Of a stretch of DNA of 64,000 nt, positions 1 through 64,000 are shown in pieces. A model generated the notes under the pieces. That model was given only the letters and a program-made list of their open reading frames with translations, had not been told where the DNA came from and did no database searches. The DNA comes from Burkholderia mayonis (GTDB lineage: Bacteria; Pseudomonadota; Gammaproteobacteria; Burkholderiales; Burkholderiaceae). Position 1 is the stretch's first letter; each line of letters starts with the position of its first letter. The position numbers and the translations under genes are program-made. The DNA is taken from contig NZ_CP013386.1 of the NCBI RefSeq assembly GCF_001523745.2, positions 1,612,001 to 1,676,000 of the forward strand, written 5' to 3'.

Positions 1-1046
<1,046 letters not shown>

Positions 1047-1070
1047 TCGGCTTTGAAGTTTCGTGAGCAA

Positions 1071-1107
1071 AAAAGCCGTTCATGGAATCGTGAACGGCTT
1101 TTTTTCG
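1071..1107 (+). terminator. Rho-independent terminator after clpX
   Basis: A perfect 12-bp stem (1071-1082 with 1091-1102) encloses an 8-nt loop and runs into a T tract. It separates clpX from lon. Confidence 0.9.
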
Positions 1108-1180
1108 TTTATCTTGTGGGTAACTCTGACTCGAACCGCACGGTAACTTTTTTACTGAATATTTCCCACGCGCTGAAGGC

Positions 1181-1208
1181 TTGCAATCCGCTGTGCCGGC
1201 CTTACTTA
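1181..1208 (+). promoter_or_regulatory. Possible sigma-70-like promoter of lon
   Basis: TTGCAA (1181-1186) is followed after 16 nt by TACTTA (1203-1208), about 35 nt ahead of the lon start. Because lon is heat-shock controlled in other bacteria, a sigma-32 promoter was looked for in 1108-1241. No convincing match was found. Confidence 0.35.
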
Positions 1209-1241
1209 CCGAATAATTGATTCCACTCATGGGGAAATGAA

Positions 1242-3662
<2,421 letters not shown>

Positions 3663-3694
3663 GTGCGCGCAGGTAGTTCGCGCTTCGCTGACAA

Positions 3695-3727
3695 GCCCAC
3701 GGCCGCGAGGCCGTGGGCATTGTTTTT
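3695..3727 (+). terminator. Rho-independent terminator after lon
   Basis: A 10-bp G+C-rich stem (3695-3704 with 3709-3718), a GCGA tetraloop and a T-rich tail lie 32 nt after the lon stop. Confidence 0.88.
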
Positions 3728-3886
3728 GTACGCGACGGCAGGTTGCGCTCGCGAGCGAGTCTGCTAGCGGCGGACGCGTCTTGACGTTTTCGTTTCGGTT
3801 TCCTCTAATGGATGGGAGCGGCGCGCGGCGCTTTTTTCCTGCTTGCGCGCCGAGCGACGAACAACCCGACCGGCTACGGAGCGTGG

Positions 3887-4159
3887 ATGAACAAGACCGA
3901 ATTGATCGAACATATCGCAAGGCAGGCGGACCTGTCGAAGTCGGCGGCGGCGCGTGCCCTCGACGCGCTGCTCAGCGGCGTCACGAGCGCGCTGCAGCAG
4001 GGCGGCGCGGTGACGCTCGTCGGCTTCGGCACGTTCGAGGTCGGCAAGCGCGCTGCGCGCGTCGGCCGCGACCCGCGTACTGGCGAGGCGATCGAGATCC
4101 GCGCGGCGAACATGCCTAAATTTAGGGCTGGCAAAGCACTAAAGGATGCGCTAAACTGA
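3887..4159 (+). CDS. hupB: DNA-binding protein HU
   Basis: Histone-like nucleoid protein that bends DNA as a dimer. It has 90 residues, the standard HU length. The arm motif ([12 protein letters not shown]) is present, as is the family-ending [14 protein letters not shown]. The ATG at 3887 was chosen over an in-frame ATG at 3812 because it gives canonical HU length, begins with the expected MNKTELI, and has GGAG at 3878-3881. The HU gene after lon is a conserved neighbourhood, as with E. coli lon-hupB. Confidence 0.95.
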
Positions 4160-4171
4160 TGGGCTTGTTAT

Positions 4172-4199
4172 TTGAAGGGGCGATGCCCCGGTCTAGAAC
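4172..4199 (+). promoter_or_regulatory. Candidate promoter of tRNA-Val
   Basis: TTGAAG (4172-4177) and TAGAAC (4194-4199) are separated by 16 nt. They end 16 nt before the mature tRNA. Confidence 0.45.
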
Positions 4200-4215
4200 G
4201 GTGTGAATCCGGAGC

Positions 4216-4291
4216 GGGTGCTTAGCTCAGTTGGTAGAGCGGCGCCCTTACAAGGCGTAGGTCGGGAGTTCGAGCCTCTCAGCACCCACCA
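4216..4291 (+). tRNA. tRNA-Val (anticodon TAC)
   Basis: A full cloverleaf can be drawn by eye. The acceptor stem pairs GGGTGCT with AGCACCC, and the D arm has GCTC/GAGC. The anticodon stem GCGCC/GGCGT closes the loop CTTACAA, with anticodon TAC at 4249-4251. The T arm is GGGAG/CTCTC with TTCGAGC. Discriminator A and an encoded CCA are at 4288-4291. Length is 76 nt. Confidence 0.97.
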
Positions 4292-4347
4292 GTTCCGTTT
4301 CGCGACACGCGTTCGACGCAACCCGAAGAAGACTGCAGCAATGACTG

Positions 4348-4381
4348 AAACCCGCATGGCGATTGCCTTTGCGGGTTTTTT
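4348..4381 (+). terminator. Rho-independent terminator after tRNA-Val
   Basis: AAACCCGCA (4348-4356) pairs with TGCGGGTTT (4370-4378) across a 13-nt loop, followed by Ts. Confidence 0.8.
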
Positions 4382-4647
4382 GTTTTGCGGCGCCGTTGGA
4401 GAAACGCGGCTCGCTTGAAGGCGCCGCTCCCGGCCAGTCGCCGAATTACAGCGATGACGACGCCGGGGCGCGTATTGCGGCGCCACGCTGCGATCGTTTG
4501 GCGTCGTTCGGCTGGCCTCAAGATGCCATGGGTGCCGTGCCATGGGTGCAGCGTCGTCGGCTCGCATGTGCGGGCGGGCGCCGCGCACTCACGGCCCGCC
4601 GCGGCGCGGCTCGTGGCGCGCGAGGCCGGCGGCGATGCCGCACCACA

Positions 4648-4977
4648 TCACACGGACTGCTTCGTCCGATCCTGGCGCTTGTTCACCGCGTCGTCGAGCA
4701 TCCGCTCGGCATTCTTGAACGCGTCGCGCAACGCGACGTACACGTCCTCGTCGGATTCGCGATTGGACACGAGCTCGCGCCCCGGGATCGTCACGTCGAT
4801 GTGCACGTCGAACGGCTTGCCCCGGTGCTTGTGCTTGTCGTCGAGGATCACGCTGACCCGGCAGCGGATGATGTCGGCGCAATAGCGTTCGAGCTTGGCG
4901 GCGTGGCGGGCGACGGCCTCTTCGAGCGTGTCGGAGCGAGGCATGCCTTGAATCGAGATTTCGAGCGGTAATTTCAT
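4648..4977 (-). CDS. Short HPF/RaiA-type ribosome-associated (S30AE) protein
   Basis: A 109-residue protein of the hibernation-promoting factor/RaiA family. Members bind the 30S decoding region and stall or dimerise ribosomes in slow growth or anoxia. It shows the S30AE pattern: N-terminal beta strand (MKLPLEISIQG), helix with EEAVARHAAKLERY, strand RCRVSVILDD, then the basic KHKHRGKPFDVHIDV and a C-terminal helix. It lacks the dimerisation extension of long HPF. The ATG at 4977 fits the family start, and longer in-frame starts upstream lack family character. Its SD is weak. An FNR-like box 137-150 nt upstream suggests control by oxygen limitation rather than rpoN linkage. No sigma-54 gene is nearby. 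Confidence 0.85.
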   Translation of the reverse strand: MKLPLEISIQGMPRSDTLEEAVARHAAKLERYCADIIRCRVSVILDDKHKHRGKPFDVHIDVTIPGRELVSNRESDEDVYVALRDAFKNAERMLDDAVNKRQDRTKQSV

Positions 4978-5086
4978 TGTTGTACTCGGTGAAAAACGAA
5001 GTTGGTCGTGCGTATGCGTCGTCGACCACGGACGATGCGCGAAGCGGATTCGCGCGGCTCGGATCCTTGCGGGCGGCGACGCGTTC

Positions 5087-5127
5087 ATTGTTCGCCGTGG
5101 CCCGAATTGCGGCTTGACGTCGATCAA
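5087..5127 (-). promoter_or_regulatory. FNR/Anr-type box and -10 of the HPF-like gene
   Basis: TTGAC-GTCG-ATCAA lies at 5114-5127, one mismatch from the FNR consensus TTGAT-N4-ATCAA. On the minus strand AACAAT (5092-5087) starts 28.5 nt from the box centre. That is where a class II FNR-activated promoter with a -41.5 site would have its -10. The predicted transcript start is near 5079, about 100 nt before the ATG at 4977. Confidence 0.65.
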
Positions 5128-5298
5128 CGCTGGGCGATTGCGTTCGGACGGGCGCGAGGTGCATTCACGGCGCGCGTGCGCCGTGATGCGGCGGCGCATC
5201 TTGCGTGAGCGGGAAAGGTGCGACGCGCATGGTATGAACGCGAGCGTCGCACACCGCAGCGCTCGGTGCGCGAGCGCCCGATGCGCGGCATGGCTTCG

Positions 5299-5339
5299 TT
5301 GACTCAGGTCAACGTCGGCGCGGACACCTGCCATAGGCT
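5299..5339 (+). promoter_or_regulatory. FNR/Anr-type box and -10 of the zinc-ribbon gene
   Basis: The perfect dyad TTGAC-TCAG-GTCAA lies at 5299-5312. TAGGCT (5334-5339) starts 28.5 nt from the box centre, the same geometry as the box at 5114-5127. The predicted start is near 5346, about 39 nt before the ATG. Confidence 0.62.
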
Positions 5340-5384
5340 GAGGTTGTCGTTGCATTCGTTCGGTGTCATGCAAGGAGCGTCTCC

Positions 5385-5879
5385 ATGAACCATCGCACGC
5401 GGCCTTTCAAGGCAGGCAGTCACGAAGAGGTTTATCCCGGGCTCGCGCAAGATCCTTATGCGATGCGTCGCAAACTGCGCGAGCCGACGGTGTGCCCGAC
5501 CTGTGGCGCGGTCTTCAGCGCCGGGCGCTGGCAGTGGCTCGCGCGTCCCGACGACGCGCACGAGCATCAATGCGGCGCCTGTCAGCGTACCGCCGAGCGT
5601 CTGCCGGCCGGCTATCTCCATATCGACGGACCATTCGCCAACGAGCATCTGTCCGAGCTGCTCCAGTTGCTGCGCCATCACGAGGAGCGTACGCGCGAGG
5701 GGCACCCGATGCAGAGGATCATGTCGATCGACACCGACGACGGCGCGACGGTCGTGACCACCACCGACGTCCATCTGGCGCGCAATCTCGGCTCGGCGCT
5801 CAAGTCCGCATATCAGGGCTCGCTCGACCTGAAATACAGCCTCGACGAACAGCTCGTTCGCGCGTATTGGCGTCGATGA
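5385..5879 (+). CDS. Zinc-ribbon protein of unknown function
   Basis: A soluble 164-residue protein that I cannot name with confidence. Four cysteines in two pairs, C37-P-T-C40-G and C63-G-A-C66, form a treble-clef or zinc-ribbon-like metal site near the N-terminus. The first half looks like the zinc-ribbon segment of NMD3-like proteins. The second half (about 85-164) alternates strands and helices and includes DDGATVVTTTDVHLARNLG. There is no signal peptide or membrane span. The start is set by AAGGAG at 5371-5376. It is divergent from the HPF-like gene, and both appear to share FNR-type control. A job on ribosomes or RNA at low oxygen is inference. Confidence 0.8.
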   Translation: MNHRTRPFKAGSHEEVYPGLAQDPYAMRRKLREPTVCPTCGAVFSAGRWQWLARPDDAHEHQCGACQRTAERLPAGYLHIDGPFANEHLSELLQLLRHHEERTREGHPMQRIMSIDTDDGATVVTTTDVHLARNLGSALKSAYQGSLDLKYSLDEQLVRAYWRR

Positions 5880-6151
5880 GCGCCGCGCGCGAATGCGCAG
5901 GACGTCGAGCTGCGTTGACGCGCATCATTCGGCGGACCGGCCGCCCGCACACAGTCGTTTCGTGGCGAACGCATTTTCGTCATGCTGGCGACGCCGCGTG
6001 AACGCGCTTCGCATGGAGCGCCGTGCCTCGATTGTGGTTCCTCGGCCGTGCCGTGGCGCTCGACGCGCGGCGGGCTGGCCGGGACCATGCTCCGGCTGTC
6101 GTAGACAGGCCGCCACGAGACCGAAGATGAGGAAAATCAATCCCGAGCAAT

Positions 6152-6172
6152 ATCACCTGAATTTCAGGTGAT
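6152..6172. promoter_or_regulatory. 21-bp perfect palindrome, operator-like
   Basis: ATCACCTGAA-T-TTCAGGTGAT is a perfect 10-bp inverted repeat around one central base. It ends on the start codon of the broken gene that follows. The shape suits a dimeric repressor, but the regulator is not identifiable here. Confidence 0.6.
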
Positions 6173-6744
6173 GCTGGGCAGGCCGGCGAATAGTCCGCTC
6201 GGACCCGTGCTCGACGGATTCTTCCGAATGCATCGGCCGGCGCTCGCGGGTAGCGCGATCGACGAACGCGACAAGCAGCTGATCGCGATCGCGGCGCAAT
6301 GCGACGACTATATCGACGACTGTATTGGCTACTACGTGCACGAAGCGTTACATGCGGGCGCGTCCGATCGCGAGATTCTCGACGCCGCCGGCGTCGTGGT
6401 GATGATGGGCGGCGGGCCTGCCGTCGTCTACGCGTACCACGGACGAGGCGTTCGAGCAGTTCTCCGGGGCCGCGTCATCGGTGCCGCTCGATGCGGTGCT
6501 GGCCGGCACGGCGACCGTCGACGATCCCGCCCGGGCGGCGCGATTTTTCGCGCTCGTCTCGGCCGGGCGATTGTCGGCGTGCGGCGGCGGTCGGTTGGCG
6601 GTGCGACACGGTGCGATTCGCGCTTTGGCTTTCATGCCGGTTGCCGTTGCCGATGAGGCCGGCAACTCGCGCGTTTCACATCGTCGACGGAAGGCGGGGG
6701 CCGTGAGTGGCGATTGGCAATTCGTGAGGCGTGGTCCGTCGTAG
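6171..6744 (+). pseudogene. Carboxymuconolactone decarboxylase/AhpD-like gene, frameshifted
   Basis: The first 87 or so codons read as a carboxymuconolactone-decarboxylase-like (AhpD-type) protein, with DERDKQLIAIAAQC, YYVHEALHAGASDREIL and VVMMGGGPAVVYA. Two lesions are visible. First, the usual C-DD-C redox motif is split by an imperfect 12-bp tandem duplication (6303-6314 and 6315-6326, 10 of 12 identical), giving CDDYIDDC. Second, the family-like ending TDEAFEQF occurs only in the next frame, so a frameshift lies near 6430-6436. That frame stays open to 6744 but no longer looks like the family. Resequencing would separate decay from a base-call error. Confidence 0.65.
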
Positions 6745-6954
6745 ATCGTGCCCCGAATCGCAAGCGGCAAACAAATAAATTGCCGTTGCGCCCGAACGAC
6801 AGCTTCGGATACCATTGCAGATTGTCGCGCTGTCGCGGTAGCTGCTGGGTCCGGCCGAGTGCGCCGAGTGCGCGCCTTGCCCGCCCAGGGTTCGAGCGAG
6901 CCGGGCGCCTCGGCATGCGGTTCGGTGCCATTCCCCGCATGCAAGCAAGACCAA
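6500..6954. other. Low-information stretch before tRNA-Asp
   Basis: This stretch holds the non-homologous tail of the broken decarboxylase-like frame, then about 200 bases with no convincing gene, promoter or repeat. Confidence 0.5.
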
Positions 6955-7031
6955 GGAGCGGTAGTTCAGTCGGTTAGAATACCGGCCTGTCACGCCGGGG
7001 GTCGCGGGTTCGAGTCCCGTCCGCTCCGCCA
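6955..7031 (+). tRNA. tRNA-Asp (anticodon GTC)
   Basis: Acceptor GGAGCGG/CCGCTCC, D arm with AGTCGGTTAGAA, anticodon stem CCGGC/GCCGG around CTGTCAC with GTC at 6989-6991, and T arm GCGGG/CCCGT. Discriminator G and an encoded CCA are at 7028-7031. Length is 77 nt. Confidence 0.97.
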
Positions 7032-7039
7032 TCATCCCG

Positions 7040-7066
7040 AAAGGCGAACTCCGGTTCGCCTTTTTT
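7040..7066 (+). terminator. Rho-independent terminator after tRNA-Asp
   Basis: AAAGGCGAAC (7040-7049) pairs with GTTCGCCTTT (7054-7063) across TCCG and runs into Ts. Confidence 0.88.
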
Positions 7067-7117
7067 CTTGCCCGCTGTTGTAATATCGGGCGTTTTGTCC
7101 AGCTCACGCCGTCACGC

Positions 7118-9052
7118 ATGCTCGATTTCTTTCGCAATCACCAGCGCCTGATGATGTTCTTCCTGCTCCTGATCGTGCTGCCGGGGCTTGGGATCGTCGG
7201 CATTCAGGGTTTCCGTGGGTTCTTCGACGAAAGCGCGAACGTCGCGGCCGTCAACGGACACAAGATCACGCGTGCCGAGTTCGACGGCATGCTGCGCCAG
7301 CAGATCGACCAGGCGCGCCAGGCGCTCGGCGCGCAGTTCGACATGAAGGCGTTCGACACGCCGGAGCGCCGTCAGCAACTGCTCGACGGACTGATCCAGC
7401 AGCGCGCGCTCGCCGACGAGACGCAGCGCCTGCACCTGACCGCATCGGACGGCGCGGTGCGCCAGACGCTCCTCGGCGATCCTGTGATCTCGTCGCTGAA
7501 GAAGCCGGACGGTTCATTCGATGCCGAGCGCTACACGCAGATGCTCGCGATGCAAGGCATGACGCCCGATCAATACCAGGAGCGCGTGCGCTACAGCCTC
7601 GCGCTGCAGCAGATTCCGACGAGCATCGTGTCGAGCGCGTTCACGCCGAAGAGCGTCGCGCGCCGCCTGACCGAACTCGCCGAGCAGCAGCGTGAGGTGC
7701 AGCCGATGGTGCTGAAGTCGGCCGATTACGCGGCGAAGGTGCAGCCGACCGACGCGCAGATCTCCGCCTATTACGACGCGCACAAGCAAGCGTTCGCGAC
7801 GCGCGAGACGGCGACGATCCAGTACCTCGTCTACTCGCAGGCGACGGCCGCCGCGGCGGCGCAGCCGAGCGACGTCGACATCAAGAAGTACTACGACGAC
7901 AACATCGCGCACTACCGCACCGACGCGCAGGTGCGCGTGAGCCACATCTTCATCGCCGCGGCGAAGGACGCGAGCGCGGCCGACAAGGCGGCCGCGAAGG
8001 CGAAGGCTGAGCAGTTGCTCGCTGAAGTGAGGGCGCATCCGGACCAGTTCGCACAGATCGCCGAGAAGAACTCGCAGGATGCGCCGTCGGCCGCGAAGGG
8101 CGGCGACCTCGGCTTCATCACGCGCGGCTCGACCGCGGGCGGCACTGCGTTCGACGACGCCGCGTTCGCGCTGAAGAAGGATGAAATCAGCGGCGTCGTG
8201 CAAGGCGACTTCGGCTTCCACATCCTGAAGGCGACCGACGTGAAGCCGGCCGTCGTGAAGCCGCTCGCGGAGGTGAAGGATTCGATCGCCGCCGACCTGA
8301 AGCAGCAGTTCGCGGCGAAGGCGTTCGCCGACAACGCGGAAGGCTTCTCGTCGACCGTGTACGAGAAGGCGAAGAGTTTGCAGCCGGCCGCCGACAAGTA
8401 CAAGCTGACGGTCCAGACCGCGACGGTGTCGCCGCAGCCGAACCCGGCGCTGCCGCCCGACAGCCCGCTCAACAACGCGAAGTTCCTCGCGGCCGTGTTC
8501 GCCGTCGATTCGGTGAAGAACGGCAACAACACGCAGGCGATCGACGTCGGCAACAACACGCTGATTGCCGCGCACGTGACGAATCACCAGCCGTCGGTCG
8601 TGCCCGCGCTCGACGCGATCAAGGATCTGGTGCGCGCGAAGGTGGTCGCCGAAGAGGCGGCGCGCCTCGCGAAGCAGGACGGCGAAGCGAAGCTCGCGGA
8701 GTTGCGCAAGTCGAAGTCGACGGCGGGCTTCGCCGCGGCCGACAAGATCTCGCGCACGCAAGCGCACGGGCTGCCGCCCGCGGCGGTGAGCGCGATCTAC
8801 AAGGTCGATCCGAAGACGCTGCCTGCGTACGTCGGTGTCGATCTCGGCAGCGACGGCTATGCGATCTTCCGCGTGAATTCGGTCGCGGCCGCGGCGCCCG
8901 TCGACGATCAGCGCCTCGGAGCCGCTCAGCAGCAGCTCGCGCAGGTGTACGCGCAAAGCGAGACGGAGGCGTATCTCGCGTCGCTGCGCGCGCGCTCGAA
9001 GGTCAAGCTCTACGGCTCGGCCGCCGACATCGCGAAGGACGGCTCGAACTGA
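7118..9052 (+). CDS. ppiD: Membrane-anchored periplasmic peptidyl-prolyl isomerase PpiD
   Basis: A periplasmic folding factor near the Sec translocon, tethered by one N-terminal transmembrane segment (about residues 12-32, LMMFFLLLIVLPGLGIVG). It has 644 residues, close to E. coli PpiD (623). A SurA-like chaperone domain covers about residues 35-260. A parvulin domain (about 273-375) has VRVSHIFIAA, GGDLGFITRG and FGFHILKATD. A degenerate second half follows. The ATG at 7118 has no clear SD. A terminator follows the gene, so it is probably monocistronic after tRNA-Asp. Confidence 0.93.
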   Translation: MLDFFRNHQRLMMFFLLLIVLPGLGIVGIQGFRGFFDESANVAAVNGHKITRAEFDGMLRQQIDQARQALGAQFDMKAFDTPERRQQLLDGLIQQRALADETQRLHLTASDGAVRQTLLGDPVISSLKKPDGSFDAERYTQMLAMQGMTPDQYQERVRYSLALQQIPTSIVSSAFTPKSVARRLTELAEQQREVQPMVLKSADYAAKVQPTDAQISAYYDAHKQAFATRETATIQYLVYSQATAAAAAQPSDVDIKKYYDDNIAHYRTDAQVRVSHIFIAAAKDASAADKAAAKAKAEQLLAEVRAHPDQFAQIAEKNSQDAPSAAKGGDLGFITRGSTAGGTAFDDAAFALKKDEISGVVQGDFGFHILKATDVKPAVVKPLAEVKDSIAADLKQQFAAKAFADNAEGFSSTVYEKAKSLQPAADKYKLTVQTATVSPQPNPALPPDSPLNNAKFLAAVFAVDSVKNGNNTQAIDVGNNTLIAAHVTNHQPSVVPALDAIKDLVRAKVVAEEAARLAKQDGEAKLAELRKSKSTAGFAAADKISRTQAHGLPPAAVSAIYKVDPKTLPAYVGVDLGSDGYAIFRVNSVAAAAPVDDQRLGAAQQQLAQVYAQSETEAYLASLRARSKVKLYGSAADIAKDGSN

Positions 9053-9090
9053 CGACGAACGGTGTGCGCGAGCGCGCCGGTTCGATGAGG

Positions 9091-9122
9091 AAACAGCCCC
9101 GCCATCGCGCGGGGCTGTTTCA
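9091..9122. terminator. Terminator between convergent ppiD and esterase genes
   Basis: A 12-bp perfect stem (9091-9102 with 9109-9120) is flanked by A and T runs. It can serve ppiD and perhaps the convergent esterase gene. Confidence 0.8.
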
Positions 9123-9313
9123 TTTCTGCGAACTCGACAGTCTCGGGCGGCTCAGCGGGCGTTCGGGGCTCGATTCGTCGAGCGATGTCGGGCGCTATGG
9201 CCAGAGCAGCGGGCGAGGGCGGCGGCGCGATGCGAAGCCGCATCGGCGTGTCGGCGTGTCGTATCGGCCGGCGTGTCGGCGCTCGGCGCTCGGCGTCTCC
9301 GCGCATCAGCGTA

Positions 9314-9988
9314 TCAATGCGACGACGCGCGCAACAGCGGCTTGAGCGCCGGCCATACGTTGTCGAGCAACCGGCGCTGTGCGGCCTGTGTCGGATGGAT
9401 CTGGTCGGCCTGGAACATGTCGGGCTTGTTCTCGATGCCGGCGAGCAGGAACGGCACGAGCGGCACGCGCATCTCCTTCGAGAGCGCCGTGTAGACGCCG
9501 TGGAATTTCTGCGTGTAGTCGGGCCCGTAGTTCGGCGGCACGTACATGCCGACGAGCAGTACCTGCGCGCGCGCCTGCCGCGCCTGTGCGACGATCTCGC
9601 GCAGATTGCTTTCGGTCGCGGTGAGCGGCACGCCGCGCAGCGCGTCGTTCGCGCCGAGCTCGACGACGACGACGGCGGGCTTGAGCCGCGCGAGCACCGC
9701 AGGCAGCCGCGCGCGGCCGCCGCTCGTCGTGTCGCCGGAGATGCTTGCGTTTGCGACGCTATAATCGATCCGCTCGGCCGCGAGGCGTGTGCGCATCAGC
9801 GCAACCCAGCCCGTGTCGCGCGGCAGGCCGTACTCGGCCGACAGGCTGTCGCCGAGCACCACGATCACCGGCTTGCCGCCGTGAGCGTCCGTCAACGGCG
9901 CGGCATTCGTTGCGGCGGATGCCGGGCCGCCGAACGTCGCGATCACGGCGAGCGTTGCGCCGACCTTCCAGCGAAAAGTGCGTTTCAT
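9314..9988 (-). CDS. TesA-type arylesterase/thioesterase (GDSL family), periplasmic
   Basis: A 224-residue SGNH hydrolase resembling E. coli TesA (multifunctional acyl-CoA thioesterase I/lysophospholipase L1). A Sec signal peptide ends near AFGGPASA-A. Block I is VLGDSLSAEYGL with the nucleophilic Ser, block III is GANDALRG, and block V is DQIHPT with the catalytic Asp and His. The start at 9988 gives the best signal peptide; an in-frame ATG at 10012 is an alternative. Neither has a good SD. The gene is divergent from an ABC ATPase, as tesA-ybbA are in E. coli, but here the two ATGs overlap. Confidence 0.88.
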   Translation of the reverse strand: MKRTFRWKVGATLAVIATFGGPASAATNAAPLTDAHGGKPVIVVLGDSLSAEYGLPRDTGWVALMRTRLAAERIDYSVANASISGDTTSGGRARLPAVLARLKPAVVVVELGANDALRGVPLTATESNLREIVAQARQARAQVLLVGMYVPPNYGPDYTQKFHGVYTALSKEMRVPLVPFLLAGIENKPDMFQADQIHPTQAAQRRLLDNVWPALKPLLRASSH

Positions 9989-10703
9989 GCTCAAGATTAC
10001 CGATCCGATCATCGAAGTACGGAATGTGTGCAAGCGTGTCACCGATGCCGTCGGCGAACTGACGATTCTCGACGGCATCGACCTGACGGTCCGTGCGGGT
10101 AGCAGCGTCGCGATCGTCGGGGCGTCCGGATCGGGCAAATCGACGCTGCTCGGCCTGCTCGCCGGCTTGGACAGCGCGACCGAGGGCACGGTTCGCCTGT
10201 TCGGCCAGGATCTCGGCCAGCTCGACGAGGACGCACGCGCGGCGCTGCGCAACGGCACGGTCGGCTTCGTGTTCCAGTCGTTTCAACTGATGCCGCATCT
10301 GACCGCGCTCGAGAACGTGATGCTGCCGCTCGAGCTGCAGGGCGGTGTCGGCGCGCGCGAGACCGCGAAGCGCGCGCGCGCGTTGCTCGAGGAAGTGGGG
10401 CTCGGCGCGCGCACCGGCCACTATCCGAAGCTCTTGTCGGGCGGCGAGCAGCAGCGCGTCGCGCTCGCGCGCGCATTCGTCACGCGTCCGGCGCTGCTGT
10501 TCGCCGACGAGCCGACGGGCAGTCTCGACGCGGCGACGGGCCATGCGGTCATCGATCTGATGTTCGAGCTGAATCGCACGCACGGAGCGACGCTCGTGCT
10601 CGTCACGCACGATCCCGAACTCGCGCGCCGCTGCGGCACGACGGTCGTGCTCGAAGCGGGGCATTTGCACGGCGCGGATCACGTGCGGCACGAGGCGAGC
10701 TGA
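9987..10703 (+). CDS. ABC transporter ATP-binding protein, YbbA/LolD type
   Basis: A 238-residue ATPase with Walker A GASGSGKST, Q-loop FVFQSFQLMPHL, signature LSGGEQQRVALARAF, Walker B LLFADEPTG and H-loop VTHD. It belongs to the MacB/LolD/YbbA group, which act with FtsX-type permeases on lipoproteins, drugs or envelope lipids. In E. coli ybbA is followed by the permease gene ybbP, but here the next gene is convergent pgi, so no permease partner is adjacent. The start could be ATG 9987 or GTG 9978. Neither has a clear SD. Confidence 0.88.
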   Translation: MLKITDPIIEVRNVCKRVTDAVGELTILDGIDLTVRAGSSVAIVGASGSGKSTLLGLLAGLDSATEGTVRLFGQDLGQLDEDARAALRNGTVGFVFQSFQLMPHLTALENVMLPLELQGGVGARETAKRARALLEEVGLGARTGHYPKLLSGGEQQRVALARAFVTRPALLFADEPTGSLDAATGHAVIDLMFELNRTHGATLVLVTHDPELARRCGTTVVLEAGHLHGADHVRHEAS

Positions 10704-10973
10704 CGCGGGGAGCAGCGCAGGCTTGACGCCGGTGCGTCGGGCGGTCATCGGCCGGCGGTCGGCGAACTTGCCCGTCGCGGACCGATTCGGCGATGCTGCG
10801 GGCGCCTGTGCTGTGGGACGGCGTTCGGCTTGCGCGGCGCAGAGAAGCCGATGCTGTGAAACCGCAAGACCCTAAGACCGGCAGCCGGGCCGCTCGGAAT
10901 CGATGCATCGCGCGCACCGAGCGGCACGACGACGGCGCATCGCGGCCGCAGCGCCCGTCGCCGCGCGTCTTGC

Positions 10974-12596
10974 CTATCGACCCAGCGCCTTTCGCGCGCG
11001 CGCGATCAGCGTCGACGTCGACGAATCGTGCTTCGCCGGATCGGCTTGCGCGGCCGTAAGATCGGCCTCGACGACCTTGCCGAGGATCTTGCCGAGCTCG
11101 ACGCCCCACTGATCGAACGGATTGATGTTCCATACGGCCGCCTGTACGAGCACCTTGTGCTCGTACAGCGCGATTAGCGCGCCGAGCGTGCGCGGCGTGA
11201 GCGCGTCGACGAGCAGCGTCGTCGTCGGCCGGTTGCCCGGGAACGTCTGGTGCGGCGCGAGCTCGGGCTTGTCCGGGCCGGCGATCTTGCGCGCTTCGTC
11301 GAGCGTGCGGCCGAGCATCAGCGCCTCGCTCTGCGCGAAGCAGTTCGCGAGCAGCTTCGGATGATGGCTCGCGAACGGATGCTCGGGCGTGAGCACGGCG
11401 ATGAAGTCGATCGGCACGAGCGTCGGGCCCTGGTGCAGCATCTGGAAGAATGCGTGCTGCCCGTTCGTGCCGGGCTCGCCCCAGGTGACGGCGGACGTCG
11501 GGTAGTCGACGAACGCGCCGTCGATTTGCGCAGACTTGCCGTTGCTCTCCATCTCGAGCTGCTGCAGATACGACGGCAGGTAATGCAGCGCTTCCGAGTA
11601 CGGCGCGACGAGGTAGCTCTGCGCGCCGAAGAAATGGCGATACCAGATGCCGACGAGGCCCTGCAGCACCGGCAGGTTGCGTTCGAGCGGCGCGATGCGG
11701 AAGTGCTCGTCCATGTCGTGCGCGCCGGCGAGCAGCTCGTCGAAGCGCTCCGGCCCGATCGCGATCATGATCGACAGGCCGACCGCCGACCACAGCGAAT
11801 AGCGGCCGCCGACCCAGTCCCACATCTCGAACACGTTCGTCTCGGCGATGCCGAACTTGACGACCTCGGCGGGATTCGCCGACACGCCGACGAAGTGCTT
11901 CGCGAGCGCGTTCTCCGGGCAGCCCTTCGCGACGAACCAGTCGCGCAGCGAGCGCGCGTTCGTCATCGTCTCGAGCGTCGTGAAGGTCTTCGACACGATG
12001 ATCGCGAGCGTCTCTTCCGGATCGATCTGCTCGAGCACGCGCGCGAGATCGGCGCCGTCGACGTTCGACACGAAGTGCGTCGAGATGTCGGGCGTCGCGA
12101 CGTGATGCAGCGCATGGACGACCATCTTCGGCCCGAGGTCCGAGCCGCCGATGCCGATGTTCACGACATGGCGGATCCGCTTGCCGGTGTAGCCCGTCCA
12201 CGCGCCGCTGCGCACCGCGTCGGCGAAACGCGCCATCTTCGCGCGCTCGGCCGCGACCTGCGCGTGGAACGGCGCGTCGGGCGAATTCGCGCGCAGCGCG
12301 GTGTGCAGCGCGGCGCGGCCCTCGGTCGGATTCACGATCTCGCCCGCGAACATCGCGTCGCGGCGCGCTTCGACGCCCGCTTCGCGCGCGAGCTGGACGA
12401 GAAGACGCAGCGTCGCGTCGGTGATGCGGTTCTTCGAGAAGTCGGCGGCGAGGCCGCCGCCTTCGAACGTGAAGCGCTCGGCGCGCGTGGGGGCGGGATC
12501 GTTGGCGAGGGCGAACCAGTCGCGCAGATGCGCGTCGCGGATCTCTTCGTAGTGCGCTTGCAGCGCGGGCCAAACGGGGAGCGAATTCAGCGTCAT
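10974..12596 (-). CDS. pgi: Glucose-6-phosphate isomerase
   Basis: Interconverts glucose 6-phosphate and fructose 6-phosphate in the cytosol. It has 540 residues. Signature regions are [13 protein letters not shown], the [11 protein letters not shown] region, [12 protein letters not shown] with the SIS fold, and [15 protein letters not shown]. The ATG at 12596 (MTLNSLPVW) was chosen because it matches the known Burkholderia Pgi start. The longer open frame upstream lacks conservation. No strong SD is visible. A 12-bp hairpin lies just upstream, between nnr and this gene. Confidence 0.96.
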
Positions 12597-12636
12597 GGCG
12601 ATCAGGAGCGAAACAGCACGAATCGGGGAAGGCCGC

Positions 12637-12665
12637 GCCCGCATGCCGGCGCGCGGCATGCGGGC
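12637..12665. other. Strong hairpin between nnr and pgi
   Basis: A perfect 12-bp stem (12637-12648 with 12654-12665) has a 5-nt GC loop and no T tract. It lies downstream of nnr and 41 nt upstream of the pgi start, and could be a processing or stability element. Confidence 0.6.
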
Positions 12666-12694
12666 GGACGAGGAGCCCGCCTACGGCGGGACGA

Positions 12695-14290
12695 TCAGTA
12701 TAGCGGCGCTTGGCCCGGCGTGGCGGGCCGCGTATAAAACAGCCGATTGATCAGCACGCGCACCACGGCCGCGAGCTCGCCCGCGGCCGTGCCCGCCGGG
12801 CCCGCGCCCGCCGCGCACAGCCGCTCGGCGGCGAGCCCGTGCAGGTAGACGCCCGCGAGCGCGGCTTCGAAGCGCGGCATCCGCTGCGCGAGGAACGCGC
12901 CGATCAGGCCGCCCAGCACGTCGCCCGTGCCGCCGGTGGCGAGCGCCGCGTTACCGGTCGGGTTGATCGCGACGCGGCCGTCGGGCGCGGCGATCACGGT
13001 GCCGGACCCCTTCAGCACGACGACCGCCGAGAAGCGTGCGGCGAGCGCGCGGGCGGCCGCGACGCGGTCGCGCTGGACGTCGGCCGCATCGGTCGCGAGG
13101 AGGCGCGCGGCTTCGAGCGGATGTGGCGTGAGGACCGCGGCGTCGCCCGCGCGGCCGCGCGCGGCGAGCGCATCGGCGAGCTCGGGCGTCTTCGCGATCA
13201 GGTTCAGGGCGTCGGCGTCGATCAGCTTCGGCGCATCGAGCGGCAGCAGCGCCGCGAGCGTGCGCGCGGCGCGCTCGCTCGCGCCCAGCCCGCAACCGAT
13301 CGCGAGCGCGGTGAGCGCGGCGGCCGGCAGCGCGTCGGCGGGATGCAGCATCAGCTCCGGATATGGCGGATCGTACGGCGGCGCGCCCGCGCCGACGAAG
13401 CCGACGTGGACCTTGCCCGCGCCCGCGAAGAGCGCCGCGCGCGCGGCGAGGATCGGCGCGCCGCACATGCCGGTGTCGCCGCCGACGATCGCGACGCTGC
13501 CGTACGTGCCCTTGTGCGAGGCGAACGCGCGTTCGGGCAGGCGCGCGCCGAAGAGGTCGGGGGCGTTCAGCCGGATCGCGGGCGCGGCGAGCGCGTCGAG
13601 ATCGAGGGGCGCGACGTGAATCTCGCCAGCGAGATCGCGCCCGTCGCCGGTGTAGAGGCCGGGCTTCGCGGCGATGAACGACAGCGTGTCGGTCGCCGCG
13701 ACAGCGGGCCCCGCGCCGACGTGCACGCCGGTGTCGCTGTCGAGGCCGCTCGGCACGTCGAGCGCGAGCACGCGGCCCGTGTGCCGCGCGCGCGCCGCCA
13801 TCCGCTGTGCGATCGCCGCGAACGCGCCGTCGAGCGGCCGCGCGAGGCCGATGCCGAACAGGCCGTCGACGAGCCAGCCGTAGCCGTCGAACGATCCGGG
13901 CGCCGCGTCGTCGATCGGCACGTTCGCCGCGCGCGCGCGTTCGAGCGCCCAGCGCGCGTCGTCGGGCTTCGCTTCGATCGGCATCCAGACGTCGGCCGCG
14001 AAGCCGAGCCGCCGCAGCTCGGCCGCGGCGACGAGCGCGTCGCCGCCGTTGTTGCCGGGGCCGACCGCGAACCAGACGGGCCGCGGGTCGCTGACGAGCC
14101 GCGTGGCGAGCCATTGCGCGGCGGACTTGCCCGCGCGGTCCATCAGCGTGTGCGGCGGTAGCGCTGCGGCGGCCCCGGTTTCGACGCCGCGCAGCTCGGC
14201 GACGGTCAGGAGCGGCTCGCTCGCGTGAATCGGCGGCGCGTCGAACGGATCGGACGAGTGAAGCAGGGGAGAATCGGTAGTGACGATCAT
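12695..14290 (-). CDS. nnr: Bifunctional NAD(P)H-hydrate epimerase/ADP-dependent dehydratase
   Basis: A metabolite-repair enzyme that restores damaged NAD(P)HX. It has 531 residues. The N-terminal YjeF epimerase domain (about 30-235) has PHTLMDRAG and VGPGNNGGDALVAA. The C-terminal ribokinase-like dehydratase domain (about 250-515) has AIVGGDTGMCGA, LKGSGTVIA and NATGGTGDVLGG-type glycine-rich ADP-binding segments. The ATG at 14290 is the only long start. Same strand as pgi, about 98 nt apart. Confidence 0.94.
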   Translation of the reverse strand: MIVTTDSPLLHSSDPFDAPPIHASEPLLTVAELRGVETGAAAALPPHTLMDRAGKSAAQWLATRLVSDPRPVWFAVGPGNNGGDALVAAAELRRLGFAADVWMPIEAKPDDARWALERARAANVPIDDAAPGSFDGYGWLVDGLFGIGLARPLDGAFAAIAQRMAARARHTGRVLALDVPSGLDSDTGVHVGAGPAVAATDTLSFIAAKPGLYTGDGRDLAGEIHVAPLDLDALAAPAIRLNAPDLFGARLPERAFASHKGTYGSVAIVGGDTGMCGAPILAARAALFAGAGKVHVGFVGAGAPPYDPPYPELMLHPADALPAAALTALAIGCGLGASERAARTLAALLPLDAPKLIDADALNLIAKTPELADALAARGRAGDAAVLTPHPLEAARLLATDAADVQRDRVAAARALAARFSAVVVLKGSGTVIAAPDGRVAINPTGNAALATGGTGDVLGGLIGAFLAQRMPRFEAALAGVYLHGLAAERLCAAGAGPAGTAAGELAAVVRVLINRLFYTRPATPGQAPLY

Positions 14291-14334
14291 GGGCGGCTCG
14301 CGATCACGCGCCGCCCGCGTGCAGCCGGGTGGCG

Positions 14335-15639
14335 TCAGGTGGCAAAGCGCTCCGCGCGCAGCGCGGCGAGCGTGTCGGCGGGCACGCGCTGCGCGCCGCC
14401 GCCGACGTAATCCGCCACCACTTTAGCAGACCCGAACGCGAGGCCCCAGCCCGCCGGGCCGTGGCCGAAGTTGACGAAAATCCGCGGATCGGCCGTCGGC
14501 CCGACGACCGGCAGACCGTCCGGCGACAGGAGCTTCGCGCCTTGCCACGCGCGCGCGGCGGAGATCTTCGCGGTGCCGGGCAGCCAGTCGTGCGTCGCCT
14601 GGCCGAGGAGCGCGAGCGCCGCTTCCGACAGCGGCTCAGGCAGCGGCCGCGCGATGTCCTTCGCGCTTTGCAGCACCGCGCCGCCGCCGATCCGCAGCCG
14701 CTGGCCGAGCCGCGTGATCGTGATCCGCTTGACCGAATCGACGATGCTCAGATGCGGCGCGTGCTCCTCGTACGCGAGGGGCGCCGTCAGCGTGTGGACG
14801 CGCACCGGATGCAGCGGCGCGTGCACGCCGAGCCGCTCGACGAGCGCGAGGCTCTCGGTGCCCGCCGCGACGACGATCGCGTCGGCCGAGACCACGTCGA
14901 CTTCCTTCGATTTCGCCGCGCGCGGGTCGGCCGGGTCGGGCGCGAGCTCGACGGCCGCGCGCTTCGCGTCGGTGCGGATCGCGGCGACCGCGCGGCCGAG
15001 CCGGAACTGCACGTCGCGCTCGTCGAGCACCTGCTTGACGAGCTTCACGAAGAGCGGGCAGTTCGCCGTGCGTTCCTGCGCGAACAGCACGCCACCCGCG
15101 AACGCGGGCTCGGTCGGCATCGACGGCTCGAGCGCCGCGCATGCGGCGGGCGTGAGCGTCTCGTAAGGCAGGCCGAGGTCGCGCATCAGGTCGAGCGCGG
15201 GCTGTGCGTCGTCCCATTCGGCTTGCTCGCGCACGACGTGCAGCACGCCGCTCTTCTGCTCGAATTCAAGGCCGAAGCGGGCTTCGACGTCGGCGATCGC
15301 ATCGCGCGACAGTTCGACGAGCGGCCGCAGCTTCGCGTACTGCGCGGCGAACGCGGCGGGCTCGCGCAACGCGTCGAGGCGGCGCGTGAAGCGCCGCAGC
15401 GCGCCGTTGAAGCCCGGCCTGTAGACGATGCCGCTCTTCTGCGCGCGCCGCTCGCGCATGAAGGTCGGGCCGAACCACACGTCGAGCGGCGTCGGCAGCA
15501 GGGCGCCGCCCTGGCCGTAGCTCGCGCCCTGCGCGACCGTCGCGTGGCGTTCGACGACGCACACGCGATGGCCGGCCGCGCGCAACTGGTAGGCGGTGGC
15601 GATGCCGGCCATGCCTCCGCCGATGACGATTACATCCAT
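14335..15639 (-). CDS. FAD-dependent D-amino-acid dehydrogenase-like oxidoreductase (DadA family)
   Basis: A 434-residue flavoprotein of the DAO/DadA family that oxidatively deaminates D-amino acids, probably at the inner face of the membrane. The dinucleotide fold is at the very N-terminus (VIVIGGGMAGIATAYQL), followed by the second FAD strand VCVVER and the GASYGQGG loop. The C-terminal FAD segment has HGPAGWGLAFGSAKVVADYV. The ATG at 15639 puts the Rossmann motif at residues 4-20 as usual; the longer upstream frame is not conserved. It is divergent from purL. The substrate is not set by sequence alone. Confidence 0.87.
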   Translation of the reverse strand: MDVIVIGGGMAGIATAYQLRAAGHRVCVVERHATVAQGASYGQGGALLPTPLDVWFGPTFMRERRAQKSGIVYRPGFNGALRRFTRRLDALREPAAFAAQYAKLRPLVELSRDAIADVEARFGLEFEQKSGVLHVVREQAEWDDAQPALDLMRDLGLPYETLTPAACAALEPSMPTEPAFAGGVLFAQERTANCPLFVKLVKQVLDERDVQFRLGRAVAAIRTDAKRAAVELAPDPADPRAAKSKEVDVVSADAIVVAAGTESLALVERLGVHAPLHPVRVHTLTAPLAYEEHAPHLSIVDSVKRITITRLGQRLRIGGGAVLQSAKDIARPLPEPLSEAALALLGQATHDWLPGTAKISAARAWQGAKLLSPDGLPVVGPTADPRIFVNFGHGPAGWGLAFGSAKVVADYVGGGAQRVPADTLAALRAERFAT

Positions 15640-15825
15640 GTTCGATTCGATGACAGGCGCCGCATCCGGCCCGATTGAAGATCCGCGTGGCAGGCCGTGC
15701 CCGGCCTGGTGAAGCGCGCATGATAGCGCCAAATGACGCGCGCCGGCCGGTGCGGGTGCGCGCGGCGCGGCTCGATGCATGCGGGCGGGCGCATGCGGGC
15801 GGCCGTTCGGCGGGCGACTTCCGGG

Positions 15826-15831
15826 TATAAT
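15826..15831 (+). promoter_or_regulatory. -10 element of purL
   Basis: A consensus TATAAT lies 62 nt upstream of the purL ATG. The expected -35 position shows only a weak match (CCGTTC or TTCGGC). A purine-repressor site was not recognised. Confidence 0.5.
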
Positions 15832-15892
15832 TACGGCCTTCCTTACGCCCCACGTCGCCAGCTTGCGCGACTCATCGACGTCAGTCCAGCCC

Positions 15893-18800
15893 ATGGCTCA
15901 CTTCTCGTGTTTTCCCGGTGCTTCGGCGCTTTCCGATTTCCGTCAAACCCGCCTGCTCGATGCGCTCCGGCAAATCGACGGCGACATCGTCGCGGTCCGC
16001 GGCCAGTATCTGCATTTCGTCAATGCGCATGAGCCGCTCGCCGCGGACGACAACGCGCGCATCGACGCGCTGATGCACTACGGCGCGCCGTTCGAGCCCG
16101 CCGCCGAGAAGGGCGCGACCGACACGTTCGTCGTGCTGCCGCGCTTCGGCACCGTGTCGCCGTGGGCGAGCAAGGCGACCGACATCGCGCAGCACTGCGG
16201 GCTGTCGCGCGTGCGGCGGATCGAGCGCGGAATCGAGTTCACGGTGACGCTCAAGGCCGGCATTCTGGGCGTCGGCGCGAAGAAGGCGCTGTCGGCCGAC
16301 GCGCGCGCGGCGGTCGCGGCGGCGCTGCACGACCGGATGACGGAAAGCGTCGTCGGCTCGCGCGACGATGCGCGCCATCTGTTCGACGAGCTGCCGGCGA
16401 AGCCGCTCGCGACGGTCGACGTGCTCGCGCAGGGCCGCGGCGCGCTCGGGCGCGCGAACGTCGAGCTCGGCCTCGCGCTCGCCGACGACGAGATCGACTA
16501 CCTCGTCGACGCATTCAAGAAGCTCGAGCGCAACCCGACCGACGTCGAGCTGATGATGTTCGCGCAGGCGAACAGCGAGCACTGCCGCCACAAGATCTTC
16601 AACGCGCAGTGGACGATCGACGGGCAGGCGCAGGACATGTCGCTCTTCGCGATGATCCGCAACACCGAGAAGATGAGCCCGCAAGGCACGATCGTCGCGT
16701 ATTCGGACAACTCGTCGATCATGCGGGGCGCGCTGGCCGAACGCTGGTTCCCGCGCGGCGCGAACGGCTCGGGCGAGCCCGCCGAGCGCTATGGTCGCCA
16801 CACCGAGCTCACGCACACGCTGATGAAGGTCGAGACGCACAACCACCCGACGGCGATCTCGCCGTTCCCGGGCGCGGCGACCGGCGCGGGCGGCGAGATC
16901 CGCGACGAAGGCGCGACGGGCCGCGGCGCGCGGCCGAAGGCGGGCCTCGCGGGCTTCACGGTGTCGAACCTCGATTTGCCCGACGCGCGCCAGCCGTGGG
17001 AAAACGCGCGCGACGCCGCGCAGCCCGTCGGCGAGCGCAATGCCGACGCGCCGCATGGCCCGTACGGCCGCCCGGACCGGATCGCGTCGCCGCTCTCGAT
17101 CATGATCGACGGCCCGCTCGGCGGCGCCGCGTTCAACAACGAATTCGGCCGCCCGAACCTCGGCGGCTACTTCCGCGTCTACGAGCAGAACGTCGGCGGC
17201 CAGGTGCGCGGCTATCACAAGCCGATCATGATCGCGGGCGGCATCGGCAACATCTCCGACGCGCACACGCACAAGCACGACGTGCCGGCCGGCTCGCTCC
17301 TCATCCAGATCGGCGGCCCCGGCATGCGGATCGGCATGGGCGGCGGCGCGGCGAGCTCGATGGCGACGGGCGCGAACACGGCCGAACTCGATTTCGACTC
17401 GGTCCAGCGCGGCAATCCGGAAATCGAGCGGCGCGCGCAGGAAGTGATCAACAGCTGCTGGCAGCTCGGCGACGCGAACCCGATCCTCAGCATCCACGAC
17501 GTCGGCGCGGGCGGCTTGTCCAACGCGTTCCCCGAGATCGTCGACGGCGCAGGCAAGGGCGCGCGCTTCGAGCTGCGCAAGGTCGCGCTCGAGGAGTCGG
17601 GCCTGTCGCCGCGCGAGATCTGGTCGAACGAGGCGCAGGAGCGCTACGTGCTGGCGATCGCGCCGGCCGAGCTGCCGCGCTTCGAGGCGATCTGCGCGCG
17701 CGAGCGCTGCCCGTTCTCGGTGGTCGGCGTCGCGACGGACGAGCGCCGACTGCAGCTCGTCGACGATCAGGCGACGGGCGTCGAAGCCTATCCGGTCGAC
17801 ATGCCGATGGAGGTGCTGCTCGGCAAGCCGCCGCGGATGCACCGCGACGTGAAGCGCGTCGCGGCCGCGCGTGCGAGCGTCGACGTGACGGGCGTGTCGC
17901 TCGCCGACGTCGCGCGCGACGTGCTCAAGCACCCGACCGTCGCGAGCAAGTCGTTCCTCATCACGATCGGCGACCGCACGGTCGGCGGCACGTCGGTGCG
18001 CGACCAGATGGTCGGCCCGTGGCAGGTGCCCGTCGCCGACTGCGCGGTCACCGCGCTCGACTACGCGGGCTTCGCGGGCGAGGCGATGACGATGGCCGAG
18101 CGCACGCCGCTCGCGGTGATCGACGCGCCCGCGTCGGGCCGGATGGCGGTCGGCGAGGCGATCACCAACATCGCGGCCGCGCCGATCGCGTCGCTCGACA
18201 AGCTGAAGCTGTCCGCGAACTGGATGGCCGCGTGCGGCACCGAAGGCGAGGACGCGAAGCTCTTCGACACCGTGAAGGCGATCGGCATGGAGCTGTGCCC
18301 CGCGCTCGGCATCGGCATCCCGGTCGGCAAGGATTCGCTGTCGATGAAGACGAAGTGGGACGAGGATGGCGTTGCGAAGGAAGTCGTCGCGCCGGTGTCG
18401 CTGATCATCTCGGCGTTCGCGCCCGTCGAGGACGTGCGCCGGCATCTGACGCCGGAGCTGCGCCGCATCGCCGACGTCGGCGCGAGCGTGCTGATCGCGA
18501 TCGACCTCGGCCGCGGCAAGAATCGCCTGGGCGGCAGCATTCTCGCGCAGGTCACGCAGCAGGTCGGCGACGCGGCGCCCGACGTCGACGATCCGGAAGA
18601 CCTGAAGCGCTTCTTCGCGGCGATCCAGTCGCTGAACGGCGCAGGCAAGCTGCTCGCGTACCACGACCGCTCGGACGGCGGCCTGTGGGCGACCGTCTGC
18701 GAAATGGCGTTCGCGGGGCACGCGGGCGTGTCGCTGAACGTCGACATGCTGACGCTCGATGCGCAGCACGAATCCGATTACGGCGATGCGAAGGACTGGG

Positions 18801-19990
18801 CGAAGCAGACGAGCGGCCGCCGCGAAGACCGGACGATTCGCGCGCTCTTCTCGGAAGAGCTCGGCGCGGTCGTCCAGGTGCGCGCGGAAGACCGCGACGC
18901 GGTGCTCGGCGTGCTGCGCGAGCATGGCCTGTCCGCGTGCTCGCACGTGATCGGCGCGGTCAACGAGACCGACGCGATCGAGGTGTACCGCGATGCGAAG
19001 AAGGTCTACGAAGCGCCGCGCGTCGAGCTGCAGCGCGCGTGGGCCGAAGTGAGCTGGCGGATCGCGCGGCTGCGCGACAACCCGGCCTGCGCGGACGCCG
19101 AATACGACGCGATCCTCGACGCGGAAGACCCGGGCCTGTCGCCCGTGCTGTCGTTCGATCCGGCGGAAGACGTCGCCGCGCCGTTCATCTCGCAAGGGGG
19201 CGCCTTTCCGAGCGTCGCGACGGGCGCGCGGCCGCGCGTCGCGATTCTGCGCGAGCAGGGCGTGAACTCGCATCTGGAGACCGCCTACGCGTTCGATCGC
19301 GCGGGCTTCGACACGCACGACGTCCACATGAGCGACTTGCTCGCGGGCCGTGCGTCGCTCGCCGATTTCGCGGGGGCGGTCGCGTGCGGCGGGTTCTCGT
19401 ACGGCGACGTGCTGGGCGCGGGCGAAGGCTGGGCGAAGACGATCCGCTTCAACGATCAGCTGGCCGAGATGTTCGCCGCGTTCTTCGCGCGGCCCGACAC
19501 GTTCGCGCTCGGCATCTGCAACGGCTGCCAGATGATGTCGAGCCTCGCGTCGATGATCCCGGGCGCCGAAGCGTGGCCGAAGTTCACGCGCAACAAGTCC
19601 GAGCAGTTCGAGGCGCGCCTGTCGTTCGTCGAAGTGCAGCGCTCGCCGTCGATCTTCTTCGCCGGCATGGAAGGCTCGCGGATTCCGGTGGCGGTCGCGC
19701 ACGGCGAAGGCTATGCGGACTTCTCGCAGCAGGGCGATGCAAGCAGCGTCGCGGTCGCGATGCGCTTCGTCGACCACCGCGGCAACGCGACCGAGCGCTA
19801 TCCGTTCAACCCGAACGGCTCGCCCGCCGGCATCACGTCGGTGACGACGGCGGATGGCCGCTTCACGGTGCTGATGCCGCACATGGAGCGTGTCCATCGC
19901 ACGGTGACGATGAGCTGGCATCCGGAAGGCTGGGGCGAGGCGAGCCCCTGGCTGCGCGTGTTCCGCAACGCGCGCCGCTGGCTCGGCTGA
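15893..19990 (+). CDS. purL: Phosphoribosylformylglycinamidine synthase (large single-chain type)
   Basis: Fourth step of de novo purine synthesis: FGAR + Gln + ATP to FGAM. It has 1365 residues, the proteobacterial single-polypeptide form. The N-terminal PurS-like part is followed by two AIRS-type ATP-binding halves ([44 protein letters not shown]). A C-terminal class I glutaminase starts near residue 1095, with nucleophile Cys in [10 protein letters not shown] and the His/Glu region SWHPEGWGE. The ATG at 15893 ([17 protein letters not shown]) is the conserved Burkholderia start; the open frame to 15779 upstream is not. Confidence 0.97.
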
Positions 19991-20170
19991 GCGCAGGCGC
20001 TAGACGGGGCATCGTTCTTCGCGGCGCCGGTCGGGCGGTCGGCTGCCGCAAGGGTGCGGCCGAGGCGCACTCTGCTGCTCGTGCGACCGGCCGGTCCGCC
20101 GCGCGAGCCTCGTGAATGCGAAGGCGATTCGGCGATGCCGCGACACCGACGTTTCGTCTGCGCCGCATGC

Positions 20171-20204
20171 AAAAAAGCCGCTCCAATTTTGGAGCGGCTT
20201 TTTT
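20171..20204. terminator. Bidirectional terminator between purL and the parvulin operon
   Basis: A 14-bp stem (20171-20184 with 20191-20204) has A and T runs on its two sides and can end both convergent transcripts. Confidence 0.9.
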
Positions 20205-20250
20205 TACGACGTTCGGCCGCGTGCAATATGCGGTGTCGAAGCGGCGATCG

Positions 20251-21030
20251 TTACTGGACCTTCGCTTGCTGACGCAGGCCTTCCTCGAACGCCTGCAGCT
20301 TCTGCTGGACCATCTGCTGCGCGATCTGCTGCTTGACCTGCTCGAACGGCGGCGGCGTGATGCTGCGGATGTCGTCGACGCGGATGATGTGCCAGCCGAA
20401 CTGCGTCTTCACCGGCGCATCCGTCATCTGGCCTTTCTGCAGCTGCTGCGCGGCCGCTGCGAATTCCGGCACGTATGCCTTCGGATCGGACCAGTCGAGA
20501 TCGCCGCCGTTCTTCGCCGAGCCCGGGTCCTTCGAGAATTGCTTCGCGAGATCCTCGAACTTCGCGCCGCCCTTGATCTTCGCGATCAGGTCCTTCGCCT
20601 GCTGCTCGTTGTCGACGAGGATGTGGTGCAGGTGATACTCGCGGCCCGCCGCGCTCTTCACGAGGTCGTCGTAGCGCGCCTTCAGCTCGGCGTCGCTCGG
20701 CTGGTTCTTCTTCAGGAAATCCTCGATCAGCGCGCGCAGCACGGCGGTCTGCTGCGCGACGACGATCTGCGCCTTTACGTCCGGACGATTCGGAATCCCG
20801 CGCTTGATCGCTTCCTGCATCAGGATTTCGCGGTTGACGAGTTCCTGGCGCACCGCCTGCTCGAGCTGCGGCGTGTCCTGCTGACCTTGCTGAACGAGTT
20901 GCGCGATCATCGCGTCGGCGCGCGACTTCGGAATCGGCGTGCCGTTTACGACGGCGATGTTCTGGGCGAAAGCCGGAGCGGCTGCGAGAGCGGCTGCCGC
21001 GGCCCACAGACGGGGAGATTTCAGGATCAT
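20251..21030 (-). CDS. Periplasmic parvulin-type peptidyl-prolyl isomerase
   Basis: A 259-residue exported foldase of the SurA/PrsA/PpiC group. The signal peptide is cleaved near PAFA-Q (residue 22). A SurA-N-like helical region follows, then one parvulin domain (about 130-228) with YHLHHILVDN, GGDLDWSDP and FGWHIIRVDDI, and a Gln-rich C-terminal helix. AGGAAC 7-8 nt upstream supports the ATG at 21030. It is the last gene of the run msrB-yciB-bolA-this gene. Outer-membrane protein folding is the family role; clients are unknown. Confidence 0.92.
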   Translation of the reverse strand: MILKSPRLWAAAAALAAAPAFAQNIAVVNGTPIPKSRADAMIAQLVQQGQQDTPQLEQAVRQELVNREILMQEAIKRGIPNRPDVKAQIVVAQQTAVLRALIEDFLKKNQPSDAELKARYDDLVKSAAGREYHLHHILVDNEQQAKDLIAKIKGGAKFEDLAKQFSKDPGSAKNGGDLDWSDPKAYVPEFAAAAQQLQKGQMTDAPVKTQFGWHIIRVDDIRSITPPPFEQVKQQIAQQMVQQKLQAFEEGLRQQAKVQ

Positions 21031-21054
21031 CGGGAAGTTCCTAATGAGACGGAC

Positions 21055-21369
21055 TTATTGAGAACGTGAAGACTCTAGATATTCTTCTGGCGTATACGCA
21101 ACGATCGCGAGCGCGTGAATGCCGCGCTGCATGGCATCGGCGAGCGCATCATACACCAGCCGATGCCGCGCGACGCGGGTCTTGCCGGCGAACGCGGCCG
21201 ACACGATCGTGACCGTATAGTGGCCGCCCGCGACGGCGCCTGCGTGTCCCGCGTGCTGCGCGCTGTCGTCGCGCACGTCGAGTGATTCGGGGGCGAGCGC
21301 GGCGGAAAGACGCGTCTCGATGAGCGCGATGCGCTCGGCCGGTGCGGCGTGCAGGATGGTCTCGCCCAT
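21055..21369 (-). CDS. BolA family protein
   Basis: A 104-residue BolA-fold protein. The family pairs with monothiol glutaredoxins in Fe-S handling and affects cell shape under stress. The pattern includes ALIETRLSAALAPESLDV, HYTVTIVSAAFAGKTRVARHRLVYDAL and the conserved C-terminal IHALAIVAYTPEE. The start is firmly set by GAGGAG just upstream. The gene lies 2 nt after the yciB stop, so the two are translationally close. Confidence 0.92.
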   Translation of the reverse strand: MGETILHAAPAERIALIETRLSAALAPESLDVRDDSAQHAGHAGAVAGGHYTVTIVSAAFAGKTRVARHRLVYDALADAMQRGIHALAIVAYTPEEYLESSRSQ

Positions 21370-21371
21370 CG

Positions 21372-21902
21372 TCACTCCTCCTTCAGGTATTTCGCGAGCC
21401 AGAGGCTTTGCAGGATGACGAAGACGACGATCGCGCCCGTCGTGCCGAACAGCTTGAAGTTGACCCATTGCGATTCGCTGAAGTTGCGCACGACGTACAG
21501 GTTCGTCACGCCGAGCGCCGCGAAGAACGCGGCCCACGCGAGGTTCAGCTTGTCCCAGACCGGATCGGGCAGCGTGAGCTGCTTGCCCATCATCTTCTCG
21601 ATCAGGTTCTTGCCGAACGCATAGCGCGCGGCGACGAGGCCGGCCGCGAACAGCCAGTAGAGGACGGTCGGCTTCCATTGGATGAACTTCTCGTCATGCA
21701 GCACGAGCGTCGCGCCGCCGAACACGACGATCACGCCGAGACTCACCCACAGCATCGTGTCGACTTTCCGGTGCCGGAAGGCGACCCAGGCCACCTGGGT
21801 GAGGGTGGCGGCGATCGCGACAGCGGTCGCCGTGAAGATGCCCCACACCTTGAAGGCGGCGAAGAACAGGATGATCGGGAACAGATCGAACAGAAATTTC
21901 AT
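21372..21902 (-). CDS. yciB: Inner-membrane septation protein A family (YciB/IspZ)
   Basis: A 176-residue integral membrane protein with about five hydrophobic segments, starting [17 protein letters not shown], the hallmark of the YciB family. The family is linked to septation and envelope synthesis; the molecular role is not established. Conserved [11 protein letters not shown] and [13 protein letters not shown] segments are present. It lies in a minus-strand operon after msrB and 2 nt before bolA. Confidence 0.94.
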
Positions 21903-21999
21903 GGTGCTCGCGGCTGCGTGGCGGGCGCGTGACCCGCCACCGTTGTAGGGACGCCCGTCGCGGCGCGCGCGCCGGCCGGCTTTCGGGGCCGGCGCAGGC

Positions 22000-22431
22000 T
22001 CACTTCCGCTCGGGTTTAGCCTCGAAGTTTAACGCAGCCGAGTTGATGCAGTACCGCAATCCGGTTTTGTCGCGCGGGCCGTCCTCGAACACGTGGCCGA
22101 GATGCGCGCCGCAATGGTTGCAGCGCACTTCGACGCGCGTCATCCCGTGCGTGTAGTCGATCTTCTCGTCGATGACCTCGCCGTCGATCGGCTTGAAGTA
22201 GCTGGGCCAGCCGCAGCCCGAGTGGTATTTCGCGCCGGATTCGAAGAGCGCGGTGCCGCAGACGATGCAGTGGTAGATCCCTGCGTCCTCGGTGTCCGTG
22301 TACTCGCCCGTAAACGGCCGCTCGGTCGCCGCATGCTGCGTGACTTCGTATTGCAGCGGCGAAAGCCGGCCGCGCAGCTCGGCGTCGTCCTCCTGATACG
22401 GATAACGCCGGTCGTCTCGATCTCCTGACAT
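22000..22431 (-). CDS. msrB: Peptide methionine-R-sulfoxide reductase MsrB
   Basis: Repairs methionine-R-sulfoxide in proteins. It has 143 residues. Zinc is held by CIVC (near 54-57) and CNHC (near 103-106). The catalytic cysteine is in the C-terminal RYCINSAAL. The substrate pocket motif [11 protein letters not shown] and the GHVFEDGP segment are intact. It is cytosolic, with no signal peptide, and begins the operon with yciB, bolA and the parvulin. That groups oxidative repair with envelope folding. Confidence 0.96.
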
Positions 22432-22507
22432 CTTCTATTCTCCTGATGGATTCATGCGGAACGCCCGCGGGGCGGCCGCGCAACGTCGCGCGGCCCGCGG
22501 CGCGGCG

Positions 22508-24073
22508 TCACGACGAGCAGCTCACCTCGAGCGCGCTCGCCCAGTCGGGCGGCAACGCCGCGTAGGCGTCATATTCCGGCTGCTCGTCGAACGGGCGCCG
22601 CAGCACGGCCGCGAGGCGCTCGATTTCGGAAAAGTCCTTCTCCTTCGCGCGGCGGATCGCCGTTTCCGCGAGATGGTTGCGCAGCACGTATTTCGGATTC
22701 GCGCGGTCCATCGCGGCTGCGCGCGTCGCGTCGTCGCGCGCTTCGTCCGACAAGCGCGCGCGGTAGAGGTTCGCCCAGCGATCGAACGCGTCGCGATCGA
22801 TGAAGAGATCGCGCGCCGGCGCATCGCCGCGCGCGTCGTGCTTCGACACGCGCGCGAGGTGGCGGAACGTCAGCGTGAAATCGGCATGGCTCGCGTCCAT
22901 GATCTCGAGCAACTGGTTCGCGAGCGCCGCATCGCCGTCGCGTTCGAGCTCGAGGCCGAGCTTCGCGCGCATCGCGCGTTCGAGCGCGGGGCCGAACTGC
23001 TCGGGAAAGCGTCCGAGCACCGCGTGCGCGTCCTCGACCGCGCGCTCGGCGCGCGCGTCTTCGTTCGGCGCGTCGCGATGGAGGCCGAAGAGCGGCAAGA
23101 GCGCCTGCGCGAGACAGAAGCAGTTCCAGTGCGCGATGCGCGGCTGCATCCGGTATGCGTAGCGGCCGTGCGTGTCCGAGTGATTGCAGATGTGCTTTGC
23201 GTCGAACGCGTCGAGGAAGCCGAACGGGCCGTAGTCGATCGTCACGCCGAGGATCGACATGTTGTCGGTGTTCATCACGCCGTGGCAGAAGCCGACCGCC
23301 TGCCATTGCGCGACGAGCTCCGCGGTGCGCCGCGTCGCTTCCGCGAGGAGCGCGAGATAGGGATCGTCGGCGTCGCGGCACGACGGATAGAAACGGTCGA
23401 TCACGTGATCGGCGAGCGCGCGCAGCAGATCGGGCCGGTCGTTCGCGAAGAAGTGCTCGAAATGGCCGAAGCGCACGAAGCTCTTCGCGACGCGCGTGAC
23501 GACCGCCGAGGTTTCGATTTCCTCGCGGATCACCGGCTGATCGGAGCCGATCACGGTGAGCGCGCGCGTCGTCGGGATGCCGAGATGATGCATCGCCTCC
23601 GAGCACAGGAACTCGCGAACCGACGAGCGCAGCACCGCGCGGCCGTCGCCCATCCGCGAATACGGCGTGCGGCCCGCGCCCTTCAACTGCAGCTCGTAGC
23701 GGCCGCCGCCGTGCTCGATCTCGCCGATCGTGAGCGCGCGTCCGTCGCCGAGCTGGCCCGCCCACACGCCGAACTGATGGCCCGAGTAGACCGATGCGTA
23801 CGGCAGCGACGCCGGCTGCCAGTCGCGAGTCGGATTGCCGCAGAACAGCTCGGCGAAGCCGGGCGCGTCGCGCAGCGCGGGATCGAGCCCGAGCATCCGC
23901 GCCGCTTCGCCGGAGAAGCCGACGACGTATGGCGCGGGCAGGGGCGCGGCGGGCAGCCGCGTCAGGAACGCGGCGCCGAGTTGCAGGAACGCATCGTCGC
24001 GCGGCGCGGCGAGCGTCGCGGCGAGATCGGGAAGAGGAGCGGCCGGTGCGGCCTCGCTTCTGGAAAACGACAT
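22508..24073 (-). CDS. selO: Protein adenylyltransferase SelO/YdiU
   Basis: A pseudokinase-fold enzyme that transfers AMP to Ser/Thr/Tyr of redox proteins. It has 521 residues, the standard length. Conserved blocks include [42 protein letters not shown] and [15 protein letters not shown]. The C-terminus ends in SCSS, with Cys where eukaryotic SelO carries selenocysteine. The ATG at 24073 gives the family N-terminus; the frame extends upstream without conservation. It is divergent from the acyl-CoA ligase. Confidence 0.94.
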
Positions 24074-24200
24074 ATTGCTGATCTGTAAGTTAGCCGATAT
24101 TGTAAGTCCGCGCCGCGCGGGGCGCTTGAAGCCGTCCGCGCGCCGTCGAGCCGTTCGCAGCAGACCGTATCGGAAAAATACTTCAGGGAGAAGGAAGACG

Positions 24201-25841
24201 ATGGGTAAGCCGTTGCTGGGCCAGATGATGGATATGCCGCTTCTCGTGTCGTCGCTGATCGCGCATGCGGCGCGGCATGCGGGCGACGTCGAGATCGTAT
24301 CGCGGCGCGTCGAGGGCGACATTCACCGCTATACCTATCGCGATTGCGAAATGCGTTCCAAACGGCTCGCGCAGGCGCTGATCCGCCTGGGCGTGGGCGG
24401 CGGCGACCGGATTGGAACGCTCGCATGGAACGGCTACCGGCACGTCGAGGCGTATTACGGAATCAGCGGGATGGGCGCCGTCTGCCACACGATCAATCCG
24501 CGCCTTTTTCCCGAGCAGATCGCGTACATCGTCAATCACGCCGAAGACCGCTACGTGCTCTTCGACCTGACCTTCGCGCCGCTCGTCGACCAGCTCGCGC
24601 CGCAATGCCCGAACGTGAAAGGCTGGATCGCGATGACGGACGACGCGCACCTGCCGAAGGGCGCGACGCCGTATCTCTGCTACGAAACGCTCGTCGGCGC
24701 GGAACACGGCGATTACGCATGGCCGCTCCTCGACGAGCGGCAGGCGTCGTCGCTCTGCTACACGTCGGGCACGACCGGCCATCCGAAGGGGGCGCTCTAT
24801 TCGCATCGCTCGACGGTGCTGCACGCGTACGGCGCGGCGCTGCCCGACGCGATGGGGCTGTCGTCGCTCGACGCGGCGCTGCCCGTCGTGCCGATGTTCC
24901 ACGTCAACGCATGGGGCCTGCCGTACACGGCGGCGCTGACCGGCAGCAAGCTCGTGCTGCCGGGCAAGGATCTGGACGGCAAGTCGCTGTACGAATTGAT
25001 GCAAGCCGAGCGCGTGACGTTCTCGGCGGGCGTGCCGACCGTCTGGCTCGGCCTCCTCAACTACATGCGCGAGGCCGGCGTGCGCTTCTCGACGCTCAAT
25101 CGCACGGTGATCGGCGGTTCCGCGTGTCCGCCGTCGATGCTGACGACGTTCGAGGACGTCTACGACGTGCGCGTGATCCACGCGTGGGGGATGACGGAGC
25201 TGTCGCCGCTCGGCACGCTGTCGAAGCTCAACTGGGCGCAGTCGCAGCGGCCCGTCGATGAGCAGCGGCGGCTCCTCGGGAAACAGGGCCGGGTGATCTA
25301 CGGGATCGACATGCGGATCGTCGGCGAGGACGGCCGCGAGCTGCCGTGGGACGGCGTCGCATTCGGCGACCTGCAGGTGCGCGGCCCGTGGGTGATCGAT
25401 CGCTATTTCGGCATCGACGGGTCGCCGCTCGTCGACGGCTGGTTTCCGACGGGCGACGTCGCGACGATCGACGCCGACGGCTTCCTGCAGATCACCGACC
25501 GCAGCAAGGACGTGATCAAGTCGGGGGGCGAGTGGATCAGCTCGATCGACATCGAGAACGTCGCGGTCGCGCATCCGGCCGTCGCCGAGGCCGCGTGTAT
25601 CGCGTGCGCGCATCCGAAGTGGACCGAACGGCCGCTCCTCGTCGTCGTCAGGCGCGCCGGAATGGACGTGACGCGCGACGCGCTGCTCGCGTTCTACGAG
25701 GGCAAGGTCGCGAAATGGTGGATTCCGGACGACGTCGCGTTCGTCGACGCGCTGCCGCACACGGCGACGGGCAAGCTGCAGAAGCTCAAGCTGCGCGAGC
25801 AGTTCCGGGGCCACGTGCTGCCGACGGCCGTCGGCGCCTGA
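24201..25841 (+). CDS. Medium/long-chain fatty acyl-CoA ligase (AMP-forming)
   Basis: Activates fatty acids to acyl-CoA through acyl-AMP. It has 546 residues in the ANL superfamily. P-loop-like [12 protein letters not shown]5 WGMTE, A7 [10 protein letters not shown]8 [15 protein letters not shown] and A10 [10 protein letters not shown] with the catalytic Lys are all present. The ATG at 24201 follows GGGAGAAGGAAG. It is first in a plus-strand run with a FadB-like fusion, nicotinamidase and thiolase. The fusion gene also has its own promoter. Chain-length preference cannot be read from sequence. Confidence 0.92.
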
Positions 25842-25893
25842 GCGTCCGCGAAACGGGCCCGCGCGTGCATCGCCGCGCGGGCCGCCACTAAAT

Positions 25894-25922
25894 TGAACGA
25901 TCGTTCTTTTTTGTTGTATCCT
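25894..25922 (+). promoter_or_regulatory. Promoter of the FadB-like gene with an overlapping 12-bp palindromic operator
   Basis: TTGAAC (25894-25899) and TATCCT (25917-25922) are 17 nt apart. The perfect palindrome GAACGATCGTTC (25895-25906) covers the -35 and part of the spacer. Its AACG-N2-CGTT core resembles TetR-family operators used by fatty-acid regulators. Repression relieved by acyl-CoA is inference. Confidence 0.65.
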
Positions 25923-26040
25923 GCCTCTGTTTCTCAGAAAACGGCGCATCGACCGCGCGGCCTTTCGGCCGTTGGCGGACAATGACCGTATCAAAGCTGG
26001 CGCCGCCGCACCGGCCGCGCATACGCATGGAGGCAGGCAG

Positions 26041-28125
26041 ATGGCAGTGGACTACACGACTCGCGACGGCGTCGCCGTCATCACGCTCAACAATCCGCCC
26101 GTCAACGGGCTGGGTCTGTCGACGCGGCTCGGCATCATGGAAGGGCTCGAACGCGCGCGGCGCGACCCGTCGGTTGCGGCGATCGTGCTCACGGGCGCGG
26201 GCCGCGCGTTCTCGGGCGGCGCGGACATCACCGAATTCAACACGCCGAAGGCGCTGCAGGAGCCGACGCTGCACACCGTGATCGACGCGGTCGAGGCGAG
26301 CGGCAAGCCCGTCGTCGTCGCGATCCACAGCGTCGCGATGGGCGGCGGCCTCGAGCTCGCGCTCGGCGCGCACTACCGGATCGCGTCGCCCGGCGCGCAG
26401 ATCGCGCTGCCCGAAGTGAAGCTCGGCATCCTGCCGGGCGCGGGCGGCACGCAGCGCCTGCCGCGCGCGGTGGGCCTCGAGACCGCGCTCAACATGATCG
26501 TGTCGGGCGCCCCCGTGCCGTCCGAGCAACTCGCGAAGAGCGGGCTCTTCGACGAACTCGTCGAGGGCGATCTGCTCGACGCGGCCGTCGCGTTCGCGCG
26601 CAAGGTCGGTGCGGCGAGCGGCCCGCATCCGCGCGTGCGCGACCGCGAGATCGTCCACGAGAACGCGGCGGGCTTCATCCAGTTCGCGCGCAACAGCGTG
26701 AAGGCGCTCGCGCAGCACTATCCGGCGCCGCACAAGTGCATCGACGCGATCGAGGCGGGCGTGCTGCAAGGTTTCGACAAGGGCCTCGCGTTCGAGCGCG
26801 ATTGTTTCATCGCGCTCGTGCAGACGCCGGAGAGCCGCGCGCTGCGCCATGCGTTCTTCGGAGAGCGCGCGGCGAGCAAGATTCCCGACGTGCCGGCCGG
26901 CACGCCGGTGCGCGACATCAAGTCGGTGGCCGTGATTGGCGCGGGCACGATGGGCGGCGGGATCGCGATGAACTTCCTGAACGCGGGGCTGCCCGTCACG
27001 CTGCTCGAGACGAAGCAGGACGCGCTCGACCGCGGGCTCGCGACGATCCGCAAGAATTACGATGCGCAGGTGAAGAAGGGCAAGCTCACGCAGGAGAAGC
27101 TCGACGCGCGGATGGCGCTCATCAAGCCGACGCTCGCGTACGACGACCTGAAGGATGCCGATCTCGTGATCGAAGCGGTGTTCGAGGAGCTCGCCGTGAA
27201 GGCGCAGGTGTTCGAGCGGCTCGACGCGGTCGCGAAGCCGGGCGCGATCCTCGCGTCGAACACGTCGACGCTCGACGTCAACAAGATCGCCGCGTTCACG
27301 AAGCGGCCGCAGGACGTCGTCGGCATGCACTTCTTCAGCCCGGCGAACGTGATGAAGCTGCTCGAAGTGGTGCGCGGCGAAGCAACCGCGAAGGACGTGC
27401 TCGCGACCGTGATGCAGATCGCGAAGAAGATCCGGAAGACCGCGGTGGTGTCGGGCGTGTGCGACGGCTTCATCGGCAACCGGATGGTCGAGCAGTACAT
27501 CCGCCAGGCGCTCTTCATGCTCGAGGAAGGCGCGCTGCCCGCGCAGGTCGACCGCGCGATCGAGAAATTCGGCTTCGCGATGGGGCCGTTCCGGATGAGC
27601 GACCTGGCCGGCAACGACATCGGCTGGGCGATCCGCAAGCGCCGCTACGTCGAGCAACCGGATCTGCATTACTCGAAGATCGCCGATCGCCTGTGCGAGC
27701 AGGGCCGCTTCGGCCAGAAGACGGGCGCGGGCTGGTACGACTACGTGCCGGGCGAGCGGAAGGCGCAGCCGTCGAAGCTCGTCGACGAGATGGTCGCCGC
27801 GTATTCGAAGGAGCGCGGCGTCGAGCGGCGCAAGATCGGCGACGCCGAGATCGTCGAGCGGCTCGTCTACGCGCTCGTCAACGAAGGCGCGAAGATCCTC
27901 GAAGAGAAGATCGCGTCGAAGGCGTCCGACATCGACATGGTCTACCTGACGGGCTACGGTTTTCCGCTCTGGCGCGGCGGCCCGATGCTGTACGCCGACA
28001 CGGTCGGCCTCTACAACGTCGAGCGCGCGATGCGCGGCTACGCGGAGCGCGCGAACGGCGACGCGTGGCAGATCGCGCCGTCGATCGTCGAGCTCGCTGC
28101 GAGCGGACGCGGATTCAACTCGTGA
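26041..28125 (+). CDS. Bifunctional enoyl-CoA hydratase/3-hydroxyacyl-CoA dehydrogenase
   Basis: Carries the second and third steps of beta-oxidation on one 694-residue chain. The N-terminal crotonase domain (about 1-190) has oxyanion-hole GRAFSGGADI, MGGGLELALG and PEVKLGILPGAGGTQRLPR. The C-terminal dehydrogenase has NAD-binding VIGAGTMGGGIAMNF near residue 300, MHFFSPANVMKLLEVV and GFIGNRM. The ATG at 26041 is preceded by GGAGGCAGGCAG, which decides the start. Its promoter carries a palindromic operator. The paired thiolase lies two genes downstream. Confidence 0.95.
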   Translation: MAVDYTTRDGVAVITLNNPPVNGLGLSTRLGIMEGLERARRDPSVAAIVLTGAGRAFSGGADITEFNTPKALQEPTLHTVIDAVEASGKPVVVAIHSVAMGGGLELALGAHYRIASPGAQIALPEVKLGILPGAGGTQRLPRAVGLETALNMIVSGAPVPSEQLAKSGLFDELVEGDLLDAAVAFARKVGAASGPHPRVRDREIVHENAAGFIQFARNSVKALAQHYPAPHKCIDAIEAGVLQGFDKGLAFERDCFIALVQTPESRALRHAFFGERAASKIPDVPAGTPVRDIKSVAVIGAGTMGGGIAMNFLNAGLPVTLLETKQDALDRGLATIRKNYDAQVKKGKLTQEKLDARMALIKPTLAYDDLKDADLVIEAVFEELAVKAQVFERLDAVAKPGAILASNTSTLDVNKIAAFTKRPQDVVGMHFFSPANVMKLLEVVRGEATAKDVLATVMQIAKKIRKTAVVSGVCDGFIGNRMVEQYIRQALFMLEEGALPAQVDRAIEKFGFAMGPFRMSDLAGNDIGWAIRKRRYVEQPDLHYSKIADRLCEQGRFGQKTGAGWYDYVPGERKAQPSKLVDEMVAAYSKERGVERRKIGDAEIVERLVYALVNEGAKILEEKIASKASDIDMVYLTGYGFPLWRGGPMLYADTVGLYNVERAMRGYAERANGDAWQIAPSIVELAASGRGFNS

Positions 28126-28160
28126 CGTGCGGCGGCGTCGCCCATTGACGGAGCACCACG

Positions 28161-28787
28161 ATGCAGCGCACCGACGATGTCCTTCTCGTGATCGACGTGC
28201 AGAACGATTTCATGCCGGGCGGCGCGCTTGCCGTCGCGCACGGCGACGAAGTCGTGCCGGCGATCAACCGCCTCGCCGCGCGCTTCGATCAGGTCGTGCT
28301 GACACAGGATTGGCATCCGCGCGGCCATGTGTCGTTCGCGGCGAACCATCCGGGCCGCGCGCCGTTCTCGACGATCGCGCTGCCGTACGGCGAGCAGGTG
28401 CTGTGGCCCGTGCACTGCGTGCAAGGCACGGAAGGCGCCGCGCTGCATCGCGATCTCGACATCCCGCATGCGCGGCTCGTGATCCGCAAGGGACATGACG
28501 CCTCCGTCGACAGCTACTCGGCGTTCGTCGAAGCCGATCGGAAGACGCCGACGGGTCTCGCCGGCTGCCTGCGCGAGCTTGGCGTGAAGCGCGTGTGGTG
28601 CTGCGGGCTCGCGACCGACTATTGCGTCGCGTGGTCCGCGCTCGACGCGCGCGCGGCGGGCTTCGAGGCCGCCGTGATCGAAGACGCGTCCCGCGCGATC
28701 GATCTCGACGGCTCGCTCGCACGCGCGTGGACGTCGCTCGCGGCGGCGGGCGTCGCCCGCGTGCAGTCCGCCGACGTCAATCCGTAG
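28161..28787 (+). CDS. pncA: Nicotinamidase
   Basis: Hydrolyses nicotinamide to nicotinate for NAD salvage. It is a 208-residue isochorismatase-fold enzyme. D12 in [10 protein letters not shown], the metal-site [11 protein letters not shown], the lysine in VIRKGHD and the nucleophilic Cys in GLATDYCV form the expected catalytic set. The start has a short AC-rich leader without a strong SD. It sits between the FadB-like gene and the thiolase and is probably co-transcribed. That placement in a beta-oxidation operon is unusual and may link NAD supply with the NAD-using dehydrogenase. Confidence 0.93.
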
Positions 28788-28846
28788 ACGCCGCCGTTAC
28801 CCATTTCATCGCATCGACACACAGAATTCAGAATCAGGAGACTCGG

Positions 28847-30025
28847 ATGACCGAAGCCGTAATCGTATCGACCGCCCGCACCGGGCTCGCGAAATCCTGG
28901 CGCGGCGCGTTCAACATGACGCACGGCGCGACGCTCGGCGGCCACGTGGTCGCGGCCGCCGTCGAGCGGGCGAAGCTCGATCCCGCGCGCGTCGAAGACG
29001 TGCTGATCGGCTGCGCGAACCCCGAAGGCGCGACGGGCGCGAACATCGCGCGGCAGATCGCGCTGCGCGCGGGGCTGCCCGTCAGCGTGCCGGGGATGAC
29101 CGTGAACCGCTTCTGCTCGTCGGGATTGCAGACGATTGCGCTCGCCGCGCAGCGCGTGATCGCGGGCGAGGGCGACGTGTTCGTCGCGGGCGGCGTCGAA
29201 TCGATCTCGTGCGTGCAGAACGAGATGAACCGCCACATGCTGCGCGAAGGCTGGCTCGACGCGCACAAGCCGGAGATTTACTGGACGATGCTGCAGACGG
29301 CCGAAACCGTCGCGAAGCGCTACGGCATCTCGAAGGCGCGCCAGGACGAGTATGGCGTGAATTCGCAGTTGCGCGCGGCGGCCGCGCAGGCGGCGGGGCG
29401 CTTCGATGACGAGATCGTGCCGATCACCGTGCGTGCGGGCGTTGTCGACAAGGCGACGGGACGCCTCTACACGAAAGAAGTGACGCTCGCGGCCGACGAG
29501 GGCATCCGCGCCGACACGACGCTCGAAGGCGTCGCGAAGATCCGTCCGGCACTGCCGGGCGGCGTGATCACCGCGGGCAACGCGAGCCAGTTCTCGGACG
29601 GCGCGGCCGCGTGCGTCGTGATGAACGCGAAGGTCGCGGAACGCGAAGGGCTTGCGCCGCTCGGCGTCTTCCGCGGCTTCGCGGTCGCCGGCTGCGAGCC
29701 GGACGAGATGGGCATCGGGCCCGTCTACGCGGTGCCGAAGCTGCTGAAGCAGGCGGGACTCAAGGTGTCCGACATCGGTCTGTGGGAGCTGAACGAAGCG
29801 TTCGCGGTGCAGGTGCTCTATTGCCGCGACACGCTCGGGATTCCCGACGATCGGCTGAACGTGAACGGCGGCGCGATTGCGGTCGGCCACCCGTACGGCG
29901 TATCGGGCGCGCGTCTTACGGGCCACGCCCTCATCGAAGGCAAGCGGCGTGGCGTGAAGTACGTCGTCGTGACGATGTGCATCGGCGGCGGGCAGGGCGC
30001 GGCGGGATTGTTCGAAGTGGTTTGA
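28847..30025 (+). CDS. Acetyl-CoA C-acyltransferase (thiolase, FadA-like)
   Basis: Final thiolytic step of beta-oxidation. It has 392 residues. Nucleophile C90 is in NRFCSSGLQ, with H348 in [12 protein letters not shown] and C378 in MCIGGGQG, the canonical thiolase triad. CAGGAG at 28835-28840 sets the ATG at 28847; the longer open frame overlaps pncA and is not used. It lies 59 nt after pncA in the acyl-CoA ligase/FadB-like/pncA cluster, so it most likely serves as FadA of this set. Confidence 0.94.
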
Positions 30026-30224
30026 CGGCGGGACGTCGGGCGCTTGCGGGCCGGAGCCGGGCGGCATCGGCCTGCGTCGCATCGCATGCGGCGGGCAAGC
30101 GCGCCGTTCGCGCTCCGCGTCGCATCGCGGCGATGCGCGTGACGTGTGCGCACGACGCCTGCGACCCGCAGCGCCGCGCCGAACGAAATTCGCCCCATCC
30201 GTTTGATTGCGCCCGCCCGCCGCG

Positions 30225-31625
30225 CTAATCGGCGACGACGCGATTGCGCCCCTCGCGCTTCGCGCGATAGAGCCGCTCGTCGGCGACGCCGAGAATCTCG
30301 TCGACCGTATCGCCGTCGCGCCCATACTGCGACACGCCGATGCTTACGGTCACGGGCGTGTGCTCGCTGTCGACGCCGAACGACGTCTTCGCGATCGCCG
30401 TCCGCACGCGCTCCGCGATTTTGCGCGCGACGTCCGCGCGCATCTGCGGCAACAGCACCATGAACTCCTCGCCGCCGACTCGCGCGATGTGATCGTGCGG
30501 GCGAATCGTGGCGAGACACTGCTGAACGAAGCTGCGCAGCACGACGTCGCCGACCTGGTGACCGTAGTTGTCGTTGATCTTCTTGAAGTTGTCGAGGTCG
30601 AGCGCGAGCAGCGAGAACGACGTGCCGTCGTGTTGCGCGCGCGCGATTTCCGTCTGCATCTGCTCGATGAACTTGCGCCGGTTCGACGCGCCCGTCAGCG
30701 AATCGGTGGTCGCGAGATGCTGGAGCTTCTGATTGGTCCGCTTGAGCTCCTGCAGCACGCCTTCGGTGCGCGCCATCGATTCGGCGAGCCGCGCCACCAG
30801 ATCCTGCTGGCTGTACACGGTCGCGAACGAGCGGGTCGTCTGGAACGCCTGGACGACGCCGATGCTCAGCAGGAAGAAGCCGCCCGCAAAGATCGCATGC
30901 GCGAGCCACCACATGTGGTTCCACGGCTTGCCGAGAATGAACGCGACCGACGACAGCGCGAACGACGTCACCGAGATTCCATAGATGAGCATCAGCGGTG
31001 TGCGGATGCGTCGTACGAGCAAGAGCGCGACGTTGATGAGCGACACGACCATCGCGCCGCCTTCCATCGATGCGTGCATCCAGGGATTGCCGGCGATCGG
31101 TGATCGCGAGATCGCGGCGACGGCGAAGCAGATGACGACGATGCCGGCGATCCACGGCAGCCAGATCGCAAGGCGGCGACGGTGCGCGGGCAGATCGGCG
31201 TCCTTGAAATACGACAACTGCCCGACGAGCAGCAGGAGCGACATCACAAGGCGCGACGCCGGTCCGTACAGCAGGAACAGCCAGATGTCGTGGTGCGCCA
31301 TGCCGGTGAATGCGCCGTGCAGCGAATAGATCAGCGCGAAGCCGAGAAATCCGAGCGTGAGCCAGCGCAGCAGCGGCTCGCCCGACGACAGATAGCAGCG
31401 CCAGGCCACGTAGGTGACGAAGAGATCGGCAAGCGTCGCGGCGGCGGTCGTCAGTTCGTGGACGTGATGATTCTCGAAAGTCAGGCGGGGATCGATGAAG
31501 AACCGCAGATACGCGATCACGAACGCAGGCGCGAGCGCGAAGCCGATCAGCAGGCACGCGGCGTAGATTCGCGTGATCGTGGCGACGACGCGAGGCGTTT
31601 GCTGGGCGGTGAAGGCAGTGTTCAC
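30225..31625 (-). CDS. Membrane diguanylate cyclase (GGDEF)
   Basis: Makes cyclic di-GMP. It has 466 residues. Seven to eight hydrophobic segments fill about 16-275 as a MASE-like integral sensor that I cannot assign to a named class. A short coiled linker (about 280-305, RLAESMARTEGVLQELKRTN) follows, then the GGDEF domain. The active-site loop GGEEF is at 384-388 and an intact inhibitory I-site RPHD at 375-378, so it should be active and product-inhibited. There is no EAL domain. It starts with GTG at 31625, supported by GGAGGT just upstream. Confidence 0.92.
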   Translation of the reverse strand: MNTAFTAQQTPRVVATITRIYAACLLIGFALAPAFVIAYLRFFIDPRLTFENHHVHELTTAAATLADLFVTYVAWRCYLSSGEPLLRWLTLGFLGFALIYSLHGAFTGMAHHDIWLFLLYGPASRLVMSLLLLVGQLSYFKDADLPAHRRRLAIWLPWIAGIVVICFAVAAISRSPIAGNPWMHASMEGGAMVVSLINVALLLVRRIRTPLMLIYGISVTSFALSSVAFILGKPWNHMWWLAHAIFAGGFFLLSIGVVQAFQTTRSFATVYSQQDLVARLAESMARTEGVLQELKRTNQKLQHLATTDSLTGASNRRKFIEQMQTEIARAQHDGTSFSLLALDLDNFKKINDNYGHQVGDVVLRSFVQQCLATIRPHDHIARVGGEEFMVLLPQMRADVARKIAERVRTAIAKTSFGVDSEHTPVTVSIGVSQYGRDGDTVDEILGVADERLYRAKREGRNRVVAD

Positions 31626-31963
31626 GGCGACCTCCGCAGGGCTGGTCTTGGTTTCGATCGTGAAACCCCAGTGCGGAATCGTCGGGATGGCGTCGCCGCC
31701 GCGTCGAATTGCGCGCTGCCTCGTATCGCCGAATCGTTATCGATTAGCGTCGAGTATAGGCGGTGCGCATCGTTTGATAAACCTGCCGGACAGGCTTGTT
31801 GCACGGCGATCGGCGGCTGGCTCGGGCTGCTTTTCGTCGTTTGAACGACCATGCTCGCCACGGGCGATGGCGCGGCGATCCGCGCCGTCACACGATGCGT
31901 GGCCGCGCGCGAACGGGGTTCGCCGATTCGGCTTGCGGCCGGGAGCATGCGGCAATGCGTGCG
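31626..31963. other. Intergenic stretch with the cyclase promoter
   Basis: It contains the cyclase leader and promoter. The open frames present have no coding character, and no repeat or RNA was recognised. Confidence 0.5.
31753..31781 (-). promoter_or_regulatory. Candidate promoter of the diguanylate cyclase
   Basis: On the minus strand TTTATC (31781-31776) and TATACT (31758-31753) are 17 nt apart. The -10 reads CTATACT, a form favoured by sigma-S. The leader would be about 120 nt. Confidence 0.45.
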
Positions 31964-32356
31964 TCAGCAGCGTCGGTAGGTCGGCGGCGACTTGACGAGC
32001 GGCGCACGGAGGCTGGCTTTCGCGGGGTCGGTCTTCCCGTCGATGACGCCTTCCATCTGGAACGACCGTTGCGGTTGCGACGGCGGCGTCACCGGTTTGT
32101 CCGGGGTTTGCCGGGGAGTGACGCCGAGCAGCTTGCCGGCATTGTAGATATTGTTCAGGCTCGTCGGCGACTCCCATTTTCGAGTGCAGGTGATGCATGT
32201 ACGGCTTCGTTGCGTGACGCGGAGCGCGTCATCGACCCAAATCGTGGCGAGCAACGGACGCTCGCTGAACGCACTGGAATGCTGTTGCACGCTTGAGGAC
32301 AAGCGCCCGTGCGCGGTCCTCGCCGACGGCTTCGGGATTTGCGCGAGTGGGCGCAT
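31964..32356 (-). CDS. Hypothetical protein, possibly a gene fragment
   Basis: An open frame of 130 codons with no family I recognise. From about residue 35 to the end, codons have the high G/C third-position bias of real genes here (for example TTC CAG ATG GAA GGC GTC ATC GAC). The first 30 or so codons look less biased, so the true start may be internal, such as the GTG near 32290. It has a C-x2-C pair (TCITCTRKW) and a Pro/Gln-rich middle (PRQTPDKPVTPPSQPQ). No SD, signal peptide or operon partner is evident. Confidence 0.38.
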   Translation of the reverse strand: MRPLAQIPKPSARTAHGRLSSSVQQHSSAFSERPLLATIWVDDALRVTQRSRTCITCTRKWESPTSLNNIYNAGKLLGVTPRQTPDKPVTPPSQPQRSFQMEGVIDGKTDPAKASLRAPLVKSPPTYRRC

Positions 32357-32677
32357 TGTCGTCGATCAAAGCATCGAGGCGATCCGCGCATGGCCGACGT
32401 CGCGGCTCGCCTAACATGGTAGGAGGAATCGCGGCGGATCGGCTGGGGCCGTACGCGATATCGTGCCGTCGAGCCGTATTTCGCACGAAAGGATGTTGGA
32501 TTCCGTCGGTCCAACTGACGACGACGTCTTTCCCATTGGCGACGACGCAATTGCAGCGTGGCCGATCCGCCGAGCAAGGTGAGTCCGGTATCCCGGAAAG
32601 CGCGTCTGACTTAGATGGCTCTGTGTCTTCAGTGTTGCGTCCGCGAAGGTCGATGCAACGCCAACCGGGAGGGCAGA
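32357..32677. other. Intergenic stretch, nothing firm
   Basis: The three-frame overlap of short open frames lacks codon bias or motifs. No promoter or repeat stands out apart from the leader of the next small gene. Confidence 0.45.
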
Positions 32678-32893
32678 ATGCAATTCAATTCGACACTATT
32701 TCGTATCGACCCGACGCCGCGGCGGGCCGACGGCGAGTATATGGCTCACGCCAGGATCATCGAAGTCGATCGTGACGGGATCGAGTCCGACGTACTCATG
32801 AGCGGCGACCTGAAGGGATTCGACCAGCGCGACGAAGCAATCGCATATGCGCAGATATGGGCCAAGGAATGGCTCAGGACTCGCTATGGTTGA
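32678..32893 (+). CDS. Small hypothetical protein (71 aa)
   Basis: A short cytosolic protein with a credible beta-beta-alpha pattern. It comprises strands MQFNSTLFRI and YMAHARIIEVD, an acidic turn (DRDGIESD), strand SGDLKGFD and a C-terminal amphipathic helix DEAIAYAQIWAKEWL. GGGAGGG at 32667-32673 fixes the ATG at 32678 rather than the open start at 32615. I do not know the family by name. Similar small proteins recur in Burkholderia as uncharacterised entries. Neighbours give no function. Confidence 0.7.
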   Translation: MQFNSTLFRIDPTPRRADGEYMAHARIIEVDRDGIESDVLMSGDLKGFDQRDEAIAYAQIWAKEWLRTRYG

Positions 32894-33345
32894 ATCGGGA
32901 AAATAGCGATCGATGCATGCGGCGTGCTTCCACGATCCGCACTCGACCTTGATCTGATTGCAGCGAATATCTCGAAACTCGAACGATCGCCTGAGCGCGC
33001 GGCGCTCGACGCGGGCGCGGGCGTTTTCGGTCGGCAGCCTGACGAATTCGCCCTGTTGCGCCCCGGCCGGCTCGGCGCCGGTCCGCAACGTGATCACCGC
33101 GTATCCGCAATGCGGATGGGACGTCCTGGCGAAACGCGAACGCCACCGACGGCGAACCGCGATCGTCGACGCGCCGGACGATCGCCGCGATTTTGCCGGA
33201 ACGTCGCGCGGGGTGCGCTGACTTCGAGGTTCGCGATAAATCCATTGGAGCCGGCAAGTTTGGTAGGCTTGTCGTCTGCCTCGGCCTGCCTGATCTCGAC
33301 GTCGCTGGGCAGCGCGGTAAAACCGGGTATCGTGTCGTGTCGACG
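32890..33345 (-). pseudogene. Probable decayed gene in three frames
   Basis: Reading the minus strand, coding-like segments with high G/C third positions follow one another in different frames. Segment A (about 33330-33200) includes ALPSDVEIRQAEADDK and GFIANLEVSAP. Segment B (33197-33115) includes GKIAAIVRRVDDRGSPSVAF. Segment C (33109-32890) includes CGYAVITLRTGAEPAGAQQ and VECGSWKHAACID. No single frame carries all three. This suggests one former gene with two frameshifts. The family is not recognised, and a chance effect of G+C-rich DNA cannot be excluded. Confidence 0.38.
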
Positions 33346-33497
33346 AGGTCGGCATGATGTCCGGTTCCCTTATCCGGTGCTGTTCCGGGCGATGGCGATT
33401 TCGAGCGAACATAGGCGAACCAAGACGTGCCGGGTGAAGTCCGCCAGGCGAGGGATCGGGGCTGATTCCCGGACGATTGCGAACTGGAGCGAACAGA

Positions 33498-33812
33498 GTG
33501 ATTAGGCATATTGTGATGTGGAAACTGAAGGAATCGGCCGAAGGCGCGACGCGTGCGCAGAACGCGCAGAAGCTGAAGGAGAAGCTCGAGGCGTGCCGCG
33601 GCATCGTGCCGGGCCTCCTTGCTCTCGAAATCGGGGTCGCGACGCCCGGTCTCGAGGCGACCTGCGACGTCGTGCTCGTCTCCGACTTCGCCGACAAGGC
33701 TTCGCTCGACGCATACCAGGTGCATCCGGTGCACGAGGAAGTGAAGAAGTTCGTCGGCGCGGTGCGCGAGAGCCGCGAGTGCATCGACTACCTCGTCGAC
33801 GAAGCACGATGA
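33498..33812 (+). CDS. Dabb-domain (stress-responsive alpha/beta barrel) protein
   Basis: A 104-residue ferredoxin-like Dabb protein (IRHIVMWKLKE, then LEIGVATPG, VVLVSDFADKASLDAYQVHPVHEEV). Family members act as small dimeric enzymes or stress proteins; the substrate is unknown. GTG at 33498 was chosen because it puts IRHIVMWKL at the N-terminus and follows GGAG (33486-33489). It overlaps the next gene by four bases (ATGA at 33809-33812), which indicates translational coupling with a thioesterase. Confidence 0.88.
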   Translation: MIRHIVMWKLKESAEGATRAQNAQKLKEKLEACRGIVPGLLALEIGVATPGLEATCDVVLVSDFADKASLDAYQVHPVHEEVKKFVGAVRESRECIDYLVDEAR

Positions 33813-34291
33813 GCGCCGGTTCCGCCACGACCGGCCACGAGCCGGTGATCGAGAGCCCGTTCGTCGATGCGCTCGGCGTGCAGCTCGTATCCGCGAAGGA
33901 CGGTGCGAGCGAGATCGTGCTGCCGCTCGCCGAGCAGCACATGAACACGTGGAACATCGCGCACGGCGGCGTCACGATGACGCTCGCCGACGTCGCGCTC
34001 GCGATGGCCGCGCGCAGCCTGACCGACGACGGCGTCGGCGTCGTCACGGTCGAGATGAAGGTGAACTTCATGCAGCCCGGGCGCGGCGAGCTGCGCGCGT
34101 ACGGCCGCGTGCTGCACCGCTCGACGACGATGGCGTACTGCGAAGGCGAGGTCCGCGACAGCGCGGGCAACTTCGTCGCGAAGGCGCTCGGCACGTTCAA
34201 GTACATGAAGCGGCTCGCGGTCGGCCGCGACATCGCGCGGCAGCGCACCCGCACGGATCCGGGCGCGCATCCCGGCCCGAGCGACGCATGA
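33809..34291 (+). CDS. PaaI-type hotdog-fold thioesterase
   Basis: A 160-residue hotdog-fold acyl-CoA thioesterase. The family pattern HMNTWNIAHGGVTMTLADVA carries the catalytic region, followed by VTVEMKVNFMQPGRGELRAYGRVLHR. The tail after FKYMKR is basic and probably disordered. The start codon overlaps the Dabb stop (ATGA). The substrate is not predictable, but the neighbours (Dabb, MDR oxidoreductase, lipase-like hydrolase) point to breakdown of organic acids or esters. Confidence 0.9.
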   Translation: MSAGSATTGHEPVIESPFVDALGVQLVSAKDGASEIVLPLAEQHMNTWNIAHGGVTMTLADVALAMAARSLTDDGVGVVTVEMKVNFMQPGRGELRAYGRVLHRSTTMAYCEGEVRDSAGNFVAKALGTFKYMKRLAVGRDIARQRTRTDPGAHPGPSDA

Positions 34292-34299
34292 CGCATCCG

Positions 34300-34329
34300 A
34301 ACGGCCCCGCCCATCGGCGGGGCCGTTTG
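34300..34329 (+). terminator. Hairpin after the thioesterase gene, weak terminator
   Basis: A 12-bp G+C-rich stem (34300-34311 with 34316-34327) has a CATC loop. Only a short T run follows, so read-through into the oxidoreductase gene is possible. Confidence 0.65.
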
Positions 34330-34376
34330 CCATTGGCGCGCGGCAAAGCGCGCCGCGATGCACGAGGAGGCAGGCG

Positions 34377-35375
34377 ATGTCACAGATCAACCGGCAGGTA
34401 CTGCTCGTGTCGCGCCCCGAGCGCGAGGCGAGCATCGACAACTTCAAGCTCGTCGAGACGCCGTTCGCGCCGCTCGCCGACGGCGAGGTGCGCGTGCGCA
34501 ATCATTTCCTGTCCGTCGATCCGTACATGCGCGGGCGGATGAACGCGGGAAAGTCTTACGCGGAGCCGCAGCCGCTCGGCGAAGTGATGGGGGGCGGCAC
34601 AGCGGGCGAGGTCGTCGAGTCGCGGAATCCGGCGTTCGCGGTCGGCGACAAGGTGGTCGGCGCCTATGGCTGGCAAGCGTACGGCACGTCGACGGGCAAG
34701 GAACTGCGCAAGGTCGACACGACGCACGTGCCGCTGTCCGCGTATCTCGGGCCGGTCGGCATGCCCGGCGTGACCGCGTGGTATGGCCTGAATCGGATCA
34801 TCCGGCCTCGTGCGGGCGAGACGATCGTCGTCAGCGCGGCGAGCGGCGCCGTCGGCAGCGTCGTCGGGCAGCTCGCGAAGCTCGCCGGCTGCCGCGCGGT
34901 CGGCATCGCGGGCGGTGCGGACAAGTGCCGCTACGTCGTCGATTCGCTCGGCTTCGACGCATGCGTCGACTACAAGGCGGGCCGGCTCGCCGACGATCTC
35001 GCGGCCGCCGCGCCGAACGGCGTCGACGGCTATTTCGAGAACGTCGGCGGTGCGGTGCTCGACGCGACGCTCGCGCTGATGAATCCGTTCGGCCGCGTCG
35101 CGATGTGCGGGATGATCTCGGTGTACGACGGCGCGTCGGCGCCGCTCGCGAACCCGGCGCTGATCCTGCGCGAGCGGCTTCTCGTGCAGGGCTTCATCGT
35201 GTCCGAGCATTTCGACGTGTGGCCGGAGGCGCTCGCGCAGCTCGCCGCGCTCGTCGCGCAGAAGAAGCTGCATTACCGCGAGACGATCGCGCAGGGGCTC
35301 GAGCGCGCACCCGACGCGCTGCTCGGGCTGCTCAACGGACGCAATTTCGGCAAGCAGCTCGTCGCGCTCGTCTGA
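34377..35375 (+). CDS. NADP-dependent medium-chain (zinc-free) oxidoreductase, CurA/leukotriene-reductase type
   Basis: A 332-residue MDR enzyme of the alkenal/one oxidoreductase group. The N-terminal SVDPYMRGRMN and MGGGTAGEVVESRN are typical. The nucleotide fold is ETIVVSAASGAVGSVVGQLAK with GIAGGADKC after the second strand. No zinc ligands are present, as expected for the group. AGGAGG at 34365-34370 fixes the ATG. It probably reduces alpha,beta-unsaturated carbonyls; the natural substrate is unknown. Confidence 0.92.
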   Translation: MSQINRQVLLVSRPEREASIDNFKLVETPFAPLADGEVRVRNHFLSVDPYMRGRMNAGKSYAEPQPLGEVMGGGTAGEVVESRNPAFAVGDKVVGAYGWQAYGTSTGKELRKVDTTHVPLSAYLGPVGMPGVTAWYGLNRIIRPRAGETIVVSAASGAVGSVVGQLAKLAGCRAVGIAGGADKCRYVVDSLGFDACVDYKAGRLADDLAAAAPNGVDGYFENVGGAVLDATLALMNPFGRVAMCGMISVYDGASAPLANPALILRERLLVQGFIVSEHFDVWPEALAQLAALVAQKKLHYRETIAQGLERAPDALLGLLNGRNFGKQLVALV

Positions 35376-35456
35376 TGGGCCGTGGCATCATACGGCGCGT
35401 GTCCCGAGCTTTCCGTCGGCGCGTTCGCGCCGTTTGCCCGCCGTTTGCCTTTTACG

Positions 35457-36416
35457 ATGCCGCTGAACCCGAAGATTGCGCAGGTGCTCGACATGATCGA
35501 GCGCGCGAAACGTCCCGATTATCATGAACAGACGCCCGCGCAGGCGCGCGCGGCCTACGAGAAGAGCGCGCCGATCCTCGACGTCGCGGCAGCACCGATG
35601 TTCTCGGTCGAAGACCTGCGGCTGCCGTCGCGCGATGGCGGCGCGTTCGGCGCGCGGCTCTATCTGCCCGTCGAGCCGAGCCTCGCCGAGCCGCTGCCCG
35701 CGCTCGTCTACTATCACGGCGGCGGCTTCACGGTCGGCAGCGTGAACACGCACGACGCGCTGTGCCGGATGTTCGCGCGCGACGCACGCTGTGCGGTGCT
35801 GTCGGTCGACTACCGGCTTGCGCCGGAGCACCGGTTCCCGACTGCGGTCGATGACGCGGAGAACGCGCTCGTGTGGCTGCACGCGCGCGCGTCGAGCTTC
35901 GGGATCGATCCGGAGCGGCTCGCGGTCGGCGGCGACAGCGCGGGCGGCACGCTCGCGACCGTGTGCGCGGTGCTCGCGCGCGACCGCGGAATCGCGCTCG
36001 CGCTGCAACTGCTGATCTATCCGGGGACCACGGGGCACCAGCAGACCGAATCGCACGCACGGCTTGCGAAGGGCTATCTGCTGTCGGCTGACACGATCCA
36101 GTGGTTTTTCACGCACTACGTGCGCGACGCGTCGGACCGCGACGACTGGCGCTTCGCGCCGCTCGACGGCACGCGCGGCGCGCCGTCGTTCGAGCGCGTC
36201 GCGCCTGCGTGGATCGCGACGGCGGAGTACGATCCGTTGTCCGACGAAGGTGACGCGTACGCGGACAAGCTGCGTGCCGCGGGCAACAAGGTGACGCTCG
36301 TCGCGTATGCGGGGATGATTCACGAGTTCTTCAAGATGGGCGGCTTCGTGCCGGAAGTGCGTCTTGCGCATGCGGACGCGGCTTCTGCGTTGCGCGCAGC
36401 GTTCGAGGGCGATTGA
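35457..36416 (+). CDS. Alpha/beta hydrolase, hormone-sensitive lipase family
   Basis: A 319-residue esterase of family IV. HGGGF forms the oxyanion hole, and nucleophile S161 lies in GGDSAGG. The catalytic Asp is in the AEYDPLSDEG region and the His in MIHEFFKMGG. There is no signal peptide, so it is cytosolic. The ATG at 35457 (MPLNPKIAQVLDMIERA) matches the usual HSL N-terminus although its SD is poor. The longer frame to 35382 is not conserved. It follows the MDR enzyme on the same strand. Confidence 0.92.
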   Translation: MPLNPKIAQVLDMIERAKRPDYHEQTPAQARAAYEKSAPILDVAAAPMFSVEDLRLPSRDGGAFGARLYLPVEPSLAEPLPALVYYHGGGFTVGSVNTHDALCRMFARDARCAVLSVDYRLAPEHRFPTAVDDAENALVWLHARASSFGIDPERLAVGGDSAGGTLATVCAVLARDRGIALALQLLIYPGTTGHQQTESHARLAKGYLLSADTIQWFFTHYVRDASDRDDWRFAPLDGTRGAPSFERVAPAWIATAEYDPLSDEGDAYADKLRAAGNKVTLVAYAGMIHEFFKMGGFVPEVRLAHADAASALRAAFEGD

Positions 36417-36715
36417 GCTTGAACGCGAGCGAGGCGATCGGCGGGGCCGGGCGCGGGCTTCGCGAACTGGACGAGCTTCACCGGTCGAGCGAGATTCGTG
36501 GCGGCTGCGAGGGCGGGTAGGGTCGGCCGGGCGGCGGATGCTGGCGATCGGCCGATTGCCGCGGCGTGGCATTCGACAGGCGATATCTGCATCGATTTTG
36601 CCGCTTGCGGTTGCGATCGGCTGCGACCGGCGGCGCGGCGCGAAACCGCCGGATACGCGGGGCGTGAACGCAGTGCGCAACGCCCGACGCGCGCTGGCTA
36701 ACGAGGACGCGGCAC

Positions 36716-37156
36716 ATGGACAGCATTGAGATCGAAACCGGCGACTGGTCACGGCTGGGCTGCGACGCGTCGCGAATCCGCGATACCGTGTTCGTGCGCG
36801 AGCAGCGCATCCCGGCCGAGCTCGACCTCGACGACGACGATCCGCATGCGCGGCACGCGGTCGCGTATCTGGTCGACCGGGTGGCGGGCGCGCGGCGCGC
36901 GGTCGCGACGGGGCGGTTGCTGCCGACGGGCGCGATCGGCCGGGTGTCGGTGCTCGCCGACGCGCGCGGCCGCGGCGTCGGCTCGCGGCTTCTGCATGCG
37001 CTTCTCGCCGAAGCGCGGGTGCGCGGCGACGCGCTCGTGCGTCTTTACGCGCAGCAGCGCGCGGTCGCGTTCTATTTGCGGCTCGGTTTTCGGATCGTCG
37101 GCGAGCCGTTCGTCGAGGCGGGCGTGCAGCATATCGAGATGGCGCGCGAGCCGTGA
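36716..37156 (+). CDS. GNAT acetyltransferase
   Basis: A 146-residue ElaA/YjcF-like member of the GNAT superfamily. The N-terminal block RIRDTVFVREQRIPAELDLD is characteristic. Acetyl-CoA binding uses GRVSVLADARGRGVGSRLL (the R/Q-x-x-G-x-G/A motif), and the C-terminal FYLRLGF block is present. The substrate is unknown. The preceding 299 bases (36417-36715) contain no recognised gene or signal. Confidence 0.87.
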   Translation: MDSIEIETGDWSRLGCDASRIRDTVFVREQRIPAELDLDDDDPHARHAVAYLVDRVAGARRAVATGRLLPTGAIGRVSVLADARGRGVGSRLLHALLAEARVRGDALVRLYAQQRAVAFYLRLGFRIVGEPFVEAGVQHIEMAREP

Positions 37157-37332
37157 GCGGTCCGGCGTCGCGCGTGGGCGCCGAATCGGCGCGCGTGACG
37201 CGTGCAAGGCGGGACGGAGCACGATCCGTTTGCCGTCCGGTCGGTCAGGCTGGACGCGGGGCGGCGGCATGCGATGAACGGCCGCGATTTCACCGCGACC
37301 GCCGATTTTGATACGGCGACCTATGCTGATCG

Positions 37333-37465
37333 AATCCCGAATCCCGAATCCCGAATCCCGAATCCCGAATCCCGAATCCCGAATCCCGAATCCCGAATCC
37401 CGAATCCCGAGTCCCGAGTCCCGAGTCCCGAGTCCCGAGTCCCGAGTCCCGAGTCCCGAGTCCCG
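37333..37465. repeat. 7-bp VNTR in two phases: AATCCCG x11 then AGTCCCG x8
   Basis: Nineteen uninterrupted heptamers run from 37333 to 37465. The first eleven (37333-37409) are AATCCCG and the last eight (37410-37465) are AGTCCCG. The array ends 7 nt before the stop codon of the NRDE gene on the minus strand, so it is in that gene's 3' region. Seven-base units read through all frames as a repeating peptide, which explains the artefactual open frames here. Confidence 0.97.
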
Positions 37466-37471
37466 AACCCG

Positions 37472-38323
37472 TCACCGCCGCGCGGCGCCGCCCTCGTCGA
37501 CGTCGAACGTGAACGCCCGCTCGAACGTGCCCGGCCGCACGATCCGGTGCGAGCCGTCGTCGTCGCAGCGCTCCTTGACGTCGAACCTCAGCCGTCCCTC
37601 GACATCGCGCGCGACCCGCAACGCGGTCGTGCCGCGCGATCCGTATTCGGGCGTCTCGATGAACGCCGCAGACAGCGCGCGCTCCCGCTCGAGCGGAATA
37701 CCCGTGCGCGGCAGCGCGTCGTCGGCGGCCTCGCGGGTGTCGCGCATCATCTCGATCAGCGCGTCGAGGGGGGCGGCCGCGTCGCCCGTGAGCAGCGTGC
37801 CGAGCTCGCTGCGCTTCGCGACGAGCTTCGGCCACGGCGCATCGAGCCGCGCGTTCGACAGCCCGTGCACGCCGGGCGCGACGAGCGCGGGGGCGTCGGG
37901 CGCCGGCTGCGCGTCGGCCGGGCGGTTGCAGTACCACGCGAGCTCGCCGCGCACGGCGTCGCCGACGAGCAGCGTGAAGCCGTTGTAGAACACGGCCTTT
38001 TCGGCGACGATCGCGAGAAAGTCGAGCGGCGCAACGTTGTTGCCCGCGAGGAACTCGGAGACGAGCTTGCCGCGCGTGGGCGCGCCCGCGCGGATGTCGA
38101 ACGGCGCGCGATAGTTGGTGAGCGCGGCGAAGCGGCCGTCGCGCGCGACGCCGAGCCACGTGCCGCCGCCTTCGAGATCGCGGCCCGCCAGCACGTTCGG
38201 CGCGTCGCTCCACCAGGACAGCGGCGCGCTCGTGCGGCGGAAGAATTCGTCGCGGTTCGCGGCAAGCGTCAGCACCGGGCCGTGGGTGGCGTCGGGCTGC
38301 CAATCGAATACGATCAGGCACAT
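37472..38323 (-). CDS. NRDE/TANGO2-family protein
   Basis: A 283-residue protein of the NRDE family. It begins MCLIVFDW, with the conserved Cys2 expected of this Ntn-hydrolase-like family, and has the name-giving motif ANRDEFF. Other conserved blocks are GGTWLGVARDGRFAALTNYR, RGKLVSEFL and GVHGLSNARLDAPWPK. The animal homologue TANGO2 is linked to haem and lipid handling; the bacterial role is uncertain. The reading frame stops right beside the 7-bp VNTR, so changes in copy number would alter the 3' UTR but not the protein. Confidence 0.92.
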   Translation of the reverse strand: MCLIVFDWQPDATHGPVLTLAANRDEFFRRTSAPLSWWSDAPNVLAGRDLEGGGTWLGVARDGRFAALTNYRAPFDIRAGAPTRGKLVSEFLAGNNVAPLDFLAIVAEKAVFYNGFTLLVGDAVRGELAWYCNRPADAQPAPDAPALVAPGVHGLSNARLDAPWPKLVAKRSELGTLLTGDAAAPLDALIEMMRDTREAADDALPRTGIPLERERALSAAFIETPEYGSRGTTALRVARDVEGRLRFDVKERCDDDGSHRIVRPGTFERAFTFDVDEGGAARR

Positions 38324-38393
38324 CGGGCGATATCCTCGCTGGGTGAGGCCGGACGGCGCGTTGCGGCGCGTGTCGTCCGGCGGCGCGCGGCAG

Positions 38394-39440
38394 TCAGGCT
38401 TCGGCTTGCAACGCGTAAGGAAGCGGCAGGAATGCGAGCGTCGGACCGCTCGCGGAAGCCAGGTGGACCGACCCGCTCTCGAGCGCGGCGAGCTTGATCT
38501 CGACGAGCGCGTCGACGCCGCCTTCGGGCGCCGCCGCCGCGTTGACGATCATCCCGCACGGCTGACCGGGGTCGTCCGAATGATAGAGCTCGACGCCCGC
38601 GTGCGCGGCGTCGGTGTCGACCGCGACGTGCGCGAGCGCGGTGCGGCGCTTGATCGTGCCGCGGTACTGGCTGCGCGCGACGACTTCCTGGCCCGGATAG
38701 CAGCCCTTGCGGAAATTGACGCCGCCGATCACGTCGAAGTTGACCATCTGCGGGACGAATTGTTCGACGGCGGGCCGCGTGATCCGCGGCTCGCCCGCGC
38801 GCACGTCGAGCCAGTCCCAGACGGCGGCCGACACGCGCGGCAGCGCGGCTTCGAGCGCGGGCAGGCACGCGTCGAGCTCGACGCGCGTGCCGATCCACAG
38901 ATAGCGCGCGCGGCCGGCCGCGTCGGACAGGCGGATCAGCGCGCCGGCGGGCGCGTCGACCTTCGTATGGACGCCGTCCGGCAGCGCGTCGAAGACGCCC
39001 GACAGCGCGGCGCGCACGTCGCCCGCGAAGCCGACCGCGACGAGTGCGTCGCTCGCGTCGGCGAGCTTCGCCTTCGCGCGCAGCACGAACATCGACAGGC
39101 GCTTCTGCGCCGCGGGCTGCACGTCCTTCGACACGAGGAGGCGCACGTCGTGGCCGGCGCGCCACGCGAGGAACGATGCGAGGAGGCGCCCCTTCGGCGA
39201 GCAGTAGCCGGCGAGGCGTGCGCTCGCGGCGTCGAGATGTTCGATGTCATTCGTCAACTGGCTGTGCAGGAACGTGGCGGCGTCGGCGCCCGTCACATCG
39301 ACGATGCCGAACTGTTCGAGCACCGCGAACGCGCCGCGCCCGAGCGCGGCGGCGAAATCGCCGGCGGGCGGACGGGGCAGCGCCGGCAGCGCGGCGGGAA
39401 CGGCGGCCTGCGTGGCCGGGGAGGCGATCGGTGTGCTCAT
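38394..39440 (-). CDS. ygfZ: Folate-binding Fe-S cluster assembly/repair protein YgfZ
   Basis: A 348-residue GcvT-like protein that binds tetrahydrofolate and supports Fe-S enzymes. The diagnostic KGCYPGQEVVAR is present near residues 246-257, including the conserved Cys. The N-terminal FGIVDVTGADAATFLHSQLTND is also typical. It lies 70 nt from the NRDE gene on the same strand and is divergent from mltG, an arrangement common in beta-proteobacteria. Confidence 0.95.
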   Translation of the reverse strand: MSTPIASPATQAAVPAALPALPRPPAGDFAAALGRGAFAVLEQFGIVDVTGADAATFLHSQLTNDIEHLDAASARLAGYCSPKGRLLASFLAWRAGHDVRLLVSKDVQPAAQKRLSMFVLRAKAKLADASDALVAVGFAGDVRAALSGVFDALPDGVHTKVDAPAGALIRLSDAAGRARYLWIGTRVELDACLPALEAALPRVSAAVWDWLDVRAGEPRITRPAVEQFVPQMVNFDVIGGVNFRKGCYPGQEVVARSQYRGTIKRRTALAHVAVDTDAAHAGVELYHSDDPGQPCGMIVNAAAAPEGGVDALVEIKLAALESGSVHLASASGPTLAFLPLPYALQAEA

Positions 39441-39518
39441 GGAATGAGGGAACAGTCAATCCTGACTTTGGCAGAGGCGAGCAAGTATTATATGAGTCTT
39501 ACCTGATTCACGTTCCGC

Positions 39519-40538
39519 ATGTCCCTACTGAAGAAGTGCGCCGCGCTCGCGGCGCTCGCCGTCGTATTGCTGGGCGCCGCGTGCGCGGGCGGCGCCTATT
39601 ACTGGGCCACCCGGCCCCTCGCACTCGCCGCGCCGACCCTCGACGTCACGATCAAGCCCCGCAGCAGCGTGCGCGGCGTCGCGCTGCAGCTCGCGCACGG
39701 CGGCGTGCCCGTCGAGCCGAGGCTCTTCGTCGCGATGACGCGCGTGCTGTTGCTGTCGAGCCGGCTCAAGTCCGGCAACTACGAATTCAAGACGGGCGTG
39801 ACCCCTTACGAGGTGCTGCAGAAGGTCGCGCGCGGCGACGTCAACGAGTCCGTCGTCACGGTGATCGAGGGCTGGACGTTCCGGCGGATGCGCGCGGAGC
39901 TCGACGCGAACGCCGCGCTCGCGCACGCGAGCGCCGGGATGAGCGACGCGGAGCTGCTGCGCGCGATCGGCGCGCCCGACGAGGCCGTCGCGCGTGGCAG
40001 CGGCGAGGGCCTGTTCTTTCCGGATACCTATCTGTTCGACAAGGGCACGAGCGACCTGAACGTCTATCGCCGCGCGTACAAGCTGATGCAGATGCGCCTC
40101 GCCGACGCGTGGACGGCGCGCCGGCCCGGCCTGCCGTTCAAGACGCCTTACGAAGCGCTGACGATTGCGTCGCTCGTCGAGAAGGAGACGGGGCACGCGG
40201 CCGATCGCGGATTCGTCGCGGGCGTGTTCGCGAACCGCCTGCGGGTCGGGATGCCGCTGCAGACCGATCCTTCGGTGATCTACGGAATGGGCGACGCGTA
40301 CGCCGGGCGGCTGCGCAAGCGCGATCTGCAGACCGACACTCCGTACAATACCTACACGCGCCGCGGGCTGCCCCCGACGCCGATCGCGCTGCCGGGCGAG
40401 GCGGCGCTCTACGCCGCGGTGAACCCCGCGGCGACGTCCGCGCTCTATTTCGTCGCGAAGGGCGACGGCACGAGCGTTTTTTCCGACACGCTCGGGGATC
40501 ACAACAAAGCCGTGGACAAATACATACGAGGTCAATGA
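39519..40538 (+). CDS. mltG: Endolytic murein transglycosylase MltG
   Basis: Cuts nascent glycan strands at the inner membrane. It has 339 residues. One transmembrane segment (about 8-30) is followed by a LysM-like region (about 43-100) and the YceG catalytic domain. The catalytic Glu is E221 in VEKET; LQTDPSVIYGMGD and NTYTRRGLPPTPIA line the active site. The stop codon directly abuts the ATG of tmk, so the two are co-translated. Confidence 0.95.
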   Translation: MSLLKKCAALAALAVVLLGAACAGGAYYWATRPLALAAPTLDVTIKPRSSVRGVALQLAHGGVPVEPRLFVAMTRVLLLSSRLKSGNYEFKTGVTPYEVLQKVARGDVNESVVTVIEGWTFRRMRAELDANAALAHASAGMSDAELLRAIGAPDEAVARGSGEGLFFPDTYLFDKGTSDLNVYRRAYKLMQMRLADAWTARRPGLPFKTPYEALTIASLVEKETGHAADRGFVAGVFANRLRVGMPLQTDPSVIYGMGDAYAGRLRKRDLQTDTPYNTYTRRGLPPTPIALPGEAALYAAVNPAATSALYFVAKGDGTSVFSDTLGDHNKAVDKYIRGQ

Positions 40539-41159
40539 ATGGCGCGTGGCAAATTCATCACGTTCGAAGGGATCGACGGCGCGGGCAAGACCACGCATCT
40601 GCAGTGGTTCTGCGACCGGCTCCAGGAAAGGCTCGGGCAAAGCGGCAAGCACGTCGTCGTCACGCGCGAGCCAGGCGGCACGCGGCTCGGCGAGACGCTG
40701 CGCGAGATTCTCCTCAACCAGCCGATGGATCTCGAGACCGAGGCGCTCCTGATGTTCGCCGGCCGGCGCGAGCATCTCGCGCTCGTGATCGAGCCCGCGC
40801 TCGCGCGCGGCGACTGGGTCGTGTCGGACCGCTTCACCGACGCGACGTTCGCGTACCAAGGCGGCGGGCGCGGGCTGCCGCGCGACAAGCTCGAGGCGCT
40901 CGAGCGCTGGGTGCAGGGCGGTTTCCAGCCGGACCTGACGGTGCTGTTCGACGTGCAGCCGCAAGTCGCGAGCGCGCGCCGCGGCGCGGTGCGAATGCCT
41001 GACAAGTTCGAGAGCGAGTCCGACGCGTTCTTCGCGCGCACCCGCGCCGAGTACCTGCGCCGCGCGCAGGAGGCGCCGCATCGTTTCGCGATTATCGATT
41101 CGAGCGAGCCGATTCCGCAGATCCGCAAGAAGCTCGAAGGCGTGCTCGCCGCGCTGTGA
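40539..41159 (+). CDS. tmk: Thymidylate kinase
   Basis: Phosphorylates dTMP to dTDP. It has 206 residues. The P-loop [12 protein letters not shown] is at about 7-18, the DR[FY] motif lies in [19 protein letters not shown], and a LID region is near residue 150. The ATG follows the mltG stop with no gap and the holB start lies 19 nt downstream. The mltG-tmk-holB operon is widely conserved. Confidence 0.97.
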
Positions 41160-41178
41160 CGAAAGGAAGACGCGAACG

Positions 41179-42207
41179 ATGATCTATCCGTGGCAGACCG
41201 ACGACTGGAACCGCCTACAGGCGCTGCGCGCGCATTGGCCGCACGCGCTGCTGCTGTACGGCCAGGCGGGGATCGGCAAGCTCGCCTTCGCGCAGCATCT
41301 CGCGAAGGGTTTTCTGTGCGAGGCGCCGCATGAGCGCGGCGAGCCGTGCGGCGCGTGCGCCGCTTGCACGTGGTTCGAGCAGGGCAATCATCCCGATTAC
41401 CGGATCGTCGTGCCGGAGGCGCTCGCGGGCGAGCTGCCGGGCGCGGCCGACGAGCCGAAGGCCGCCGACGCCGACGAAGGCGGCAAGAAGACCAAGACGC
41501 CCAGCAAGGAAATCAAGATCGAGCAGGTGCGCGCGCTCGTCGACTTCTGCGGGATCGCGTCGCATCGCGGCGGCGCGCGCGTCGTCGTGCTGTATCCGGC
41601 CGAGGCGCTCAACGTCGCGGCCGCGAACGCGCTGCTGAAGACGCTCGAGGAGCCGTCCGCGGGCGTCGTGTTCCTGCTCGTGTCCGCGCGCATCGACCGG
41701 CTGCTGCCGACGATCGTGAGCCGCTGCCGCCAGTGGCCGATGACGGTGCCCGCGCCCGACGCGGCCGCGGCCTGGCTCGCGGCGCAGAACGTCGCCGATG
41801 CGAATGCGCTGCTCGCCGAAGCGGGCGGCGCGCCGCTCGCCGCGCTCGCGCTCGCGAGCGACGAGAACCGGCCGCTGCGCGACTGGACGCTCGCGCAGCT
41901 CGCGGCGGGCGCCGCGTGCGATCCGTTCGCGTGCGGCGAGACGCTGCAGAAGCTGCCCGTGCCTGTCGTGCTCGGCTGGCTGCAGCGCTGGCTGTATGAT
42001 CTGCTCGCCGAGCGCGCGGCGGGCGCGCCGCGCTACTTCCCCGCGCAGCGGGCGGCGCTCGCGCGCTGCGCGGCGGCGCTCGACGCGAACGCGTTCGCGC
42101 GCTTCCAGAAGACGGTCACGCGGCAGCGCGCGGTGGAGAACCATCCGCTCGGCGCGCGCCTCGTGTTCGAAGAGCTGTTTCTCGGCTACCGCGAGCTGTT
42201 CGCGTAG
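41179..42207 (+). CDS. holB: DNA polymerase III delta-prime subunit
   Basis: Clamp-loader subunit, 342 residues. The zinc module C-x8-C-x2-C-x2-C (CEAPHERGEPCGACAAC) follows the N-terminal nucleotide-binding-like region. The P-loop is degenerate (GQAGIGKLAF, without the Thr/Ser), as expected for delta-prime, which does not hydrolyse ATP. SRC (VSRCRQWP) marks the arginine-finger region. Residues 90-112 carry an extra Lys/Asp/Ala-rich insertion (EPKAADADEGGKKTKTPSK). It overlaps nothing and follows an AAAGGAAG SD. Confidence 0.94.
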   Translation: MIYPWQTDDWNRLQALRAHWPHALLLYGQAGIGKLAFAQHLAKGFLCEAPHERGEPCGACAACTWFEQGNHPDYRIVVPEALAGELPGAADEPKAADADEGGKKTKTPSKEIKIEQVRALVDFCGIASHRGGARVVVLYPAEALNVAAANALLKTLEEPSAGVVFLLVSARIDRLLPTIVSRCRQWPMTVPAPDAAAAWLAAQNVADANALLAEAGGAPLAALALASDENRPLRDWTLAQLAAGAACDPFACGETLQKLPVPVVLGWLQRWLYDLLAERAAGAPRYFPAQRAALARCAAALDANAFARFQKTVTRQRAVENHPLGARLVFEELFLGYRELFA

Positions 42208-42243
42208 TCCTGCCCAACCGTTTCGCCCATCGAATCGCCATCC

Positions 42244-42750
42244 ATGACTCAGCTTGCCTACCGCGACGCCACGCCCGACGATCTGTCCGATATCGTCGCG
42301 ATCTACAATTCGACGGTCGCGTCGCGCCGGGTGACGGCCGATACCGAGCCCGTGACGGTCGACAGCCGCCGCGCATGGTTCGACGCGCACAATCCGCACG
42401 CGCGGCCGCTGTGGGTCGTCGAGGAAGCGGGGCGGGTGATCGCGTGGCTGAGCTTCTCCGATTTCTACGGCCGTCCCGCATACGGCCACACGGCGGAGAT
42501 CAGCATCTATCTCGACGAGACCGCGCGCGGCAAGGGGCTCGGCGGCAAGCTGCTCGAACTCGCGCTCGCGAAGGCGCCCGAGCTCGGCGTCCACACGGCG
42601 CTCGGCTTCATCTTCGGTCATAACGAGCCGAGCCTGCGGCTCTTCGCGCGCCACGGCTTTTCGACCTGGGGCACGCTGCCGCGCGTCGCGGTGCTCGACG
42701 GCGTCGAGCGCGATCTCGTGATCGTCGGCAGGCGGCTCGTCGACGCGTAA
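42244..42750 (+). CDS. GNAT acetyltransferase, phosphinothricin N-acetyltransferase-like
   Basis: A 168-residue Pat-type GNAT protein (YRDATPDDLSDIVAIYN at the N-terminus, DETARGKGLGGKLLELAL as the acetyl-CoA site, HNEPSLRLFARHGF near the end). Relatives acetylate phosphinothricin, methionine sulfone or similar; the natural substrate here is unknown. It lies 36 nt after holB and before tatD and is likely in the same operon. Confidence 0.88.
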   Translation: MTQLAYRDATPDDLSDIVAIYNSTVASRRVTADTEPVTVDSRRAWFDAHNPHARPLWVVEEAGRVIAWLSFSDFYGRPAYGHTAEISIYLDETARGKGLGGKLLELALAKAPELGVHTALGFIFGHNEPSLRLFARHGFSTWGTLPRVAVLDGVERDLVIVGRRLVDA

Positions 42751-42803
42751 GCGCGCGCGGGTTTATCCGCCGGGCCGCCGCCGCGCGCAGCAAGGAATTC
42801 ATC

Positions 42804-43613
42804 ATGTTCGTCGATTCTCACTGTCACATCAATTTCGAAGGGCTCGCCGACCGTCTGCCGCAAGTGCTCGACAACATGCGCGAGCACGGCGTCACGCACG
42901 CGCTCTGCGTGTCGGTCGATCTCGAGACGCTGCCGTCGGTGCTCGCGATCGCGCGCGATCACGACAACGTCTTCGCGTCGGTCGGCGTGCATCCGGATCA
43001 CGAGGACGCGAAGGAGCCGACGCTCGCCGAGCTCGTCGAGCTCGCCGCGCATCCGAAGGTCGTCGCGATCGGCGAGACGGGTCTCGACTACTACCGTCTC
43101 GACGGCCGTTCGATCGCCGACATGGAATGGCAGCGCCAGCGCTTTCGCACGCACATCCGCGCCGCGCACGCGACGGGCAAGCCGCTCATCGTTCATACGC
43201 GCGCGTCGTCGGAAGACACGCTGCGGATCATGGCCGAGGAGCGCGCGAGCGTGCCGGGCGGCGTGATGCACTGCTTCACCGAGCCGTGGCCCGTCGCCGA
43301 AGCGGCGCTCGCGCAGAACTTCCACATCTCGCTCTCCGGCATCGTCACGTTCAAGAACGCGACCGACGTGCAGGACGTCGCGCGGCGCGTGCCGCTCGAC
43401 CGTCTGCTGATCGAGACCGATTCGCCGTACCTTGCGCCCGTGCCGTATCGCGGCAAGCCGAATGAACCTGCGTACGTCAGTTATGTCGGACGCTTTATCG
43501 CGGCGCAACGCGGGATGACCGACGAGGCGCTCGCCGCCGCGACGTCGCGGAACTTTTTCCGGCTGTTCAAGATCGCCCGCGCGGGCGACGCCAGCCCAGT
43601 CAACCAGGGGTAG
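42804..43613 (+). CDS. TatD-family metal-dependent hydrolase (YcfH type)
   Basis: A 269-residue TIM-barrel hydrolase with metal ligands in FVDSHCHINF, IGETGLDYYR, IVHTRASS, MHCFTEP and IETDSPYLAP, all present. The family has 3'-5' exonuclease and D-Tyr-tRNA deacylase-like activities. YcfH sits after holB in many proteobacteria, as here. AAGGAATTC upstream of ATG 42804 is the SD. Confidence 0.93.
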   Translation: MFVDSHCHINFEGLADRLPQVLDNMREHGVTHALCVSVDLETLPSVLAIARDHDNVFASVGVHPDHEDAKEPTLAELVELAAHPKVVAIGETGLDYYRLDGRSIADMEWQRQRFRTHIRAAHATGKPLIVHTRASSEDTLRIMAEERASVPGGVMHCFTEPWPVAEAALAQNFHISLSGIVTFKNATDVQDVARRVPLDRLLIETDSPYLAPVPYRGKPNEPAYVSYVGRFIAAQRGMTDEALAAATSRNFFRLFKIARAGDASPVNQG

Positions 43614-43624
43614 GAGCTGAAAAA

Positions 43625-44347
43625 ATGAAGTCGATCAAATACTTGTCGAAACAGTGCGCGATGGGTGCCGTGCTGCGCACGCTCGCGGTCGCGGGCGGGC
43701 TCGGCGTGCTCGCGGCGGCGTCCGCGCACGCGGAGTCGCTCGACGGGATCGTGAAGGCCGTCAAGTTCGACGACATCAAGGACATCTCGAAACAACTGAA
43801 GAACGGCCTCGACCCGAACACGATTGCGCCGAACGGCGATCCGCTCATCGTGGTCGCCGCGCGCGAGAAGTCCGATCAGGTCGCCGCCGCGCTCGCCGCT
43901 GCGCCGAACGTCGATCTCGACAAGGAAGACAAGGCGGGCGAGAACGCGCTGATGCTCGCCGCGCTGAACGGCGATCTGCCGCTCGTGAAGCTGCTCGTCG
44001 ACAAGGGCGCCGAAGTGAGCAAGAAGGGCTGGGCGCCGCTCCATTACGCGGCGACGAACGGCAACGACGACGTCGTCAAGTACCTGCTCGACAAGTCCGC
44101 GTACATCGACGCCGCGTCGCCGAACGGTACGACGCCGCTGATGATGGCCGCGCGCGGCAACCACGGCCCGACCGTCACGCTGCTGCTCGACCAGGGCGCC
44201 GATCCCGCGCTGAAAAACCAGCTCGGCATCACCGCGCTCGACTTCGCGAAGCACTACAACGCGCCGGACGCGACCGCGATCCTGTCGAAGCGCACGGTGC
44301 GCATCGGCGACGCGCCAGCGCCGAACGCGCAAAAGAGTGCAAAATAA
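43625..44347 (+). CDS. Exported ankyrin-repeat protein
   Basis: A 240-residue protein with a long n-region signal peptide cleaved near SAHA-E (residue 37). About four to five ankyrin repeats follow (for example DKAGENALMLAALNGDLPLV, GWAPLHYAATNGNDDVVKYL, NGTTPLMMAARGNHGPTVTLL, LGITALDFAKHYNA). It is probably periplasmic, where ankyrin proteins usually bind a partner protein. It follows tatD by 11 nt and precedes a Rap1a/Tai-like exported protein. Role unknown. Confidence 0.88.
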   Translation: MKSIKYLSKQCAMGAVLRTLAVAGGLGVLAAASAHAESLDGIVKAVKFDDIKDISKQLKNGLDPNTIAPNGDPLIVVAAREKSDQVAAALAAAPNVDLDKEDKAGENALMLAALNGDLPLVKLLVDKGAEVSKKGWAPLHYAATNGNDDVVKYLLDKSAYIDAASPNGTTPLMMAARGNHGPTVTLLLDQGADPALKNQLGITALDFAKHYNAPDATAILSKRTVRIGDAPAPNAQKSAK

Positions 44348-44420
44348 CGGTTTTCGGCGCGGCGTCCTGCCGCGCCTTTCGTCGTATCGGCGGTTTCGCC
44401 TTCTGACATAAGGAAGATTC

Positions 44421-44774
44421 ATGTTGCGGGCTATGTTTTGTGCCGCCGCGTTCGCCGTGCCGCTGACAGCGGCCGCCTTTACGGCCGGCGACCTCGACAA
44501 GCTGTGCGCGAAGACCGACGTCAAATCGCGGGCATCGTGCGCGGCGTACATCGAAGGCGCGGCGGACGGCGTCTACAACACGATCGACGCGATCGGCGGC
44601 ACGACCGGGCCGCGCGTCGGCCAGTACTTCTGCCTGCCGCCCGACATCAAGGCGCAGCAGATGACCGACGCGGTGCGCAAGTACATCGCGGAGAATCCGA
44701 AGCTCGCCGACTACAACGCGAGCACGGCAGTGTCGCTCGGGCTCGGCAAGGCGTTTCCCTGCCGCAGCTATTGA
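44421..44774 (+). CDS. Exported Rap1a/Tai-family protein
   Basis: A 117-residue protein with a signal peptide (cleavage near TAAA-F). A small helical domain follows with four conserved cysteines (LC...SC at 29 and 40 or so, YFC and FPC near the end). The spacing YIEGAADGVYNT, FCLPPD and the terminal LGKAFPC match Rap1a-type proteins. Some of these neutralise T6SS amidase effectors, but most are uncharacterised. No toxin or T6SS gene is nearby, so immunity is only a possibility. AAGGAAG precedes the ATG. Confidence 0.75.
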   Translation: MLRAMFCAAAFAVPLTAAAFTAGDLDKLCAKTDVKSRASCAAYIEGAADGVYNTIDAIGGTTGPRVGQYFCLPPDIKAQQMTDAVRKYIAENPKLADYNASTAVSLGLGKAFPCRSY

Positions 44775-44840
44775 TCCGGGCCGGCCGCCGCCCCAGCGCG
44801 GAGACGCGTTCCCCGCGAACCTGACTTAGACACGGCGCGC

Positions 44841-46025
44841 ATGATGACGATCGACGACCTGTGGCGCATTGCCGATGCGCCGCTTCATACCTGGCTCGGC
44901 ACGCTCGTCGTGTCGGCGCTCGTGGTGCTCGTGGTCGCGGGCATTCACCGGATCGGCGCGCGCATCGTAGTGCCGATCGCGCGGCCTTATCCGTTCATGA
45001 GCGTGATCGTGTCGTACGTCGACCGGCCGTCGCTCGTCCTGCTGTCGTTCCTTGCGCTCGAATTCCTGTGGCTGCAGGTCGCCGACGCGCTGCCGCACGC
45101 GGCCGGGCTGCGCACGCTCGCCGCGGTCGGCACGATCGTGTCGCTGACGTGGCTGCTGATGCGGCTCGCCGCCGCGGTCGGCGACGCGATCATCCGCGCG
45201 CATCCGATCGATACGTCTGACAACCTGGAGGCGCGGCGCATCCACACGCAAACCCGCGTGCTCGCGCGGACCGTGATGGTGCTGATCGTGGTCATCGGCA
45301 CGGGCGCCGCGCTGATGACGTTCCCGAACGTGCGGCAGGTCGGCGCGAGCCTGCTCGCATCGGCGGGCGTCGCGGGCCTCGTCGCCGGCATCGCCGCGCG
45401 CCCGGTGCTCGGCAACCTGATCGCCGGGCTGCAGATCGCGCTGTCGCAGCCGATCCGGCTCGACGACGTCGTCATCATCCAGGGCGAGTGGGGGCGCATC
45501 GAGGAAATCACGGGCACTTACGTATCGGTGCGCCTGTGGGACCAGCGGCGGCTCGTCGTGCCGCTGCAGTGGTTCATCGAGAATCCTTTTCAGAACTGGA
45601 CGCGCAGCAGCGCCGAGCTGATCGGCACGGTGTTCCTGTACGTCGACTACCGGTTGCCGCTCGATCCGCTGCGCGCGGAGCTTGCGCGGATCGTCGCCGC
45701 CGCGCCCGAATGGGACGGCCGCGTGCAGGTGCTGCAGGTGACCGACGCGACCGAGCGCTCGATGCAGTTGCGCGCGCTCGTCAGCGCGCGCGATTCGTCG
45801 CTCGCGTGGGATTTGCGCTGCCGCGTGCGCGAGGGGCTCGTCGCGTTCATCAACGCGCACTATCCGCATTGCCTGCCGCGCGAGCGCGCCGAATGGACGA
45901 CGCCCGGCGCGGCCGCGCGCGAGCCGCAGCCGGGTGAGCGCGTACTCGAACCGGCCGCGAGCACCGCGGCGTTTACCGCGGCCGATCCGACGGCGTCGGA
46001 GACCAGCGCGCCGCGCGCGCCGTAA
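44841..46025 (+). CDS. MscS-family small-conductance mechanosensitive channel
   Basis: A 394-residue inner-membrane channel that releases solutes in osmotic downshock. Four transmembrane segments cover about 15-185. The pore helix is GVAGLVAGIAARPVLGNLIAG, with the Gly/Ala ridge, followed by the beta domain RLDDVVIIQGEWGRIEEIT. The C-terminal tail (after about 355) is low-complexity. It is closer to the YbdG/YnaI-like architecture than to minimal MscS. It is last in the run from tatD. Confidence 0.92.
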   Translation: MMTIDDLWRIADAPLHTWLGTLVVSALVVLVVAGIHRIGARIVVPIARPYPFMSVIVSYVDRPSLVLLSFLALEFLWLQVADALPHAAGLRTLAAVGTIVSLTWLLMRLAAAVGDAIIRAHPIDTSDNLEARRIHTQTRVLARTVMVLIVVIGTGAALMTFPNVRQVGASLLASAGVAGLVAGIAARPVLGNLIAGLQIALSQPIRLDDVVIIQGEWGRIEEITGTYVSVRLWDQRRLVVPLQWFIENPFQNWTRSSAELIGTVFLYVDYRLPLDPLRAELARIVAAAPEWDGRVQVLQVTDATERSMQLRALVSARDSSLAWDLRCRVREGLVAFINAHYPHCLPRERAEWTTPGAAAREPQPGERVLEPAASTAAFTAADPTASETSAPRAP

Positions 46026-46098
46026 TCGAGCGGAGCGCGTCGCGACGGGCGGCGTGGCGTCGGGCGTGCCGCAGTGCGCATCGTGTGCGGGGCTGAAA

Positions 46099-46121
46099 CG
46101 TCACGGAAGCGGTCCGTGACG
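46099..46121. other. Hairpin downstream of the mscS-family gene
   Basis: CGTCACGGA (46099-46107) pairs perfectly with TCCGTGACG (46113-46121) across AGCGG. There is no T run. It may be a Rho-linked or stabilising hairpin, or an operator. Confidence 0.5.
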
Positions 46122-46210
46122 CTCGCCGGCTCCGGACCGGCTCGCACACGCTTCGATCCACGTTCGCTTCATTCATTTTCGATTCGCCGATTCAATCGAT
46201 TTTCCTTCCG

Positions 46211-47389
46211 ATGCCGCATCTCACCGCACTCGCCATCGCCAATTACCGATCGCTGCGCGAACTCATCGTGCCGCTCGCGACGCTCAACGTGATCACCGGG
46301 CCGAACGGCAGCGGCAAGTCGAGCCTGTATCGCGCGCTGCGCCTGCTCGCGGATACCGCGCAAGGCCGCGTGATTCCGTCGCTTGCGCGCGAGGGCGGGC
46401 TGCCGTCGACGCTGTGGGCGGGGCCCGAGCGCTTCTCCCGCGGGATGCTGACGGGTGAGATGCCGGTGACGGGCACGGTCCGCAGCGAGCCGGTGAGCCT
46501 GAAGCTCGGCTTCGCGTGCGACGACTTCGGCTACGCGATCGACCTCGGGCTGCCGCCGCCGAACGGCGAGACCGAGTTCGGGCTCGATCCGGTCGTCAAG
46601 CGCGAGTGCATCTGGGCCGGGGCGATGCCGCGGCCGTCGACGCTCCTCGTCGACCGGCGCGGTGCGCAGCTTCGCACGCGCGACGAAGCGGGCGACTGGC
46701 AGGCCGTGCCGCAGCCCGTCGCGAGCTTCGACAGCATGATGACCGAGTTCTCGGACCCGCGCGGCGCGCCGGAGATGATCGCGGTGCGCGAGCGGATTCG
46801 CTCGTGGCGCTTCTACGATCATTTCCGCACCGACGCGCTCGCGCCCGCGCGGCTTCCCCAGGTCGGCACGCATACGCCGGTGCTGTCCGACGACGGCGGC
46901 GATCTGGCGGCCGCGCTGCAGACGATCTACGAGATCGGCGCGGCCGCGGCGCTCGATGCGGCGATCGACGACGCGTTTCCCGGCGCACGGATCGAGATCG
47001 ACAATCCCGGCAAGCGCGGCCGCTTCGAGGTGCTGATGCGGCAGCCGGGGCTGTTGCGGCCGCTGCGCGCGGCCGAGTTGTCGGACGGCACACTGCGTTA
47101 TCTGCTGCTCGTCGCGGCGCTCTTGACGCCGCGTCCGCCGGCGCTTCTCGTGCTGAACGAACCGGAGACGAGCCTGCATCCGGATTTGCTGCCCGCGCTC
47201 GGCCGGCTGATCGCGCAGGCGGCCGAGCGTTCGCAGGTGATCGTCGTGTCGCATGCGGCGCGTCTCGTCGCGTCGCTCGAACGCGAGCCGCGCAGCCATT
47301 CGATCGTGCTCGAGAAAGAGCTGGGCGCGACGCGGATCGTCGATGCGGATGCGCTCGACCGGCCGGCGTGGAAGTGGCCGGCGCGGTGA
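46211..47389 (+). CDS. Predicted AAA-type ATPase (SMC/RecF-like, AAA_21)
   Basis: A 392-residue ABC-class ATPase. Walker A is ITGPNGSGKSSLYRAL, the signature-like block is ELSDGTLRYLLLVAALL, and Walker B is LLVLNEPETSLHPDLLPAL with an H-loop VVSHAA. The N-terminal LTALAIANYRSLREL is typical of chromosomal stand-alone RecF/OLD-like ATPases (COG4637-type). No nuclease domain is fused and no TOPRIM partner is adjacent. The role is unknown: DNA repair, regulation or defence have all been suggested for relatives. Confidence 0.85.
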   Translation: MPHLTALAIANYRSLRELIVPLATLNVITGPNGSGKSSLYRALRLLADTAQGRVIPSLAREGGLPSTLWAGPERFSRGMLTGEMPVTGTVRSEPVSLKLGFACDDFGYAIDLGLPPPNGETEFGLDPVVKRECIWAGAMPRPSTLLVDRRGAQLRTRDEAGDWQAVPQPVASFDSMMTEFSDPRGAPEMIAVRERIRSWRFYDHFRTDALAPARLPQVGTHTPVLSDDGGDLAAALQTIYEIGAAAALDAAIDDAFPGARIEIDNPGKRGRFEVLMRQPGLLRPLRAAELSDGTLRYLLLVAALLTPRPPALLVLNEPETSLHPDLLPALGRLIAQAAERSQVIVVSHAARLVASLEREPRSHSIVLEKELGATRIVDADALDRPAWKWPAR

Positions 47390-47964
47390 GCGCGTCCGCC
47401 CGCGCTTACAAGGCAGGCGAGGGCGGCGCGGCGGCCGTGGGGGGCGCGGGGCGTGGGCGTATGATTGGCTCGTTCGTTCGTTCGTTCGTTCGCTCGCTCG
47501 CTCGGCATGGCACCGAGTTGGGCAACCGGGCGCGACGGTCGGGCTCACGAGCGCCTGTTGAGCACTCACGAGCGGCGAGCGACGCGTGATGCGTGACGAT
47601 CGGCAAGTCCCGAGCGGCCGGCGGTGTCGAAGGTCGGCGGTACGAGGGCTGGAGGCGACAAGCGAGATAAGCGGCCGAAGCGGTCAAGCGCGGCGTCGTA
47701 CGGCGTATTGCGGCGCACCACGACGCCGCCTATCCGAACGCCGGGCCCCGGCAAAACGCGGCGAAAATCGCCAAAAAGGACCATGTTGCTGGACAATGCC
47801 CGCCGCGGCTGCAAACATGCGGCTGGTCCGAGTGTATCCCGCCTGTAACAAGCCCCAAAAAATGCAATCGGCCCGCTGGGTCGCGCGTCAATCGCCAATA
47901 ATGACAGTTTGCGGGCGCTGCCCGACGCCGGCTCGCTGGCTGGCCGCCACTGGAGATCGTACCC
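47390..47964. other. Intergenic stretch of 575 bases
   Basis: Apart from the tetranucleotide repeat, no gene-like codon bias, RNA or clear terminator was seen. The last 60 bases hold the unmarked promoter and leader of the glycosyltransferase gene. Confidence 0.5.
47471..47502. repeat. Tetranucleotide repeat (CGTT)5(CGCT)3
   Basis: Five CGTT units (47471-47490) run directly into three CGCT units (47491-47502). It is intergenic, 81 nt after the ATPase gene stop. Confidence 0.9.
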
Positions 47965-49029
47965 ATGAGAATTGCGCAGATCGCCCCGTTGACCGAGTCG
48001 GTGCCGCCGAAGCTGTACGGCGGAACCGAGCGCGTCGTGTCGTACATCACCGAGGCGCTCGTCGACCTGGGCCATGACGTGACGCTGTTCGCGAGCGGCG
48101 ACTCGATCACGCGCGCGAAGCTCGACGCGGTATGGCCGCGCGCGCTGCGGCTCGATTCGTCGATTCGCGACCGGATCGCGCCGCACATGCTGCTGATGGA
48201 GACCGTCGCGCGCCGCGCTCGAGACTTCGACGTGCTCCATTTCCACATGGACTACTACTCGTTCTCGGTCTTCAAGCGTCAGGAAACGCCGTTCGTGACG
48301 ACGCTGCACGGCCGTCTCGATCTGCCCGAGCAGCAGCCGGTGTTCGACACGTTCGACACCGCGCCCGTGATCTCGATCTCGAACGCGCAGCGTCAGCCGA
48401 TGCCGCAGGCGAAGTGGCTGACGACCGTCTACCACGGGCTGCCGGAGACGCTCTACACGCCGCAGCCCGTCGAGCAGTCGTATCTCGCGTTCCTCGGCCG
48501 GATCTCGCCGGAAAAGCGCGTCGACACGGCGATCCGGATCGCGCAGCGCTGCGGGATGCGCCTCCGGATCGCCGCGAAGATCGATGCGGCGGACGAAGAG
48601 TATTTCGAGCGCGAGATCAAGCCGCTCTTCGCGCTGCCGCATGTCGAGTACATCGGCGAGATCGCCGATCACGAGAAGGCCGCGTTCCTGTCGGGCGCGC
48701 ATGCGCTGCTGTTCCCGATCGACTGGCCCGAGCCGTTCGGCCTCGTGATGATCGAAGCGATGGCGTGCGGCACGCCCGTCATCGCGTTCAATCGCGGCGC
48801 GGTGCCGGAGGTAATCGACGAGGGTATGTCGGGGTTCATCGTCGAGGACGAGATCAGCGCCGTCGCGGCCGTGAACCGGCTGCACACGCTGTCGCGCGAG
48901 CGCGTGCGCGCGCGCTTCGAAGAGCGCTTCACGTCGCGCCGGATGGCGCAGCAATACGTCGACGTCTATCAATCGCTGATTCGCGCGCAGAAGCGCGCGC
49001 GCTTCAAGGTAATCGATTCGGCGTCTTGA
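47965..49029 (+). CDS. Glycosyltransferase family 4 protein
   Basis: A 354-residue GT-B retaining glycosyltransferase. The N-terminal loop PPKLYGGTERVV binds the acceptor side. The C-terminal donor site has FLGRISPEKRVDTAI and the E-x7-E motif in EPFGLVMIEAMACGTPVIAF, followed by GAVPEVI. It is cytosolic or membrane-peripheral. There is no polysaccharide cluster around it, so product and acceptor are unknown. A terminator follows, and it seems monocistronic. Confidence 0.9.
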   Translation: MRIAQIAPLTESVPPKLYGGTERVVSYITEALVDLGHDVTLFASGDSITRAKLDAVWPRALRLDSSIRDRIAPHMLLMETVARRARDFDVLHFHMDYYSFSVFKRQETPFVTTLHGRLDLPEQQPVFDTFDTAPVISISNAQRQPMPQAKWLTTVYHGLPETLYTPQPVEQSYLAFLGRISPEKRVDTAIRIAQRCGMRLRIAAKIDAADEEYFEREIKPLFALPHVEYIGEIADHEKAAFLSGAHALLFPIDWPEPFGLVMIEAMACGTPVIAFNRGAVPEVIDEGMSGFIVEDEISAVAAVNRLHTLSRERVRARFEERFTSRRMAQQYVDVYQSLIRAQKRARFKVIDSAS

Positions 49030-49107
49030 GCGAACGAGGGCTGCGCGTATCGCGCCGCCCGCCGCGCGCGGCCGGTCGTCGGATCGGACCATCGGACGGC
49101 GCACAAA

Positions 49108-49143
49108 AAAACGGCGATGCGCATGAAAGCGCATCGCCGTTTT
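49108..49143. terminator. Bidirectional terminator between glycosyltransferase and SYLF genes
   Basis: A 15-bp perfect stem (49108-49122 with 49129-49143) has an ATGAAA loop, with A and T runs on either side. Confidence 0.92.
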
Positions 49144-49191
49144 CGCGGCGGCCGCCGCTTGCCGTCGGTGCGGCGGCCAGGCGTGTCGGCG

Positions 49192-49779
49192 TCAGATCTT
49201 CAGCTTCGTGACCTTCGTGCCGCTGATCGACACGTCGCCCATCAGGCCGGCGTTCGTCAGCACGACTACTTCGACGGGCGCAGTCGCCGTCGTCGTGTCG
49301 ATCGCGCCGTTCGCACCCATCTTCACGAGCGCGACCGATGCGTCGGCGCCTGCGGCCCAGCCTTCCGAGCCGCGGAACTTGTCGAGCGCGTCCTGCGTCA
49401 TGAACAGGAACACGATCGCCTTCGACTGCGCGCCTGCCTGCAGGCCGACCGACAGCGACGACGTGTTGTAGTAGCCGACCGTCGCACCGCCGACGCGCAG
49501 CGAGCCGTTGCCGGTCTGGCCGCCGATGATGAGACCCGCCTGGATCACGTCCGGGAACACGAGCACGCCGCGCGACTTCGCGACGAGTTCACGCGAGCCG
49601 GGCACCGTCGAGTACAGGCGCGACAGCGTCGCGTCGACGCTTGCATCGATGGCTTGACGCTTCGACGCGTTGGTCGCGGCGGTGGCGGGCTTGTCCGGCG
49701 TCGTCGTGCAACCGGCGAGCGCCAAGCTGCCCACGACGAGCGCGGCGGCGGCTTTCAACACGAGATTGCGTTTCTGCAT
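49192..49779 (-). CDS. SYLF (YSC84) domain lipoprotein
   Basis: A 195-residue predicted lipoprotein. The signal sequence ends in lipobox LALAGC with Cys24. A Thr/Ala-rich linker is followed by the SYLF/YSC84 domain (SRLYSTVPGSRELVAKSRGVLVFPDVI, GGATVGYYNTSSLSVGLQAG, FLFMTQDALDKF). In other organisms SYLF domains bind phosphoinositide lipids; the bacterial role is unknown. The gene is minus-strand with AGAAAG upstream and ends at a shared terminator. Confidence 0.9.
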   Translation of the reverse strand: MQKRNLVLKAAAALVVGSLALAGCTTTPDKPATAATNASKRQAIDASVDATLSRLYSTVPGSRELVAKSRGVLVFPDVIQAGLIIGGQTGNGSLRVGGATVGYYNTSSLSVGLQAGAQSKAIVFLFMTQDALDKFRGSEGWAAGADASVALVKMGANGAIDTTTATAPVEVVVLTNAGLMGDVSISGTKVTKLKI

Positions 49780-49841
49780 CGTCTTTCTCCATCAAGTGTA
49801 GATCAGCGTGATTCCCGCGAACGGGCATGTCACGCGGGACT

Positions 49842-49880
49842 TTATAACACAGCGAATCGCTTCGCCTTACCGCTGTAAGG
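49842..49880 (-). promoter_or_regulatory. Candidate -10 and operator upstream of the SYLF gene
   Basis: On the minus strand TATAAA (49847-49842) could be a -10. The inverted repeat CCTTAC-CGCT-GTAAGG (49865-49880) sits where the -35 should be, which suggests activator or repressor control. Confidence 0.42.
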
Positions 49881-49984
49881 TGAAAGACCGTCAAATCGCA
49901 TTTCATTGTGCGACGGCGCCCGTATGCGCGCGTTGTCCTGGGCCAAGGTTTGCTTCGGTGAACGATGTCTCGTACTGCGCAACT

Positions 49985-50428
49985 TCAGTGATGGGAAACG
50001 GGCGGCTTGATGGGTGGGCGCCTCAGTGCGCGGCGCACGAGGCCGATCACCACGCCGCACGCGAACAGGAACGCGGCGGGGACGATCCAGTAGCCGACGA
50101 ACGCATGCCACAGATAGCTCGCGAGCGTATGCCTGCGCACCGCGAATTCGTCGCGCGCCTCCTGCTGGCGGCGTGCGTTCGCCGCCAGCACGTCGGCAGG
50201 GCAGCCCGCCGCGCGCGCTTCGTCCGGCTCGCCACGGCAGACCGCCGCCGCGCCCGCCGCGCGTTGCGCGTCGGTGAGTTCCCAGGTCGTCAGCGCGAGC
50301 TTGAGGTCGGCGTGGTTGTAGGCCATCTCCTCGCGGATCTCACGCACGGCGACGATCGCGACGGGCACCGCCCAGAACACGATTACGATCAGCCAGCGGC
50401 GGAACCAGCGGCTTTGTCTCCATGCCAT
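49985..50428 (-). CDS. Two-span membrane protein of unknown function
   Basis: A 147-residue inner-membrane protein. One hydrophobic span lies near residues 10-28 (WLIVIVFWAVPVAIVAV) and a second near 108-128 (FVGYWIVPAAFLFACGVVIGLV). Between them is a soluble, Ala/Arg-rich loop with two cysteines (VCRGEPDE and AGCPADV), probably periplasmic. GGAGGCACGGG directly upstream fixes the ATG at 50428. I do not recognise the family. Confidence 0.75.
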   Translation of the reverse strand: MAWRQSRWFRRWLIVIVFWAVPVAIVAVREIREEMAYNHADLKLALTTWELTDAQRAAGAAAVCRGEPDEARAAGCPADVLAANARRQQEARDEFAVRRHTLASYLWHAFVGYWIVPAAFLFACGVVIGLVRRALRRPPIKPPVSHH

Positions 50429-50575
50429 CCCGTGCCTCCGTTTGATGCGCGGTGCGCATCCGTCATGAGGGCGGCCCGATGGCAATTCTTTTGAGTGGGG
50501 AGGGCCGCGCTGCAGCCATCATAGAAGAAAATGCGGCCAAATGCCGCAGTCGGCCGCGCGCCGACGCGTGCGCCG

Positions 50576-50615
50576 CAAAATAAAATGCCGCGCCCGTCGA
50601 AACGGTGCGCGGCAT
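50576..50615 (-). terminator. Terminator after the psiF-like gene
   Basis: ATGCCGCGC (50585-50593) pairs with GCGCGGCAT (50607-50615). In minus-strand reading the stem is followed by TTTATTTT. Confidence 0.75.
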
Positions 50616-50636
50616 CGTGCCGATTCGCTGGAGGCG

Positions 50637-50927
50637 TCAGGCGGCAGGCTTCGCCGACAGGCAGTCCTTCATGAACGCCTTGCGGGTGTCGCCCGTCTTG
50701 CCGGCGGCTTGCGTGTTGCAGGCCTTCATTTTTTCCTGCTGCGACATCTTCTTCGCCGGCTTCGCCGACAGGCAGTCCTTCATGAATGCCTTGCGCTCGT
50801 CGCCCGTCTTGCCGGCAGCCTGCGCGTTGCAGGCCTTCATCTTGTCCTGTTGGCTGTTTGCGGCAAACGCGGGCGAAGCCAGCATGCCGCCGACGAGCAG
50901 CGCGGCCATCAGCGATCGGATCTTCAT
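50637..50927 (-). CDS. PsiF-repeat protein, exported
   Basis: A 96-residue periplasmic protein. The signal peptide is cleaved near AFA-A (about 22). Two nearly identical PsiF repeats follow, each with KMKACN-QAAGKTG and RKAFMKDCLSAKPA. Each repeat has two Cys that could pair. E. coli psiF is a phosphate-starvation gene, but no Pho box was recognised here. GGGAG upstream sets the ATG at 50927. The second repeat looks like a recent duplication of the first. Function unknown. Confidence 0.92.
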   Translation of the reverse strand: MKIRSLMAALLVGGMLASPAFAANSQQDKMKACNAQAAGKTGDERKAFMKDCLSAKPAKKMSQQEKMKACNTQAAGKTGDTRKAFMKDCLSAKPAA

Positions 50928-51424
50928 TGGACACTCCCAGTGGGTGAATTGCATCTTGTTCGATAAGCCGCGAATCGCGCGGCTGCGCGGGTCGCGGTTT
51001 GCATTATGGCAAATCGGCGCTGAAACGACAAAATACTCGGGAAAACGAGCGGTGCGCTATTTTTCGCGTGAAGCGGGCGCGGCGGCCCGGCGCAGGATGC
51101 GGCCAACCGCTGCGGCCGAATTGTTTTTAGAAAGATTGTAAACATTTCGACGCCGCGGGCTTTTCGGGCGGACGCCCGATGCCGGCGCCGTGTACCCGGG
51201 CGAAGCCGGGCCGCGCGGCGATGCCGTCGAATCTGTCTATTTCGAGATAACGCGAGCCGGCGCGGCGCATGCGAATCGGCGCGATGCGAACGCATCGCGC
51301 GGGAGTGCGAACGATTGTGACGCGCACCGCACACCCGGCGCGTGCGGCTTGGGCCGCGCGCCCGCGCACTCGGGATAACTCCGCCCTTGCCGGACAGTGG
51401 TCCGCTGCCGTTACAATCGCGGCC
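50928..51424. other. Divergent intergenic region, 497 bases
   Basis: It holds the psiF-side promoter. An A/T-richer patch at about 51119-51150 may hold the asparaginase promoter, but no hexamer pair was convincing. No gene was recognised. Confidence 0.45.
51003..51031 (-). promoter_or_regulatory. Candidate promoter of the psiF-like gene
   Basis: On the minus strand TTGTCG (51031-51026) and CATAAT (51008-51003) are spaced by 17 nt, about 75 nt upstream of the ATG. Confidence 0.5.
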
Positions 51425-52468
51425 ATGAACGCACCGACATCTTCCAATACCCCCAACGTTTCGAGCGCGGCGCCGCGCGCGCTGCCACGCATCGCCGTCC
51501 TCGCGACGGGCGGCACGATCGCGGGCGCGGCGCCCGACGCCGCGCAGACGGCCGGCTACCAGGCGGGCGCGCTCGGCGTCGACCGGCTGCTTGCCGCGGT
51601 ACCCGCGCTCGCGCAGATCGCGACGATCGAGGCCGAGCAGATCGCGAGCATCGACAGCAAGGACTTGTCGCCCGCACTATGGACGACGCTCGCCGAGCGG
51701 ATCGACGCGCTCGCCGCCAATGACGCGATCGACGGCATCGTGATCACGCACGGCACCGACACGCTCGAAGAAACCGCGTACCTGCTGCATCTGACCGTGA
51801 AGACCGCGAAGCCCGTCGTGATGACGGCGGCGATGCGGCCCGCGACCGCGCTGTCGTCCGACGGCCCGCTCAACCTGCTGAACGCGGTGGCGGTCGCAGG
51901 CAGCACGGCGGCGCGCGGGCAGGGCGTGCTCGTCGCATTCAACAACCGGATCCATAGCGCGCGCGACGTCGTGAAGACGAGCACCTACGCGGTCGACGCG
52001 TTTCATTCGCCGGAACTCGGCGCGCTCGGCTGGGTGCAGGACGGCCGCATCGAATTCGCGCGCCGCGCGACTCGCCCGCACACGCTCGACTCGCGCTTTT
52101 CGATCGGCGCGGCATGGCCGCAGGTCGAGGTGATCGTCAGCTACGCGGGCACATCGCGCGCGATGGTCGACGCATGCGTCGCCGCGGGCGCGCGCGGGCT
52201 CGTCGTCGCGGGCACGGGCAACGGATCGATCCACGCGACGCTGCAGACGGCGCTCGCCGAGGCGGCGGCGAAGGGCGTCGCGGTCGTGCGCGCGTCGCGC
52301 GTCGGCTCGGGCCACGTGATGCGCAACGGCGCAGCGAACGACGACGCGCTCGGCTTCGTGAGCGCGGGCTCGCTCAACCCGTACAAGGCGCGCGTATTGC
52401 TGATGCTCGCACTCACAGCGGGCGTCGCCGGCGTGCACGAATTGCAGCAGATATTCGACACGTATTGA
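51425..52468 (+). CDS. L-asparaginase (type II-like catalytic fold)
   Basis: Hydrolyses asparagine to aspartate. It has 347 residues. The first catalytic Thr is in VLATGGTIAG, the second site is ITHGTDTLEETAYLL, and TAAMRPATALSSDGPLNL forms the rest of the pocket. No signal peptide is evident (MNAPTSSNTPN), so it is probably cytoplasmic despite resembling the periplasmic type. The ATG at 51425 was chosen over the frame open from 51269 because the upstream residues are not conserved. A terminator follows. Confidence 0.93.
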   Translation: MNAPTSSNTPNVSSAAPRALPRIAVLATGGTIAGAAPDAAQTAGYQAGALGVDRLLAAVPALAQIATIEAEQIASIDSKDLSPALWTTLAERIDALAANDAIDGIVITHGTDTLEETAYLLHLTVKTAKPVVMTAAMRPATALSSDGPLNLLNAVAVAGSTAARGQGVLVAFNNRIHSARDVVKTSTYAVDAFHSPELGALGWVQDGRIEFARRATRPHTLDSRFSIGAAWPQVEVIVSYAGTSRAMVDACVAAGARGLVVAGTGNGSIHATLQTALAEAAAKGVAVVRASRVGSGHVMRNGAANDDALGFVSAGSLNPYKARVLLMLALTAGVAGVHELQQIFDTY

Positions 52469-52562
52469 TCGGCGCGCGCAGCGCGCGGCTTGCCGAGCGG
52501 GCCGCAGCGCACCGCGTCGAATCGCGCGTCGAATCGATTCGGAGGAAACATCGACGCGCAAG

Positions 52563-52592
52563 AAAAAAGCGGACCCGCAAGTCCGCTTTTTT
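52563..52592. terminator. Bidirectional terminator between asparaginase and BON-LysM genes
   Basis: AAAAAAGCGGAC (52563-52574) pairs with GTCCGCTTTTTT (52581-52592) across CCGCAA. Confidence 0.9.
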
Positions 52593-52618
52593 CATGATGC
52601 CCGCTGCGCGCGCGTCGT

Positions 52619-53089
52619 TCAGGACTGCGGCGGAATGACGAGCTTCTGGCCCGGGTAGATCCTGTCCGGGCTCGACAGCATCGGGCGGTTCGCCTGGAAG
52701 ATCACGTCGTTCTTCGAGCCGTCGCCGTAGTACTTCTCGGCGATCTTCCACAGGTTGTCGCCGGAGACGACGTCGTGGTACTGCACTTGCGGATCGTCCG
52801 GCTGCAGGTCGTCGTCGTTGACGCCCGCGACGCCCTGCACGTTGCCCGCCGCCACCTTGACCTTGGCCTTCGTGTCGAGGTCCGCGACGCTGCCCGACAG
52901 CGTGACGGTGCGCGACGCGCCGTCGAATGCGACCGTCAGGTTCGACGTGTCGAGACCCTGTGCGGAGATGTAGTTCTTGATCGCATCGGCGGCCGTCTGA
53001 TTGGCGGCGGCGGGATCGGCTGCGGCTTGCTCGTCGCTCTTGCCGAGCAGTTTTTCACCCGCCTCTTTGATGAACGAAAGAAGACCCAT
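52619..53089 (-). CDS. BON-LysM protein, Kbp/YgaU-like
   Basis: A 156-residue protein with an N-terminal helix, a BON domain (about 35-95, VAFDGASRTVTLSGSVADL) and a C-terminal LysM (about 105-152, VVSGDNLWKIAEKYYGDGSKND). This is the architecture of E. coli Kbp/YgaU (149 aa), a potassium-binding, stress-induced protein. There is no signal peptide, so it is cytosolic like Kbp. A sigma-S-like -10 lies about 95 nt upstream. Confidence 0.92.
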   Translation of the reverse strand: MGLLSFIKEAGEKLLGKSDEQAAADPAAANQTAADAIKNYISAQGLDTSNLTVAFDGASRTVTLSGSVADLDTKAKVKVAAGNVQGVAGVNDDDLQPDDPQVQYHDVVSGDNLWKIAEKYYGDGSKNDVIFQANRPMLSSPDRIYPGQKLVIPPQS

Positions 53090-53617
53090 CGCAACACTCC
53101 TTCAGGTGATTGAAAAAAGATGCGCCGTGAAGTCGCGAGAAGCACCGCAGCGGTGCGAAGCTTCTCGAAAGGCGTCGCGAAAGTGTAGGCGCTCGCGTTG
53201 CAAATTGCATGAAAAATCGCTTCGGCGAACGTAAAGAAATGTAATACGCGCTATGACGAATCCGACAGACGGACACCCGACGACGACGTCTGACCGACCA
53301 AGGCTTCCCCGTCGACGCCGAGTGCCGCTGCGGACCCACCCGCCGCTCTCAGCCGAAAGCGGCTTCATTTGCCTCGTCGCGTGCATGCCGCACGCGGCGA
53401 GGCGCCCCATCGAGGATGCGTCGCGCACGCATCGCATTCGATTGCATCGAGCGTCACGCGGACGACTCGTTGTCGTGATAGGCGTCGATGTCGCGGCGAA
53501 GGCCGGCGACATCGCGATCCTGTTCCCGCTCGCGCGAACGACGCGCGTGCGAGCTTGCATTCGCGCTTCGTCGCGCCCCGCGTCGCACGATTCGACGGAT
53601 CGCGCCGGTGCGATCGC
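53090..53617. other. Intergenic stretch of 528 bases
   Basis: Beyond the Kbp-like leader, no gene-like frame, repeat or RNA could be supported between the kbp-like start and the end of garR. Confidence 0.5.
53182..53187 (-). promoter_or_regulatory. Possible sigma-S-like -10 of the Kbp-like gene
   Basis: The minus strand reads CCTACACTTT, close to the sigma-S extended -10 CTACACT. E. coli ygaU is sigma-S dependent, so the match is plausible but unproven. Confidence 0.35.
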
Positions 53618-54523
53618 TCAGGCGACCTTCGCGTCGCTCGGCGGCTCGCCGATTTCGAAGTTCGACATGATCTCGAGCGCGCGCACGATCGCCGAGTGAT
53701 CCCACGCGCCGCCGCCGTTCGCCGCGCACACGCCGAGGAGCTGCTGCGCGCTCGCCGTATGCGGCAGCGCGATGTTCATCCGGCGCGCGCCGTCGAGGGC
53801 GAGATTCAGGTCCTTGCGATGCAGGTCGATTCGGAAGCCCGGGTCGAACGTGCGTTTCGTCATCCGTTCGCCGTGCAGCTCGAGAATGCGCGACGACGCG
53901 AAGCCGCCCATCAGCGCGCGGCGCACGCGCTCCGGATCGGCGCCCGAGCGCGCGGCGAACAGCAGCGCCTCGGCGACCGCTTCGATGTTCAGCGCGACGA
54001 TGATCTGATTCGCGACCTTGCAGGTCTGGCCCGCGCCGTTGTCGCCGATCAGCGAGACGTTCTTGCCCATCAGATCGAAGAGCGGCTTCGCGCGCTCGAA
54101 CGCGCGTTGCGGGCCGCCGACCATGATCGTGAGCGTCGCATCGCGCGCGCCGACTTCGCCGCCCGACACGGGCGCATCGAGATAGTCGCAGCCGAGTGCA
54201 TTGATCTCTTTCGCGAAGTCGCGCGTGTCGAGCGGCGAGATTGAGCTCATGTCGATCAAGAGCTTGCCGGCGGCGAGGCCCTTCGCGACGCCGTCGTCGG
54301 CGAACAGCACGTTTCGCACGTCGGGCGTGTCGGGCACCATCGCGATCACGATTTCCGACGCCTGCGCGACGGCCGTCGAATCCGCGACGACTTGCGCTCG
54401 ATCGCGCAGGTCGGCCGGCACCGGATACGCGCCGTTCACGACGAGGCGGTGACCGCCCTTGAGCAGGTTGCGCGCCATGTGCGCGCCCATGATGCCGAGG
54501 CCGATGAAGCCGATCGTTGCCAT
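53618..54523 (-). CDS. garR: 2-hydroxy-3-oxopropionate (tartronate semialdehyde) reductase
   Basis: Reduces tartronate semialdehyde to D-glycerate with NAD(P)H. It has 301 residues. The N-terminal fold is IGFIGLGIMGAHMARNL, substrate binding is DAPVSGGEVGARDATL, and the catalytic Lys lies in GQTCKVANQI. AGGAGA sets the ATG at 54523. It is third in the gcl-hyi-garR operon. The usual glycerate kinase gene is not found downstream within the window. Confidence 0.94.
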   Translation of the reverse strand: MATIGFIGLGIMGAHMARNLLKGGHRLVVNGAYPVPADLRDRAQVVADSTAVAQASEIVIAMVPDTPDVRNVLFADDGVAKGLAAGKLLIDMSSISPLDTRDFAKEINALGCDYLDAPVSGGEVGARDATLTIMVGGPQRAFERAKPLFDLMGKNVSLIGDNGAGQTCKVANQIIVALNIEAVAEALLFAARSGADPERVRRALMGGFASSRILELHGERMTKRTFDPGFRIDLHRKDLNLALDGARRMNIALPHTASAQQLLGVCAANGGGAWDHSAIVRALEIMSNFEIGEPPSDAKVA

Positions 54524-54593
54524 TGCAGTGTCTCCTGTGAATCCTGTGAATCGTGCGTTCGGAATGAGCGGATGCGCTCGCGTGCGAGCCGGA

Positions 54594-55403
54594 TCAAGCG
54601 GCGCTGCGTGCGTGCTTCGCGTCGACGTGCGCGATCCGCCGCCGCCAGCCGAGACCTTCGGCCGTCGTCGTGCGCGGCTTGTATTCGCAGCCGACGTAGC
54701 CGTCGTAGCCGAGCGCGTCGAGCAGATCGAACAGATACGCGTAGTTGATCTCGCCCGTGCCGGGCTCGTGGCGGCCCGGGTTGTCCGCGAGCTGGACGTG
54801 CGCGATCGATCCAATGTGCTGCCTGATCGTCGCCGCGAGCTCGCCCTCCATTCGCTGCATGTGATAGATGTCGTACTGCAGGAACAGATTGTCGGAGCCG
54901 ACCGCGCGGATCACGTCGAGCGCATCGGCCGAGCGGTTCAGCGCGAAGCCCGGGATGTCGTACGAATTGCACGGCTCGACGAGCAGGCGAATGCCCGCCT
55001 GCTTCAATTCGGCGGCGGCGAAGCGCAGGTTCTCGACGATCGTGACGAGCGTCGTGTCGCGCTTCTGGCTCGCCGACGGAATGCCGACGAGGCAATTCAC
55101 CTGCGGCACCTTCAGCGCGTGTGCATACTCGATCGCGCGGCCGACGCCGTCCCGGAATTCGCCGACGCGATCGGGCAGGCACGCGATCCCGCGCTCGCCC
55201 TGGTCCCAGTTGCCCGCAGGCAGGTTGTGCAGCACGAGTCGCAGGCGGTTTGCTTCGAGCCGCTCGGCGAGTTCTTCCTTCGCGTACGGATACGGGAACA
55301 GGAACTCGACGGCATCGAAGCCCGCGTCGGCCGCCGCCTTGAAGCGGTCGAGAAACGGCGCCTCGTTGAACAGCATCGTCAGATTGGCTGCGAATTTCGG
55401 CAT
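54594..55403 (-). CDS. hyi: Hydroxypyruvate isomerase
   Basis: Interconverts hydroxypyruvate and tartronate semialdehyde. It is a 269-residue TIM-barrel enzyme beginning PKFAANLTMLFNEAPFLDRF. The active-site set includes Glu residues in LVEPCNSYDIPG and CEYKP, with YDIYHMQRMEG and HVQLADNPGRHEPGTGEI. It lies between gcl and garR on the same strand (92 and 70 nt gaps), as in glyoxylate operons of other proteobacteria. Confidence 0.94.
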   Translation of the reverse strand: MPKFAANLTMLFNEAPFLDRFKAAADAGFDAVEFLFPYPYAKEELAERLEANRLRLVLHNLPAGNWDQGERGIACLPDRVGEFRDGVGRAIEYAHALKVPQVNCLVGIPSASQKRDTTLVTIVENLRFAAAELKQAGIRLLVEPCNSYDIPGFALNRSADALDVIRAVGSDNLFLQYDIYHMQRMEGELAATIRQHIGSIAHVQLADNPGRHEPGTGEINYAYLFDLLDALGYDGYVGCEYKPRTTTAEGLGWRRRIAHVDAKHARSAA

Positions 55404-55495
55404 GTCGGTGGTCTCGCTGGTCGGTCAGTTGGGCAAGTCGATCAAATTGATCGGCGAAGCTGATCAATGGCGCAAAGCAATGAAGGCGGCACGCA

Positions 55496-57271
55496 TCAGT
55501 CGAGCAGCGAGATCGCGGTCGGCGCATGCTCGGCCTTGTCCGCGAGATCCTCGAACTCGTTGATCGCGTCGATCTCGGCGCCCATCGAGATGTTCGTCAC
55601 GCGCTCGAGGATCACTTCGACGACGACGGGCACGCTGAACTCGGCCGTCATCTGCCGCGCGCGTTCGAGCGCGGGCGCGATCTCTTCCGGCTCGAACACG
55701 CGCAGCGCCTTGCAGCCGAGCCCTTCGGCCACGGCCACGTGGTCGACGCCGTAGCCGTTCAATTCGGGCGCGTTGACGTTGTCGAACGCGAGCTGCACGC
55801 AGTAGTCCATGTCGAACGCGCGCTGCGCCTGGCGGATCAGGCCGAGATACGAGTTGTTGACGACGACGTGCACGTACGGCAGCTTGAACTGCGCGCCCAC
55901 CGCGAGCTCTTCGATCATGAACTGGAAATCGTAGTCGCCCGACAGCGCGACGATCGGGCGCCGCGGATCGGCCGCGCGCACGCCGAGCGCGGCGGGAATC
56001 GTCCAGCCGAGCGGGCCCGCCTGGCCGCAGTTGATCCAGTTGCGCGCCTTGAATACGTGCAGGAACTGCGCGGCAGCGATCTGCGACAGCCCGATCGTGC
56101 TCACGTAGCAGGTGTCGCGGCCGAACGCCTTGTTCATCTCTTCGTACACGCGCTGCGGCTTGACCGGCACGTCGTCGAAATGCGTCTTGCGCTGCAGCGT
56201 GCGCTTGCGCTGCTGGCAGTCGGCGACCCATGCGCCGCGATCCTTCAGCTTGCCCGCCGCCTTCCATTCGCGCGCGAGCTCGACGAACAGTTCGAGCGCC
56301 GCCTTCGCATCCGACGCGATCCCGAGATCGGGGCCGAACACGCGGCCGATCTGCGTCGGTTCGATGTCGACGTGGACGAACTTGCGGCCCTTCGTATAGA
56401 CGTCGATGCTGCCCGTGTGGCGGTTCGCCCAGCGGTTGCCGATGCCGAGCACGAAGTCGGACGCGAGCAGCGTCGCGTTGCCGTAGCGGTGCGACGTCTG
56501 CAGGCCGACCATGCCCGCCATCAGCGGATGGTCGTCGGGAATCACACCCCACGACATCAGCGTCGGAATCACCGGCACGCCGAGCGTTTCCGCAAATTCG
56601 ACGAGCAGGTGCTCGGCGTTCGCGTTGATCACGCCGCCGCCGGATACGATGAGCGGGCGCTCGGCGTCGTTCAGCATCGCGAGCGCGGCCTCGATCTGCG
56701 CGCGCGTCGCGCGCGGCTTGTAGACGGGCAGCGGCTCGTAGGTCGCGATGTCGAATTCGATCTCGGCCAATTGCACGTCGATCGGCAAATCGATCAGCAC
56801 GGGGCCCGGGCGGCCCGAGCGCATCAGGTGGAACGCCTGCTGGAACACGCGCGGCGCGAGCGCCGGCTCGCGCACCGTGACCGCCCATTTCGTGACGGGC
56901 TTCGCGATCGATTCGATGTCGACCGCCTGGAAATCTTCCTTGTGGAGCCGCGCGCGCGGCGCCTGGCCGGTGATCGCGAGGATCGGGATCGAGTCGGCCG
57001 ATGCCGAGTAGAGGCCCGTGATCATGTCGGTGCCGGCCGGGCCCGACGTGCCGATGCACACGCCGATGTTGCCGGGCGCGGCCCGCGTGTAGCCTTCCGC
57101 CATGTGCGACGCGCCTTCGACGTGCCGCGCGAGCACGTGCCCGATCGCGCCCGAGCGGCGCAGCGCCGAGTACAGCGGGTTGATCGCGGCGCCCGGCACG
57201 CCGAACGCGGTCTGCACGCCTTCCTTCTCGAGCACGAGCACGGCGGCGTCGACGGCTCTCATCCTGGCCAT
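55496..57271 (-). CDS. gcl: Glyoxylate carboligase (tartronate-semialdehyde synthase)
   Basis: Joins two glyoxylates to tartronate semialdehyde and CO2 using TPP and FAD. It has 591 residues (E. coli 593) and is very similar along the whole length. Residue 51 is Val in ARHVEGASH, the Gcl-specific replacement of the usual TPP-enzyme Glu. [15 protein letters not shown] and the TPP-binding [18 protein letters not shown] region are intact. AAGGAG 8 nt upstream sets the ATG. It is first gene of gcl-hyi-garR and divergent from a LysR regulator. Confidence 0.97.
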
Positions 57272-57347
57272 GAAATGTCTCCTTGTTCGATGCGAATCGC
57301 GGGTATCGCTGGTGTCGAAGACACTTTAGGGACGCAGGAAAGGTTTG

Positions 57348-57378
57348 ATAAGATTCGCTCGAGTCGCTTATTTCGAAA
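57348..57378. promoter_or_regulatory. Candidate LysR operator between gcl and the LysR gene
   Basis: The inverted repeat ATAAG-N14-CTTAT (57348-57371) overlaps the 8-bp palindrome TTTCGAAA (57371-57378) in the only A/T-rich part of the divergent gap. The location fits the neighbouring LysR protein, but no inducer or start site can be assigned. Confidence 0.45.
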
Positions 57379-57435
57379 CTAAAAGTATCGAATGCCGGGC
57401 GCATGCGGCGGCGTCGGGCGGGCAGGAGACAGCGG

Positions 57436-58347
57436 ATGGACCGGTTCAAGCAGATCGAAACCTTCGTGCGGGTCGCCGACGCGGGAAGTCTCGCGGCGGC
57501 CGCGCTCGAGGAAGGGGTGTCGCCTGTCGTGCTCGGGCGTCGGATCGACGCGCTCGAGAGGCGGCTCGGCGTGAAGCTGATATACCGGTCGACGCGCCGG
57601 CTCGTCGTCAGCGAAGACGGCGCGGCGTTCCTCGAACACTGCCGCGGGCTCCTCTCCGAGTGGGCGCAGGCGGAGAACGAGATCGTGGCTGGGCGCCGCG
57701 CGGTGAGCGGGCACCTGATCGTGTCGGCGCCCGCCGCGTTCGGCCGCAAGCACGTCGCGCCGCTCGCGCCCGCGTTCGTCGCCGACAAGCCCGACTTGCA
57801 GATGTCGTTCAACCTGACTGATCGCGTGGTCGATCTCGTGCGCGAGGGCTACGACCTGTCGATCCGGATCGGCGGCGCGGTCGATCCGAACTTCGTCGCG
57901 GTGAAGCTCGCGTCGAACCGGCGCGTCGTGTGCGGGACGCCCGAGTATTTCCGCCGGCACGGCCGGCCGAAGACGCTCGACGACCTCGCGGCGTACAACT
58001 GCCTCGCGTTCAACCTGCAGGGCGGGCAGAACCGCGGCTGGTATTTCCGGCGCAACGGCAAGCTCGTGACGATGCGCGTGTCGGGCACGCTCGACTGCAA
58101 CGACGGCGAGCTGCTGCACCGCTGGGTGTCGGAGGGGCTCGGACTCGGCTGGCGCTCGACGTGGGAGATCGCGCAGCAGCTCGCGCGCGGCGAGCTCGAA
58201 ACCGTGCTCGACGAATACGCGCTGCCCGACTACGACATTCTCGCCGTCTATCCGCAGCAGCGCTACGTGCCGGCGCGGGTTCGCTATTTCATCGACTATC
58301 TGCGCGACGTGTACGCGCGGCCCGGATATTGGGAAGGCGCCGAGTGA
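57436..58347 (+). CDS. LysR-family transcriptional regulator, likely of the gcl operon
   Basis: A 303-residue LysR protein. The N-terminal winged helix has MDRFKQIETFVRVADAGSLAAAA and RRIDALERRLGVKLIYRSTRRL, followed by the effector-binding domain (about 90-300, LIVSAPAAFGRKHVAPL). AGGAGA at 57424-57429 fixes the ATG at 57436, not the open start at 57403. The divergent position suggests it controls gcl-hyi-garR in response to glyoxylate or a related acid (inference). Confidence 0.93.
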   Translation: MDRFKQIETFVRVADAGSLAAAALEEGVSPVVLGRRIDALERRLGVKLIYRSTRRLVVSEDGAAFLEHCRGLLSEWAQAENEIVAGRRAVSGHLIVSAPAAFGRKHVAPLAPAFVADKPDLQMSFNLTDRVVDLVREGYDLSIRIGGAVDPNFVAVKLASNRRVVCGTPEYFRRHGRPKTLDDLAAYNCLAFNLQGGQNRGWYFRRNGKLVTMRVSGTLDCNDGELLHRWVSEGLGLGWRSTWEIAQQLARGELETVLDEYALPDYDILAVYPQQRYVPARVRYFIDYLRDVYARPGYWEGAE

Positions 58348-58386
58348 GCGCGCCGGGCGCCGCGCGCGCGTTCTTTCGCGCGCGGC

Positions 58387-58489
58387 GCCAGTTCGCCAGT
58401 TCGCCAGTTCGCCAGTTCGCCAGTTCGCCAGTTCGCCAGTTCGCCAGTTCGCCAGTTCGCCAGTTCGCCAGTTCGCCAGTTCGCCAATT
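58387..58489. repeat. 8-bp VNTR, GCCAGTTC x12 plus a partial unit
   Basis: Twelve perfect octamers run from 58387 to 58482, then a degenerate unit GCCAATT. A second short repeat, ATCAGCCG x2, follows at about 58492-58507. The array lies between the ends of the convergent LysR and cupredoxin genes. It is outside both coding regions. Confidence 0.97.
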
Positions 58490-58525
58490 GATCAGCCGAT
58501 CAGCCGATGCCGGTCGGTCTCCGCG

Positions 58526-58951
58526 CTACCCGACGACGAGCACGCCGTTCATCGTCTCGTGCCCGGAGCCGCAGAAGATGTCGCACAGGAACTGAACCGT
58601 TCCCGCGTCGCCCGCCTGCGCGGCGACGCGCACGACCGCGCCCGGCGGCACGTCCGCACGCACGCCGTACTGCGGGATCGAAAAGCCCATCACGGTGTCC
58701 TGCGCGGTCAGTTCGAACACGACCGATTCGTGCGGCGCAAGCGCGATCCGGTCCGGCGTGAACACGAAACGCCGCGCGTGAACCTTGATCACGCGCGGCT
58801 CGGCGGCGCGCACGCGCGACATGTCGACGCCCGCGAGCGCGGCAAGCGCCGCACCGCCCGCGATGAGCAGCCAGCGGCGGCGCGATGCGGACGCCGCCGT
58901 CGCCGGCGTCCGGCCGCGAAGCGCATGCGGATCGAAAAAAAAATGGCGCAT
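58526..58951 (-). CDS. Cupredoxin with CuA-like motif
   Basis: A 141-residue single-domain cupredoxin anchored by one N-terminal transmembrane or Tat/Sec-type segment (about 25-42, RRRWLLIAGGAALAAL). The copper loop CDIFCGSGHETM matches the CuA pattern C-x3-C-x3-H-x2-M. The position of the first CuA His is Met in DTVMGFSIPQ, so a standard binuclear CuA site is doubtful. It may instead bind one Cu. GAGGAG sets the start. It follows the phosphoesterase by 10 nt in one operon. Confidence 0.88.
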   Translation of the reverse strand: MRHFFFDPHALRGRTPATAASASRRRWLLIAGGAALAALAGVDMSRVRAAEPRVIKVHARRFVFTPDRIALAPHESVVFELTAQDTVMGFSIPQYGVRADVPPGAVVRVAAQAGDAGTVQFLCDIFCGSGHETMNGVLVVG

Positions 58952-58961
58952 CGCTCGCTCC

Positions 58962-59882
58962 TCAGACGGCTGGTTGCGGTTGCTTCGCGCCGACGGGCAT
59001 CTCGGTCAGCGCAAGCGCGCGCGTCGCGTCGCCGACGCGCACCTCGCGCCAGCCGAGCCCGTGATACGGCGCGGCGGCGTCCCACGGCACCGGCAGGCGC
59101 TTGTCCTGCGAGCCGGGCGCGGGCAGCGGGAACATCAGCGAGCGCGCCGCGTGATGCGCGATATGGCCCGTCATCGCGTGATGTTCCTGGTGGATGTGCC
59201 CGTAGAACACGGTGACGTTCGGATAGGGCATCAGCACGTCGACGACCTTCGCGCCGTCGCGCGTCGCCCAGTCCCACTGCGGCGCGAGATCGAAGAGCGG
59301 CCGGTGTGTGAACACGACGATGCGCGCGTCCTTCGGCTGCCGCGCGAGATCCTGCGCGAGCCAGTCGATCTGCGCATCGCCGACGCGGCCGGCCGGATCC
59401 GACACGTTGTCGACGACGACGAAATGCACGCCCTTGTGATCGAACGCGTAGTGCGTGTCGCCGAAGATCTCGCGGTACGCGGCGCCCGCGTCGAGACTCG
59501 CGTCGTGCTCGCCCGGCATCAGGTGGAGCGGCTTCACCTTCAATTGCGCGACGATCGACTGGAACTGCCGCATCCGCTCGCGGCGCTCGGCGGGATCGTC
59601 GGTCGTGTGCGTGAGGTCGCCCGTGAACATCACGAAGTCGGGCGCGACGGGCAGCGCGTTGACCGCTTCGATTGCCTTCGGCAGCGTGCCGTGCGCGTCG
59701 GGGTTGATCGCGGGGCCGGTGAAGCCCCAGTGCGCGTCGGAGAGCTGGGCGAAGAAGAAATCGGCGCCGCCGTCGGCGGCGAGGCTCCAGCCGGGCAGCG
59801 CGGACGCGAACGCGACGCCGCCTCCACATGCGGCGAGGCGCAGGAAATCGCGGCGCTTCAGGGACGGGGTCGGGTTCGGCAT
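58962..59882 (-). CDS. Tat-exported metallophosphoesterase
   Basis: A 306-residue calcineurin-like phosphoesterase. A twin-arginine signal (LKRRDFLRLAA) is followed by a cleavage region near SLAA. Metal ligands are in AQLSDAHWG, FTGDLTHT, PGEHDA (His in place of the usual Asn of GNHD), VVFTHRPLF and YGHIHQEHH. Export folded via Tat fits a metalloenzyme. The substrate is unknown. It is first in an operon with the cupredoxin and divergent from the ECF sigma operon, with a matching promoter. Confidence 0.9.
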   Translation of the reverse strand: MPNPTPSLKRRDFLRLAACGGGVAFASALPGWSLAADGGADFFFAQLSDAHWGFTGPAINPDAHGTLPKAIEAVNALPVAPDFVMFTGDLTHTTDDPAERRERMRQFQSIVAQLKVKPLHLMPGEHDASLDAGAAYREIFGDTHYAFDHKGVHFVVVDNVSDPAGRVGDAQIDWLAQDLARQPKDARIVVFTHRPLFDLAPQWDWATRDGAKVVDVLMPYPNVTVFYGHIHQEHHAMTGHIAHHAARSLMFPLPAPGSQDKRLPVPWDAAAPYHGLGWREVRVGDATRALALTEMPVGAKQPQPAV

Positions 59883-59918
59883 GGCGGCTCCTTCGCAAGT
59901 GACGGTACGTACCTGTCA

Positions 59919-59945
59919 TACCGTCGCCGCGCGGCGAGTATTCCC
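59919..59945 (-). promoter_or_regulatory. ECF-type promoter of the phosphoesterase-cupredoxin operon
   Basis: On the minus strand GGGAATA (59945-59939), 16 nt, then GGTA (59922-59919). It matches the divergent promoter of the sigma operon. The -10 is about 37 nt ahead of the phosphoesterase ATG. Confidence 0.7.
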
Positions 59946-59976
59946 GGTTTATTTTTCGTCTCCGCGCGCGGGCGGC

Positions 59977-60003
59977 GGGAATAAACTGGATCGATGGGCG
60001 GTA
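59977..60003 (+). promoter_or_regulatory. ECF-type promoter of the sigma/anti-sigma operon
   Basis: GGGAATA (59977-59983), 16 nt, then GGTA (60000-60003). It has the same words and spacing as the opposite-strand promoter 32 nt away. Autoregulation by the encoded sigma is the likely reading. Confidence 0.7.
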
Positions 60004-60090
60004 GGGATGCTTGACCGCGTGCGTGCCGTTTCCGGCGGCGTCGTGCGCCGGACGCGAGCGGCCGGCGGCCGCGCATCCAGGGGAGGCGAC

Positions 60091-60792
60091 GTGGGTCAAT
60101 TCGGCCGGATGGTCGACGAACGTGACGCGGGCGACATGGACGATACGGGCGACGTGGCGGCGCGCGGCGAGCGCTTCCGGGCGCTCGCGCTGCCGCATCT
60201 GGACGCCGCGTACAACCTCGCGCGCTGGCTGTGCGGCAACGCGAGCGACGCGGATGACGTCGTGCAGGAGGCGTGCATGCGTGCGTTCCGCTTTCTCGAT
60301 TCGTGCCGCGGCGACAATGCGCGGCCGTGGCTGCTGACGATCGTGCGCCACACCTGGTACACCGAATGGCGGCGGCGGGCGAACGCGCGCGAAGTCGCGT
60401 CGGCCGACGCGCTCGACGCCGCGGATTCGCCGGACGACTGGCACCCGGCGGCCGAGGATCCGCTCGCGCTCCTGATGCGCAGCGAAGATGTCCACCGCGT
60501 GAACGACGCGCTCGCGAAGCTGCCGCCCGAGTATCGCGAGGTGCTCGTGCTGCGCGAAATGGAGGATTTGAGTTACCGCGAGATCGCGGCGGTTACCGAT
60601 GTGCCCGTTGGCACGGTGATGTCGCGGCTCGCGCGGGCGCGCAGGCGTCTCGCCGCGTTGCTCGGCGACGCGCACGACGTGCCGGCGCCGCGCGCTGGCC
60701 GCGCGCAGGCGCAGGCGAGCGCGCGCGCGGCGGCTGGCGAAGGGGGCGCGCCGCCGTCCGGAACCGCATCGGAGGCCATTGATGGACTGTAA
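60091..60792 (+). CDS. ECF-family RNA polymerase sigma factor
   Basis: A 233-residue group IV sigma factor. Region 2 (about 25-100) has YNLARWLCGNASDADDVVQEACMRAFRF, and region 4 (about 140-190) has LPPEYREVLVLREMEDLSYREIAAVTDVPVGTVMSRL. A Gly/Ala-rich tail follows. Start GTG 60091 is supported by GGGAGG at 60081-60086; ATG 60109 is a weaker alternative. The stop overlaps the anti-sigma start by 11 nt, so the pair is translationally coupled. Likely target promoters are its own and the divergent phosphoesterase promoter. Confidence 0.92.
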   Translation: MGQFGRMVDERDAGDMDDTGDVAARGERFRALALPHLDAAYNLARWLCGNASDADDVVQEACMRAFRFLDSCRGDNARPWLLTIVRHTWYTEWRRRANAREVASADALDAADSPDDWHPAAEDPLALLMRSEDVHRVNDALAKLPPEYREVLVLREMEDLSYREIAAVTDVPVGTVMSRLARARRRLAALLGDAHDVPAPRAGRAQAQASARAAAGEGGAPPSGTASEAIDGL

Positions 60793-61660
60793 CGAAACGC
60801 GCGCGCTGCTCGACGCGGACGTCGACCGCGAACTCTCCGCGCCCGACGCGTTGCGGGTCGAGCGGCACGTCGACGGCTGCGACGCGTGCCGCCTCGAGCG
60901 CGACCGGCTCGTCGCGCTCGGTCGGGCGGTGAGGCAGGCGGAATACCATCGCGCGTCGGACGCGCTGCGCGCCCGCATCGTCGCGGGATTGCCGGTTCCG
61001 GACGCGCCGCTTCCGGACGTCAGGGCTCCTGATGGCGGCCCGCCCGCCGCGCGAACATGGCGCTGGTTCAGCCGGCCTGGCCCCCGCGGCGCGCCCGCCG
61101 GCCCGGCAGTCCGCTGGCCGCGTCCGCGCGCCGCCGCGCTGCCCGGCCTCGGCTGGGGCGTCGCATTGGCGATCGCGCTTGCCGCGGCGGCCGGCCTCAC
61201 GGTCGGCACGCGCCGCGCGGCGACCGAGCGCATCGTCGACGAAATCGTCGCGAGCCACGTGCGGGCCGGCCTGTCGTCGCGGGACATCGACGTGATCTCG
61301 ACCGACCGGCACACGGTCAAGCCATGGTTCAACGGGCGCCTCGACTACGCGCCGCCCGTCGTCGACCTGAGCGCAAGCGGCTTCACGCTCGCGGGCGGCC
61401 GGCTTGATTACATCGGGCAGCGTCGCGTCGCGGTACTCGTGTACCGCTACCGGCAGCACGTGATCGACGTCTACGTGCGGCCGTGGCCGTCGGGCGAGGG
61501 CGGGGCGGCGCCTTACGCGACCGTGTCGCAGGGTTACGCGCTCGACCGCTGGGACGCGGCGGGCATGACGTGGTGGGCGGTGACCGATGCGGAGCCGTCC
61601 GCGCTCGCGGCGTTCAGGACGGCGCTGACCGCGCGCGTCGCGGCGCCGCGAACCGAATGA
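60782..61660 (+). CDS. Zinc-finger anti-sigma factor, membrane
   Basis: A 292-residue single-pass anti-sigma factor. The N-terminal zf-HC2/ZAS domain has C-x-n-H-x3-C-x2-C (ERHVDGCDACRLE), then a Pro/Arg-rich linker. One transmembrane segment lies near 124-142 (WGVALAIALAAAAGLTVG) and a soluble C-terminal domain, probably periplasmic, follows (YRQHVIDVYVRPWPSG, VSQGYALDRWDAAGMTWWAV). GGAGG at about 60771 precedes ATG 60782. The zinc/thiol site suggests redox or metal release of the sigma; the signal is unknown. Confidence 0.9.
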   Translation: MDCNETRALLDADVDRELSAPDALRVERHVDGCDACRLERDRLVALGRAVRQAEYHRASDALRARIVAGLPVPDAPLPDVRAPDGGPPAARTWRWFSRPGPRGAPAGPAVRWPRPRAAALPGLGWGVALAIALAAAAGLTVGTRRAATERIVDEIVASHVRAGLSSRDIDVISTDRHTVKPWFNGRLDYAPPVVDLSASGFTLAGGRLDYIGQRRVAVLVYRYRQHVIDVYVRPWPSGEGGAAPYATVSQGYALDRWDAAGMTWWAVTDAEPSALAAFRTALTARVAAPRTE

Positions 61661-61800
61661 CGGCGCCGCGCGCGATGCGACCCCGTCAAGATCCAGTTCG
61701 ATCGCGCGACGAACGCCGCGCCGGCCCGGCGATGCCAAGCGGCCGCCTGCCCAAGTCGTTGAAAACACGGCCGAATCGCGCGGCGAATCATCGATGAATC

Positions 61801-61829
61801 TTGCACGCGACCCATATCCGGGTTAGAAT
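61801..61829 (+). promoter_or_regulatory. Promoter of the rpsF operon
   Basis: TTGCAC (61801-61806), a 17-nt spacer and TAGAAT (61824-61829). The predicted start is near 61836, leaving a leader of about 59 nt. Confidence 0.7.
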
Positions 61830-61849
61830 ATTTGGCTTCTCACTTGTCA

Positions 61850-61871
61850 CACCGGTTCCGACGCCCGGGTG
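61850..61871 (+). promoter_or_regulatory. Possible S6:S18-binding leader hairpin
   Basis: CACC (61850-61853) can pair with GGTG (61868-61871). Unpaired CCG sits on both the loop and the 3' side, as in the known rpsF-leader motif bound by S6:S18. It lies in the rpsF 5' leader. Confidence 0.4.
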
Positions 61872-61894
61872 GCTTCAATCCACAAGGAGTGTGT

Positions 61895-62269
61895 ATGCGT
61901 CATTACGAAATCGTCTTCATCGTGCACCCCGATCAAAGCGAGCAAGTGCCCGCGATGATCGAGCGCTACAAGTCCACGATCACGTCGCATGGTGGCCAGA
62001 TCCACCGCGTCGAAGACTGGGGCCGCCGCCAACTGGCCTACATGATCGAGAAACTCGCGAAGGCTCACTACGTCTGCATGAACATCGAGTGCGACCAGGC
62101 GACGCTCGACGAACTCGAACACGCGTTCAAGTTCAACGACGCCGTGCTGCGTCACCTCATCGTCAAGATGAAGAAGGCCGAAACCGGTCCGTCGCCGATG
62201 ATGAAGGAAGTTCAGCGCGAAGAAGCCAAGAAGGCGGCTGCCGCTCAGCCGACCGAAGCGCAGGCTTAA
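61895..62269 (+). CDS. rpsF: 30S ribosomal protein S6
   Basis: A 124-residue S6 protein ([21 protein letters not shown], then [11 protein letters not shown] and [12 protein letters not shown]). The Glu/Ala-rich tail replaces the E. coli glutamylated tail. AAGGAG fixes the ATG at 61895. It is first of rpsF-priB-rpsR-rplI. Confidence 0.97.
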
Positions 62270-62305
62270 CGCAACAAGCCACCAGGAAAGGAGCGCGTCG
62301 CTTTC

Positions 62306-62605
62306 GTGAACAGGCTGCAATTGACGGCGAGCGTCGTCGAGCGTGAACCGGTGCGGTACACCCCCGCCGGCGTTCCGATCGCAAGCGCCACGTTGCAGCA
62401 TCGCACGGAAGTCGTCGAAGCAGGCATCGCCCGGCAGGTCGAATTGACGATCCCGGCCGTGGCGGCAGGCGAGGCGAGCGGCAAGCTGGAAGGCTGCGAG
62501 ATGGGCGTCGAGACGCTCTTCACAGGTTTTCTGGCGAAAAAGAGCCGTAACGCGAGAACCTTGGTGTTTCACATCACAGCATTGCAGGACATTGGAAAGG
62601 ACTGA
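62306..62605 (+). CDS. priB: Primosomal replication protein N (PriB)
   Basis: A 99-residue OB-fold protein with the ssDNA-binding strands [22 protein letters not shown] and [12 protein letters not shown]. Together with PriA it restarts replication forks. It starts with GTG at 62306, with AAAGGAG 12 nt upstream, a slightly long spacing. The end lies 2 nt before the rpsR ATG. Confidence 0.92.
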
Positions 62606-62607
62606 AC

Positions 62608-62883
62608 ATGGCCCGCCCCACTGGTAAGAAATTCGACAAGCGTCGTCAGCAACAAAACCCGCTCTTCAAGCGCAAGAAGTTCTGCCGCTTCACGGCAGCC
62701 GGCGTCGAGCAGATCGACTACAAGGACACGGAAACGCTGAAGGACTTCATCGGCGAGAACGGCAAGATCACGCCGGCGCGTCTGACGGGCACGAAGGCCC
62801 ACTATCAGCGCCAGCTGGATACGGCGATCAAGCGCGCGCGTTTCCTCGCGCTGCTGCCGTACACGGATCAGCACAAGGCGTAA
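62608..62883 (+). CDS. rpsR: 30S ribosomal protein S18
   Basis: A 91-residue S18 with a basic N-terminus ([21 protein letters not shown]), [13 protein letters not shown] and the C-terminal [17 protein letters not shown]. It binds S6 in the 30S platform. Co-transcribed with priB and rplI. Confidence 0.97.
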
Positions 62884-62910
62884 TCAGGCGACGCAATAAG
62901 GAGAATTCGA

Positions 62911-63363
62911 ATGCAAATCATTCTGTTGGAAAAAGTCGCCAATCTGGGCAACCTCGGCGATATCGTCAAGGTCAAGGACGGTTACGCTCGCAACTTCCTG
63001 ATCCCGAACCGCAAGGCACGCCGCGCGACGAAGGACGCGATCGCTGAATTCGAAGTCCGCCGCGCGGAACTCGAAAAGGTCGCCGGCGAGAAGCTGGCCG
63101 CCGCGCAAGCGGTCGGCGAGAAGCTGAGCGGCCAGTCGTTCGAAATCACGCAGAAGTCGGGCGTCGACGGCCGTCTGTTCGGCTCGGTCACGAACGGCGA
63201 CGTCGCGGAACTGCTGAAGAAGGCGGGCTACGAAGTCGAGAAGGCGCAAGTGCGCATGCCGGAAGGCCCGCTGAAGATGATCGGCGAGCATGGCGTGCAA
63301 GTTGCGCTGCACACCGACGTCGTCGTCGACGTGACGGTCAACGTGATCGGCGATCACGCGTAA
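62911..63363 (+). CDS. rplI: 50S ribosomal protein L9
   Basis: A 150-residue L9 with the N-terminal rRNA-binding domain [21 protein letters not shown], the long connecting helix (about 41-74, [20 protein letters not shown]) and the C-terminal domain ([20 protein letters not shown]). AAGGAG precedes the ATG. It is the last gene of the operon, followed by hairpins. Confidence 0.97.
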
Positions 63364-63380
63364 GCGACATGCAGTCTCTA

Positions 63381-63400
63381 CGGGCGGCGCACGCCGCCCG
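63381..63400 (+). other. Stable hairpin after rplI
   Basis: CGGGCGGCG (63381-63389) pairs perfectly with CGCCGCCCG (63392-63400) across 2 nt. No T run follows, so it may protect the mRNA 3' end. Confidence 0.6.
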
Positions 63401-63408
63401 ACATGAAG

Positions 63409-63443
63409 GGCAGGGGCCCGGGCAACCGGTTCCTGCCTTTTTT
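63409..63443 (+). terminator. Terminator after rplI
   Basis: GGCAGG (63409-63414) pairs with CCTGCC (63432-63437) around an inner CCGG-GCAA-CCGG stem, followed by six Ts. Confidence 0.75.
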
Positions 63444-63506
63444 CGTTTCTCGGCGTTCCCGACGCCCGCTGGCGAAGCCGCGCCCATTTCGCGATAATCC
63501 GAAGCC

Positions 63507-64000
63507 ATGAACGCGCCGAAAGATCCCCAAATCGAATCGCTGAAAGTCCCGCCTCACTCGATCGAGGCCGAGCAGTCGGTGCTGGGCGGCCTGCTGCTCG
63601 ACAACGGCGCCTGGGACCGGATCGCCGACTTCCTGTCGCAAGGCGACTTCTACCGGTACGACCACCGCATCATCTTCGAGCACATCGGCCGTCTGATCGC
63701 GTCGACGCGCCCGGCCGACGTCGTGACCGTCTACGAGGCGCTGACGACGTCCGGCAAGGCGGAAGACGTCGGCGGGCTCGCGTACCTGAACGCGCTCGCG
63801 CAGAACACGCCGAGCGCCGCGAACATTCGCCGTTATGCGGAAATCGTCCGCGATCGCGCGGTGCTGCGCCGGCTCGTGTCGGTCGCCGACGAAATTTCGG
63901 CCGACGCGTTCAATCCGCAGGGCAAGGAAGTCCGCCAACTGCTCGACGAGGCCGAGTCGAAGGTGTTCTCGATCGCCGAGGACGGCGCGCGCGGCACGCA
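63507..64000 (+). CDS. dnaB: Replicative DNA helicase DnaB (3' truncated by the window)
   Basis: Hexameric 5'-3' helicase at replication forks. About 164 residues are visible, covering the N-terminal domain (VPPHSIEAEQSVLGGLLLDN, DFYRYDHRIIFEHIGRLIA, ALAQNTPSAANIRRYAEIV) up to the linker. The RecA-type ATPase domain lies beyond 64000. The ATG at 63507 has a weak SD. rplI-dnaB adjacency is conserved in proteobacteria. Confidence 0.96.
   Translation, partial: MNAPKDPQIESLKVPPHSIEAEQSVLGGLLLDNGAWDRIADFLSQGDFYRYDHRIIFEHIGRLIASTRPADVVTVYEALTTSGKAEDVGGLAYLNALAQNTPSAANIRRYAEIVRDRAVLRRLVSVADEISADAFNPQGKEVRQLLDEAESKVFSIAEDGARGT

What the first reader, a model, noticed from the sequence alone, without database searches (positions are those of the whole stretch)
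59919..60003. Mirror-image ECF promoters joining a sigma/anti-sigma pair to a Tat phosphoesterase and a cupredoxin
Both strands of the 208-base divergent gap carry GGGAATA, exactly 16 nt, then GGTA: plus 59977-60003 and minus 59945-59919. The spacers are unrelated in sequence, so this is not a simple palindrome. The plus copy drives the ECF sigma (60091) and its zinc anti-sigma. The minus copy drives the phosphoesterase and the cupredoxin. It looks like a self-contained four-gene envelope stress module. Established: many ECF sigmas autoregulate through GGAAT-like -35 elements. Inference: the signal may be copper, thiol or phosphoester stress.
Basis: partly seen in the sequence, partly recalled or inferred. 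Interest (0 to 1): 0.75.

Follow-up and report, generated by a model that had tools for sequence, protein, structure and literature searches.

The report
Self-contained periplasmic-stress sigma factor module
A Burkholderia gene cluster uses two back-to-back copies of one promoter so that a single stress regulator probably switches on both itself and a pair of exported metal proteins; related bacteria keep this pairing, but what it senses and what the exported enzyme does are unknown.

Summary
GGGAATA-N16-GGTA lies on both strands as stated, and these are the only two exact copies in the 6.59-Mb genome. The pair looks functional: in 18 gaps with a divergent ECF and related phosphoesterase, the ECF strand has 0-2 mismatches (14 exact) and the enzyme strand 0-3 (11 exact). 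In 65 Burkholderia genomes, ECF and an intact enzyme of this family go together: 57 both, 1 enzyme only, 7 neither. In 51 genomes a different version of the enzyme is encoded instead, behind the same exact promoter in 49. New: the linked enzymes recovered have GEHD where the phosphoesterase family has GNH[D/E]; a cupredoxin gene lies close by in 63 of 66 loci, CuA-like in the window with one ligand His replaced by Met; the anti-sigma's outer domain resembles RseB/MucB C-terminal domains and has three invariant His. The regulator is ECF26-like; formal membership is inconclusive. Nothing was tested in cells.

The parts
59977..60003 (+). ECF-type promoter of the sigma/anti-sigma operon: -35 GGGAATA 59977-59983, spacer 16, -10 GGTA 60000-60003
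   Evidence: exact at 35 of 38 named Burkholderia/Paraburkholderia ECF loci, not in L048, L051, L058
59919..59945 (-). ECF-type promoter of the phosphoesterase-cupredoxin operon: -35 59939-59945, spacer 16, -10 59919-59922
   Evidence: exact in 11 of 18 divergent gaps, 1 mismatch in 6, 3 mismatches in 1
59948..59956 (.). TTTATTTTT tract ending 20 nt upstream of the ECF -35 and just upstream of the other -35: candidate shared UP-like element
   Evidence: run of 4 or more T within 40 nt upstream in 33 of 35 ECF promoters, ending at exactly 20 nt in 29; no T or A run in 34 of 34 type-B enzyme promoters; background for T runs 342 of 10870 windows
60091..60792 (+). ECF sigma factor, NCBIfam NF009185 (PRK12533), GTG start
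   Evidence: 364.1 bits against cut-off 248; Pfam sigma70 regions 2 and 4
60782..61660 (+). Anti-sigma factor: zf-HC2, long helix with probable transmembrane segment, RseB-C-like outer domain; overlaps the ECF stop
   Evidence: H160, H178, H227 (numbered from the TTG at 60779) invariant in 19 of 19 aligned rows
58962..59882 (-). Calcineurin-fold phosphoesterase with twin-arginine start and GEHD in place of GNH[D/E] (Glu125, codon 59508-59510)
58526..58951 (-). CuA-like cupredoxin (CDIFCGSGHETM), 10 nt after the phosphoesterase gene, probable same operon

Best explanation
The 208-nt gap holds two back-to-back promoters for one ECF sigma factor. At rest the sigma is held at the inner membrane by its anti-sigma. 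A periplasmic signal, read by the anti-sigma's RseB-C-like domain, frees it. Sigma-bound polymerase then fires both promoters, possibly sharing the central T tract, giving more sigma and anti-sigma (feedback) and the exported GEHD phosphoesterase plus CuA-like cupredoxin. Shown by sequence and comparison: the promoter pair, its conservation, its near-exclusive place in the genome, ECF/enzyme co-occurrence. Inferred from known ECF biology: membrane sequestration, release, autoregulation. Guess: the signal is periplasmic copper or redox/sulfur stress.
For: Only two exact sites in the genome, both here. 18 divergent gaps keep the pair; three genomes keep both exact copies at the same 58-nt offset. 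ECF and intact enzyme in 65 Burkholderia genomes: 57 both, 7 neither, 0 ECF only, 1 enzyme only (an 82% complete assembly); Fisher p 1.1e-8, which ignores shared ancestry. In 49 of 51 genomes with the type-B enzyme the exact promoter lies 185-229 nt before the homology match, and in 43 of 51 the ECF of this family lies on another contig, so the motif was kept or re-acquired apart from the sigma gene. Test not based on the motif: the enzyme profile gave 15 hits in 299 Pseudomonadota genomes, 13 of them strong; 12 of those 13 have an ECF relative within the locus. The promoter fits the published ECF26 consensus, -35 GGAATA and -10 GT (PMC6180224, passages).
Against: No transcript data. In the 13 strong hits the loose motif precedes 9 of 13 enzymes and only 6 of 12 ECF genes, so the wiring varies in distant groups. 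One of 18 gaps is no better than chance on the enzyme strand. The exact pattern also occurs by chance: 147 sites against 60 for the reversed pattern in 65 Burkholderia genomes, and 19 of 111 distinct fetched sites precede none of my query genes. A second ECF of this family exists in 10 of 65 genomes, so cross-talk is possible there.
Confidence: 0.87

Rival explanations
1. The phosphoesterase and cupredoxin are not the output but part of the sensing circuit: they act on or report to the anti-sigma's outer domain, as RseB does for RseA, giving a homeostatic loop.
Against: In 51 of 65 Burkholderia genomes the enzyme is a version only 38-43% identical, with a plastocyanin/azurin-type cupredoxin in the locus scanned (L112), which a specific contact would not tolerate easily; other candidate targets such as cytochrome b561 appear.
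Confidence: 0.2
2. Another sigma factor, for instance a paralogous ECF, reads one or both promoters; the ECF here reads something else.
For: The genome has further ECF-like genes (8 more matches at E 0.001 or better); ECF26 members of Sinorhizobium cross-activate each other's promoters (PMC6180224, PMC6527743, passages).
Against: The next best match to this ECF in the genome has E 1.2e-21, neither of the two best paralogue loci (L133, L134) holds a GGAATA-N15-17-GGT[AC] site, and the motif follows presence of this ECF across the genus.
Confidence: 0.08
3. The two motifs are a chance or non-promoter feature, such as an operator.
For: GGGAATA alone is as common as chance in the window; each motif is short, and chance copies exist in other genomes (reversed control 60 in 65 genomes).
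Against: Exact spacing, exclusive location and conservation with different spacers.
Confidence: 0.02

Closest known systems
ECF26 sigma factors (Sinorhizobium meliloti RpoE1/RpoE4/RpoE6; Starkeya novella SigE)
   Same: -35 GGAATA with -10 GT; sigma/anti-sigma operons, autoregulated for RpoE1 and RpoE4; small regulon; RpoE4 also controls a periplasmic enzyme with a copper protein (sorT, cytochrome c, azu2); rpoE6 is divergent from a target gene (PMC3511301, PMC6180224, PMC6527743; passages only)
   Different: No sulfite dehydrogenase among the four genes; -10 reads GGTA where the Sinorhizobium promoters read GTC or GTT; a RpoE6-type reference falls in a separate clade and its anti-sigma lacks the HTVKPWF stretch
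Class III cyclic nucleotide / glycerophosphodiesterases (Rv0805, GpdQ)
   Different: Glu replaces the Asn of GNHD (Rv0805 N97); twin-arginine start; near a cupredoxin gene
CuA domains of cytochrome c oxidase subunit II and NosZ
   Same: CxxxCxxxHxxM copper site; best sequence relatives in the PDB
   Different: Free-standing exported protein; the first His ligand is Met in 12 of 14 distinct aligned proteins, the window's included, and His in L085 and L089
RseB/MucB regulators of the RseA/MucA-sigmaE system
   Same: Predicted fold of the anti-sigma's C-terminal domain
   Different: Here the domain is part of the anti-sigma itself; the match is tied in Z with TM1622 (1vr8)

Membership tests
ECF26 | Promoter -35 GGAATA, -10 GT | tested here: met
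ECF26 | Downstream anti-sigma with N-terminal anti-sigma domain, transmembrane helix and periplasmic C-terminal domain | tested here: met
   that the helix at 124-166 crosses the membrane is inferred
ECF26 | COG5662 assignment of the anti-sigma | not testable with these tools
   no COG library held
ECF26 | Groups with RpoE1/3/4/6 in a sigma tree | tested here: inconclusive
   RpoE6-type and DUF305-linked references (both identified by me from gene context) fall in a separate 100/100 clade; RpoE1, RpoE3 and RpoE4 sequences were not held
NCBIfam NF009185 (PRK12533) sigma factor | Score above curated cut-off | tested here: met
   364.1 bits against 248
Class III phosphodiesterase (GpdQ/Rv0805) | Calcineurin-like fold | tested here: met
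Class III phosphodiesterase (GpdQ/Rv0805) | GNH[D/E] metal-ligand motif | tested here: not met
   GEHD in 42 of 43 distinct aligned proteins of 240 aa or more, window included; the exception is the unlinked GNHD paralogue L142; GEHD in 120 of 120 listed database homologues
Class III phosphodiesterase (GpdQ/Rv0805) | Phosphodiesterase activity | not testable with these tools
   no assay
CuA domain | Two Cys, His and Met of the CxxxCxxxHxxM motif | tested here: met
CuA domain | First His ligand | tested here: not met
   Met in the window protein at the place of the His in the CuA chains 2lln and 2cua
RseB/MucB C-terminal domain | Fold | tested here: inconclusive

The most novel reading that the evidence does not exclude
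The conserved unit is a dedicated periplasmic system in which the GEHD enzyme is not a phosphodiesterase at all: the fixed Asn-to-Glu change makes a new metal site that works with an electron carrier (CuA-like or blue-copper cupredoxin, sometimes a cytochrome c), and an anti-sigma with a built-in RseB-like sensor measures the same chemistry. It has been swapped between two versions while keeping one promoter code.
Probability: 0.28. Interest if true: 0.8.

Novelty: new variant of a known kind. Interest (0 to 1): 0.56.

Why it matters
It gives a predicted regulon for a little-studied ECF branch, with a promoter code specific enough to find its targets largely by pattern. It ties that branch to an unusual, rigidly conserved phosphoesterase variant plus a copper protein, so the open question of what such anti-sigma factors sense becomes testable: the predicted core regulon is one enzyme-cupredoxin pair. 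The apparent three-stage swap within Burkholderia (enzyme A beside the sigma; sigma with a leftover second promoter while enzyme B has its own ECF; enzyme B alone, away from the sigma) would be a natural experiment in regulon rewiring. The order of those stages is inference.

Tried and rejected
Copper, thiol or phosphoester stress as signal: nothing here distinguishes them. Sulfite is the signal reported for RpoE1 and RpoE4, and preliminary data cited in that paper say rpoE3 and rpoE6 do not respond (PMC3511301, passages). A natural fusion of the enzyme with a cupredoxin was looked for in the Pfam column of the 120 listed homologues: none (the best 120 of 7965, so weak). A larger regulon in this genome: the relaxed pattern GGAATA-N15-17-GGT gives 31 sites against 21 for the reversed control; the sites were not inspected one by one. 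A RpoE6-type sequence as proof of ECF26 membership failed. Literature: ten searches listed no paper on this module in the open-access library held; searches returned nothing, one Bacteroides paper that I did not open; two searches gave the ECF26 papers. Four papers were seen as passages; PMC10880074 is not used further. Subscription papers, which I believe include the main ECF classification papers, were not searchable. Megablast of the locus against the plasmid collection gave no match. The first tree had long branches meeting and was replaced, in which the own paralogue L133 still sits on a long branch inside the group.

Full report
Check of the observation. The relaxed pattern is near background (31 sites, reversed control 21). 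The gap lies between a phosphoesterase-cupredoxin gene pair (10 nt between the genes) and an ECF sigma gene whose end overlaps its zf-HC2 anti-sigma gene. A LysR gene and a large gene that I call glyoxylate carboligase-like from recall lie on one side and rpsF (name recalled) on the other; the three recur beside the ECF in most of the Burkholderia loci fetched where the locus is long enough, so the chromosomal place is conserved. The source is unnamed; its phosphoesterase is 93% identical to a Burkholderia thailandensis protein.

Conservation of the pair. I compared 18 gaps in which a type-A phosphoesterase (53% or more identical to the window's) is divergent from the ECF; they are those met in the fetched loci, one locus per genome as far as I could tell, and one of them (L074) is partly masked. 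The ECF strand has 0 mismatches in 14, 1 in 3 and 2 in 1. The enzyme strand has 0 in 11, 1 in 6 and 3 in 1. For 17 of 18, at most 2 of 500 shuffles of the gap do as well on the enzyme strand; for L064, 104 of 500 do. Three genomes including this one keep both exact copies at the same 58-nt offset while the enzyme-side spacers differ. A T run ends exactly 20 nt upstream of the ECF -35 in 29 of 35 exact ECF promoters from 38 named loci (33 of 35 have one within 40 nt; background 342 of 10870 windows); 0 of 34 type-B enzyme promoters have a T or A run there. In the divergent gap the tract also abuts the other -35, so it could serve both promoters (inference).

What the motif precedes. Of 111 distinct exact sites fetched (117 rows minus six duplicates; all 97 same-genus sites plus 14 picked by hand from other genera, so not a random sample), 42 precede this ECF or a relative, 34 a type-B phosphoesterase, 5 a type-A one, 9 a cytochrome b561, 2 an unknown protein, and 19 none of my query genes. 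In the 65 Burkholderia genomes there are 147 exact sites against 60 for the reversed pattern, so a part of the sites is chance.

Co-occurrence and swap. In 65 Burkholderia genomes type A is intact in 7 and broken in 1 (G181), type B is present in 51, both in 0, neither in 6. The ECF (E 1e-30 or better) is present in 57 and absent in 8. ECF and intact enzyme: 57 both, 0 ECF only, 1 enzyme only (G319, 82% complete), 7 neither. The exact motif lies 185-229 nt before the type-B homology match in 49 of 51; the exceptions are G302 and G223. In 7 of 51 a second ECF of the family lies within about 2.5 kb of the type-B enzyme (G199, G223, G240, G263, G306, G320, G322), in 43 the ECF lies only on another contig, and G319 has none. 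In L048, L051, L054 and L059, where no type-A enzyme was found, the gap still shows GGGAATG-N16-GGTA on the enzyme strand, one mismatch from the motif, and L063 shows one with two; L032, L034 and L044 show nothing better than four mismatches. I read this as a stepwise replacement of one enzyme by the other; the order of events is inference.

The enzyme. Type A and type B are 34-43% identical. Of 43 distinct aligned proteins of 240 aa or more, 42 carry GEHD; the exception is the unlinked GNHD paralogue of the own genome (shorter fragments were dropped). All 120 listed database homologues carry GEHD, but these are close relatives, 68-93% identical, and their linkage was not checked. The Glu aligns with Asn97 of Rv0805 and with the Asn of GNHD in GpdQ; that this Asn is a metal ligand is recalled. 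The predicted model (mean pLDDT 74.8) has the GpdQ/Rv0805 fold. A cupredoxin gene lies within 1.5 kb on the same strand in 63 of 66 enzyme loci, some of which overlap: 39 of 39 nearer to type B and 24 of 27 nearer to type A; the misses are L219 (ECF-linked), L221 and L222 (no ECF seen). The type-A partner is CuA-like; the type-B partner matched plastocyanin/azurin and cupredoxin families in the six loci scanned. In L085 and L089 a c-type cytochrome gene precedes type A (Pfam match for L089 only). In a draw of 299 Pseudomonadota genomes, 15 have the enzyme at E 1e-30 or better: GEHD in 14 of 15 (not L221), an ECF relative within the locus in 12 of 15. The loose promoter pattern precedes 9 of 13 strong enzyme hits and 6 of 12 ECF genes; mononucleotide shuffles gave it in 10 of 3380 stretches. 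The six ECF genes without it lie downstream of the enzyme on the same strand, so may be co-transcribed (inference).

Known relatives. Promoter and operon logic match ECF26 (PMC3511301, PMC6180224, PMC6527743; passages only). The word phosphoesterase does not occur in the main text of PMC3511301 or PMC6527743, nor metallophosphoesterase in PMC6180224. Formal ECF26 membership stays inconclusive: RpoE1, RpoE3 and RpoE4 sequences were not held, and the RpoE6-type reference, which I identified from its divergent S8 peptidase, falls outside.

Verdict. A real, conserved regulatory module whose wiring is well explained by comparison: a new variant of a known kind. The output chemistry and the signal are the open and interesting part.

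Noticed in passing
58386-58486: Perfect tandem array of the octamer CGCCAGTT, 12.6 copies, between the convergent LysR gene and cupredoxin gene; a likely variable-number repeat.
   Followed up: no
L113:5390-5482, L115:5276-5372, L119:5141-5237: A second mirror-image pair of this promoter type (exact in L113 and L115, one copy looser in L119) at another Burkholderia locus, facing an unknown protein whose neighbour weakly matches DNA alkylation repair; my ECF query found no relative in these 10-11 kb.
   Followed up: partly
L120:5004 (+), L121 and L129:5188 (+): At 9 distinct sites the exact motif ends 30-36 nt before the open reading frame of a cytochrome b561.
   Followed up: partly
L048:5824-5850, L051:5824-5850, L054:5822-5848, L059:5823-5849: Enzyme-strand promoter-like copy (GGGAATG-N16-GGTA) persists although no type-A phosphoesterase was found in the locus.
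   Followed up: partly
G310:C2:2557414, G310:C2:2563438, G310:C3:126491: Three identical copies of one GGGAATA-N16-GGTA site in a genome where the ECF was not found: probably a repeated element, not this regulon.
   Followed up: no
G000:C2:1293697-1294131: Second ECF-like gene of the own genome groups with RpoE6-type and DUF305-linked ECFs (100/100) and has no GGAATA-N15-17-GGT[AC] site in the 3.4 kb examined.
   Followed up: partly
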